Source: an uncultured Acidimicrobiales bacterium (GTDB lineage: Bacteria; Actinomycetota; Acidimicrobiia; Acidimicrobiales; SHLQ01). From it: a stretch of DNA of 37,597 nt. Shown in pieces: positions 1 through 37,597 of this stretch. The DNA is taken from contig CALLAA010000257.1 in the NCBI GenBank assembly GCA_938002955.1, forward strand, positions 1 to 37,597. The letters run 5' to 3'. Under the pieces are notes generated by a model. That model was not told where the DNA came from. It ran no database searches and saw only the letters and a program-made list of their open reading frames with translations. How positions within the stretch are numbered: position 1 is the first letter of the stretch; every line of letters begins with the position of its first letter. Made by a program: the position numbers and the translations under genes.

Positions 1-2
1 AT

Positions 3-854
3 TCACGGCGCCACTACTCCCACATTGTCGATCAACCGGACATCGCCGAAATACACCGCAGTGAGGAGGCGAATCTCGCCCGACAAGATCTCCGGCGTGC
101 GCAACGAGGCAGCATCGACCACCGCGATGTAGTCAGGCTCGGCAGCCAGTGGAGCGGTCGCAATAATCGCTCGAACAATCGCTTCGACAGCCGCTGGATC
201 GCGTTCGCCGCCCTCGATCGCCGTCACGCCCGCCTGCAACGCCCGTTGCACCGTGGGCGCCTGCTCCCGATGTTCGGGCGTAAGGCGGAGGTTCCGGCTC
301 GACATGGCCAATCCGTCCTCTTCTCGCACGGTCGGCATGCCCTTCACGTCGACGGGAAAGTTCAGGTCGGTCGTCATACGCCGCAGCATCGCCAGCTGCT
401 GATAGTCCTTCTGCCCGAAGTACGCAGTGCACGGACCAACGATGTTGAACAGCTTGCTCACCACCGTGGCCACGCCAGCAAAATGCGTTGGGCGGCTCGA
501 CCCTTCCCATGGCTCGGTCACGACTCGCAGCGAGACCGTGGTCCAATTCTCCTCGGGGTACATCTCGCGCACGGACGGCACGAAGAGATACTCGATTCCG
601 GCGGCCTCGGCCTTCGCCGCATCCTCGTCGAGCATGCGGGGGTAACTGTCGAGGTCTTCGTCGGGAGCGAACTGCAATGGGTTCACGAAGATCGATGCGA
701 CACCGACGTTGCACATCGTGGACGCCGCCACCATCAGGCTCTCGTGTCCATGATGTAGCGCACCCATCGTTGGCGCGAAGCCGATGGTCTTACCGTCGGC
801 ACGCTCTCGATCGAGATGGCTGCGAAGTTCCGAAATCGTGTGAAGAATTTCCAT
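3..854 (-). CDS. panC: pantothenate synthetase PanC
   Basis: Joins D-pantoate and beta-alanine using ATP (through pantoyl-adenylate) to make pantothenate, the vitamin precursor of CoA; cytosolic. The 283-residue product has the usual family length. It shows the nucleotidyltransferase HxGH motif as HHGH at residues 34-37, inside the typical FAPTMGALHHGH start region, and the later AMSSRN segment that takes the KMSKS-like role. The stop codon lies at 3-5, so the gene is complete. It is the last visible gene of the folate/pantothenate cluster, 49 bases after the DUF2520 gene. A ketopantoate-reductase-like neighbour next to panC is common in Actinobacteria. Identification rests on clear motif and length agreement. 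Confidence 0.97.
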   Translation of the reverse strand: MEILHTISELRSHLDRERADGKTIGFAPTMGALHHGHESLMVAASTMCNVGVASIFVNPLQFAPDEDLDSYPRMLDEDAAKAEAAGIEYLFVPSVREMYPEENWTTVSLRVVTEPWEGSSRPTHFAGVATVVSKLFNIVGPCTAYFGQKDYQQLAMLRRMTTDLNFPVDVKGMPTVREEDGLAMSSRNLRLTPEHREQAPTVQRALQAGVTAIEGGERDPAAVEAIVRAIIATAPLAAEPDYIAVVDAASLRTPEILSGEIRLLTAVYFGDVRLIDNVGVVAP

Positions 855-903
855 GCCCGATCAGTCTGCCCGATCCGGTGAGCATTGAGCCAAGGAGTTC
901 GCG

Positions 904-1629
904 TCAGTCTCCGGCGCGAGCTTCGAGGAGCTTGCGAGCGAGCCCAACCATGGCGTCATACCCCTCGATTTCGCCGGGATGAGCGTCGCCAAGCGCAGCC
1001 CGATGCGCATCGATAGTCGCCTGATCGCCCCGTGCTACCGGCCCGGTCAGCGCAGCGGCAGGACCATCGGTGAAGGCATTCTCGACACTTGCACGGACGA
1101 TCGGCAGGAACGCTTCGAGCGGTACCCCAACCGAATCGGCGAGCCGCTCGACCTGACCGAGCAGCGCAACCGAATGGTTCGACGCCACCGCGGCGGCACA
1201 GTGATACAGCGCCCGATCGGCATCGGCAATTGTGAACCACTCGCCGCTCAGAGCCTCCGCCATCTCTTGTGCGATTGGATCTCCGGCGACCGCATAGTGG
1301 CAGTCCCGCAATGCGGCAGCACCGTCGTGTGCGTTCGGCAACGACTGCAATGGGTGTAGCGCCGCTACCGCATTCGAATCGCCGAGGGCGGACAGCGGGG
1401 TTGCGCCCGAGAGATGCACGAGCACTGCGTTGCCCGGCTGAATCGCCGCAGCGACACCAGCAATAGCCGCATCAGGCGTAGCGATAACACACACATCAAC
1501 ACCACGGGCAGCCTCGGACACGTCTGCGCCGCGGCGATAGATCGCAGCGCACTCCCACCCGAGGTCGGTCAGCGCACCGTGCAGCGACATACCAGCGCGA
1601 CCGGGCCCGACGAGCGTGAACCGGCGCAC
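904..1629 (-). CDS. Rossmann-like / DUF2520 family oxidoreductase-like protein
   Basis: A 241-residue protein beginning with a nucleotide-binding pattern (VRRFTLVGPGRAG, glycines at about residues 9-13). Its C-terminal half matches the helical DUF2520 domain (conserved YHCAAAVASNHSVAL at about 142-156). This architecture is shared with ketopantoate-reductase-like and pyrroline-carboxylate-reductase-like proteins, and members often lie beside panC. An extension to 1737 is open but would lie inside folK. I prefer the GTG at 1629 because it has GAGGG about 10 bases upstream, lies 4 bases after the folK stop, and places the Rossmann strand at the N terminus. A role in supplying pantoate is suggested by position only; the substrate is unknown. 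Confidence 0.85.
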   Translation of the reverse strand: MRRFTLVGPGRAGMSLHGALTDLGWECAAIYRRGADVSEAARGVDVCVIATPDAAIAGVAAAIQPGNAVLVHLSGATPLSALGDSNAVAALHPLQSLPNAHDGAAALRDCHYAVAGDPIAQEMAEALSGEWFTIADADRALYHCAAAVASNHSVALLGQVERLADSVGVPLEAFLPIVRASVENAFTDGPAAALTGPVARGDQATIDAHRAALGDAHPGEIEGYDAMVGLARKLLEARAGD

Positions 1630-1633
1630 GTTC

Positions 1634-2092
1634 CTATCCCTCAGCGGGTTGGTACGGCCAGACGTCGTCGAGCGGCGGATCGACAAAATCGTCCGGGATG
1701 AGATCTGGGGCGAGCTCGCGAAGCGGAATGAGGACAAAGGCCCGCTCGAACATCCGCGGGTGAGGCACGGTCAGGTCGTGATCATCGATGACCTCGCCAT
1801 CAACCCAGAGCACATCGACATCGAGCGTGCGAGGACCCCAGCGTTCCTTGCGGACCCGGTCGGCATCTTCCTCGCGCTCGCGGCACACCGTAAGGAGCTG
1901 GCGAGCCGTCCGATCGGTGGAGAGTTGGACAACCATGTTCAGGTACGGATCCTGCTCAGGTCCGCCCATCGGTGCGGTCTCCCAGATCGAAGAAATCTTG
2001 ACGACATCAGGGATACGCCCAACGGCATGGTTGAGATGGGCTTCACGATCTCCAAGGTTGGAGCCGAGCCCAAGAAAGGCTCGGCGCGTCAC
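1634..2092 (-). CDS. folK: HPPK: 6-hydroxymethyl-7,8-dihydropterin pyrophosphokinase
   Basis: Transfers pyrophosphate from ATP to 6-hydroxymethyl-dihydropterin, preparing it for FolP in folate synthesis. The 152-residue product starts with the FolK signature FLGLGSNLGDR and carries the conserved RWGPRTLDVDVLW block, whose two aspartates bind magnesium, followed by the VPHPRM motif. Length is typical of a single-domain HPPK. It begins with GTG, and this overlaps the folB stop in a GTGA arrangement, so the two are probably translationally coupled. Order folP, phosphatase-like gene, folB, folK on one strand places three consecutive folate steps in one transcript. Confidence 0.97.
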   Translation of the reverse strand: MTRRAFLGLGSNLGDREAHLNHAVGRIPDVVKISSIWETAPMGGPEQDPYLNMVVQLSTDRTARQLLTVCREREEDADRVRKERWGPRTLDVDVLWVDGEVIDDHDLTVPHPRMFERAFVLIPLRELAPDLIPDDFVDPPLDDVWPYQPAEG

Positions 2093-2451
2093 GAACGTGA
2101 CCGCCGTACCGTCACCCCGGAACTTGCGAGGTCTTGGGGCACTGGCGGGCGAAGCTTGCGAATGGTCACACGCGTCGCAAGCGCCTTGTCATAGCCGAGC
2201 ACAACGTCAGCTACCTCCGAAGCGAACCGCTCCAGCAGTCCATAACGAACGTCATCGGCGAGCTGCTGAATACCCGCGACAAGACCGCCGTAGTCGATCG
2301 TGTTGTCGAGATCGTCCGAGCTACCCGCAGCACGCAGATCGCAATCGACATCAACATCGATTTCAAACGGCTGACGCCGCTCGACCTCTTCGGCCAAGAT
2401 TCCGCAGTACGCCATGACGCGTAAACCGCGAAGCTCGATCGTGTCAGTCAC
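2089..2451 (-). CDS. folB: dihydroneopterin aldolase FolB
   Basis: Cleaves 7,8-dihydroneopterin to 6-hydroxymethyl-dihydropterin and glycolaldehyde. The 120-residue product carries the family core: MAYCGILAEEVERRQPFEID near the N terminus, the DNTIDYGGL segment and the RVTIRKLRPPVP C-terminal strand. The frame stays open far upstream, but that part overlaps the preceding gene and is low-complexity Ser/Arg, so it is a shadow. I place the start at the GTG at 2451, where its first bases overlap the TGA of the upstream gene (GTGACTGA). It overlaps folK by 4 bases. Family identity is secure; the GTG start is an inference from overlap and alignment. Confidence 0.95.
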   Translation of the reverse strand: MTDTIELRGLRVMAYCGILAEEVERRQPFEIDVDVDCDLRAAGSSDDLDNTIDYGGLVAGIQQLADDVRYGLLERFASEVADVVLGYDKALATRVTIRKLRPPVPQDLASSGVTVRRSRS

Positions 2452-3040
2452 GAAGGTCGATCTCGATCTCGTCGGCCTCTGCGGCCGCTTCAGCTTCAGC
2501 TGCGATGGCGTCATTGATCGTCTCGCGATCGATCTTGCCAGCAACGGCCACGATCTCGCGACCCACCGGGCCGATCTGGCGCTCGAGGAGCTGCTCGACG
2601 GTGACGATGGCCTTCGGCTGGTCTTCGACCATCTTGGTCCACACCAAGTAGCCGGCGATAAGACCGGTGATGTGATCGCCAAGCTCTTCGCGATGCATCA
2701 GGATCTTGAAACCCTGCGTGGTCAACATGTTGATATCCGAATAGATGTGGTTGAGAAAACGCTCACCGTCTTCAGGACCACGAAACGGACGATGGATCCA
2801 GGCCATGTCCTCTTCGTCATAGTTATGCAGGTTCGACGTGTTTGGGATCAGCGACAGGATCCGGTCGAATCCGTTGACCTTCGTCCAGATGATCTCTTCT
2901 TGACGACGCACTCGACGATGAGCGTCGCCATATCCACCGAGACGCTCACAGACGGCGAGCTGCCCGCGAAGAACCCACTTGAAATGTCGTGGCTCAATCC
3001 CGAGTGCCCACTTGCCTTTGAGCTTTTGGCTACTTGCCAT
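2444..3040 (-). CDS. phosphatase-like protein with degenerate active site, embedded in folate operon
   Basis: A 198-residue protein lying between folP and folB. Residues 20-135 resemble the dual-specificity/tyrosine phosphatase fold: WVLRGQLAV (residues 22-30, as in phosphatases that open with a greeting strand near W-x-x-R/G), a conserved NGFDRILSLIPN strand (56-67), HRPFRG (83-88), and a loop LMHREELGDHITG (114-126) followed by a hydrophobic helix. In active enzymes that loop reads H-C-x5-R; here the cysteine position is R117 and the arginine position is H123. It is therefore unlikely to be a cysteine phosphatase and may bind a phosphorylated ligand or partner. The tail (180-198) is Ala/Glu rich. 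Start ATG at 3040 is chosen because the upstream extension overlaps folP. Fold assignment is by eye; a wholly different fold is possible. Confidence 0.6.
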   Translation of the reverse strand: MASSQKLKGKWALGIEPRHFKWVLRGQLAVCERLGGYGDAHRRVRRQEEIIWTKVNGFDRILSLIPNTSNLHNYDEEDMAWIHRPFRGPEDGERFLNHIYSDINMLTTQGFKILMHREELGDHITGLIAGYLVWTKMVEDQPKAIVTVEQLLERQIGPVGREIVAVAGKIDRETINDAIAAEAEAAAEADEIEIDLRD

Positions 3041-3087
3041 GTTTTTGCTATTCCGATCGATTGGTTGAGTAGCGCGCCGGTGTTGCT

Positions 3088-3942
3088 CTAGGAGAAACGC
3101 GCCGTTGTGTATAACGAAAGAAGCCGTGCAGCAGCAACGCTTGCGCGCACGTCGTGCACCCGCACAATATGTGCCCCGAGCCTCCAGGACCACACCGCGG
3201 CGAGCACCGAACCCTCGAGCCGGTCATCCACACCCACTGGTTCCCCAGAATCACTGTGGTCACTCAGCGCGTGAATCTGCCCAATAATTCTCTTTCTGCT
3301 CACTCCTACTACTAGTTCTGGGCCGACATTAGCCAGTTTTTTGAGGTCGCGAAGCAGGTTCAGGTTGTGATTTGTGGACTTACCAAAACCAATACCGGGG
3401 TCAAGCCACATTCGGGCGACACCCGCGGCCGAACCTCGTGCGGTGTATTCGGTGAGGGACGCCGCGATTTCGGCGACAACATCGTCGTATGTCGGGTTAG
3501 CTTGCATGGTTCGAGGCTCACCCTGCATGTGCATCGCCATCCAGCCCGCACCGTGAGAACCAGCTACCTCTTCGAGCGACGCCGTGATGTCGTTGACGAC
3601 GTGGGCGCCCGCACGAAGCGCAGCATCTGCTACGTCGGCCTTTGCGGTGTCGATCGACATGACACAGCGGCCAGCGAGCCGCTCGATGACCGGGATGACC
3701 CGACGCATCTCCTCGTCTTGAGAGATAGCTTCTGCCCCCGGCCGGCTCGACTCACCACCGATATCGATGATGTGCGCGCCATCGGCGATCATCTGCTCGG
3801 CGTGTGCGACGGCTCGATCGAGCGTGCCCCAACGCCCGCCATCGCTGAACGAGTCCGGTGTGGTGTTGAGGATGCCCATGACAAGTGGGCCTGGGCGTTC
3901 GAGTGCCCGAAGTCCGCCCGAGTGATCAAACGCCGCGGTCAT
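3088..3942 (-). CDS. folP: dihydropteroate synthase FolP
   Basis: Condenses 6-hydroxymethyl-dihydropterin pyrophosphate with p-aminobenzoate to dihydropteroate; the sulfonamide target. The product of 284 residues shows MGILNTTPDSFSDGG near residue 22, the DIGGESSRPGA loop and the C-terminal VRVHDV motif, all diagnostic for DHPS. The frame extends upstream to 4017, but that would overlap folE by 68 bases; the ATG at 3942 lies 7 bases after the folE stop and leaves a normal N terminus. The 47-base gap to the phosphatase-like gene is the widest within the folate genes. Identification is secure, the start moderately so. Confidence 0.96.
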   Translation of the reverse strand: MTAAFDHSGGLRALERPGPLVMGILNTTPDSFSDGGRWGTLDRAVAHAEQMIADGAHIIDIGGESSRPGAEAISQDEEMRRVIPVIERLAGRCVMSIDTAKADVADAALRAGAHVVNDITASLEEVAGSHGAGWMAMHMQGEPRTMQANPTYDDVVAEIAASLTEYTARGSAAGVARMWLDPGIGFGKSTNHNLNLLRDLKKLANVGPELVVGVSRKRIIGQIHALSDHSDSGEPVGVDDRLEGSVLAAVWSWRLGAHIVRVHDVRASVAAARLLSLYTTARFS

Positions 3943-3949
3943 TTTGGAC

Positions 3950-4561
3950 TCAGGTTCGTCCGGTGATAAATCGCATTGCTTCGGCGCGGCTCGCTGCACT
4001 GTCACGGAAGCTTCCATGGACAGCTGAAGTCACCGTCGATGATCCCGGCTTACGAACACCACGCATCGACATGCACATGTGTTCCGCCTCGACAACGACC
4101 AAGACACCGGCCGGATCGAGTACTTCTTGCACGGCGTCGGCGACCTGGCGGGTCAACCGCTCCTGCACCTGAGGCCGGCGAGCATACCCGTCCACGAGGC
4201 GGGCGATCTTTGACAATCCGGTGATCTTGCCGCCTGGCTTTGGGATGTAGGCAACGTGGGCTTCGCCATAGAACGGCAGCAGATGATGCTCACACATCGA
4301 GTAGATCGGGATGTCGCGCACCATGATCATCTCGTCGTGGTCGACATCGAACACCTTGTACAAGTGCTCCTTGGGGTCCTCTTGCAGACCACCGCTGATC
4401 TCTGCATACATACGGGCAACGCGTGCCGGCGTATCGAGCAGCCCGTCGCGGTCAGGATCCTCGCCGATCGCCTCAAGAATGTCTCGGACGGCTCGTTCGA
4501 TCTTGCCGTGGTCGACCTTGTTCGCGCGTGGCTCGAGAAGGTCGTCGTCGTGGTCGCTCAT
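3950..4561 (-). CDS. folE: GTP cyclohydrolase I, zinc type
   Basis: Converts GTP to dihydroneopterin triphosphate, the first committed step of tetrahydrofolate synthesis. The 203-residue protein contains the zinc and catalytic motifs of type IA enzymes: [19 protein letters not shown] and the late [10 protein letters not shown], which supply two cysteines and a histidine to zinc. [12 protein letters not shown] is also conserved. The N terminus is acidic and variable, as usual. The ATG at 4561 lies 1 base beyond the ftsH stop, so ftsH and folE are almost certainly co-transcribed. No second FolE is visible here. The phosphatase needed after FolE is not identified, though the phosphatase-like neighbour is tempting but lacks its catalytic cysteine. 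Confidence 0.97.
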
Positions 4562-4562
4562 A

Positions 4563-6491
4563 TCAGTCCATTCCTTCCGTGCGCATCTGCTCTGCGCGCT
4601 GTGTGGTTGTGAGATGCTGTGGGGTCGTGAGATTCGGTTGTGTCGTGACCGAGCCGGGAGAGTCGGCGACCGCCCCGCCGACGGCGGCCAAGATCTCTTC
4701 TAGCGCTTCGCCCTCGAGAGACTCGTGTTCAATGAGGCTTTCTGCAAGCTCGTCGAGTACCGCCCGATGGATCGTCAAGATCTCGCGTGCCTCGGAGTGG
4801 GCTGCCTCGACGAGCTCGCGAACCTCGGCGTCAATCCTCGCCGCGACCTCATCGCTGTAGTCAGCTTCATGGCCGCTGTTCTTGCCGAGGAAGACCTCGC
4901 CCGACTTGTGCCCAAGACGTTGCGGGCCAAGCGATTCGCTCATCCCGTATTCGGTCACCATGGCCCGAGCAATCGACGCCACTCGGTCGATATCGTCGCT
5001 CGCTCCAGTCGTGGGGTCGCCAAAGATCAGCTCCTCGGCCGTTCGTCCCCCGAGCAACATGGCCATCGTGTCGGTGAGCTCGCTGCGGGTTTGCAAATAC
5101 TTGTCTTCGGTCGGGAGGGACAGCGTCCAGCCGAGCGCTCGTCCGCGTGCGACGATCGACACTTTGTGAATCGGGTCGGTGTTCGGCAGCGCATGACCCA
5201 CGAGGGTGTGTCCGGCCTCGTGATAGGCGATGACCATCTTTTCCTTGTCGGACATGGCCCGACTCTTACGCTCGGGTCCAGCGATCACCCGATCGATAGC
5301 GTCCTCAATTTCGGCCTGGCCGATGCGGTTCTTGTCGCGGCGGGCGGCGAGCAGCGCGGCCTCGTTGAGCAGGTTCGCAATGTCGGCCCCCGTGAAACCC
5401 GGCGTACGTCGGGCAATGACCTCGGTGCTGACATCGTCGTCGAGCGGCTTACCCGCGGCGTGAACATCAGCGATGGCCTTGCGGCCATGTAGATCTGGCC
5501 GGTCGACAACGATCTGACGGTCGAATCGACCAGGGCGCAATAACGCGGGGTCGAGAATGTCGGGACGGTTGGTCGCAGCGATAAGGATGACACCGGTGGT
5601 GACATCGAAGCCGTCCATCTCAACGAGCAGCTGGTTGAGCGTCTGCTCGCGCTCATCGTGCCCACCGCCAAGACCTGCTCCTCGGTGACGACCGACGGCA
5701 TCGATCTCGTCGACGAAGATGATGGCTGGTGCTTCGTCTTTTGCTTGCTGGAACAGGTCACGAACCCGGCTCGCTCCAACCCCCACAAACATCTCCACAA
5801 AGTCCGAACCCGAGATCGTGAAGAACGGAACGCCCGCCTCGCCGGCAACCGCTCGAGCGAGCAAGGTCTTGCCCGTGCCAGGAGGGCCAAACAGCAGGAC
5901 GCCCTTGGGGATTTTTGCGCCGATGCGTTGGAAGCGTTCGGGGTCGGACAGGAAGTCACGAATCTCGGTGAGTTCGTCGACGGCCTCGTCCGCGCCAGCG
6001 ACGTCGGCAAAGGTAACGGTCGGCTGGTCCTTCGACATTTTGCGGGTCTTGGCTTTGCCGAATCCCTTCGCTCCCCGACCGCCCTGCATCGAGCTGAGGA
6101 AGAACCAGAAGATTCCGACGATCAGGAGGAGCGGCAAGAACTGTTGGAGCAGCTGGCCCCATGCGCTCGGGCGTTGACTGTCGGTATCGAGGTCGATCGC
6201 TGGTTCGGCAGCGCGAAGCTCGGCGAAGATTTCGTCGGTCGTTTCGCTCGGGAACGTGGCGATAAATCGCTCATCGCCTTCGATCAGCACACCGGTGACC
6301 TGATGCGATCGGTCGAGCACGGTCGCCTCGGCGATTTCGCCGCCCGAAATGGCTGCTTCAAGCTCGGAGAATGTCAGCTCGGTGGGGGCTGGATCGCGCG
6401 TCAACACCGACGCGATGAGTAGGGCAACGAGTACGACGCTGCCGACGAGCAGCATCGCGGAACGAGAGAGCTTCTTCACGATGCGCTTCAA
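4563..6491 (-). CDS. ftsH: ATP-dependent zinc metalloprotease FtsH
   Basis: Membrane-anchored AAA+ protease that degrades misassembled membrane proteins and selected cytosolic regulators. The 642 residues show a first membrane segment (about 12-30), a small extracytoplasmic domain, a second membrane segment (about 113-135), the AAA module with Walker A GPPGTGKT (202-209) and Walker B IIFVDEID (257-264), the second region of homology [18 protein letters not shown] (308-325) and the zinc-binding HEAGH (424-428). The tail after about residue 600 is acidic, then Thr/Gln rich and probably disordered. Length is typical of actinobacterial FtsH. It lies 49 bases after hpt and 1 base before folE, the standard hpt-ftsH-folE order of Actinobacteria. 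Confidence 0.98.
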
Positions 6492-6540
6492 CCTACCGAG
6501 CAGGGTTCAGAATCGCCCTATTCGTGCGTGACGGTGCGAG

Positions 6541-7113
6541 CTACTGGGTGTATTCGGCGATGTATGGAAGGTTGCGGAATTGGCCAGAGGCGTCGAGACC
6601 GTAGCCAACAACGAAGTCCGGGGGCAGCTCGAAGCCGACATATGCGAGCTCTTCGTCGACTTTTTGACGGCCTTCGCGCACGAGAAGCGCGCACACCTCA
6701 ACCGATGCTGCGGCCCGGTTCTTTAGGTTTCGACGCAGGTAACTGAGGGTGAGGCCGGAGTCGATGATGTCCTCGACCACGATGACATGACGCCCTTCGA
6801 GGTCCTCGTCCAGATCCTTGAGGATGCGGACCACGCCCGACGATGCGGTTTGGTTGCCATAGGAGGACACGGCCATGAAGTCGATCTCGACCGGGAGATC
6901 GATCTCTCGCGAGAGGTCTGCGAGGAACATGTACGCGCCGCGAAGCACCGCAACGAGGAGCGGCTTCTTGCCCGCGTAGTCGGCGGTTATCTGCGCGCCG
7001 AGTTCTCGAACCCGCTGGTTAATCTGCGCTTCGGTAACCAAGATTCGACCCACCGACTCTGCGGGGGCCCTTCCGGTCATTGGCGTGCCGTCATATCTCG
7101 CGTCGGTGCTCAT
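6541..7113 (-). CDS. hpt: hypoxanthine phosphoribosyltransferase
   Basis: Salvages hypoxanthine or guanine with PRPP to IMP or GMP; cytosolic. The product of about 190 residues has the N-terminal GRILVTEAQINQRV segment, LVAVLRGAYMFLADL, and the PRPP loop VIVVEDIIDSGLTL with its acidic pair. Three starts are possible: GTG 7137, ATG 7113 and ATG 7080. I chose 7113 because a plausible promoter (7124-7152) would place the transcript start just ahead of it; the core fold needs only 7080. It heads the hpt-ftsH-folate run, whereas tilS, its usual upstream partner, here lies two genes away behind an MFS and a DinB-like gene. Confidence 0.94.
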   Translation of the reverse strand: MSTDARYDGTPMTGRAPAESVGRILVTEAQINQRVRELGAQITADYAGKKPLLVAVLRGAYMFLADLSREIDLPVEIDFMAVSSYGNQTASSGVVRILKDLDEDLEGRHVIVVEDIIDSGLTLSYLRRNLKNRAAASVEVCALLVREGRQKVDEELAYVGFELPPDFVVGYGLDASGQFRNLPYIAEYTQ

Positions 7114-7123
7114 GCAGAGCCGA

Positions 7124-7152
7124 ACGTTACTCGGCACCAGCAGTCAAGTCAC
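7124..7152 (-). promoter_or_regulatory. candidate promoter of hpt-ftsH-fol cluster
   Basis: On the minus strand a GTGACT hexamer (7152-7147) and a TAACGT hexamer (7129-7124) are separated by 17 bases, and TAACGT ends 10 bases before the ATG at 7113. Both hexamers match the vegetative consensus at about four of six positions. This would give a very short leader or none. Seen in sequence; promoter activity is inference. Confidence 0.4.
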
Positions 7153-7169
7153 CCTGGGAGCTGTCCCCG

Positions 7170-7694
7170 TTACTCACAGACATCGCCGTCGATCGACTCA
7201 CGGATGAGATCGGCGTGACCGCAGTGGCGCGCGTACTCCTCGATCATGTGGATCTGGATCCAGCGCAGGTCCCACTTCTGACCGTCGCCGTTGTGATCCT
7301 TCACCGACAGGTCGTCAAGAGACACAGCGTTCTTCACCCGCTGGCGCGAATCTCGAACCGCGTCGTCGAACAAGCGCATGAGCTCGTCGACGGTGAGGGT
7401 CGACGCGAGCGTCATCTCGGCGTCGCGATCTGCATCCCAGTCGAGCGAGGTAAAAACCTCTGGCATGTCGTGCCCGGCGAAGCGTGAGCGGTACCAGTTG
7501 TACTCGACCATCGCCATATGACTGATGAGGCCACCGATGGTGAGCGAAGACGGCGGAAGTGGCGTTGCGAGCTGTTCCTCATCGAGTCCGTACGCCCGAT
7601 CGAGCAGCGCTGCTCGGTAGTAGTCGAGGAACGCGTTGAGCATCGTGGGCTCGTCGCCGTGTCGAGGGATGTGCGGTGCGGGCGGCCGTGTCAT
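7170..7694 (-). CDS. DinB-like / DUF664 family protein
   Basis: A 174-residue protein of the DinB/YfiT-like four-helix superfamily. Metal-ligand candidates are visible as GGLISHMAMVEYNWY in the first half (His about 58) and EEYARHCGHADLIRE near the C terminus (two histidines about 6 residues apart), matching the three-histidine pattern of the superfamily. Many actinobacterial members are thiol (mycothiol or bacillithiol) S-transferases; the substrate here cannot be told. ATG 7694 is preferred over GTG 7700 because TAGCTT lies exactly 6 bases before it, suggesting a leaderless transcript. It follows the MFS gene by 53 bases and could also be read from there. Confidence 0.85.
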   Translation of the reverse strand: MTRPPAPHIPRHGDEPTMLNAFLDYYRAALLDRAYGLDEEQLATPLPPSSLTIGGLISHMAMVEYNWYRSRFAGHDMPEVFTSLDWDADRDAEMTLASTLTVDELMRLFDDAVRDSRQRVKNAVSLDDLSVKDHNGDGQKWDLRWIQIHMIEEYARHCGHADLIRESIDGDVCE

Positions 7695-7711
7695 GGCCAC
7701 AAGCTAACAAA

Positions 7712-7724
7712 GGGGTCTGACCCC
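7712..7724. repeat. 13-bp near-perfect palindrome GGGGTC-T-GACCCC
   Basis: GGGGTC and GACCCC flank a single T. It lies between the MFS and DinB-like genes, in what would be the spacer of a leaderless DinB-gene promoter, and is followed by an imperfect CCTTCGAAAAGG dyad. It could be an operator, a small interspersed repeat or a weak terminator without a T-run. Confidence 0.45.
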
Positions 7725-7747
7725 CCTTCGAAAAGGGTCAAACCAGG

Positions 7748-9076
7748 TCACTCTTTGGCGGCGGCGCGGGCGGCCTCGATTCGTTCCGTGGTCAAGATTC
7801 GCGATGCGACTGCCAGAAGCAAAACATGGCCCACCGCAGAAACGAAGAAGGGCAGCCGCAGTGCCATCTCCCGACTGAACGGTCCTTCGCCGAGCGTCAC
7901 GATCAGGCCGGTGAGGACCGCTCCGATGGGCATCGCTCCCCAAGCAAAAAACCGGTAGACCGAGTTCACCCGGCCGAGGAGCTCGTCGGGGATGATCGCC
8001 TGGCGAAGGCTTACGGTGATCACGTTCCACAGCATCGCCGACCACGTAAAGAACACACTGAGCACCCACACGATCGTCCACGACGTGGCCAGACCCATGC
8101 CGGCAATCGCGACGATGCCCGTACCGATCGTGATCCACAACGATGGTCCTGGTCCGACCTTCTTCGATATCCATGACGCCGACCAGCCACCGATGATGCC
8201 GCCGAACGCACCGCCCGTGGACATGATCGCGAACTCGGTCGGCGACGTGTCGAGGACCTCCTGGCCGAACAACACCATGATCGTCCACGGCACGACCCCC
8301 AACATGTTGAGCACGCCAAGGATGATCGCCAGTGGGAACAGGAGCTCATGGCTTCGCAACCAGGAGAACCCCTCTCGCATTTCGTCCTGCCATCTCCGGC
8401 CTTCTACCGCGGCGACAGCCTTTTTCGGACGATTCCGGGCGATCAGGACGATGAGACCGGCCGACACGAAGAACGATGTGGCGTCGATGACGAACGGCAA
8501 CGCGAAGGCAACGGCGAGCAGCAGCGCGCCGAGCGGAGGCCCGACGAATGTGTTCGCCACCATCTCGCTGCTCCACAACCGGCCGTTCGCTCGTTCGAGG
8601 TTCTCCTCCTCGACGATCAACGGGATCGACGTTTGCGACGCGTTGTCGTACAGCACCTCGCCCATGCCCAACAAGAACGTCGCCGCAAGCACGACCAGAT
8701 ACAGGAACAGGTTGGATTCGAGGTCGTCGCCGAGCTCGAGGATCTCGTCAGCCGACGGCAAGCTGTCTCGCTGGGTAAATACCGCCACCGCAACACCCAG
8801 CGTCAGGACGGCTCGGAACACGTTTGCTCGAACCATCAGCGTGAAGCGATCGACCCGATCGGTGATAACCCCAGCGGGCAGGCTGAAGAGCAACCATGGC
8901 AGCCGCTGCACCACCACGACGAGCGAGATCAGCAGCGGATTCCTCGTCACGGCGGAGGCGAGCCACGGGTATGCGATCGTGCCGATGCCGTCGCCGAGGT
9001 TCGAAATGACACTGGCCCCAAAGAGCCTGAAGTAGTTCGCGCCAAGCTTCTTCGAGGGCGCACGCTCCTCGGTCAT
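7748..9076 (-). CDS. MFS transporter (multidrug/macrolide-efflux-like)
   Basis: A 442-residue polytopic membrane protein. Roughly twelve hydrophobic segments are visible, starting with FRLFGASVISNLGDGIGTIAYPWLA and the conserved loop GVITDRVDRFTLMV between helices 2 and 3, which is the MFS motif A equivalent (D-R-x-D-R). The central loop RNRPKKAVAAVEGRRW followed by FSWLRSHELL is characteristic of the MFS_3 / enterobactin-exporter-like group. Direction and substrate cannot be assigned. The ATG at 9076 overlaps the tilS stop as ATGA, so the upstream-open extension to 9133 is rejected. Translational coupling to tilS implies constitutive low expression. Confidence 0.9.
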   Translation of the reverse strand: MTEERAPSKKLGANYFRLFGASVISNLGDGIGTIAYPWLASAVTRNPLLISLVVVVQRLPWLLFSLPAGVITDRVDRFTLMVRANVFRAVLTLGVAVAVFTQRDSLPSADEILELGDDLESNLFLYLVVLAATFLLGMGEVLYDNASQTSIPLIVEEENLERANGRLWSSEMVANTFVGPPLGALLLAVAFALPFVIDATSFFVSAGLIVLIARNRPKKAVAAVEGRRWQDEMREGFSWLRSHELLFPLAIILGVLNMLGVVPWTIMVLFGQEVLDTSPTEFAIMSTGGAFGGIIGGWSASWISKKVGPGPSLWITIGTGIVAIAGMGLATSWTIVWVLSVFFTWSAMLWNVITVSLRQAIIPDELLGRVNSVYRFFAWGAMPIGAVLTGLIVTLGEGPFSREMALRLPFFVSAVGHVLLLAVASRILTTERIEAARAAAKE

Positions 9077-9966
9077 TGGTCGCCACCGGTCGGACCGACG
9101 GACAATCGCTGCTGTGACCGCGACACTCGCCACCCGCCGCTGACCTCGGCGGCGAGCGAGTCGCCTCTGGCGACCGCGAGTACTCGACCGATGGACGCCG
9201 CGTCGATCGGGTGTTCATCGTTGGTCTCGGATCGAACCCAACGCTGAATGGCGATCGACGAAACCGGGGTCGGAGCTGCGGCGACTGCCTTGGCGTCGGT
9301 TGGATCGATCTGGTCGGCATGTCGAGAGATCAGGTCGGCAGCGTCGCGGGCGTGCGTGGATGAACGCACCAACAAGGGCACGACGTCGCGATCGGCGATG
9401 TCATCGAGCAGCGGTAGCAGCTCGTGACGGACCCGGTTGCGGACGAACCGAAGATCGCTGTTGGACGGGTCGACAAATGAGTCCCACCCGAGCGTGGAAC
9501 ACACCGCTTCGGTATCGGCACGGCGCAAGGACAGAATCGGGCGACGTGGGCCAGGTTGCATTGCGCCAAGCCCGGTCAGTCCAGCACCCCGCATGAGGTT
9601 GATGAGCATGGTCTCTGCCTGGTCGTCGGCGGTGTGCCCAGTCGCAGAGTCGGGGCCAAGCACCTCATATCGCGCAGCTCTCATACGCGCTTCGAGGTTC
9701 GGCCCAGCTGCAACATCGACCGTGGCCGCCTCGAACGCGGCGCCGATCGAACCGGCGTAGGACCGGACGCGTTCCACCTCGGCATCGGACCCGTTGCGCT
9801 GACCATGATCGACATGTACCGCCGTGACTTCACAACCAGCAGCAACGGCGAGTGCGAGAAGCGCAAGGGAATCAGCACCTCCAGAAACACCACAGCGCAG
9901 CGGTGACCCAGCCTCGGGAAACGTGCAACGCTCAAGCCATGCCGAGAGGGCACGGCGATGATCCAC
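9073..9966 (-). CDS. tilS: tRNA(Ile)-lysidine synthetase TilS
   Basis: Modifies C34 of the CAU-anticodon tRNA-Ile to lysidine so that AUA codons are read as isoleucine; essential in most bacteria. The 297-residue product carries the PP-loop SGGADS (28-33), VTAVHVDHGQR, GHTADDQAETMLINLMRGAG and DPSNSDLRFVRNRVRHELLP, all hallmark TilS segments. The C-terminal region is short, as in other actinobacterial enzymes. The GTG at 9966 lies 2 bases after the metalloprotease TGA and has an AAGG-type site upstream. The metalloprotease-tilS pair is the standard actinobacterial order, but hpt is displaced by two inserted genes. Confidence 0.96.
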   Translation of the reverse strand: MDHRRALSAWLERCTFPEAGSPLRCGVSGGADSLALLALAVAAGCEVTAVHVDHGQRNGSDAEVERVRSYAGSIGAAFEAATVDVAAGPNLEARMRAARYEVLGPDSATGHTADDQAETMLINLMRGAGLTGLGAMQPGPRRPILSLRRADTEAVCSTLGWDSFVDPSNSDLRFVRNRVRHELLPLLDDIADRDVVPLLVRSSTHARDAADLISRHADQIDPTDAKAVAAAPTPVSSIAIQRWVRSETNDEHPIDAASIGRVLAVARGDSLAAEVSGGWRVSRSQQRLSVGPTGGDQ

Positions 9967-9968
9967 GC

Positions 9969-11042
9969 TCAGGCGACCTTGTCGGCTGGAGCAGCCCGAT
10001 CGATCCACAACTGAGGATCCTTGATCTCGGCGAGGAGCGGCAGCATCGTCGGCCCTTCCCACACACGGTCGATCAGTTCACGACCGCCATGATCCTCGAC
10101 CGCCTCGATGAAGTTCTCGCCCTGGGCGTATTGCTTCATCTTTGCTTCGAGCCCGGCGAGGCGCTGAATGAGCGAAACAAAGGTCGACTTGTTCTGTCGG
10201 CGTTGACGCAAGATGCGTCCGAAGCGAGCAGCGTCATGCACATAGCCGACACCAGCTCGGTCCATCGTGGTGTCGCCGTGACCTTCGAGCAGGCTCATGA
10301 GGCCACCGATGTGGTCGAGGGTCTCGCGCTGTTTCTCCGACGCGAACACGGCGGTCAGTCCGCCATCGTCGAGCGGATCGCCCCCAGCCTTCTTGACCTC
10401 GAGGGCACGACGGAGTCCATCGATAAAGCGCTGTGGATCGGGGTCAGCCTCTTCCATCGTCGTGGTGACGAGACCCAAGAAGTGTTCGCGCATCCACGGC
10501 ACGCCGGTGAATTGTGCGCGGTGTGTGACTTCATGGAGCGCAAGCCACAGGCGGAAGTCGCGTTCGGGGAATGCAAAGCGCTTCTCGAGCGCAGCGACGT
10601 TCGACCCGACGTAGTACACGATGTCTTGATCTTCGGGATTCTCGTCCTCGATGACCAACAGGTCGTACTGGCCGAGCACCCGTGTGCTCATCCAGCCGAG
10701 CAACATGCCGAGCTCCGCGCCCGCAACCTTTGGACCGACCGCGCTGAATGGGCCGGTCATCTCCTCTTCCATCTTCGCGAGCATTGGCTTGAGCAGGCGT
10801 TGGAACGACGCGAGGTTTGCATCGACCCAGTCGGCCCGGTCGGCGACTCGGCCACGCGCACTGCCATCGAGCGACTTCAGCCCGGTCTCTTTTGCGACAA
10901 GGTCCTCGGCGAGCGCCGTGAACTCTTCGAAGTCGGCGTTCATCTTGGCGCGTTCGTCGCCAACGATTTCGGGTTCGTTTCGGTTGACCTTGGCCGCGAT
11001 TGTGCGAGCGAGGTCCCAGTCGATTGCTTTGGATTCGCTCAC
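9969..11042 (-). CDS. zincin_2 family zinc-dependent metalloprotease
   Basis: A 357-residue protein of the actinobacterial family once annotated as coenzyme-F420-biosynthesis-associated (DUF2342/zincin_2). The zinc site HEVTH is at residues 170-174 within LWLALHEVTHRAQF, and the family signature VGSNVAALEKRFAFPERDFRLW precedes it. No signal peptide or membrane segment is visible, so it is probably cytosolic. The frame extends upstream to 11165, but that part is Ser-rich shadow of the 49-residue membrane ORF; GTG 11042 starts 19 bases after that ORF ends. Physiological substrates are unknown. Immediate linkage to tilS is conserved in the phylum. Confidence 0.88.
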   Translation of the reverse strand: MSESKAIDWDLARTIAAKVNRNEPEIVGDERAKMNADFEEFTALAEDLVAKETGLKSLDGSARGRVADRADWVDANLASFQRLLKPMLAKMEEEMTGPFSAVGPKVAGAELGMLLGWMSTRVLGQYDLLVIEDENPEDQDIVYYVGSNVAALEKRFAFPERDFRLWLALHEVTHRAQFTGVPWMREHFLGLVTTTMEEADPDPQRFIDGLRRALEVKKAGGDPLDDGGLTAVFASEKQRETLDHIGGLMSLLEGHGDTTMDRAGVGYVHDAARFGRILRQRRQNKSTFVSLIQRLAGLEAKMKQYAQGENFIEAVEDHGGRELIDRVWEGPTMLPLLAEIKDPQLWIDRAAPADKVA

Positions 11043-11061
11043 CGATTTAGACAAGTCAGCG

Positions 11062-11211
11062 CTACAGCTGCTGCTGCTTGCGCTGCTTACGGCTCGGGTA
11101 CTGCTTGGAAGTAACGAAGTACAGGTAGCCACCGATAATCGCGACGAGCAGCCCAATGGTGCCAATCACGAGAGCAGGTGCGATCCAGAAGGTCCAAACG
11201 ACAGCGAACAT
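11062..11211 (-). CDS. 49-residue single-pass membrane protein
   Basis: A short frame running MFAVVWTFWIAPALVIG and on into a GTIGLLVAIIGGYLYFV hydrophobic stretch (residues about 4-33), followed by a strongly basic tail with KQ/RK repeats ending KQQQL (34-49). One membrane helix with a positive cytoplasmic tail is the simplest reading. A TAAGCT hexamer ends 7 bases before the ATG, the same leaderless layout seen at many genes here. It stops 19 bases before the metalloprotease start, so the two may share a transcript and the peptide may anchor or regulate the protease (inference). Codon use is like its neighbours. No homologue is recognised by name. Confidence 0.6.
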   Translation of the reverse strand: MFAVVWTFWIAPALVIGTIGLLVAIIGGYLYFVTSKQYPSRKQRKQQQL

Positions 11212-11250
11212 GGTGAAGAGCTTACCGGCCCGAAGGGGTGGTTTGAGAAC

Positions 11251-11643
11251 CTAAGCGTCTTCGGAGAAACCCAGCGCCCGGGTGATGCGTGCTCGCACAT
11301 CCTCTGGCATGGGGTCGAGCGCCTTGGAAGCAACGGTGGTTCGCAGCTGCATCTGGAAGGCCTGTGCGCTCTGACATGAGCCACACACGGCCAGATGCTG
11401 GCTAACGGCCTGGGCCTGCGGGAGGGCGAGTTCACCGTCGAGAAAGACCGACAGGCTGCGGTGAACGTCCATGCACGAGGCGTTGATCGGCGTCTGCTGG
11501 AGCGGCGCGGCGAGCGGCAACGGACCAGCGGGGTTAAACCCATCAATCCCGAGAAAAGGTGTGTCTGCGGCAACGAACGGATCGGAGGCGGCAAAGACAG
11601 CGCTTTGACTTGGTTCGTTCGGATTCATTGGGGTCTGACTCAT
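11251..11643 (-). CDS. zinc-binding anti-sigma factor (RsrA-like)
   Basis: A 130-residue protein whose second half carries the ZAS zinc motif: CMDVH (C57, H61) and HLAVCGSC (H83, C87, C90). These ligands hold zinc and, in the RsrA/RshA family, form a disulfide on thiol oxidation, releasing the sigma factor. The first 50 residues are Pro/Ala rich and probably disordered, which makes it longer than the roughly 100-residue RsrA. Its ATG overlaps the stop of the sigma-factor gene (ATGA), the usual arrangement for sigma and its antagonist. Redox sensing is inferred from the motif and partner, not shown. Confidence 0.88.
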
Positions 11644-12302
11644 GGCGTTACGACCTCCCCGTCGGTTGCCACTGCGGATGTATCGGACTCACTTGCTTCG
11701 GTCTCGACAACAGGGTCTTCGGCGTCTTCATTCCCAAAATCCGCATCAGGAAGCAGATTTCTTTCACCGGCGTAGTCGTGCAACTGCTTTTCGAGCGCTT
11801 TGCGACCACGGTGGATCCGGCTCATGACCGTGCCGATCGGGACGTCGAGAATCTCGGCGATTTCCTTGTACGCGAAACCTTCGACGTCGGCCAGAAGCAC
11901 CGCGATGCGGAAGTTTTCGGGGATAGCCTCGATCGCTGCTTTCACGGCATCGTCGGTAACCGAGCTCAAGAATGACTCCTCGGCGCTCGTCCCGAGTTCG
12001 GATTGCTCTCCGCCCAGGCGACGGTACAGATACATGTCCTCCACATCGGAGATGTCGGTTTCGTCAGGGCGGCGTTGCTTCGCCCGGTACCGGTTGATGT
12101 AGCTGTTGGTGAGGATGCGATACATCCACGCCTTGAGGTTCGTTCCCTCTTGGAAGCGTTCGTACCCGCGGTAGGCCTTGAGGTACGTCTCTTGGACGAG
12201 GTCCTCAGCATCGGCGGCATTGCGAGTCATGCGCAGCGCTGCCGAGTAGAGCTGGTCCATAAGCGGCATTGCCGCTTCGGCGAAGGAGGCTTGATCTGCC
12301 AT
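11640..12302 (-). CDS. sigR: ECF sigma factor, SigR/SigH type
   Basis: A 220-residue group IV sigma factor. Region 2 is visible in [44 protein letters not shown]-type order, with the [16 protein letters not shown] segment, and region 4 in [48 protein letters not shown]. This is the signature of SigR/SigH, which in Actinobacteria drives thioredoxin, mycothiol and protein-quality genes under thiol stress. The last 40 residues form an acidic tail not needed for the fold. TAGAGT lies 6 bases before the ATG; I see no GGAAT-N18-GTT autoregulatory promoter in the 83-base gap to the divergent EcsC gene. Confidence 0.92.
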
Positions 12303-12385
12303 GATCCGACTCTATCGACCAGGTGCGGTCGCTGGAGAGTCGCGGCCGCGAAGGTGACGCTGTGCGGCGACAATATGCTCGGGTT

Positions 12386-13282
12386 ATGGGAATTGCGAAG
12401 AAGTACCTCGAGAAGAAGGCAACGCAGCGAGTACCTGCGCCCGTTCTCGACGCGGCGGGCCGTGCATTGATCGAGGGAATCGACCGAGCGGTCGTCGCTC
12501 GGTGGGAGCGAGCTCAAGAGGTGGCGCTCACGACCGCTCCTGGTGCGAGCCCCGAGATCAAGGCTCGGATGATCGCGTCGCCGATCCGCAAGAAGATGAC
12601 CGCTCTCGGCGCAGCCGCTGGCGCAACCGCCGCCGCTCCCGGTGTTGGTACGAGCATCGCAGTCGGCACGCTCGCTGCTGAACTCGGCGTCGTGGCGCTA
12701 CAAACCACCGACATGGTTATGGCGATCGGCGCGGCGTATGGCCACACCGAAGCGACACCCGAAGAGCGCCGGGCGTGGGTCCTCGCCGTGCTGGCCTTTG
12801 GCGACGACGCCGCCGAGGAGTTTTCGACGCTCGCCCGGGACATGGGGATGAAGCTCAACGACGGACATGCGATCGAGGTCGCCGGCGAAGCGCTCGGCGG
12901 TGGCGCTGGTCAGGTCGCCACGATCGATGCATTGCGACGGATCAACACGACCTTGGTCGGCCAAGTACTCAAGAAGTGGGGCACCCGTCGCGGCGCCGCG
13001 ACCGTCGGAAAGCTCCTGCCCTTCGGCGTCGGTGCGGCTGTCGGCGGAAGCGCGAACTTCCTCATGATGCGCGAGTTCGCAAAGCAGGCCGACACGTTCT
13101 TCTCCCAATACGACCGTGAATTCGTGCTCGGCATCGCCCGACAAGACACCGTGTTTGGCACCGACACGATCGACGTTGCGGGGCGGCGCGTCGAGGAGCA
13201 ACGCGTTCAGGATCAGATCCAGGACAGCGTCGCACCCCATCTGCCACCGCCGCCGAGCCCGGACGCCGAACCGCACCGGTAG
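12386..13282 (+). CDS. EcsC family protein
   Basis: A 298-residue protein with the EcsC-family core: alternating Gly/Ala-rich amphipathic stretches such as AAAGATAAAPGVGTSIAVGTLAAELGVV and a later LLPFGVGAAVGGSANFLMMREFAKQA. These regions may associate with membranes, although no single strong transmembrane helix stands out. The C terminus is Pro rich. Bacillus EcsC is linked to an ABC transporter, but the molecular role of stand-alone members is unknown. I start at ATG 12386 rather than the in-frame upstream codon at 12323, because TATGCT lies exactly 6 bases before it and the extra residues would overlap the sigR promoter region. Confidence 0.82.
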   Translation: MGIAKKYLEKKATQRVPAPVLDAAGRALIEGIDRAVVARWERAQEVALTTAPGASPEIKARMIASPIRKKMTALGAAAGATAAAPGVGTSIAVGTLAAELGVVALQTTDMVMAIGAAYGHTEATPEERRAWVLAVLAFGDDAAEEFSTLARDMGMKLNDGHAIEVAGEALGGGAGQVATIDALRRINTTLVGQVLKKWGTRRGAATVGKLLPFGVGAAVGGSANFLMMREFAKQADTFFSQYDREFVLGIARQDTVFGTDTIDVAGRRVEEQRVQDQIQDSVAPHLPPPPSPDAEPHR

Positions 13283-13353
13283 CCGACCGATATGCCATAG
13301 ACGAATCCGCCCGGGACCTTCATTCCTCGCGTCGGATTGCCGACCATCACCCC

Positions 13354-13731
13354 ATGAAGTGGGACAACGGTCTTCCAGACGCTCCGACGATCCGCGCCGC
13401 GTCGCGTTATGACTTTGCGGTGCCGACGATCGTGGAATTGTCGAATGGACTGTTCAAGACCGCTGACCGATCCGATGGACTACTCGTGGAGCTCTCCGCC
13501 GGCGGCGCCGCAATCGTGATTCCCAGCGACCCGCGGTTGAAGGTGAAGAAGCGCTACCGGGTGTATGTCGACGACCACGAAGGTGTCATCGAGGTTCGCA
13601 ATATCACCGAACTCATCGATGGACAGACCCGAATCGGCGTGTCGTTCTTCCGCCTCGGATTAGAGCTGCAAGAGCTAGTCGTCGACTCCCTCGAAAGCGC
13701 AAAGCGAGAAACGTCCCGCCTAGCCGGGTAG
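13354..13731 (+). CDS. PilZ-like domain protein
   Basis: A 125-residue single-domain protein. The segment LLVELSAGGAAIVIPSDPRLKVKKRYRV resembles the PilZ strand with the (D/N)-x-S-x-x-G pattern, here E-L-S-A-G-G, followed by a beta-rich body (VIEVRNITELIDGQTRIGVSFFRL). The RxxxR loop that grips c-di-GMP is not obvious; R14, R18 and nearby residues could serve only in part. So it may be a non-canonical PilZ or a PilZ-fold protein that does not bind the nucleotide. It follows the EcsC gene by 71 bases and converges with the DUF2510 gene 3 bases away. Function in motility or envelope control is only a possibility. Confidence 0.6.
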   Translation: MKWDNGLPDAPTIRAASRYDFAVPTIVELSNGLFKTADRSDGLLVELSAGGAAIVIPSDPRLKVKKRYRVYVDDHEGVIEVRNITELIDGQTRIGVSFFRLGLELQELVVDSLESAKRETSRLAG

Positions 13732-13734
13732 CGA

Positions 13735-14427
13735 TCACAGCGGGTCGGTGAACCGTTCGCCGTGTTCCTTCACGTACTCGGTCCAGCGATGACCGTCCCA
13801 GTAGCGAAGTTCGTGACGCCCAACGGGATCTTCAAAAAAGCCTGGGGTGCGAGCGGAGAAGCCCGCAGTCCGCTCCATGTCGATCGATACACCCGACCGC
13901 TCATGAGCGCCGACGAATGCTCGATTCGGAGCGTGTGCTGGCATCCGTCCCGGCTCGACCATGCTCACGACCCGCTTCCGGGTCGGGTTCTGTTCCGGGG
14001 TCGGACGGCCGCGCAACTTGGCGGCGCGGGCAGCCACCGTGTCCTCGGGAGTCGAGCCGGAGTTCGATGGTTCGATGCGAACGCCGTCACTCATGACGGC
14101 ATTGGTGTTCTTCGGGGTCGAGACCAGGATCGGCGGCGCCGGTGGTCCATCCACTGTGGCGTCGACGGGCGTCGGTGCTTGAGTCGTCGACGGTGCAGCG
14201 TGTTCGGGAGCCGGTACCGAAACTTCGGTGGTGGCTGCGTGCTTGGCCGATGCTGCGTGAGCGGGCGCTGGACGAAGCTCAGCCGAGTGCAACGGCATCT
14301 TCTGGGGCATCTTCTGGCGACTCTTCGTCGTTGCATAGGCAACGAGACCCGCTGCCGCCGCAGCTGCCAAAAGGAGCGCCGCGAAGATCAGGGCAATCCA
14401 GTCGATGAAGGCAAGGTCGGTAAACAT
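13735..14427 (-). CDS. membrane-anchored DUF2510 domain protein
   Basis: A 230-residue protein with an N-terminal membrane helix (about 6-31, IDWIALIFAALLLAAAAAAGLVAY), a long Pro/Ala/Thr-rich linker (about 40-170) and a C-terminal DUF2510 module (PGFFEDPVGRHELRYWDGHRWTEYV, last 35 residues). DUF2510 is a short W-x-D-G-x-x-W-T motif found almost only in actinobacterial membrane or surface proteins and of unknown function. ATG 14427 is chosen because the 12 upstream residues are not hydrophobic and the helix would then start directly. The linker length suggests the domain is held away from the membrane. It is divergent from the giant coiled-coil gene. Confidence 0.82.
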   Translation of the reverse strand: MFTDLAFIDWIALIFAALLLAAAAAAGLVAYATTKSRQKMPQKMPLHSAELRPAPAHAASAKHAATTEVSVPAPEHAAPSTTQAPTPVDATVDGPPAPPILVSTPKNTNAVMSDGVRIEPSNSGSTPEDTVAARAAKLRGRPTPEQNPTRKRVVSMVEPGRMPAHAPNRAFVGAHERSGVSIDMERTAGFSARTPGFFEDPVGRHELRYWDGHRWTEYVKEHGERFTDPL

Positions 14428-14684
14428 GAGAGTAAGCCTGTGCAGCTTCACCGAATGGCGCAATATCGCACAATGGCGCGAACTGAAGATGATTTCTCAC
14501 CTTCCGTGGGGATCGGACTATTTCGGCCCGGCGAATCACAGAATGCGGTCGAATAGCCCAAAACGACCACGTGTGGAGGTATCACCGTGTGCGGTTGCTC
14601 AAGAAATTTCTTTTCGCCTCGTACCAAGGCCCGGGTACCGATCTTGTTAGCAACATTTCGGTCGTTGCGCTTATGTTCGACCGG
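14428..14684. other. intergenic region between DUF2510 and coiled-coil genes
   Basis: About 300 bases separate the two divergent genes. The right end holds the coiled-coil promoter. The rest (14428-14684) shows no convincing coding frame, RNA gene or strong hairpin; it is less GC-rich than its surroundings, as expected for a regulatory stretch. Confidence 0.5.
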
Positions 14685-14713
14685 TTGACGCCGAATGGTT
14701 GCCTAGGTAATTC
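14685..14713 (+). promoter_or_regulatory. vegetative-type promoter of coiled-coil gene
   Basis: TTGACG (14685-14690) and TAATTC (14708-14713) are separated by exactly 17 bases. The first matches the -35 consensus at five of six positions. The predicted start would leave a leader of about 14 bases containing GAGGG ahead of the ATG at 14734. This is the best consensus promoter in the window and the transcript is one of few here with a classical leader. Confidence 0.65.
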
Positions 14714-14733
14714 GACTAGCTAATGAGGGTCTC

Positions 14734-17700
14734 ATGGACCAAGAGATGGGCAACGACAACGAGGCAACGGACTGGCCGGCACTGAGTGCTGACCTGAACC
14801 TCGCTCGCGCAACGGCACGCACGATCACGCTCGATACGCAGCGAGCAAGTGAAGATGGCCGAATCCTCGAGGTGACTTCTCAGCTCGAACTCGTGCGCAC
14901 CAGGCTGTCCTCGCTGGAACGCCACGTCTTCGATGCGACCGCCGGTGGCAGCGTCCCCGACGACCTTCTCGAACGACTCGCGGCGCTCGACACCGACCTC
15001 GCCGAAACCGCATCGCAGTTTCATGGCCTCGCCGGCCGAGTGGCCTCCGCCGAAGAGCACATCGCAACGACGATGCTGTCTTCCGTCGATGGCTTCGACA
15101 CTCGCCTGAACGTCGTCGAAGACGCTCGTCTCGCCCAGACGAAAGAACTCAACGAGCTCACGACCTATCTCGAACAAGCATTCACCCGGATCGCCGAACT
15201 CGCGACCGTGATCGACAACGAGCGCGGCGCAAACGCCAACTTCCGCGCAGAGAACTTCAACCAGCTCACAGACCTCGGCACCGACGTCACCACCAAGATG
15301 GAGCAGCTCGACGCTGCGATCTCGGCATTGTCATCACGTGTCGACGACGCCACCGAATCCATCGATGCATCTACGGCGACAGCGACCACAGCCCTCGAAG
15401 CGTCGGTCGCCGACCTCGAAGGCCGGATGAACGCAGCCGAGGCACGACTCGGCAACACCGACGAGGTGTCGACCTCGATCCAGTTCCTCACCGCACGAGC
15501 CGAGGCGCTCGAAGAAGCACAGATCAACACGTCGGGCAACATCATCGAAAACGTCGAGCGCGCACACGCCCGCATCGACGAAGCGGTTTCCACGACCTCC
15601 GTCGCCCACGAGCGTGTCGATGCCGCTGAGCAACGCATCTCCACCGCCGAATCCCAGCTCGAAGAACTGCTCGATCACGCTGCGTCGAGTACACCAGACT
15701 CGGCGAGTTCCGCCGAAGTCCAGTCGGTACGTGCTGACCTCGACACCGTGTCCACCCGCGTCGACTCGATCACCGAAGATGCCGACGTCATCAAGGCCGA
15801 CATCGACAACGTGAAAAACGTGGTCGACGGCCAAGCAGAGATCACCTCCGCGAACAGCGAGAAGTTGGCGTCCCTCGACGAGACGATCCAATCGCTCGAA
15901 GGGTCGCGTGACTCCCAGAACACTGTGCTCGAGACACACTCCGAGATCCTCGACGCGACCACCGGCCTCCTCGCTGAGCACTCCGGTCTGCTCGCCGAAA
16001 GCCAAGAGTCAATCGCTGCGTACAACGCACAGATGGAGAGCCACGCCGCGGCTGTTGCAGAGGCGCTCGAGCTTGCCGAAGCCGCGAACCAGGCCGCCCA
16101 CGTCGCCTCCGAGCGCATCGACACCACTTCGGGTGTTGCGAGCGACGAGGTACAGGACCAGGTCGACGCGGCAAGCCAGCGACTCGACACGGTCGACTCC
16201 ACCATCGATGGCTTGACCGAACAGGTCACCAACGCTGCGACCGCAATCGATGCCGCTCACGCACGGATCGATGAGACCGAGTCCGCTGTGTTCGGCGCGT
16301 CGAGTCAACTCGACTCCTATCGCAGCGAGACCGACGCCAAGATCACCGACGTCACCCACGAACTTCATACCCGGATCGACAGCGCATTCGGAAAGATCGA
16401 CCAGCTCGAACACGATCAGGATGCCGGAGTCGATGACGATCTCGCCAGCACGGTCGAGCAGGTTGCCGGTCGGGTCGACGACAACGCTGGTCAGATCGAC
16501 CAGCTTCGCGAACAGGCCGACGCCAAAGATGCCCGCATCGGCGAAGCCCACGAGCGCATCTCGGCATCGGAGTCTCGCATTGGCGAGGCACATGATCGCA
16601 TCAACACCACGAACGCCGTCGTCGACGACGCGCACGAACGCATCAACACCACCGACGCCCGAGTCGACGACGCACACGAACGCATCAGCACGAGTGCTCA
16701 GCAGGCCTACAACACCATCGAACGCGTCGACGCCGTAGATGACCGTGTCACCGAAACGAACGAACGTGTTGGCTCACTCGAGCAGCAGGTCAATGCTCTC
16801 GAGTCGACGGTTGGCGACGCCATCACCGCCGCAAACAACGACGCCCAATCGGAAACGGCCGAGTCGATCCATTCCCTCGGAGACCAAATCGCCGACATGC
16901 GCGATGCTGCTGGAGCCAACGCTCAGCGGGTCGACGCGGTGGAGTCACAACTCGGCGACCTCGACAACGCAACCGGAGAACTTCGAGAGCACGTCGTTGC
17001 ACTAGCGAGCCAGATCGAGCAGCAGGACCAGCCTGCAGCGATCGATCCGCAGGAGCTCCAGCAGATCAACGAACGCCTCGATGCGACCGACTCACAGATT
17101 TCGTCCATTGGCGAAAACGTCAGCACGGTGACCACCCAGATCGACACGGTGACCACCCAGATCGAAGAGGTCACGGCACAGATCGACCAGGCCACGCATC
17201 AGAACGGCGAAGCCAACGAGTCGTTGCGCCAGTCGCTGTTCAGCCGCATCGAAGACACCGAGGGCCGTCTCGCCGAGCGCATTTCCTCGATCGAAGCCAA
17301 CGCCAACACGCAGTCCGCTGTCGTGGATGACGCCCGTCTCGATGCACTTTCTGCATCGGTAACCCAAGCAGAAGAGAGCGCTCGTGAAGCACAATCCTTC
17401 TCCGAAAACCTGCGACTTCTCCAAGCGGACCTCGTGCAGGCAATCCAGTCGGAAATGCGAACACAATCCGACGAGATTGACCAGCACACTGCCCTCCTCG
17501 CCGAACTCCGCTCCGCAGCAGATGGCGACAATGCCTCCGCCGAACGAGTGCAGGTGCTCGAAGCCAAGATTGGCGAAGCGCTGCAGTCAATTTCTCAGCT
17601 GACCCAACTCCAGCGTCGTAACACCACGGTCGAGACCCAACTCACCGACACCCTCGTCGCTACGAGCCAAGGGGTCGAGCACACCCAGCAACATGTCATT

Positions 17701-17904
17701 GCACTCCGCGGCGAGCTTGAGACAGCACTTGGTCGAATCGCTCGCCTCGAGTCGATGATCGCCTCGCTCCAGGCCGCACCAGCTGCGGCTCCAGCAACGG
17801 CAGTGTCGCCCGAAGCAGTCGCCGCACCGCCGACCGACGCGGACGATGACGACGCCGACACCGGCTGGTTCACCGAGTCGTACGCACGGAAGAACGCGAG
17901 CTAG
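14734..17904 (+). CDS. giant cytoplasmic coiled-coil protein, unknown function
   Basis: A 1056-residue protein made almost wholly of heptad-type helix: Ala, Glu, Asp, Thr and Gln dominate, and there is no signal peptide, membrane segment or cysteine-rich module. From about residue 30 to 1010 it repeats short phrases such as AHERI, AHARID, VDAAEQRI and VTTQIDTVTTQI. Residues 601-656 form four exact-length 14-residue units. The C terminus is an Ala/Pro linker, an acid run DADDDDADT and a short aromatic/basic end, GWFTESYARKNAS, which looks like a docking tail. It has its own strong promoter. The general look is of an SMC-like, tropomyosin-like or intermediate-filament-like scaffold, without head ATPase. 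I recognise no named family. A filament or cell-shape role is inference. Confidence 0.85.
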   Translation: MDQEMGNDNEATDWPALSADLNLARATARTITLDTQRASEDGRILEVTSQLELVRTRLSSLERHVFDATAGGSVPDDLLERLAALDTDLAETASQFHGLAGRVASAEEHIATTMLSSVDGFDTRLNVVEDARLAQTKELNELTTYLEQAFTRIAELATVIDNERGANANFRAENFNQLTDLGTDVTTKMEQLDAAISALSSRVDDATESIDASTATATTALEASVADLEGRMNAAEARLGNTDEVSTSIQFLTARAEALEEAQINTSGNIIENVERAHARIDEAVSTTSVAHERVDAAEQRISTAESQLEELLDHAASSTPDSASSAEVQSVRADLDTVSTRVDSITEDADVIKADIDNVKNVVDGQAEITSANSEKLASLDETIQSLEGSRDSQNTVLETHSEILDATTGLLAEHSGLLAESQESIAAYNAQMESHAAAVAEALELAEAANQAAHVASERIDTTSGVASDEVQDQVDAASQRLDTVDSTIDGLTEQVTNAATAIDAAHARIDETESAVFGASSQLDSYRSETDAKITDVTHELHTRIDSAFGKIDQLEHDQDAGVDDDLASTVEQVAGRVDDNAGQIDQLREQADAKDARIGEAHERISASESRIGEAHDRINTTNAVVDDAHERINTTDARVDDAHERISTSAQQAYNTIERVDAVDDRVTETNERVGSLEQQVNALESTVGDAITAANNDAQSETAESIHSLGDQIADMRDAAGANAQRVDAVESQLGDLDNATGELREHVVALASQIEQQDQPAAIDPQELQQINERLDATDSQISSIGENVSTVTTQIDTVTTQIEEVTAQIDQATHQNGEANESLRQSLFSRIEDTEGRLAERISSIEANANTQSAVVDDARLDALSASVTQAEESAREAQSFSENLRLLQADLVQAIQSEMRTQSDEIDQHTALLAELRSAADGDNASAERVQVLEAKIGEALQSISQLTQLQRRNTTVETQLTDTLVATSQGVEHTQQHVIALRGELETALGRIARLESMIASLQAAPAAAPATAVSPEAVAAPPTDADDDDADTGWFTESYARKNAS
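16534..16701 (+). repeat. four tandem 42-bp units inside coiled-coil gene
   Basis: Consecutive 42-base units encode RIGEAHERISASES, RIGEAHDRINTTNA, VVDDAHERINTTDA and RVDDAHERISTSAQ. Each unit is two heptads long, so units can be gained or lost without breaking the coiled-coil register. The DNA of units three and four is the most alike, indicating recent duplication. Confidence 0.8.
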
Positions 17905-17976
17905 TTGGCGAGACCATCCGTCGTCTGAAAACCTCGCAGGAGTTCGCACGATCGCGATCGATCTCGAGGAGCTTCC

Positions 17977-18996
17977 ATGACGCGTTGGTTCACAAACGAG
18001 AACCCTGGTCTCGCCCACTTCTGGCATCCTGTTGCCCGGATCGGCGACCTTGACGGCGATGGGCCTCACGCGGTTCGGCTCCTCGCAAACGACTACGCGC
18101 TCGCACGGCTCAACGGATCCTGGTCGGTGTTCCCGGCCGCGTGTCCTCACCGTCTCGCGCCGCTCACAGCGGGCGCAATCGTCGATGGTTCCCTACAGTG
18201 CGCGTACCACGGTTGGTGTTTCGATTCCGACGGAACATGCGTCGATATTCCAGCGCTCGGCTCGAACGGAACCATTCCACCCAAGGCCCATATCGATACG
18301 CCTGCTCACGTAACCGAGCAGTACGGACTCGTTTGGGTGGCGCTCGATGAGCCGCTGTCTCCCATCCCGGTGAATGGCGAATGGGACGACCCCGCCTTCG
18401 GCATCGCGACAATTCCGACACAAACCTGGAACGCCAGCGCTGCCCAGATGACGGACAACTTTCTCGATGTTGCCCACTTCCCTTTCACTCATCTGGGCAC
18501 GATTGGCGACCCCGACGATCGCGAGGTCGGTGAGTACGAGGTCGTGCGAGAGCAGTGGAGTTTTTCCGCCGAGCATCATCACTCGAGCAAGATCCTCACC
18601 GACGCGCAACGCGGCAACGCTGACGCGTTCGAGACGTTCGACCGGACGATGACCTTCCGCTGCGACGCACCGCACCATGTGCGGCTACACATCGACTACG
18701 GGGCCGATGGCGTTCTGGTCTTACTGTTCTTTCATCAGCCTGTAGATGACGACAACACGACCCTCTACTGCATTGCGCTCGCCGAGAACATCGCCGACGG
18801 CCGTCAGCGGCCCGAGGATCACATTGCGTTTCAGGCCGAGGTCGGACGTGAGGACCGTGAACTCCTCGAACAGCTCATACGCAATGGCGTTCCCCTCGAC
18901 CCCGGCGTCGAGGTACATACTCGGGCGGACAAGATCACGGTCGAGCTGCGCAGGCTGCTTCGCGACATCGACGCGTTAGAAGCGTCCGCTCCGTAA
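17977..18996 (+). CDS. Rieske non-heme iron oxygenase, alpha-subunit type
   Basis: A 339-residue ring-hydroxylating or demethylating oxygenase. The Rieske [2Fe-2S] ligands are CPH (C56, H58) and CAYH (C75, H78). The mononuclear iron site is in NFLDVAHFPFTH (N161, D164, H167, H172), with the aspartate that bridges to the neighbouring Rieske centre. The single-polypeptide size and the vanillate-demethylase/phenylpropionate-dioxygenase-like order suggest O-demethylation or hydroxylation of an aromatic or steroid. The reductase partner is not in the window. ATG 17977 has GAGGAG about 7 bases upstream. A perfect palindrome CGATCGCGATCG lies just before it (17949-17960). It follows the coiled-coil gene by 72 bases, with no evident functional tie. 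Confidence 0.92.
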   Translation: MTRWFTNENPGLAHFWHPVARIGDLDGDGPHAVRLLANDYALARLNGSWSVFPAACPHRLAPLTAGAIVDGSLQCAYHGWCFDSDGTCVDIPALGSNGTIPPKAHIDTPAHVTEQYGLVWVALDEPLSPIPVNGEWDDPAFGIATIPTQTWNASAAQMTDNFLDVAHFPFTHLGTIGDPDDREVGEYEVVREQWSFSAEHHHSSKILTDAQRGNADAFETFDRTMTFRCDAPHHVRLHIDYGADGVLVLLFFHQPVDDDNTTLYCIALAENIADGRQRPEDHIAFQAEVGREDRELLEQLIRNGVPLDPGVEVHTRADKITVELRRLLRDIDALEASAP

Positions 18997-19005
18997 CTCC
19001 GGAGC
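18988..19005. terminator. weak hairpin between convergent Rieske and SDR genes
   Basis: GCTCCG and CGGAGC form a 6-bp stem around a 6-base loop, overlapping the Rieske stop codon. There is no T-run on either side, so at most a weak bidirectional terminator. Confidence 0.3.
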
Positions 19006-19013
19006 GATAGCGA

Positions 19014-19727
19014 TCACCACGGGTGGTCGGTGTTGTCCCACCGAATGAATCGACCGGAGTCGGCAAGCGTGAGCTGGTCCATCGTGTCGGCGATTGCCTC
19101 GGCGGATTCGACCGGGCTCATCGGCGCAGCCGAGCCGCCCATATCGCTACTCACCCACCCGGGGTGCAACATGACCACGGCGATGCGGTCGTCGCGCAGG
19201 TCAGCGGCTGCCTTCAGGCTCGCCATGTTGAGACCGGCTTTGGAGATGCAGTACGACGCATCGCTCCCCATCGTCGCTCCGACTTCCATCGAGCCCAACT
19301 GCGAGCTGAAGTTCAGAACGAGAGCATTCGTCCCTCGGCGAAGCAATGGCAGCGCTTCTCTGGTCGTGATCACAGGACCGACGACGTTGATGCGTTGGAC
19401 ATCGAGCAGAACGTCGGACGCGATCGAGAAAATCGAACGCCGATCGGCTGCGGCCCCCAGCTCGCGGCCATCGATACCGGCACAGTTGATCAGCGTGTCA
19501 AGGGCGCTGGTCTGTTGCGCGAGGTCAGCGAACGCGGACACGATCGACGCTTCGTCGGCGAGATCGAGCCGGACGTGGCCCGCTCCCCCGAGTGCGTCGA
19601 AGGCGGGTGCGTCGGAACGGGTCGCTCCCCACACGAGGTGGCCTTGTGCGATGAGCCGCCGAGCGAGCTCCAGTCCGATTCCGCGATTCGCTCCCGTGAT
19701 GAGGACCCGACGTGGAGATTCGTTCAT
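19014..19727 (-). CDS. short-chain dehydrogenase/reductase (SDR)
   Basis: A 237-residue classical SDR. The dinucleotide-binding motif TGANRGIG is at residues 11-18, the NCAG motif at 81-84, and the catalytic set is S141/S142, Y159 and K163 in YCISK. An HPGWV segment follows the active site. The pattern resembles the CsgA-like/sniffer-type group of NAD(P)-dependent reductases. It begins 2 bases after the stop of the homocysteine methyltransferase-like gene, so the two are co-transcribed, with the SDR second. The substrate is unknown; the neighbouring Rieske oxygenase is on the opposite strand, so a joint pathway is only a guess. Confidence 0.9.
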   Translation of the reverse strand: MNESPRRVLITGANRGIGLELARRLIAQGHLVWGATRSDAPAFDALGGAGHVRLDLADEASIVSAFADLAQQTSALDTLINCAGIDGRELGAAADRRSIFSIASDVLLDVQRINVVGPVITTREALPLLRRGTNALVLNFSSQLGSMEVGATMGSDASYCISKAGLNMASLKAAADLRDDRIAVVMLHPGWVSSDMGGSAAPMSPVESAEAIADTMDQLTLADSGRFIRWDNTDHPW

Positions 19728-19729
19728 CG

Positions 19730-20611
19730 CTATGCCTTCTCGAGCTCACTACGAAGCAGCGCGATGTGTGAAGGCATGATTCCGCAACAGCCGCCCACGA
19801 TCGTTGCACCGTCGGCGACCCACTGCTCGACGAAGCGAAGGTATCCGTCGGGGTCCAGATCGGAACGATGATCGAGGATGACTTCGTTCGCGGCGTAGAC
19901 CTTCGGCTTCGGCACAAACGAGTTCGCGTAGCCGCCGATCTCCAGACCGTCAGCCAGGGCCACAGCGGCCGGAATTGCGTTTGCGAGGACTTCGGGCTGA
20001 CTGCAATTGAAGAGCACCGCTTCGGCACCATTGTGCTGTGCTGTCTCGATGGCGTCGCCAAGCGACTCGCCGGATCGGAGCTGTGGCGTGTCGGGCAAGT
20101 CGTCATCGAGTGTGTACGACACCCAGCAGGGAAGACCGAATGGCGCCGCGGCTTGTAGCGAAATGGCCGCCTCTGTTGTCGACGACTGGGTCTCGCACAA
20201 GAAGAAGTCGACGTGCGGCGCCAATGCGTCAACGATCACCCGAAGATGCGCCGGCGCTGTCTCGGCGTTGAACTTGTCGGGTTCGTAACTTCCGTAAAGC
20301 GGAGGGATCGAGCCAGCCACACGAACATCGGGTCCAGCAGCGGCCCGAGCGAGCGAGCCCGAAAGGCCGGTGAGACGTGCCCCATCGGTGGCGAATCGTT
20401 CGTCGCCCAGGTGGAACGGAACGACGGCATAGTTGTTCGTGGTGATGACATCAGCACCGGCGGCGACGAACTGTTCGTGTGCGTGGGAGACCGATGGCGG
20501 GTCTTCTATGAGGGCGAGCGCTGACCATTCGGGTTGACGGAATGGCGCTCCGTTTTTCTCCAACGTCTTGCCCATACCACCGTCGAGGAGCGTGATGCCT
20601 GCTGTATCCAT
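19730..20611 (-). CDS. homocysteine S-methyltransferase family enzyme
   Basis: A 293-residue zinc-dependent methyltransferase barrel. The N terminus has LLDGGMGKTLEKNG, and the zinc cysteines are C203 in LFNCSQPEV and the C275-C276 pair in VGGCCG near the end, the defining set for the BHMT/MmuM/MetH N-terminal family. Such enzymes move methyl groups from S-methylmethionine, betaine or similar donors onto homocysteine or another thiol. The SMM-type MmuM is about this length, but the donor is not determinable. ATG 20611 is preferred: TACGCT sits 6 bases before it, and the long upstream frame overlaps the divergent RidA gene. The gap to ridA is only 56 bases. Confidence 0.88.
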   Translation of the reverse strand: MDTAGITLLDGGMGKTLEKNGAPFRQPEWSALALIEDPPSVSHAHEQFVAAGADVITTNNYAVVPFHLGDERFATDGARLTGLSGSLARAAAGPDVRVAGSIPPLYGSYEPDKFNAETAPAHLRVIVDALAPHVDFFLCETQSSTTEAAISLQAAAPFGLPCWVSYTLDDDLPDTPQLRSGESLGDAIETAQHNGAEAVLFNCSQPEVLANAIPAAVALADGLEIGGYANSFVPKPKVYAANEVILDHRSDLDPDGYLRFVEQWVADGATIVGGCCGIMPSHIALLRSELEKA

Positions 20612-20667
20612 TGGGGCAGCGTAGAACGAACCCTCTCCGGCCCCGGCGACCCGTCTAGGTTGGGCAC

Positions 20668-21021
20668 ATGAGCATTGAACGTATGCATGTATCGGAACGC
20701 GCCAGCAAGATCGTGAAGCACAACGGCGTCGTGTATTTGGCTGGCCATGTCGCCGCTGATCCCGACGCGGACATCCAGGAGCAGACCCGTTCAACGCTCT
20801 CCCAGATCGATGCTGCACTCGACGAAGCTGGCACCGACCGAGAACACCTGCTGTCGGCAACGATCTGGCTGCGCGATATCGACAACGACTTCGCGCTAAT
20901 GAACGAGGTGTGGAACGACTGGGTCCCGACCGGTCATGCGCCGGCGCGGGCGTGCGTCGAAGCGCACATGGCTCGATCGAAACTGTTGGTCGAGATCTCG
21001 ATTACCGCGGCGATGCCGTAG
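20668..21021 (+). CDS. RidA/YjgF family protein
   Basis: A 117-residue protein of the RidA superfamily. Typical features are [29 protein letters not shown], and [26 protein letters not shown], where the arginine in ARACVEA matches the residue that binds the carboxylate of imine substrates. Archetypal RidA hydrolyses reactive enamines/imines released by PLP enzymes; this sequence is closest in feel to the YoaB-like Rid subgroups, so its exact substrate may differ. TAGGTT lies 6 bases before the ATG, which suggests a leaderless mRNA. It is divergent from the methyltransferase gene and converges on the LysR gene 21 bases away. Confidence 0.88.
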
Positions 21022-21042
21022 GTCGACTTCGCTAGCATCACG

Positions 21043-21897
21043 TCACTCTTCGCCGAGTTCGCTGACGATGTCGGCAATGAGCTCGGTTGCGATGCGGCTC
21101 GATTCGCCGGGCGACGACCGGGCGATTTGACACGACATTGGCAGCTCAGCGAGTTGGGCGGCCCGTGGCCATGAGATCAGGTCGCTTTCGAACGAGCTAG
21201 CGGCGAGCACCACAACTCCCAAACCCGCTTCGGCGGCACCGATCACACTTGCGATGCTCGGTCCGGAGAACGAGACCCAGCTGTCGATTCCGGCCTGGTT
21301 GAGGAGTCCCTCGGCCAGCGGTCGGTAGAAGCCTCGGTCGCCGAAGGTGATGAGCGGAACGTCGCCAGCTTCATAGGTCCATTCCGGGGAACACATCCAG
21401 ATCAGCTCGTCGCGCCAGAGCACCGTGTCGGTTGGGCGCTGGTCATTGGGCAGCACCTGGAGTACCGCGACATCGAGCATGCCTTTGTTCAACATGTCGT
21501 CTAGCGCTGGTGAGGACTCGACGACGAACTCGATCTTTGCTGCGGGGTGGATTCGGTTGAAGCGTTCGAGCACATCGCACATTCGCGCTGCGCTGACTTC
21601 CTCGGTCGTACCGAGCTTTACGGTTCCGGTGAGCTCGGAGCTTTCAAGACGGGAGACGGCTTCGTCGTGGGTCGACACGATCGATCGTGCGTAGTCGAGT
21701 AGCTCACGGCCGTCTCGCGAGGCTCGCAGCGTACGTCCCTCCCGAATCAGGAGATCCCGCCCGACCTTCTCTTCGAGGCGCTTGATCTTCCAGCTGACTG
21801 CGGACTGGCTGACGTCGAGCGCTTCGGCGGCTCGGGTCATTCCGCCAAGGTCGATCACGGTGGCAAATGTTCGGAGCGATTCGATGTCGAGCTGCAT
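21043..21897 (-). CDS. LysR-type transcriptional regulator
   Basis: A 284-residue LysR protein. The helix-turn-helix is clear at residues about 5-60 (LRTFATVIDLGGMTRAAEALDVSQSAVSWKIKRLEEKVGRDLL in parts), followed by the linker helix and two periplasmic-binding-like ligand lobes (about 90-280). Its start region is shared with a divergent 47-residue ORF through a symmetrical control region. By LysR habit it should repress itself and activate the divergent gene, and it may also govern the M20 peptidases downstream on the other side. TTGTAC and CATGCT, 17 bases apart, end 6 bases before its ATG, so its own transcript is probably leaderless. The inducer is unknown. Confidence 0.92.
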   Translation of the reverse strand: MQLDIESLRTFATVIDLGGMTRAAEALDVSQSAVSWKIKRLEEKVGRDLLIREGRTLRASRDGRELLDYARSIVSTHDEAVSRLESSELTGTVKLGTTEEVSAARMCDVLERFNRIHPAAKIEFVVESSPALDDMLNKGMLDVAVLQVLPNDQRPTDTVLWRDELIWMCSPEWTYEAGDVPLITFGDRGFYRPLAEGLLNQAGIDSWVSFSGPSIASVIGAAEAGLGVVVLAASSFESDLISWPRAAQLAELPMSCQIARSSPGESSRIATELIADIVSELGEE

Positions 21898-21978
21898 GCC
21901 GAAAGCATGACAAATCTTGGCCGAAAGTACAACTTCTACATGGTTGTGTCATGCATTGGATGGGCCGAGAATAGACGT
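21898..21978. promoter_or_regulatory. divergent promoters with 8-bp inverted repeat, LysR operator candidate
   Basis: GCATGACA (21905-21912) and its exact complement TGTCATGC (21947-21954) have centres 42 bases apart, four turns of DNA. The left arm overlaps the minus-strand -10 (CATGCT, 21909-21904; -35 TTGTAC at 21932-21927, spacer 17). The right arm overlaps the plus-strand -35 (TTGTGT, 21944-21949), which has GAGAAT (21967-21972) 17 bases on and 6 bases before the ATG at 21979. The layout suits a regulator touching both promoters. Binding is inference. Confidence 0.55.
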
Positions 21979-22122
21979 ATGAACAACCCCCCGAACTCCG
22001 CCAAGCACATCAACCACCCAAACTCGTTGGCTGCACTTCGTGCCGCATACGGTCCCGGGTTCCAGAACAGTGGCCCAACCGACGCTGCTCTGCGCACCGT
22101 CCTTGGACAGAACCAGCGCTAA
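21979..22122 (+). CDS. 47-residue hypothetical protein, divergent from LysR gene
   Basis: A small hydrophilic protein (MNNPPNSAKHINHPNSLAALRA, then AYGPGFQNSGPTDAALRTVLGQNQR). It is Asn/Pro/Ala rich, with no hydrophobic helix, no cysteine and no recognised domain. An upstream in-frame ATG exists at 21907, but it lies inside the operator region; ATG 21979 sits 6 bases after a GAGAAT hexamer with a -35-like TTGTGT 17 bases before, so a leaderless message fits best. It is the natural LysR target. It could be a genuine small protein or a leader; no homologue is known to me. Confidence 0.5.
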   Translation: MNNPPNSAKHINHPNSLAALRAAYGPGFQNSGPTDAALRTVLGQNQR

Positions 22123-22168
22123 GACGCTCGCTCACCAACCCGGCCACATGTGGTCGAGTTTGGTGTCG

Positions 22169-23554
22169 TTACGAAGCTGGCGTTGCGCCCGCACCGAGGT
22201 CCCACCACAGCCCGGTCATAATCTGCAGAGCTTCGGCGCACGTGGTGGCAAGAACATGCTCGTTTGGGGCGTGCTGGGAACAGCCCGCATAGGAATGCGG
22301 CACCCAGATCGTCGGGAGCCCAAGCACTTCGGCAAAGACGTCATTGGGCAAACTTCCACCGAGGTTTGGCAAGACGGCAACGTCTTTGCCGCTCGTTGAC
22401 GCAATCGAGTCGATCGCCCACACGGCCCACGGGTCCGATGGATCGAGCCGTGTCGCTTCCATGGCGACACCGCCAGGAACGAGCTCGATCGAGGTGTAGC
22501 CCTGCGCGTCGAGATGGCGACGCAATGCCGGGAGCAGGACGCTCGAATGCGTCCCGGCCACGAGTCGAAGGTGACAGTGCGCTACCGCTGACGGCGGGAT
22601 GGCGTTCACTGGATTTCTCGGGTTGCCGGTCTCGAACGCGAGGACTTCGAAGGTGTTCGTGCCGAACACGCGCTCTTCGGGGGTGAGGTTTGGCTCTCCC
22701 CAAAGAGGGTCGATTTGCGGGCCATCGGGGTTGCCGACCTCGAGTCTTCCAATCGCCTCACGCACCGAGTCGCTCATTGGCTCGGCCTTCCATCCGTCGA
22801 CAAGGATCTCCCCCGACGGACTCACGATGGACGCCAGCGCGTTGGCGAGAATCACGCCCGGGTTTGCGAGCAGGCCGCCCCAATTGCCCGAGTGATGACC
22901 GCCGTCGCGAAGTTCGACTCGCATCTCGAAGTTGAACGCCCCTCGCGACCCCATGAACACCGTGGGGGTCTCGGGTTGTAGCCGTGGCCCGTCGCTCGCG
23001 ATGAAGACGTCGGCGCGAAACAGATCGGCGTTCGATGCGCAGAAATCCTGTAAGCCGGGCGACCCGGTTTCCTCGCCCGTCTCGAACAGCAGCACCGCGT
23101 TAAAGCCGAGATGCCCGCGGGCGTCGAGCACGCTCTGCATGGCTGCCATGTTGATGGTGTGTTGGCCCTTGTTGTCGGCGGTGCCACGTCCGAACCATTT
23201 GTCGCCATCGACCACGACGTTCCAGGGGTCGAGGCCGTCGGCCCACTGGTCGTCGTACCCGAGCACGACATCGGCGTGACCGTACGACATGACCGTCGGT
23301 AATCCGTCGGCTTCGTGGCGCGTCGCTACCAAGAACGGTCCGGCGTGTTCGACCGGATTCTCATGGATGTCACAGGTGAAGCCGAGGTGCTCGAGCGTCG
23401 GTGTGAGTTCGTAGCGGAGGTACCGGTCGAGGTCGGGTCGACGGTTGGGATCGGGGCTCTCGGTGCGGAACGCAACGCGCCGACGCAAGTCGGAGAGAAA
23501 CCGGCCGTCGTCGAAGTAGGCCTGGGAGCGATCAAGGGCCTGCGGTCGCGTCAT
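22169..23554 (-). CDS. M20 family metallopeptidase (dipeptidase-like)
   Basis: A 461-residue di-zinc hydrolase of peptidase family M20 (dipeptidase/ArgE/CPG2 type). Metal-site motifs in order are SYGHADVVLGYDDQW, GRGTADNKGQHTIN (the bridging aspartate), LLFETGEETGSPGL (catalytic Glu pair) and the late WVPHSYAGCSQHAPNEH. The dimerisation domain lies between, with RDGGHHSGNWGG. It probably removes an amino acid or acyl group from a small peptide or amide in the cytosol. The ATG at 23554 overlaps the stop of the M20D gene as ATGA, so the frame upstream of it is rejected. Two adjacent M20 enzymes of different subfamilies suggest stepwise catabolism of one compound class. Confidence 0.9.
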   Translation of the reverse strand: MTRPQALDRSQAYFDDGRFLSDLRRRVAFRTESPDPNRRPDLDRYLRYELTPTLEHLGFTCDIHENPVEHAGPFLVATRHEADGLPTVMSYGHADVVLGYDDQWADGLDPWNVVVDGDKWFGRGTADNKGQHTINMAAMQSVLDARGHLGFNAVLLFETGEETGSPGLQDFCASNADLFRADVFIASDGPRLQPETPTVFMGSRGAFNFEMRVELRDGGHHSGNWGGLLANPGVILANALASIVSPSGEILVDGWKAEPMSDSVREAIGRLEVGNPDGPQIDPLWGEPNLTPEERVFGTNTFEVLAFETGNPRNPVNAIPPSAVAHCHLRLVAGTHSSVLLPALRRHLDAQGYTSIELVPGGVAMEATRLDPSDPWAVWAIDSIASTSGKDVAVLPNLGGSLPNDVFAEVLGLPTIWVPHSYAGCSQHAPNEHVLATTCAEALQIMTGLWWDLGAGATPAS

Positions 23555-24732
23555 TGCGCCATTGCCATCGCTGCGTACATGGCAACTCCTCGCGGCAACA
23601 CCGTTTCGTTGAGCAGCATCCGGTTGGAGTGCAACGCTGGCGCCTCGTGCGCATTGTCGATTCCATCTGGACATGCGCCCAAGCTCATGATTGCGCCGGG
23701 CACATGTTGCAACACGTAGGCAAAGTCCTCGGCGGCCATATCCGGATTCTGGGCAGCGATGTAGTTGCCAGCGCCAAGCACAGCATCGGTGGTTTCGGCG
23801 ACGAGCCCAACCATTGCCGGGTCGTTCACGGTGACTGGATACCCCTTCACGATGTCGACCGAACAACTGCACCCGTGGGTCTCGGCAACCCCGGCGGCAA
23901 CACGTCCGATGCTCTCGTGAACCAACGTGCGGGTCTCTTCGCTGAACGCTCGGATGGTGCCTTCCATTGTGGCCGACTCCGGGATGATGTTGTTCGTGCT
24001 GCCCCCGTTGATGTGGGCGATCGTGACAACCGCCGGGTCGAACGCTGCGACCTCCCGGCTCACCATGGTGTGGAACGCACCGACCATCGCCGCAGCGGCC
24101 GAGATGGGGTCGCGGGCGAAGTGCGGTGCGGCTGCGTGCCCGCCCTTGCCCATCACCTCGACGTGGAGCTCGTCGCTACTGGCAAACATGGGGCCACCTC
24201 GACACAAGATGGATCCAGCGGTCTGGTTCGTATCGACGTGGACCGCAAAGGCCCGGTCCACTCCGTCGAGCAAGCCCTCCTCGATCATGTAGCGGGCCCC
24301 GTGGTAGCCCTCTTCGCCGGGTTGGAACATGAATCGGATCCGACCGCGAAGTTCGCTGCGGTTGTCGCTCAGCAGCGTGGCGGCACCAGCGAGCATGGCG
24401 ACGTGGGAGTCGTGCCCGCACGCATGCATTCGGCCGTCGACCGTGGAGCGAAACGGTTCGTCGGTGTCCTCGGTGAGCGGCAGTGCGTCCATGTCGCCAC
24501 GCAGAAGAATGGTGGGGCCGTCCCGACCGGTGTCGAGGTCGGCGACGACCGATGTGAGGCTCTCGCCGAGCGTGATGTCGAGGCCGAGCCCGGTGAGCGA
24601 TTCAAGAACTCGCTGCTGTGTACCCGGTAGCTGCAGTCCGAGCTCGGGGTTCGCATGGATCTCCCGCCGCAGCTCGATCACGTCGGGGTTGACCGTTTCG
24701 GCGGCGTTGAGAAGGTCCGAGGTCGCTGTCAT
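23551..24732 (-). CDS. M20D amidohydrolase (IAA-amino-acid/hippurate hydrolase-like)
   Basis: A 393-residue amidohydrolase of subfamily M20D. Visible motifs are LRREIHANPELG, ILLRGDMDALPL, MHACGHDSHVAML (the C-G-H-D-x-H metal site), FQPGEEGYHGARYMIEEG and the dimer-domain GKGGHAAAPHFARDPI. Members hydrolyse N-acyl amino acids such as hippurate, N-acetyl-diaminopimelate or auxin conjugates. ATG 24732 is favoured because TACTGT lies exactly 6 bases upstream; the codon at 24765 would overlap that promoter. It leads a two-gene unit with the second M20 gene and is divergent from the carrier-protein cassette, with 120 bases between. Confidence 0.92.
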   Translation of the reverse strand: MTATSDLLNAAETVNPDVIELRREIHANPELGLQLPGTQQRVLESLTGLGLDITLGESLTSVVADLDTGRDGPTILLRGDMDALPLTEDTDEPFRSTVDGRMHACGHDSHVAMLAGAATLLSDNRSELRGRIRFMFQPGEEGYHGARYMIEEGLLDGVDRAFAVHVDTNQTAGSILCRGGPMFASSDELHVEVMGKGGHAAAPHFARDPISAAAAMVGAFHTMVSREVAAFDPAVVTIAHINGGSTNNIIPESATMEGTIRAFSEETRTLVHESIGRVAAGVAETHGCSCSVDIVKGYPVTVNDPAMVGLVAETTDAVLGAGNYIAAQNPDMAAEDFAYVLQHVPGAIMSLGACPDGIDNAHEAPALHSNRMLLNETVLPRGVAMYAAMAMAQ

Positions 24733-24852
24733 GTAGCGACAGTATCGCGATCCTATGACCGTCACAGATGGGTCTCACCGCGCGAGATTCATCATCGTTG
24801 AGGCACACGCCCCGCATTGCACCTGCTGATCGTGAGATGAGATAGTCGAGAT
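24733..24852. promoter_or_regulatory. divergent control region: M20D gene and carrier-protein cassette
   Basis: Leftward, TACTGT (24744-24739) ends 6 bases before the M20D ATG. Rightward, TTGCAC (24817-24822) is followed after 18 bases by GATAGT (24841-24846), which ends 6 bases before the GTG at 24853. Both transcripts would be leaderless. No clear inverted repeat for a regulator was found. Confidence 0.4.
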
Positions 24853-26379
24853 GTGGGTAAGGCGGGGAAGCGCGGGATCGGGTCTCTGTTGCGTGGCGAT
24901 AGCCATGCGACGTTTCTGTCGACCGCAGACGGAAATTCAATCACGTACGGCGAGGCCGAGGACCGGATAGACCGCTTGGCCGGCTGGCTCATCGCGAATG
25001 GAACCAACCCCGGCGATCGAGTGGTCGTGCACACCAGCAACCGCCCGGAGATCGCGATCGCGATCTTCGCCGTTGCACGTATCGGTGCGATCTTTGTCGT
25101 GCTCAACGAGCAGCTGCGGCCGCATGGTCTCTCCAAAATCCTGGACCAGGCCGAGCCCAAGGTCTACATCGGCGACGACGCGACGATCACCTCGGACCTC
25201 GAGATAGACGTGCTGGTCACCTGTGGTTCACAAGCGCGGCCGGGCTGGACGGCGTTTGCGGACACCATCGATCACCCGCTGCTCGCCACCGTTCCTGACT
25301 TCGCCATCGATGACCCTGCGTGCTTGGTATTTACCTCTGGGTCGACAGGTTCTCCTCGAGGCGTCACACTCTCGCACGAGAACATCACCTTCGTCGTGGA
25401 CGCGATTCAACGCCGACTCGACTACCGCTCCGACGACGTCGTTGGCGGCCTGCTGCCGCTCTCGTTCGACTACGGCCTCTATCAGATCTTTCTCGCCGCA
25501 ATCTCCGGAGCGAACCTGTTCGTAGGCGACCCCGGAATGGTTGGCCCGCGCCTACCAAAGGTGCTCGCAGCCGCTCAGGTCACCGTCCTTCCCGGTGTGC
25601 CGACGGTGTATGCAGCATTGATTGCGTTGAACGCGAGGCGGCCGGTCGAACTGCCATTGCTTCGTTCGATCACGAACACCGGGCAACGCCTCCCACGTGC
25701 ACATATCGACCAGCTCTGCGACATGTTCCCCGGTCTGTCTGTGTACGTCATGTACGGGTTGACCGAGTGCAAGCGAGTCTCGATCCTATTGCCCGAAGAA
25801 TTCGGTGCCCACCGCGAATCGATCGGCCGACCGCTCGACGGAACCGAAGTGTTCGCCGTCGATGATGCCGGGTCTCGTCTTAGCAGTGGGGAACCTGGCG
25901 AGCTTGTGGTGATGGGGCCTCATGTCGCCTATCACGGGTACTGGCGTGCCCCTGAGGAAACCGCCAAGCGTTACCGGCCGGGACCCAATGGGTCCCGCGA
26001 GTCGATCCGCTTGTTCACCGGCGATATGGGTTACGTCGATGACGACGGCTATCTTCACTTCGCTGCTCGGGCCGATGACCTCTTCAAGCACCGTGGTCAC
26101 CGGATCTCGCCCATCGAGATCGAGGACGAAGCAACCCATGTCGACGGCATCGTCGACGCGTGTGTCGTGATCGATGACTCGGTCGATGTACTCCACCTGT
26201 TCGCATGCCGATCCGCGGAGAGCTTGACGAGCGAATCGGTGCTCTCGACGCTCGCAAGCAAGCTCGAGCCGGCGAAGGTCCCGGACAAGGTCCACTTCAT
26301 CGATGTGATGCCGCGATCGATGAACGGCAAGACCGACCGTGCTGCGCTAGCGGCAATGCTCGAAGCCGGGGACGGGTGA
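24853..26379 (+). CDS. AMP-forming acyl/aminoacyl ligase (ANL family)
   Basis: A 508-residue adenylating enzyme. Core motifs are the P-loop VFTSGSTGSPRGVTLSHENI (TSGSTGSPRG at 161-170), MYGLTECKR, FTGDMGYVDDDGYLHFAARADDLFKHRGHRISP and the C-terminal lysine in MNGKTDR. The pattern is close to the acyl-CoA ligases of exosortase-A clusters and to free-standing ligases that load amino or carboxylic acids onto a discrete carrier protein (BtrJ, VinN). The gene next door encodes a decarboxylase and the third an acyl carrier protein, so the likely job is to activate a carboxylate and load it on that carrier. GTG 24853 is the start; the next gene overlaps its stop. The substrate pocket cannot be read by eye. 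Confidence 0.85.
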   Translation: MGKAGKRGIGSLLRGDSHATFLSTADGNSITYGEAEDRIDRLAGWLIANGTNPGDRVVVHTSNRPEIAIAIFAVARIGAIFVVLNEQLRPHGLSKILDQAEPKVYIGDDATITSDLEIDVLVTCGSQARPGWTAFADTIDHPLLATVPDFAIDDPACLVFTSGSTGSPRGVTLSHENITFVVDAIQRRLDYRSDDVVGGLLPLSFDYGLYQIFLAAISGANLFVGDPGMVGPRLPKVLAAAQVTVLPGVPTVYAALIALNARRPVELPLLRSITNTGQRLPRAHIDQLCDMFPGLSVYVMYGLTECKRVSILLPEEFGAHRESIGRPLDGTEVFAVDDAGSRLSSGEPGELVVMGPHVAYHGYWRAPEETAKRYRPGPNGSRESIRLFTGDMGYVDDDGYLHFAARADDLFKHRGHRISPIEIEDEATHVDGIVDACVVIDDSVDVLHLFACRSAESLTSESVLSTLASKLEPAKVPDKVHFIDVMPRSMNGKTDRAALAAMLEAGDG

Positions 26380-27629
26380 TCGTTGTGTCAGACACCATCA
26401 TGGACACCATTGCATCGTCGGCCGACCTCGCAGCTCTGCCAACCCCGTACTACGCGTACGACCTCGATGTCGCCGAGCAGCGGGTGTCGGAGCTCTTCGA
26501 TGTCTTTCCGAGCAATTCAGAGTTGTTCTTCTCGTTCAAGGCGAACCCGCTTCCTGGCCTTGCGTCGGCTATCGGTGCGGCGGGGGCTCGTGCCGATCTC
26601 ACCTCGCCAGGCGAGATCGACGCTGCGGTCGCAGCCGGTTTCGACCTTGGGCTGGCGCTCTATGGCGGTCCTGGGAAGAACCGGGACGAGTTTGTGCACG
26701 CGCTGTCGATGGGAATCCGGTCGTTCTCGATCGAGTCGTTCCACGATCTCGGCGCGTTGAACGCCGCGGTCGCAAACGTCGACGGCGACGTACAGGTTCT
26801 GCTGCGAGTAAACCCAATGGAGCCACCACGGGCCAAGCTCGTGATGTCCGGCGTCGCCAGTCAGTTTGGATTCGAAGAAGAAGATCTGCTGGCTCACGGC
26901 CCGCTCGAACGTTCGCCCGGCGTCAACATCGTTGGCTTCCATATCTACTGGGGCACTCAAGTTGGTGGCCCCGACGAACTTGCGGCGTGTTTCTCAAATG
27001 CGGTCACAACCGCCGAAGCCCTCGCCACGTCGCTCGATATTCCGCTCGACATTTTGAACCTCGGTGGCGGTTTCCCGTGGCCTTACGCGGTCGATGGCAG
27101 CGGACCCGACCTCTCGCCGCTGCGAGAGCCGCTCGCAGCGTTGCGGTCGGGAGACGGGGCAGCGAGCTCGGCGACGTGGTGGTTCGAGTCCGGCCGTCAT
27201 TGCACCGCGTCATGCGGCCACCTGGTGACCCAAGTGATGGATCGCAAAGTGTCGAAGGACAAGGAGTTCGTGATCCTCGACAGCGGGATCAACCACCTTG
27301 GGGGCATGACGGGCTTGGGCCGAATCCCGCGCTTCGCCATACGAATGATCCCACCGAACAATCGCTCAGCGGACACGCTCGTCGCCGATGTCGTTGGCCA
27401 GCTGTGCACCCCGCTCGACCTCGTTGGACGAAAGGTCGAGATCCCGACCGACCTCGCAATTGGCGACGTCGTTGCTATCCCAAACGTGGGCGCATATGGG
27501 GCGTCGGGCAGCCTGACCAACTTCTTGAGCCGGCCGGCAGTCCTTGAGGCCTGTCACCGATCGGGGAAGATCACATCGATCGAACAACTCGCCACCGGGC
27601 ACCGCACCGTTGACCATCTAACGCAGTAA
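26376..27629 (+). CDS. PLP-dependent decarboxylase, fold III (BtrK/ODC-DapDC-like)
   Basis: A 417-residue alanine-racemase-fold decarboxylase. The PLP lysine is K55 in ELFFSFKANPLPGLA. Later motifs are GFHIYWGTQVG, LNLGGGFPWPY (phosphate-binding glycines), ESGRHCTASCGHLVTQVMDRK and ILDSGINHLGGM. It resembles the exosortase-A-associated decarboxylase and BtrK, which removes CO2 from an amino acid tethered to a carrier protein, rather than free-substrate lysine or ornithine enzymes. Starts at GTG 26376 (GTGA overlap with the ligase), GTG 26385 or ATG 26400 are all possible. The adjoining carrier gene supports a tethered substrate. The identity of the amino acid is open. Confidence 0.85.
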   Translation: MIVVSDTIMDTIASSADLAALPTPYYAYDLDVAEQRVSELFDVFPSNSELFFSFKANPLPGLASAIGAAGARADLTSPGEIDAAVAAGFDLGLALYGGPGKNRDEFVHALSMGIRSFSIESFHDLGALNAAVANVDGDVQVLLRVNPMEPPRAKLVMSGVASQFGFEEEDLLAHGPLERSPGVNIVGFHIYWGTQVGGPDELAACFSNAVTTAEALATSLDIPLDILNLGGGFPWPYAVDGSGPDLSPLREPLAALRSGDGAASSATWWFESGRHCTASCGHLVTQVMDRKVSKDKEFVILDSGINHLGGMTGLGRIPRFAIRMIPPNNRSADTLVADVVGQLCTPLDLVGRKVEIPTDLAIGDVVAIPNVGAYGASGSLTNFLSRPAVLEACHRSGKITSIEQLATGHRTVDHLTQ

Positions 27630-27639
27630 TCGAGCTTTT

Positions 27640-27888
27640 ATGAACGACACCCAGAACCGCCTTCAAGACGTACTCCGTCCTCATCTCAAGTTCCATGAGG
27701 GCGACACGATCGACCCGAACGCCGACCTTGGCGACCTGGGGCTGGACTCGCTGTCGACGATCACCGTCTTGTTGGATGTCGAGGACGAGTTCGCAGTGGA
27801 GATCCCCGAGGAGCTTCTCGAAGACGACACGTTCTCCACCCTGGCGATGCTCGCCGATGTCGTAGACAAGATCCGCGCAGAGGGCTGA
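27640..27888 (+). CDS. acyl carrier protein
   Basis: An 82-residue four-helix carrier. The phosphopantetheine site is S37 in LGDLGLDSLSTITVLLDVEDEFAVEI in parts, with the D-S-L signature; the surroundings are highly acidic, as in all carriers. It starts 10 bases after the decarboxylase and ends 2 bases before the transferase, so it is the hub of the cassette. It is not the fatty-acid ACP by context, as no fab genes are near. It needs a phosphopantetheinyl transferase supplied from elsewhere. The proposed cargo is a decarboxylated amino acid or an acyl group made by the two genes before it. Confidence 0.93.
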   Translation: MNDTQNRLQDVLRPHLKFHEGDTIDPNADLGDLGLDSLSTITVLLDVEDEFAVEIPEELLEDDTFSTLAMLADVVDKIRAEG

Positions 27889-27890
27889 GT

Positions 27891-28919
27891 GTGGCTGGCG
27901 GGGTCACGCTCGAGGTCCACGCCGGGCAGCCAACGCCGGCACAGATTGCCGAGTGGTCGCAGTACTTGGCATCGGCCGTTGTCCGCGACCTCTTCGGCGA
28001 GATCGGCTTTGGCGAGTCGCCCGATGCCTGGCAGCGGCTGATGACGCAATGGTGGGTGACCAACCCGTTCATCAGCGAGTCGACGACGGTCGCGTTCGTT
28101 CTTCGAAGTGACGACGCCGTCGTTGGGTTCCACGGCTTGATCCCGATCGACTACCGGCGCAACGCCGACGCGGTTCCGTCACTGCTCGCGACGACGTTCG
28201 TGGTCGATCCGGAGCATCGCGGCCACTCGATGAAGATCTTCCGCAAGGTCGCAAAGCTTGCGTCGAGCAACCACATCGTCGATGGTTCCGCGACTCCCGA
28301 TATGCAAAAGCTGCTCGACGCAACGGGGTGGTCATGGTCGCCGATCGCTCCGAAGCAGTTGGTCGCCGTCCGCCCTCGAGGTATCGCGGGGCGTTTGCGG
28401 TGGTTGGCACTCCTCGCCTCTCGCAGGGCCGATCCAACTCCAGCAACCACGATTCCTACGGGCAGCCGGTGGATCACGAGCCTCGACCAGATCGTCGAGA
28501 CCCCTGCGCTCCATGACGACGTACTGCGGCCTCCGAACGACAGGCGGTTTCTCGAGTGGATCCTGTCGAGTGGATCGACCGAGCGCTGCTTCACCGGGCT
28601 CGTCGATGCCGACGGACGACTCCTCGCTCATGCGATTCTCAGCACCACGCAGGCGGATTTTGGGTTGCTCGTCCTGCGAGCTGTCGATGGCGGTAGTGAC
28701 GACGGCACGATCTCGTTGACCGACCTGCTGTCGGCAGCGGCCAGCGACCCGAAGTCCGCTGGCCTACCTGCGGGTGCGGCCGTGATCAGCTGGGCGGAGA
28801 TGGCCAATAGCGCCACTGACGACGCCGCTGCAGGGCGTGTGTATTACCGCCTGCCGGACGCGCTCGATGGCTGCGATCGCGAGCTCCATTCGACCGAGAG
28901 CGACGACACCTACTTCTAG
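27891..28919 (+). CDS. GNAT-like acyltransferase of ACP cassette
   Basis: A 342-residue protein that looks like a two-part GNAT fold. Residues about 5-180 hold a GNAT-like core, with TTVAFVLRSDDAVVGFHGLIPIDYRRN and ATTFVVDPEHRGHSMKIFRKVAKLA, where the VDPEHRGHS segment takes the place of the acetyl-CoA pyrophosphate loop. The second half (about 200-340) has a weaker repeat of the same look. It begins as GTG 2 bases after the carrier stop and so is the fourth gene of the unit. It is most like transferases that use acyl-ACP or acyl-CoA donors, and would release the carrier-bound product onto an amine acceptor. Donor and acceptor are inferred from position only. Confidence 0.7.
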   Translation: MAGGVTLEVHAGQPTPAQIAEWSQYLASAVVRDLFGEIGFGESPDAWQRLMTQWWVTNPFISESTTVAFVLRSDDAVVGFHGLIPIDYRRNADAVPSLLATTFVVDPEHRGHSMKIFRKVAKLASSNHIVDGSATPDMQKLLDATGWSWSPIAPKQLVAVRPRGIAGRLRWLALLASRRADPTPATTIPTGSRWITSLDQIVETPALHDDVLRPPNDRRFLEWILSSGSTERCFTGLVDADGRLLAHAILSTTQADFGLLVLRAVDGGSDDGTISLTDLLSAAASDPKSAGLPAGAAVISWAEMANSATDDAAAGRVYYRLPDALDGCDRELHSTESDDTYF

Positions 28920-28977
28920 ATCACCCGGCCGAACGGCTTATTCAGCCACTTCGGTAGCACTGGTATTTTTGGGTGTT

Positions 28978-30753
28978 GTGACGACCAATCAACGCGGCGG
29001 CCTCGGTGTCTTGCTCGCAGCCCTGCTCGCGCTCGCAATGGTGGCTGCGAGTGCCCCTGCCTCAGCGCAGCAGTCCTCGACGAGCTACATCGCGCCTACG
29101 GCGAACACGAGCATCCCCGTATATGACACCGCATGGCAGATGTTTGCCCGGGCGACTCCCGAACAAGCCGATGAGTACTTCGCTGAACTGAAGACCCGTG
29201 GCTTTAGTGGCGCGTGGGCGGCGGTCATAAGTCATGCGCCGAGCACGTACAACAACACCTATCCCGGCGGCGAGCAGATCGGTGCCTACATCGATGGCGA
29301 GATCGTGCTCTCCGACGGATACATCACGCACGTGAACGCGATCCTCGACAGGGCCGATGCCCACGGCATGCGTGTTGGCCTTGTGGTGGCCTGGCAGAAC
29401 CTGTATCTCCCCGGTGGCCGGTCCGACGCGAACTTGCCGGCGAGCGACCTCGTCCGAGAAACGCTGACGACGGCAAACGCCGATGCGTATGGCCGGCAAA
29501 TGGTCGAAGCGTTCGGGTCACACCCAGCGGTAAACGCATGGGTGTTCGGTGGCGACGGTGGCACGAACAACACAGCCGCCAACATCGACGTTTGGGACAT
29601 CATGGCCGACGCGATTCGCGACGAAGGTTCAACCCTCGACATCGGCATTCATCTTCCGCCCTACGAGTTCGACTCGCTGTTGTATGCGAACGCCGACTTT
29701 CTCGACTTTGCCGCACCCGAGATTGGGCACAACAAGACACCAGAGCAGGCGCAATGGGAGATGGAGCAGGCAGTAGTCGCGTACGACATCCCCGTGTGGA
29801 TGGGCGAAGCCAGATACTTCAACAACGACTTCAAGTGGCTTCCCGAGGAATGGCGTAACCCCGGCGCCGCCGAGATGGCCGCCGATGCTCAAGCGTCGAA
29901 GAACGCTGGGGTCAGCGGATACCTCTATGGCGACTCGGGTCGGTGGAACTGGTGTGCGGGTTATGGCGATTCGACGCCGTGCGACCCGGCCAACATCGCC
30001 GATTCGTTCGGTCCGGGGGAAGACGCTGCACTCGCTGTCTTCGCCGGTCCCCCATCGCCACCGACGACGACAACAACAACGACAACCACGACCCAACCGG
30101 TTCAGCTCGAAGGGCCGGATCCGGTGGTTTGCGACGGTCGCCTCGCGACGCTCTTTGGAACCTCTGGCGACGACGTTCTCACCGGAACCGCCGGCGCCGA
30201 TGTGATTGCGGGCCTCCAGGGCAACGACATCATCCGTGGCCTCGGCGGCGACGACGTCATCTGTGGCGGCAAGGGCAACGATGTCATTATTGGCGGACAG
30301 GGCTTCGACATCTTGTTCGGTGCTCAGGGAGACGACGTGATCTACTCGGCCGAGGCCGAGGGTGAGACGTCAACGGCGGTGCTCGGGGACTCACGCGGTG
30401 CTCGCATCTTTGCGGGCATTGGCAACGACACCGTGATTGGCTCCGACCGATGGGATCGCATGCAGGGCGGTCCGGGTAGTGATCAGCTTCTCGGTTTCGG
30501 TGGCAACGACTGGATGCGCGGCGGCACGGGCAACGATGTGTTAGTCGGCCACGGCGGCGCCGACGACATCTATGCGGGCGCAGGCAGCGACCGCGTCGAT
30601 GGCGACGCACGCGATAGCAACGTACGAGGCGGACCGGGGGCCGACGCGTGCAGCAACGTCGCAGGTGCCGATAGCTGGAAGGGTTGCACGCAGTGGGTCA
30701 CAACAACGCCAGCGACTCCGGCTCTGCCGATAGCCAGCGCCCTCTTCGACTAA
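28978..30753 (+). CDS. secreted DUF4038/apiosidase-like glycosidase with RTX calcium repeats
   Basis: A 591-residue exported protein. Signal peptide 1-30 ends in ASA before QQSS. Residues about 31-345 form a barrel-like catalytic domain; the phrases YFAELKTRGFSGAWAAVI, AHGMRVGLVVAWQ and HPAVNAWVFGGDGGTN fit the DUF4038 (apiosidase-like, GH140) family. A PPSPP plus ten-threonine linker follows, then at least eight RTX-type nonapeptides (GGxGxDxI/V pattern) to about residue 560. RTX blocks fold with calcium outside the cell. A signal peptide and RTX in the same chain is unlike type I secreted toxins. GTG 28978 is preferred over upstream codons that overlap the previous gene; TATTTT lies 8 bases before. 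Substrate is unknown. Confidence 0.78.
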   Translation: MTTNQRGGLGVLLAALLALAMVAASAPASAQQSSTSYIAPTANTSIPVYDTAWQMFARATPEQADEYFAELKTRGFSGAWAAVISHAPSTYNNTYPGGEQIGAYIDGEIVLSDGYITHVNAILDRADAHGMRVGLVVAWQNLYLPGGRSDANLPASDLVRETLTTANADAYGRQMVEAFGSHPAVNAWVFGGDGGTNNTAANIDVWDIMADAIRDEGSTLDIGIHLPPYEFDSLLYANADFLDFAAPEIGHNKTPEQAQWEMEQAVVAYDIPVWMGEARYFNNDFKWLPEEWRNPGAAEMAADAQASKNAGVSGYLYGDSGRWNWCAGYGDSTPCDPANIADSFGPGEDAALAVFAGPPSPPTTTTTTTTTTQPVQLEGPDPVVCDGRLATLFGTSGDDVLTGTAGADVIAGLQGNDIIRGLGGDDVICGGKGNDVIIGGQGFDILFGAQGDDVIYSAEAEGETSTAVLGDSRGARIFAGIGNDTVIGSDRWDRMQGGPGSDQLLGFGGNDWMRGGTGNDVLVGHGGADDIYAGAGSDRVDGDARDSNVRGGPGADACSNVAGADSWKGCTQWVTTTPATPALPIASALFD

Positions 30754-30778
30754 TCCTCACCGGGGCAGCGACAGCGAG

Positions 30779-31369
30779 TCAGTCGTGATCGTCAGGCCAG
30801 AGCAACGCGGAACGGCTCGCGGCGTCCGCTATCTCGCTCGTGTCGATGGCAACCGACGTTTCGTCAACCCCGTGGGCGGGCCAAGAGACGTGCACGATCA
30901 TCTCCCCCGGTGGCGGAAGCGGCCACATCCAATGTTGGAAGGTCCAGCTGCTCCCGCCTGAAGATCCGCCTTGTGGCCACACGACCGGGCCCGGCGGCGG
31001 CTCATCCAACGGCGCCATCGGGCCGGGAAGGTTCGTCCACTTCGAGCCGTCCGAGAACTGGATTCCGAGGCGCATGAACTCAGGGTCGTCGGGGCCCGCT
31101 CCGCCCTCGTGGAGCTCCCATGGCGCCTCGTAGTGTCGCGGTGACCGGCTCTTCGGCTCGCGTAGCCAGAGACTGAGCGTGAACTGCAAGCCCGTGGTGA
31201 ACGCGTTGAAATGGTCGAGCACTAGTGCAGCGTGATCGTTGTGAAAGACGACGATGTTGCCCGGCACGGAAACGGGCATCGCCCTGTCGGGCGGCCCAAA
31301 CCACGGGCGATGTACCGGCTCGGGGAATTCCGGTTCTTCGAACTCGCCAACATCTTCAAAGAAGCTCAT
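30779..31369 (-). CDS. conserved hypothetical protein
   Basis: A 196-residue soluble protein with no signal peptide or membrane helix. It is rich in Pro, Trp and acidic residues, with recurring beta-type segments: SVPGNIVVFHNDHAALVLDHFNAF, GLQFTLSLWLRE, FMRLGIQFSDGSKWTN, a glycine loop VWPQGGSSGGSSWTFQHWMWPLPPPGEMIVHVSWPAHG in pieces, and an Asp/Ser-rich end. An all-beta fold is likely. I do not recognise a family. ATG 31369 is favoured because TACGCT sits exactly 6 bases upstream; a longer frame to 31447 exists. It is convergent with the RTX gene and precedes nothing on its strand that suggests a pathway. Confidence 0.72.
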   Translation of the reverse strand: MSFFEDVGEFEEPEFPEPVHRPWFGPPDRAMPVSVPGNIVVFHNDHAALVLDHFNAFTTGLQFTLSLWLREPKSRSPRHYEAPWELHEGGAGPDDPEFMRLGIQFSDGSKWTNLPGPMAPLDEPPPGPVVWPQGGSSGGSSWTFQHWMWPLPPPGEMIVHVSWPAHGVDETSVAIDTSEIADAASRSALLWPDDHD

Positions 31370-31462
31370 CGTCGGAGCGTAATGGACCGAATCTTTCGAC
31401 GACCTCGGTTTTGGGCTCAGCCAGACATCGCTGATCAACGCTCGCATCGGAGCAGTCCACGA

Positions 31463-32101
31463 TCAGCCGAATCGCAGAGTCACTCCGGCAGAGGTGGCGG
31501 TGATTACCTCGACGAACGACAGGTCGGGCACCCGAACATCGGGTTCAAACGACCATTCGAAATCGCCCACCGCCACCACTCGCGCTCCTGCTTCACGTCC
31601 GGCGATTCCCCCCGACGGCGAGTCTTCAAAGACGATGCAATCGCTTGGGTTGACGCCCAATCGATCGGCGGCGAGGAGGTATGGCTCCGGGTCGGGTTTG
31701 CCCCGACCAACGTCTTCGGCGGTCACGGTTACGCCGGTCTCGATACCGGCGCCAGCCCAGCGAGCCTTCGCCAGTCGAACGCCGGCGGATGTCGCGATGG
31801 CCCACGGAGCGTCCGCTAGAGATGACAGTAAGCCTCCGGCGCCAGCGAGCAGGCGGGTGTTGTCCGCCAGCGACACCTCGAGATCCTCGAGCCGGCCGAC
31901 GGCGAGCTCCAACAGGGCCGGTTCGACGTACTCGGACAGCGTATCTTCAGGTCGACGCCCAACGAACACCTCAACAATTTCGGAGAAGTCGAGACCGAAC
32001 TCATCACACAGCTGTTGCCACGCCTTGAGACCGTCCTGGTGCGAGTCGACCAGCACTCCATCGTTGTCGAAGAGCACTGCAGCGGCCTGAATCTCGATCA
32101 C
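31463..32101 (-). CDS. HAD-superfamily phosphatase / beta-phosphoglucomutase-like
   Basis: A 212-residue haloacid-dehalogenase-type hydrolase. Motif I is LFDNDGVLVDS near residue 10 (nucleophile D at the first position, acid/base D two on), motif II is the ATSAG segment, and motif III/IV is GKPDPEPYLLAADRLGV followed by VFEDSPSGG. This is the sugar-phosphatase/beta-PGM subgroup with a helical cap. ATG and GTG starts exist upstream, but GTG 32101 has AAGGAG with 6-base spacing, an unusually good Shine-Dalgarno site for this window, where most leading genes have none. It is divergent from the MORN-repeat gene with 154 bases between. Substrate is unknown. Confidence 0.87.
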   Translation of the reverse strand: MIEIQAAAVLFDNDGVLVDSHQDGLKAWQQLCDEFGLDFSEIVEVFVGRRPEDTLSEYVEPALLELAVGRLEDLEVSLADNTRLLAGAGGLLSSLADAPWAIATSAGVRLAKARWAGAGIETGVTVTAEDVGRGKPDPEPYLLAADRLGVNPSDCIVFEDSPSGGIAGREAGARVVAVGDFEWSFEPDVRVPDLSFVEVITATSAGVTLRFG

Positions 32102-32132
32102 ATCGTCTCCTTGCCACAACCGATGCTCCCAA

Positions 32133-32149
32133 CCTATTCGTTGAATAGG
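32133..32149. promoter_or_regulatory. perfect 7-bp hairpin/dyad between divergent HAD and MORN genes
   Basis: CCTATTC and GAATAGG flank GTT. It lies 32 bases upstream of the HAD start and 107 upstream of the MORN-protein start, where an operator would sit. No further T-run, so it is not a terminator. Significance is uncertain. Confidence 0.3.
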
Positions 32150-32255
32150 CGTTCCCATCGTCGGCAGTTGACCCCGAAGGAGCCACCCCGACCGGGCTAC
32201 TGTCGTAACTGCAGCAGCGGGCTGGCACCGCAGAACGAAGCCAGGAGCAGAGCAC

Positions 32256-32651
32256 ATGAAAGACATCCCGGGAATCGATGACGACGGGAATCCGAAGAAC
32301 GGCCCGTTCACGCTCTACTTCAAGAACGGCCTCGTCTCTTGCCAAGGAGAATTCGCTGACGGACAGAAGTCCGGGGCGTGGAAGTACTTTCTCAACAACG
32401 GCCAAATGCAATCATCGGGCCGCTACACGAACGGCAAGATCACCGGCCGGTGGAAGTGGTTCTACAAGAGCGGCGAAGTACGAGCGACGGGCGGCTTCGA
32501 TGACGACGAACAGAAGCACGGCTCATGGAAGCGGTACCACGCCAACGGTCAGCTCTGGGATGAAGGTCGCTTCGAGCACGGCAAGAAGAAGGGCTCGTGG
32601 AAGGTATACGACGAGGCCGGCGAGCTCGTGAAGGAACAGCGCTTCAGGTAG
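32256..32651 (+). CDS. MORN-repeat protein, YwqK type
   Basis: A 131-residue protein made of about five MORN_2-like repeats of the form Y-x-N-G-x-x-x-x-x-G-x-(F/Y)-x-x-G-x-x-x-G-x-W (for instance YFKNGLVSCQGEFADGQKSG, YTNGKITGRWKWFYKSGEVR, YHANGQLWDEGRFEHGKKKG). This repeat type is annotated as the YwqK-family antitoxin in databases, because Bacillus YwqK follows the toxin YwqJ. A toxin gene is not adjacent here. An AGGAG site lies 8 bases before the ATG. It is convergent with the SUKH-like gene, 15 bases away, and may belong with it to an orphan-immunity patch. Its action as an antitoxin is not shown. Confidence 0.8.
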   Translation: MKDIPGIDDDGNPKNGPFTLYFKNGLVSCQGEFADGQKSGAWKYFLNNGQMQSSGRYTNGKITGRWKWFYKSGEVRATGGFDDDEQKHGSWKRYHANGQLWDEGRFEHGKKKGSWKVYDEAGELVKEQRFR

Positions 32652-32666
32652 TCGGAGCTTCGCGGT

Positions 32667-33299
32667 TCAGGCCCCGGATTGGATATAGCGAAGAACGGCC
32701 AATCCGACCTCGTCGTCTGACCAAAGAGCAGCGGAGAGGTCACTCAGCTCAGCGATCGCTGGCAAGTTTGCGCGAAGGGCCGTCTCGCTGCCACTGATGT
32801 ACCAGTCGGTTTGATCCTCGCAGATCCAGATCATGACCTTCAGCCCGTGGCCCTCGAAACGACGATTCTCCTCGCACGGCCAACCGTACGTTGGCATGGC
32901 CTCCACGAACCGTGACTCGAGCCATTCAAGGCTGGCCGCATCAATGGCCTGTCCTTGCGCCTGAACTAGAGGGCCACGCAGGCAATCCCCGTCCCATCGG
33001 CGTGCAGCGACAAACTCCTCGATGCTCTCGACATAGACCAGCGACGTTGCACCATCCGACCCCTCAAGTCCGACCAGTACCCGTCCGGCGTTTGGCCCCT
33101 CAAGAGCGAGACCCCACATGCAAACATGTTGATTCTCGTAGGCGAGCAAGAGCAGATCGACGTCGCACCCGGGGAACGACTCCAAACGCTGGTTCTCAGG
33201 AAAGACGAACAGATCGCCGTAGACACCTGCGAGTTCCTGGGCCACGTCGCCGGTCAGCGTTCGCTCCGCCGCCGCCACAAGATCATCGAGACTGACCAT
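32667..33299 (-). CDS. SUKH/SMI1-like protein (possible immunity protein)
   Basis: A 210-residue acidic soluble protein. The segment VDLLLLAYENQHVCMWGLALEG (about residues 45-66) is the phrase -ENQ-V-x-x-W-G- that recurs in SUKH/SMI1-KNR4-like proteins of Actinobacteria, many of which are immunity proteins to polymorphic toxins. A central stretch LVGLEGSDGATSLVYVESIEEFVAARRW fits the same beta/alpha core. The assignment is by short motif, so a separate family is possible. ATG 33299 has TACGCT 7 bases upstream; an alternative TTG at 33326 exists. The gene lies next to a YwqK-type MORN protein on the opposite strand. Confidence 0.6.
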   Translation of the reverse strand: MVSLDDLVAAAERTLTGDVAQELAGVYGDLFVFPENQRLESFPGCDVDLLLLAYENQHVCMWGLALEGPNAGRVLVGLEGSDGATSLVYVESIEEFVAARRWDGDCLRGPLVQAQGQAIDAASLEWLESRFVEAMPTYGWPCEENRRFEGHGLKVMIWICEDQTDWYISGSETALRANLPAIAELSDLSAALWSDDEVGLAVLRYIQSGA

Positions 33300-33357
33300 G
33301 GTGAGGAGCGTAACCAGGCCACGCAAACCTCAGCGGTTTCGCAGAACGGTGGCCGAG

Positions 33358-33996
33358 CTAGCTTGCAAGCGAACGCTGCACGGCGAAACGCCACACTTCT
33401 AACTCTTCGCGCTCGCACTTTCGCTCCCGACGTGAGAGCGCCTCGCAGGCGGGTCGCCGTTCCCATCCGTCGTCGCTCGTCGAGAGCGGGCTGGCTTCGA
33501 GATGGTCGGCGATCTCGCGGGCGTAGAGCTCCACATCTGTGGCGATCAGGAGGAGGCCTCCGGGGCGCAGGCAGCGATGGACATCGTCGATGAACTCCGG
33601 AGTTAGCAGTAGGCGCTTTGCGCGGAGCTTTGCGTTCCACCATGGGGTGGGAAAGAGAACCTCGACAATGTCGAAGCTGCTCGGCGGGGCAACGTTCGCG
33701 AGCACGGTCCTCGCATCAGCACGCCACGCAAGCAGGTTGTCGAGGCCGCGTTCATCACCGCGCACCGTCACGCCGTGCACGCGCTTGCTGCGCACCTCGA
33801 GTCCGGCGATGCGCCAGTCTGGGTTGCGTTCAGCCGTGTCGAGGATGCGTCGGCCGTGGTCGAAGCCCACCTCAACAAGACATGGACCCGGCCCGTGAAG
33901 AAAGTCAACGAACCGTTCTGCCTCGTGGCGGTACTGCGGCTGCTCGAACAGTCGGCTCCCGTTCAGGGTTCCTGGAACATGACGGGGGGCGTCCAT
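33358..33996 (-). CDS. TrmB-like SAM-dependent methyltransferase, divergent
   Basis: A 212-residue class I methyltransferase that resembles tRNA (guanine-N7)-methyltransferase TrmB. The SAM loop is VEVGFDHGRRILDTAERNPDW (VEVGFDHG 41-48, where TrmB has VEIGFGxG), then GLEVRSKRV and DIVEVLFPTPWWNAKLRAKRLLLTPEF. TrmB has FPDPWPKxRHxKRR; here the aspartate after FP is a threonine (FPTPWW, 115-120) and the basic run is reduced. RCLRPGGLLLIATDVELY is retained. It may have lost tRNA activity or changed substrate. It is the last gene before the tRNA-flanked island, 110 bases from the first att copy, so it could also be cargo of an older insertion. Confidence 0.72.
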   Translation of the reverse strand: MDAPRHVPGTLNGSRLFEQPQYRHEAERFVDFLHGPGPCLVEVGFDHGRRILDTAERNPDWRIAGLEVRSKRVHGVTVRGDERGLDNLLAWRADARTVLANVAPPSSFDIVEVLFPTPWWNAKLRAKRLLLTPEFIDDVHRCLRPGGLLLIATDVELYAREIADHLEASPLSTSDDGWERRPACEALSRRERKCEREELEVWRFAVQRSLAS

Positions 33997-34106
33997 GCAC
34001 TTGGCTTACCACGACATGGCGCCCAGCCAGTCGTCTGGCTCCAAGACAATCCGAACGCAGATTACGGAGGACCCAGTCGATAGGAATCGTTGAGCCTTCA
34101 GTACTT

Positions 34107-34149
34107 GAGCCCGAGAGCAGAATCGAACTGCTGACCTATTCATTACGAG
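34107..34149 (-). repeat. tRNA-Thr 3'-half direct repeat, copy 1 (att-like)
   Basis: Exactly 43 bases identical to the 3' part of tRNA-Thr(CGU), from the first anticodon-loop base to 1 base past the acceptor end. The 5' half is replaced by element sequence. Similarity to the tRNA 3' flank continues (AATCGTTGAG at 34085-34094, also at 37512-37521). It is the leftmost of three copies and marks the left end of segment 1. Confidence 0.93.
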
Positions 34150-34162
34150 AAGTTCTGGCCTT

Positions 34163-34237
34163 AGCGCTGTGCTAACTCTCCACAGGCGAACGATGGCGGG
34201 CTAGCTGCGCGAGCGCTGTGCTAGAAGTTATTCGCTG
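34163..34237. repeat. AGCGCTGTGCTA direct repeats beside att copy 1 (49-bp spacing)
   Basis: AGCGCTGTGCTAAC (34163-34176) and AGCGCTGTGCTA (34212-34223) start 49 bases apart; the second is part of a 27-base block, GAGCGC to GCTG (34211-34237), also found near copy 2 and at 36702. Same order and spacing as beside copy 2. They look like arm-type integrase or accessory-protein sites. Confidence 0.85.
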
Positions 34238-34283
34238 TGACGAGCAACGCCTCTCACGGCAAGGCAACTCTCTAGGTTCCGCT

Positions 34284-34715
34284 CTATTCCCAAGCAGCTC
34301 CGAACTCCGTTAGGAGATCCTGAGTACATCTTGGGTCGGCGCAAAACAGGAGAACCTCGGACGGTTCCGTTGCATCGAATCTGGTTGCCATCCCAGATAG
34401 CGCAAAGGAGTCGCCATTCTCTCCTTGTGGGCAGACTGCCTCCGCTTGACCAGCAGACTTAACGCAGAGCCTCATGAGCTGTTCCGGTGCTTTCCCGAGC
34501 GGCGCAAAGGTCACCTCAATTAGAGAGACACCCTCGTCGTTCAAGAGTCGACCATCGAAGGTGACGTACTCATATCCGTCCGGAAGCTCGGGAAGCAGTG
34601 CCTTCACGGCGGGGTCGTCCGGCAATCCGATTGGTCTGACCTCTTCACCGAACGTCGGAATTCCGCAGGAGCTGAGAACAAGCATCAGGACTGCTAATTT
34701 CGGAATTCTGGACAT
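34284..34715 (-). CDS. small lipoprotein, unknown function
   Basis: A 143-residue exported protein. The N terminus MSRIPKLAVLMLVLSSCGIP has a basic start, a hydrophobic core and a lipobox LSSC (cysteine 17), so it is probably lipid-anchored on the outer face. The mature part carries cysteines in pairs (LCVKSAGQAEAVCPQG and FCADPRCTQ), likely disulfides, and has no recognised domain. AGGGG lies about 7 bases before the ATG, so it uses a leadered start. It is the only gene of segment 1 (34107-35005). The base composition is visibly less GC-rich than the core genome, as is the rest of the island. Confidence 0.78.
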   Translation of the reverse strand: MSRIPKLAVLMLVLSSCGIPTFGEEVRPIGLPDDPAVKALLPELPDGYEYVTFDGRLLNDEGVSLIEVTFAPLGKAPEQLMRLCVKSAGQAEAVCPQGENGDSFALSGMATRFDATEPSEVLLFCADPRCTQDLLTEFGAAWE

Positions 34716-35005
34716 GATTCACCCCTCGCCATTGCGAATAGAACTTGCGCAAGCTCAGAATCTTCGAGGTCGGGATTGCCCCAGGGTGTCACATCAAGTA
34801 ACACAGCGCCTCAGCTGAGCCAGACTGCAAGCCAGTTCTATCATCCGCGAATAGTGCCGAAACGATAGATAGAAGCCAGAGTGGTTGGAACCCACCTAGT
34901 AGATCAATTCGATAGACGGGCCAGCGCAGAACGTGTTGGATCATGTGGGGGAACACCATTGGATTCGAGTGACCAAGCAAGGAATCTCACACTTTCTCAA
35001 CCTCT
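34716..35005. other. segment 1 non-coding stretch
   Basis: Between the lipoprotein gene and att copy 2. A 63-codon frame on the minus strand (34789-34980) has neither a ribosome site nor a TANNNT hexamer in place, so I do not call it. I see no RNA gene or repeat here apart from the 3' flank of copy 2, which keeps CTCAACCT-like bases of the tRNA flank. Confidence 0.5.
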
Positions 35006-35048
35006 GAGCCCGAGAGCAGAATCGAACTGCTGACCTATTCATTACGAG
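35006..35048 (-). repeat. tRNA-Thr 3'-half direct repeat, copy 2 (att-like)
   Basis: Same 43 bases as copies 1 and 3 without a mismatch, 899 bases from copy 1 and 2527 from copy 3. It joins the end of segment 1 to the start of segment 2. The bases after it (AAGTCTGGGCCT) nearly match those after copy 1 (AAGTTCTGGCCT), so both copies share the element arm. Confidence 0.93.
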
Positions 35049-35061
35049 AAGTCTGGGCCTC

Positions 35062-35136
35062 AGCGCTGTGCTAACCGGCCGGACAGCCCTGATTCCGGGA
35101 GACTCCGAGGAGCGCTGTGCTACTAGTTATTTGCTG
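35062..35136. repeat. AGCGCTGTGCTA direct repeats beside att copy 2 (49-bp spacing)
   Basis: AGCGCTGTGCTAAC (35062-35075) and AGCGCTGTGCTA (35111-35122) start 49 bases apart, as beside copy 1. The 27-base block is 35110-35136. The distance from the tRNA fragment is also conserved (13 bases in both). Confidence 0.85.
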
Positions 35137-35191
35137 AGGTCGATACCTGAAACGGGATGCGCCGCCAAAGGAATCTCTCTCTTCATGTTCA

Positions 35192-35590
35192 CTAGCTTTC
35201 CCCTGCTCTACTTGCGCGTTCATCGCCGGTCTTCGTGTTGACAGTCCAACAGCTAAACGCCCAATCGCCCCACCCTGTAGCCGATCGACATGCTGTTTCA
35301 ACGCGACTACGCACGATAGCGGCGGGCTCCTCGACGTGTTCCACTGGAGCAACTCGACCAGGGGGCCCACCATCGACGTATTGCAGCTTCCCAAGCTTCA
35401 GTAATCCCGCCTCGATCAGCCTCGAATAGCTGCGGAAGACTGCATCGATCTGAACAACACTTGGCGGATTGTCCCGGCCCGGTGTGTTTCCCCGAACCTC
35501 GAGATGGATCAATGCCATGCCGAATGAGACGTCATCAGTGAGCCCATCCATGAGAATTCCGAGTTCACCCTTGGTCAGATCAGGCTGCAT
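35192..35590 (-). CDS. hypothetical protein in tRNA-flanked segment 2
   Basis: A 132-residue soluble protein with no signal peptide. Its N half is acidic and helical (LTKGELGILMDGLTDDVSFGMALIHLEV), the middle has VVQIDAVFRSYSRLIEAGLLKLGKLQYVDGGPPG, and near the C terminus WGDWAFSCWTVNT has three tryptophans. The layout, a short acidic domain with a helix rich in Leu, then an all-beta C half, resembles immunity-type small proteins but I recognise no family. TATTCT ends 6 bases before the ATG, and a CGGAC/GTCCG dyad overlaps it (35592-35608). It is the first gene after the att copy 2 repeats. Confidence 0.65.
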   Translation of the reverse strand: MQPDLTKGELGILMDGLTDDVSFGMALIHLEVRGNTPGRDNPPSVVQIDAVFRSYSRLIEAGLLKLGKLQYVDGGPPGRVAPVEHVEEPAAIVRSRVETACRSATGWGDWAFSCWTVNTKTGDERASRAGES

Positions 35591-35646
35591 CCGGACAGAA
35601 TACGTCCGATCACTGGGTCGACAGAGAAACGCGCGGTGCTCAAGAG

Positions 35647-36435
35647 CTACTTGCTGTCGCCGTTCGGAGACCTCAGCCGCCTGTAGCTACTGTTCTCCGC
35701 TCCGGTGAAGAAGTAACGATCAAGGTATGCGTCTGAGTCGAGTTTCGACTTACGCATCTCGGAATGGACCTCCTTGCCCTCAACAGCAAAGCCGGTAACG
35801 GACAATTGATAGCTGCTGCACGCGTTTAGGTAGCGATAGCCGAGACTGTCGGCGTAACGACGTGCTTCGTTCTCAGCAGACTCAATCGCTTCTTCGGCGC
35901 TGTCGGCTCGCCACAGCGTGATTCGCTCCTCGTAGTCGAATGGCCCATCACTTTTCAACGCAAAGTGACATCGCACGCTGAACCATGGCTGCTCGTCGTT
36001 CACATTGTTTCGTTCGCTTCCGGCCTCAACTATTTGAACGCGTTCGATGCTTCGAACGTTAAAACCGCACTGCTGGAGGAAGTCCTGTGCCCTTGGTGCC
36101 GAGGTCGGAGCTAAAGCGTGCGCCGCTCGGCAGTCCAACTCAATTGCCCAGTCGCTGAAACGCCAGACCAGGTCACGGCCGATCGATTGGCTTCGATTTT
36201 CGGGCAGGACGAAAACACTGTCCAGAACTACCCGCGGCTCCTCATCAGACGAGAGAGCAAGACCTACAAGACACCCAACAACAACACCAGCTTCCTCAGC
36301 GACAACGACAACAGTTGACTTGTCAGTCAGGTCAGGCATCTTGGGGACCAGATCCGGCACCTCAACGGCCAGGGCCTCGATTAGGCCGTGGATCGTCGAG
36401 GCATCGTTCTCTCCAGCGATTCGGATCTCAGCCAT
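35647..36435 (-). CDS. GNAT acetyltransferase fused to DUF4288 domain
   Basis: A 262-residue two-domain protein. Residues about 3-130 are a GNAT fold: MAEIRIAGENDASTIHGLIE, VVVAEEAGVVVGCLVGLAL, VVLDSVFVLPENRSQSIGRDLVWRF (acetyl-CoA loop, with R-S-Q-S-I-G in place of the usual R-x-x-G-x-G/A) and HALAPTSAPRAQDFLQQCGFNV. Residues about 145-250 match DUF4288: WFSVRCHFAL, YEERITLWRADSAEEAIESAENEARRYA and SDAYLDRYFFTGAE. DUF4288 often occurs alone beside SUKH-type immunity genes. The combination suggests regulation by a partner, target unknown. TAGTAT lies 6 bases before the ATG, so it is probably leaderless. It lies inside tRNA-flanked segment 2. Confidence 0.8.
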   Translation of the reverse strand: MAEIRIAGENDASTIHGLIEALAVEVPDLVPKMPDLTDKSTVVVVAEEAGVVVGCLVGLALSSDEEPRVVLDSVFVLPENRSQSIGRDLVWRFSDWAIELDCRAAHALAPTSAPRAQDFLQQCGFNVRSIERVQIVEAGSERNNVNDEQPWFSVRCHFALKSDGPFDYEERITLWRADSAEEAIESAENEARRYADSLGYRYLNACSSYQLSVTGFAVEGKEVHSEMRKSKLDSDAYLDRYFFTGAENSSYRRLRSPNGDSK

Positions 36436-36474
36436 ACGCTGATACTAAATGCGCCTAGGCATCAGCGACGACGC

Positions 36475-36615
36475 TCAGCCAGGGATCAATCCGCGCAGAA
36501 TGTCGAGCCGGTTGGCGGGAGCATCGGGCGAAAAGAAGTCAGGGATCGTGTTGGGTGTTCGCCGAGGCCGTGAGAGAAATTCGACCGGCCACTCAGTTAC
36601 GCGGTCACCGGTCAT
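36475..36615 (-). CDS. possible small ORF upstream of GNAT-DUF4288 gene
   Basis: A 46-codon frame, MTGDRVTEWPVEFLSRPRRTPNTIPDFFSPDAPANRLDILRGLIPG in pieces, 39 bases before the GNAT gene on the same strand. GACAAT lies 8 bases before the ATG. The frame stays open further upstream through the 27-base repeat (36702-36728), where it reads NNFEHGAH, so the real gene may be longer or be a fragment cut at the repeat. No domain is recognised. Weak evidence either way. Confidence 0.35.
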   Translation of the reverse strand: MTGDRVTEWPVEFLSRPRRTPNTIPDFFSPDAPANRLDILRGLIPG

Positions 36616-36701
36616 ATGCACGTATTGTCCGGCCTTCTTCCTCAGAGATCCACTCTCGTTGTAGAACGAGGGCCAGCGGTTCCTTGACGGGCGAGCTAGG
36701 T

Positions 36702-36728
36702 GAGCGCCGTGCTCAAAGTTATTCGCTG
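36702..36728. repeat. solitary copy of the 27-bp arm repeat
   Basis: GAGCGCCGTGCTC, then AAAGTTATTCGCTG: 27 bases, with GTTATTCGCTG identical to the copy at 34211 and a few changes elsewhere. No tRNA fragment lies beside it, so the attached att half has been lost, or this is an internal site. Confidence 0.8.
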
Positions 36729-36790
36729 TACCTCTGTATGGCCCTCGTGGCGGATCGGGGACTGTCACTGGCAACGGCTAACCTTCTCCC

Positions 36791-36970
36791 ATGGACAAGA
36801 AGATCTGGACTGCCGCCGAGCTGGAAAAGATGACTCCGGCCGAGCGACACGAGCTCTCCGAGGCCAGCATCGTCCGAGATCTCGACGAGGCACCTCAACA
36901 CCTCGTCGAAAGGGCCCGGCAGTTCGTTGCTGAGAGGATTGCCACAGAAGAAGCGTCACAAGCGAGTTGA
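36791..36970 (+). CDS. small antitoxin-like protein
   Basis: A 59-residue acidic, helical protein: MDKKIWTAAELEKMTPAERH, then ELSEASIVRDLDEAPQHLVE and RARQFVAERIATEEASQAS. The pattern of Trp-Thr-Ala-Ala-Glu-Leu-Glu-Lys-Met-Thr-Pro followed by a Val-Arg-Asp-Leu-Asp motif is typical of small proteins that precede RelE-like genes in Actinobacteria. TAACCT ends 6 bases before the ATG. Its stop (36968-36970) overlaps the TTG start of the next gene, which is the normal coupling of antitoxin and toxin. There is no recognisable DNA-binding fold in so few residues, so whether it autoregulates is open. Confidence 0.65.
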   Translation: MDKKIWTAAELEKMTPAERHELSEASIVRDLDEAPQHLVERARQFVAERIATEEASQAS

Positions 36971-37281
36971 GTGATCGACTTGTTGTTCGGGTTACTCGTA
37001 CATTCTTCGAAGATCTCGATCGGCAGCTGTCACCCGATCGGGGACCAACCGGCGAGCCATCAAGGATCGACTTCGAAACCGTCGAACTGGTGCCCATAAT
37101 CGAGGAGTTCGCTACGGGATTCTCCGCTTTGCCGACGCCCATTCCAGGACGCTCCGACTATCGGCTTCTCATCCGCACCGGAATGCTGTTCCGGGGAATG
37201 TCCGTAACCGGTCAGCTCATGAGCGACGGCGCAGTCGAACTTCTTCGACTCGATATCGACCACGGAATGAGCTGGGATTAA
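36967..37281 (+). CDS. RelE/ParE-like toxin candidate
   Basis: A 104-residue protein beginning at TTG 36967, inside the stop of the antitoxin-like gene. The order of segments fits the RelE fold: VVRVTRTFFEDLDRQL (first strand and helix), DFETVELVPIIEEFATGF, then SDYRLLIRTGMLFRGMSVTGQLMSDGAVELLRLDIDHGM (beta-hairpin with basic residues and a C-terminal D-G-x-V-E-L-L strand). These match mRNA-interferase/gyrase-type toxins in layout, but the catalytic residues are not individually identified. It sits in the second tRNA-flanked segment, where an addiction pair could prevent loss of the element. Toxin activity is inferred. Confidence 0.6.
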   Translation: MSDRLVVRVTRTFFEDLDRQLSPDRGPTGEPSRIDFETVELVPIIEEFATGFSALPTPIPGRSDYRLLIRTGMLFRGMSVTGQLMSDGAVELLRLDIDHGMSWD

Positions 37282-37442
37282 CCGTCCTCAAAAAGGGAGG
37301 CTACACACACGAGCAAGGCGACCTCGGGGGAGGACGTACTTTCGGCTTCGGCATGCGCTTCGAACTCCGCCCAGGGAATCCCATCTAGGTATGCAGAATC
37401 CAGATAGCCCTGAACCACAGCCCTCGGATTCGGAGGCCAGAT
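37278..37442 (-). pseudogene. C-terminal gene fragment cut at the att-like scar
   Basis: On the minus strand an open frame of at least 54 codons (IWPPNPRAVVQGYLDSAYLD, then GIPWAEFEAHAEAESTSSPE and VALLVCVASLFEDG) ends in TAA at 37278-37280. It has no acceptable start codon; reading upstream it runs into the scar at 37455-37486 and a stop. The residue pattern is protein-like and unlike a shadow. It probably represents a gene whose 5' part was removed when an element inserted or left. The frame overlaps the end of the toxin gene on the other strand by 4 bases. Family unknown. Confidence 0.45.
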
Positions 37443-37454
37443 CAGATAAGGCGC

Positions 37455-37486
37455 CGAATGAATTGCTCTACGATCGCTGTGCTAAC
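37455..37486. repeat. composite scar: tRNA-Thr 5'-part plus GCTGTGCTAAC arm
   Basis: Bases 37455-37471 match tRNA-Thr bases 37572-37588 at 16 of 17 positions (anticodon stem and D-arm), then TCGCTGTGCTAAC (37474-37486) matches the arm repeats of copies 1 and 2. So this copy keeps the other tRNA half than copies 1 and 2 do. It lies 46 bases before the intact tRNA 3' end. Confidence 0.75.
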
Positions 37487-37532
37487 CCAACGGGCCGTCG
37501 CAGCCAGTGACAATCGTTGAGTTCTCAATACA

Positions 37533-37575
37533 GAGCCCGAGAGCAGAATCGAACTGCTGACCTATTCATTACGAG
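37533..37575 (-). repeat. tRNA-Thr 3'-half direct repeat, copy 3 (inside the tRNA gene)
   Basis: The 43-base block at its native place. It begins at the anticodon loop CTCGTAA, exactly where tyrosine recombinases typically cross over, and runs through the T-arm and acceptor 3' strand to 1 base past the end. Confidence 0.93.
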
Positions 37576-37597
37576 TGAATTGCTCTACCAACTGAGC
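37534..37597 (-). tRNA. tRNA-Thr (anticodon CGU), 5' end outside window
   Basis: Minus strand: D-arm GCTCAGTTGGTAGAGC, anticodon stem ATTCA/TGAAT around loop CTCGTAA (anticodon CGT, reads ACG), variable loop AGG, T-stem AGCAG/CTGCT with TTCGATT loop, and acceptor 3' strand CTCGGGC plus discriminator T. CCA is not encoded. The first nine nucleotides (acceptor 5' strand, expected GCCCGAG, plus two bases) lie past the window end, so the gene is partial here. It is the target gene of the island on its left. Confidence 0.93.

Follow-up and report, generated by a model that had tools for sequence, protein, structure and literature searches.

In 'Ca. Actinomarinales', which belong to the class Acidimicrobiia, gene cassettes are found in tRNA-targeted additive islands (PMC7771536), and an additive island of Methylophilaceae carries the final 20 bp of tRNA-Lys in repeated copies, with cargo ranging from 330 bp to 42 kb (PMC10872708). 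The consulted portions of these two descriptions name no enzyme for such tRNA cassettes. The ssrA genomic islands of Dehalococcoides include integrase-less, possible cis-mobilizable elements, 15 of them without an integration module (PMC3146451). The island finder Islander discards candidates that lack an integrase or are shorter than 2 kb, and units like those described below would therefore be filtered out (PMC4383910).

The window analysed here is a stretch of 37,597 nucleotides from an uncultured actinobacterium, the entire contig CALLAA010000257.1 (G000:C257, G000 being its assembly). We consider it likely, from the layout of the DNA, that the array at its end is made up of small integrative cassettes that are non-autonomous, depend on recombination in trans and are stacked at a tRNA-Thr gene.

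Core copies, arms and cargo

A search of the whole window found a 43-bp block exactly three times on the plus strand (34107, 35006 and 37533), with no copy on the minus strand and no fourth copy on either; the three are mutually identical, which is far beyond chance. Read as its reverse complement, the block opens with the anticodon loop at its first base (CTCGTAA, anticodon CGT) and extends through the 3' end of a tRNA-Thr, and in both respects the first-pass annotation was right. The copy at 37533 is the tRNA-Thr gene itself, since 37576-37597 runs on into the tRNA 5' half; the gene is truncated at the contig end and ARAGORN found no complete tRNA in the window. A full-length homologous tRNA-Thr is present in C10 (locus L054) and in relatives. 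The features are listed below, with bit scores from a site model whose training set included core copies 1 and 2 and whose hits, the training sites having been chosen for their arms, are not independent support for the arms.

33358-33996, minus: trmB-like methyltransferase gene (PF02390), conserved flank past the array
34107-34149, minus: core copy 1, at the array's distal end (108.9 bits with arms)
34150-35005, minus: cassette 3, 856 bp (899 bp counting one core)
34163-34172, minus: P arm 2 of cassette 3, GCACAGCGCT
34212-34221, minus: P arm 1 of cassette 3, GCACAGCGCT
34284-34715, minus: 143-aa ORF in cassette 3, lipoprotein-like start as judged by eye
35006-35048, minus: core copy 2, tRNA-Thr 3' half (107 bits with arms)
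35049-36684, minus: cassette 2, about 1.64 kb
35062-35071, minus: P arm 2 of cassette 2, GCACAGCGCT
35111-35120, minus: P arm 1 of cassette 2, GCACAGCGCT
35192-35590, minus: 132-aa ORF in cassette 2, no family match (Pfam included)
35647-36435, minus: 262-aa GNAT-domain protein in cassette 2 (Pfam PF00583, E 1.9e-10)
36685-36729, minus: arm-site remnant at a cassette end, core lost (82% match, 16.3 bits)
36685-37532, minus: cassette 1, about 0.85 kb with two genes as cargo, closing in the decayed arm remnant
36791-36970, plus: 59-aa ORF, putative antitoxin-like partner
36967-37281, plus: 104-aa ORF (TTG start), putative toxin-like partner, overlapping the 59-aa ORF by 4 nt
37472-37482, minus: P'-type arm GCACAGCGATC, 50 bp past the end of the tRNA core, a near copy of GCACAGCGCT
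37533-37597, minus: 3' part of the tRNA-Thr(CGT) gene, core at 37533-37575, cut by the contig end

Two tandem segments had been proposed initially. The 899-bp one is a single unit, and the 2527-bp one probably comprises two, judging from the decayed arm remnant at 36685-36729. That the segments hold no recombinase was confirmed: there is no PF00589 match on the contig in a whole-genome search, and none among the Pfam-tested segment ORFs. The absence of mismatches had been read as a sign of recent insertion or of gene conversion; recency is not needed to account for it, homogenisation of the tRNA half by recombination being also possible, and mismatches between core copies do occur in other species.

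The 104-aa ORF has no family match in Pfam, PADLOC or other family searches, and its fold is poorly predicted (mean pLDDT 48.5); the 59-aa ORF has none in Pfam, PADLOC or NCBIfam. Homologs of this pair were sought within loci picked mostly for att sites or tRNA-Thr, and in this sample those of the 104-aa ORF lie in att-bearing loci of G005 (C18 and C25), G008, G018, G316 and C104, with a partial one in G002, and those of the 59-aa ORF in att-bearing loci of G002, G005, G008, G018 and G034. PADLOC gave no match for four proteins of the window; elsewhere it assigned a nucleotidyltransferase of G308 to PDC-S09 and NYN proteins of G308 and G111 to HEC-09. The trmB-like gene recurs past the array in G002 and G005 as well, and in G012 (C110) it adjoins an arm pair with a decayed core.

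Geometry of the sites and turnover of units

The repeated unit is longer than the 43-bp block. Both distal cores of the window bear two 10-bp arm repeats, GCACAGCGCT, at fixed distances of 72 and 23 bp upstream in the tRNA sense. The P'-type arm GCACAGCGATC lies at offset 50 and has one mismatch, and an equally good arm appeared in 0 of 300 mononucleotide shuffles. The same layout was followed in a table of 45 hand-picked cores (23 tRNA, 22 other), to which 12 were later added (6 tRNA, 6 non-tRNA). Both arms stand in register upstream of 19 of 28 non-tRNA cores, these being the ones at no more than 11 mismatches in loci chosen for close reading, as against 0 of 29 tRNA cores, which favours cassettes; arm spacing is 49 bp in 14 of the 19, 38 in four and 37 in one. 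Among the 12 later additions, none of the six non-tRNA cores has an arm pair, and one of the six tRNA cores has an arm with 2 mismatches at offset 85. Downstream, an arm follows 13 of 23 tRNA cores versus 3 of 22 others in the 45-core table; at tRNA cores the offsets are 50-52 (n=10), 62, 73 or 84, in steps of about one helical turn. The start of two cores, one in G005 and one in G018, is uncertain by 1-2 bases because they are decayed.

Two observations count against the cassettes. The arm pair is missing at 9 of the 28 non-tRNA cores: those of G002, G332 and G311 retain arm 2 alone within 2 mismatches, those of G008, G005 C25 and C104 are first cores at non-tRNA sites, the G012 core is decayed, and two G227 cores resemble another element family. 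In addition, interior units are without a complete attP, since the P' arm is absent after most distal cores.

A single arm is unspecific: as a 12-mer with one mismatch, it gives 16 matches in its own genome versus 65 for the reversed pattern. The pair behaves otherwise. When the core was left out of the pattern and the spacing was free to vary (26-41 bp), 13 of the 397 genomes sampled from the order had matches, 17 sites in total; all are att sites of this system spaced 49, 38 or 37 bp, and the reversed control gave none. Arm 2 plus core gave 11 matches in 9 records among genomes of 84,980 species, every record being titled as an Acidimicrobiia, Acidimicrobiales or Microthrixaceae MAG. It is barely conceivable that the tRNA fragments were duplicated solely by homologous recombination or gene conversion; the identity of the three cores would fit such an origin, but arm repeats at set distances and matching sites in integrase-bearing elements would be left unexplained.

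An integron-type system, with attC sites folded as single strands, would account for arrays of small cassettes with one or two genes each and for toxin-antitoxin-like cargo. However, the arm repeats are direct and not inverted, so that the inverted R boxes of integrons and CALINs, folding as single strands, have no counterpart here, and predicted DNA folding is clearly above shuffles in one of six sites (z +0.68, -0.20, -1.46, -0.24, -3.09 and -1.78). The excess over shuffles not being consistent, attC-like folding of the arm region was rejected, and we regard such a system as extremely unlikely, all the more since the G015 integrase described below scores 55 bits against the integron integrase (IntI), whose cut-off is 265.

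Relatives, most of whose genomes are fragmented drafts, carry zero, one or several units with differing cargo. In G003, G011 and G013, tRNA-Thr is followed by no further core within the 14-18 kb examined; there is one unit in, for example, G009, G111 and G316, and several in G002, G005 and G308. Units are also swapped. C10 and G006 share 96.5% identity over 3038 bp, reaching 38 bp past the tRNA, with no similarity found beyond, so that the unit nearest the tRNA is not the same in close relatives. At the same locus, part of cassette 2 matches G006 with 86% identity over 485 bp, and the similarity between window and G006 starts again just past the remnant at 36685-36729. That C10 and C257 are two alleles of one strain was rejected, given 96.5% for C10 and G006 as against about 88% for G000 and G006 at two other loci; C10 and C104 may be mis-binned in the window's assembly, which weighs against cassettes. 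Two further findings speak for cassettes: homologous cargo occurs in cassettes of different genera, and the decayed core that follows an ABC-transporter gene in C104 is missing from the G008 ortholog.

The segments might instead be fixed relics, that is, decayed remains of once autonomous islands, stacked by accretion and immobile as units, in terms such as those used to define CIMEs (PMC5704250). Decayed sites do exist (36685-36729, G012 C110 and a third arm pair without core in G005), and the integrase described below was not found in the window's assembly. As in a CIME, attL and attR are kept and, among the Pfam-tested ORFs, integration and transfer genes are absent, one inner junction being decayed. 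Against this, most units measure 0.7-1.7 kb and have intact arms, one (G110) reaching 4.5 kb; some cargo is common to different genera; and ORFs of at least 80 aa from two autonomous elements, the two compared, gave 0 matches at E 1e-3 in 21 cassettes. We therefore hold relics to be unlikely.

A candidate helper integrase

The G015 (10.6 kb) and G034 (7.8 kb) elements have a gene for a Xer-like integrase directly after the tRNA and P' arm and terminate in arm-arm-core. Both elements also encode an 85-aa protein in common. Members of this integrase family have a tRNA (Thr, Val, Ala, Arg, Met or Asn) within 400 bp directly upstream at 22 of 27 places; at 18 of these 22 an arm lies between tRNA and integrase gene, in 14 cases with no more than one mismatch. 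The other 9 of the 27 places, most of them lower-scoring, show no tRNA-arm pair under the criteria used, which weighs against the pairing. In 17 of the 27 loci, selected once their tRNAs had been seen, 13 arms were observed against a mean of 0.33 in shuffles. The far end was located in 4 of the 17 elements, and all four have an arm 20-23 bp before the core. Against curated equivalog cut-offs, the G015 integrase falls below both XerC (160 bits vs 335) and XerD (159 vs 330). In an enzyme of this kind, about 300 aa long, no separate arm-binding domain is to be expected as far as we know, and the arms may be bound by the integrase or by an accessory protein.

The cognate integrase was not found in the window's assembly, which is 89.5% complete, and this counts against present activity of the cassettes there; the PF00589 matches in G000 are XerC/XerD-like genes and one broken fragment. 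Two Xer-like genes are likewise the sole PF00589 matches in the array-bearing G009, and it could be argued from these two assemblies that host XerC/XerD recombine the cassette sites, with no mobile helper. Yet an arm was found within 200 bp of 0 of 20 Xer-like control genes, while the separate integrase family often has one; XerC/XerD were rejected as the enzyme for these sites, and a purely host-driven system is very unlikely.

In relatives this signal is accompanied by an integrase gene that matches it, so that the cassettes look like passengers moved by another element's enzyme. Each unit would join the 43-bp core, equivalent to the 3' half of the tRNA, to a cargo of one or two genes and a pair of arm repeats; given this layout, a unit that excised singly and circularised would carry an arm-arm-core site resembling attP. 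Either the tRNA or any of the array's cores could serve as the partner of this site, the incoming core restoring the tRNA. Presumably the recombinase would act in trans and belong to the family of Xer-like tyrosine integrases. The elements that encode this family integrate beside tRNAs, may be temperate phages, and have their arm sequence in common with the cassettes. The annotation had suggested minimal tRNA cassettes that are moved in trans and possibly stacked on each other, and the varying number and cargo of the units and the att signal shared with integrase-bearing elements support this.

Relatives of the integrase occur in IMG/VR, where 27 loci were scanned among 80 listed and stretches of four were read, many others starting too near a contig end. 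The predicted phage contig L267 has the integrase together with a partial match to the att site: besides a tRNA-Thr half, arm 2 and a P' arm are present with 1 mismatch each, but arm 1 only at 3 mismatches; 4 of its 10 frames match PHROGs (repressor, unknown, integrase, tail). In L271, a tRNA-Val-like core is flanked by arm-like repeats that have 2 mismatches, and L266 and L270 each have one degenerate arm after a tRNA. The likeness to phage satellites is limited to the match with a predicted phage in the integrase and part of attP. A phage origin of the cassettes was rejected, the arm 2 plus core (CGT) pattern having 0 matches in IMG/VR.

Relation to described systems

The window shows the restored tRNA and the displaced identical fragment, in the same orientation, of a tRNA-targeted integrative element; an integrase of its own is absent from the window and present in G015 and G034. 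It also has the features of an additive flexible island, with variable small cassettes at a tRNA, tRNA-fragment ends and content that differs among relatives. Tentatively, one may imagine a tRNA gene as the base of a system that captures genes much as integrons do, in which the tRNA with its single P' arm would be the standing platform and portable one- or two-gene cassettes ending in arm-arm-core would be loaded, stacked and shuffled by the integrases of passing phages or elements, toxin-antitoxin and immunity genes being favoured.

Integrase-less tRNA cassettes below 2 kb escape island finders such as Islander (PMC4383910). The sites here can be read like a grammar: a pair of arms, then the core, then the opposite arm, at distances that step by about one helical turn. 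From this grammar a candidate helper can be named, and mobilisation in trans can be put to the test. It also hints at how single toxin-antitoxin or immunity genes could spread among environmental actinobacteria.

The islands of 'Ca. Actinomarinales' are alike in occurring in the same class of bacteria, but several tRNAs lie there inside one envelope-polysaccharide island; "integrase" does not occur in the main text, and the portion consulted mentions no arm sites, spacing rule or helper (PMC7771536). In the Methylophilaceae island, too, tRNA 3'-end repeats delimit variable cargo, whereas no att architecture or integrase pairing is described in the portion consulted (PMC10872708). The Dehalococcoides islands likewise lie in tandem, with copies of the 3' end of an RNA gene at their borders, but have serine recombinases, a tmRNA target and reductive-dehalogenase cargo (PMC3146451). 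CALINs are also integrase-less cassette arrays mobilised in trans; they depend on attC and the integron integrase (PMC11389934), in contrast to the tRNA-derived arm-core sites and Xer-like integrase found here. The tRNA islands catalogued by Islander share the anticodon-loop crossover, the restored tRNA and the displaced 3' fragment (PMC4383910). tRNA cassettes were already known; what is new is the att grammar and the candidate helper integrase.

Anatomy of the array

The 43-bp core, the 3' half of tRNA-Thr(CGT), occurs exactly three times in the window (34107, 35006 and 37533), always on the same strand, and begins, as the first-pass annotation had it, at the anticodon loop CTCGTAA of the reverse strand. 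Two copies are indeed displaced; the right-most, which had been counted among the repeats, is the tRNA gene itself, which runs on into its 5' half and is cut short by the end of the contig (the window is the complete contig of a 3.93-Mb assembly in 270 contigs, 89.5% complete). Read in the sense of the tRNA, that is, on the minus strand of the window, both displaced cores are preceded at -72 and -23 by direct repeats GCACAGCGCT, 49 bp apart (arms 1 and 2); GCACAGCGATC, the P' arm, stands at +50 from the tRNA core. From the tRNA, the order is:

37533, minus strand: core within the tRNA-Thr(CGT) gene
P' arm
overlapping 104-aa/59-aa gene pair
36685-36729: decayed arm remnant
GNAT gene and 132-aa ORF
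arms, then core at 35006
143-aa ORF
arms, then core at 34107
trmB-like gene

The two cargo segments proposed earlier stand as bounded by cores, but the order of genes and arms, including the decayed remnant, indicates that they probably comprise three units (about 0.85, 1.64 and 0.9 kb), one of whose junctions has decayed. A 17-nt near copy (94%) of the tRNA 5' half lies at 37455-37471, directly after the P' arm, and two relatives, G006 and G005, have something similar behind theirs.

Arm-core sites in relatives

The mobile-element structure is real, well beyond chance. A DNA search of 11 genomes of the genus matched 10, in some cases with nothing but the tRNA. The array of G002 and G005 occupies the same place, with a conserved gene (of GGDEF/EAL type, assigned by eye) upstream of tRNA-Thr on one side and trmB on the other. 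A sequence-only model built from eight sites found full sites in further genera; most other matches listed were partial, covering the core half only, and those inspected were usually the tRNA gene itself. In a different family, G308 carries three units of 0.75-0.95 kb after tRNA-Thr.

A pattern made of the arm pair without the core (26-41 free bases between arms) was run on a sample of 397 genomes of the order: 13 of them have 17 sites between them, and the reversed pattern gave none. All 17 are att sites of the present set, one of them (G012, C110) retaining just CTCGT of the core. Over all cores tabulated, the arm pair stands in register at 19 of 28 non-tRNA cores versus none of 29 tRNA cores. 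The arms are spaced by 49 bp at 12 of the 17 sites, 38 at four and 37 at one, and downstream arms lie at offsets of 50-52, 62, 73 and 84; the 49/38 difference and the gaps between these offsets each come to roughly one turn of the helix, a pattern that proteins folding the DNA into a complex would be expected to produce. Arm 2 plus core as an exact pattern had 11 matches in genomes of 84,980 species, in nine records titled as Acidimicrobiales, Acidimicrobiia or Microthrixaceae MAGs, and was absent from IMG/VR.

Another tRNA-Thr and two displaced 43-bp cores without arms lie at 5151, 12530 and 15073 of L174 (G227:C89); the stretches before both cores look alike by eye, which suggests that this tRNA also hosts another family of elements.

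The paired integrase and a possible mechanism

Elements of 10.6 kb (G015) and 7.8 kb (G034) are delimited by this same tRNA-Thr with its P' arm at one end and by arm-arm-core at the other; the first gene past the P' arm encodes a tyrosine recombinase (300 and 317 aa, respectively). This integrase is Xer-like, yet scores 160 bits against an XerC cut-off of 335. A profile from three members (threshold E 1e-42) placed the family at 27 places in 25 of the 397 genomes. A tRNA (Thr, Val, Ala, Arg, Met or Asn) lies at most 400 bp upstream at 22 of the 27, and an arm separates tRNA and integrase gene at 18 with up to two mismatches (14 with up to one); the nine places lacking the tRNA-arm pair include one with zero upstream sequence. 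In 17 loci fetched more widely, chosen after their tRNAs had been seen, an arm with at most one mismatch lies within 200 bp upstream in 13; the 20 Xer-like control genes have none, and shuffling gives a mean of 0.33 (maximum 2). The far end was located in four of these loci, and there an arm always precedes the core by 20-23 bp, even where the element lies 5' of tRNA-Ala or tRNA-Asn, so the arm tracks the integrase family and the core tracks the target tRNA.

Within the window's genus, G004 has a family member beside tRNA-Thr, truncated by the contig end, and additional profile matches in G006 and G001 are putative members. The window's own assembly has XerD (above cut-off), an XerC-like gene (below cut-off) and a broken recombinase fragment on contig C114.

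At seven loci (L232-L234, L236, L240-L242) the family integrase faces the tRNA 5' end; in others it faces the 3' end. The tRNA-Ala of L232 (G245:C6) seems to have elements on both flanks: an integrase element lies 5' of it, and about 1.8 kb away on the opposite flank its 43-bp half is repeated identically, without recognisable arms. Neighbouring tyrosine recombinase gene pairs in G010:C4 (L047, near tRNA-Thr(TGT)), G004:C92 and G014:C8 belong to elements of another kind.

The most probable mechanism is stacking by a helper integrase, which would recombine the core of a cassette either with that of the tRNA or with that of another cassette. Among 45 hand-picked cores, a P' arm lies downstream of 13 of the 23 in tRNA genes and of 3 of the 22 others. 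Interior units may have lost it; alternatively, a single P' arm at the tRNA would serve every unit, and this integron-like reading we regard as possible but rather doubtful. A candidate arm-binding protein is the 85-aa product of a gene two genes from the G015 integrase, which G034 matches in part (55% over 49 aa). A predicted phage contig of 46 kb in IMG/VR (L267), which has tail and repressor matches, bears a relative of the G015/G034-type integrase; directly before that gene (5824-5954) come arm 2, half of a tRNA-Thr with anticodon TGT, and a P' arm, arm 1 being recognisable only at three mismatches. This looks like a free attP, and makes temperate phages possible helpers.

Cargo, exchange of units and known systems

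Window cargo comprises the 104/59-aa gene pair, GNAT and two ORFs of no assigned function. The pair matched no family and the fold prediction for the 104-aa protein was poor; we read it as a putative toxin-antitoxin system from two-gene overlap and recurrence. Among loci fetched mostly for att sites or tRNA-Thr, att-bearing ones with homologs of the pair are in G005 (two places), G008, G018, C104 of the window's assembly and G316, with partial ones in G002 and G034. G308 carries a nucleotidyltransferase with a HepT-like protein (presumably an MntA-HepT-like pair), NYN, and a ribbon-helix-helix protein with a weak Fic/Doc match; G002 carries PoNi immunity as well as a protein weakly matching SMI1/KNR4, G009 DUF4259 and G260 GNAT. 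Cargo of several other cassettes had no family match, and ORFs of the two autonomous elements (G015, G034) had zero matches among 21 cassettes. One NYN-domain gene is common to cassettes of two genera (G308 and G111, 73% over 242 aa).

Relatives do not all carry identical cargo: the window and G006 have the GNAT unit in common (86% over 485 bp) and differ in their tRNA-proximal units. Contig C10 of the window's assembly matches G006 at 96.5% over 3038 bp, up to 38 bp past the tRNA, with no similarity detected further beyond. Since C10 and C104 resemble G006 much more closely (96.5% and 98%) than do two Xer loci of the same assembly (about 88%), both may be mis-binned and the assembly may mix two populations; the C10 comparison holds either way. 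Cores are also present away from tRNA genes: G008 has one where a coding gene ends, and G005 (C25) has a decayed one in such a position. On C104 a decayed core follows an ABC-transporter ATPase gene (labelled by eye); the gene in G008 that is probably its ortholog, 80% identical, lacks one.

The proposal of minimal tRNA cassettes is supported: the units are tRNA-targeted and integrase-less, most with arms and core at their junctions, and comparison suggests that they move. No paper bringing together Acidimicrobiia, integrase, tRNA and gene cassettes was found in the open-licence literature, where the att grammar (arm-arm-core, P' arm) is undescribed as far as titles and abstract starts tell; papers compared were PMC3146451, PMC5704250, PMC10872708, PMC5217437, PMC4383910 and PMC11389934. 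PMC7771536 describes cassettes that are likewise small and tRNA-targeted, from another order of class Acidimicrobiia. Integrase-less tRNA-targeted cassettes are a known kind; the defined att grammar and the candidate helper are new here.
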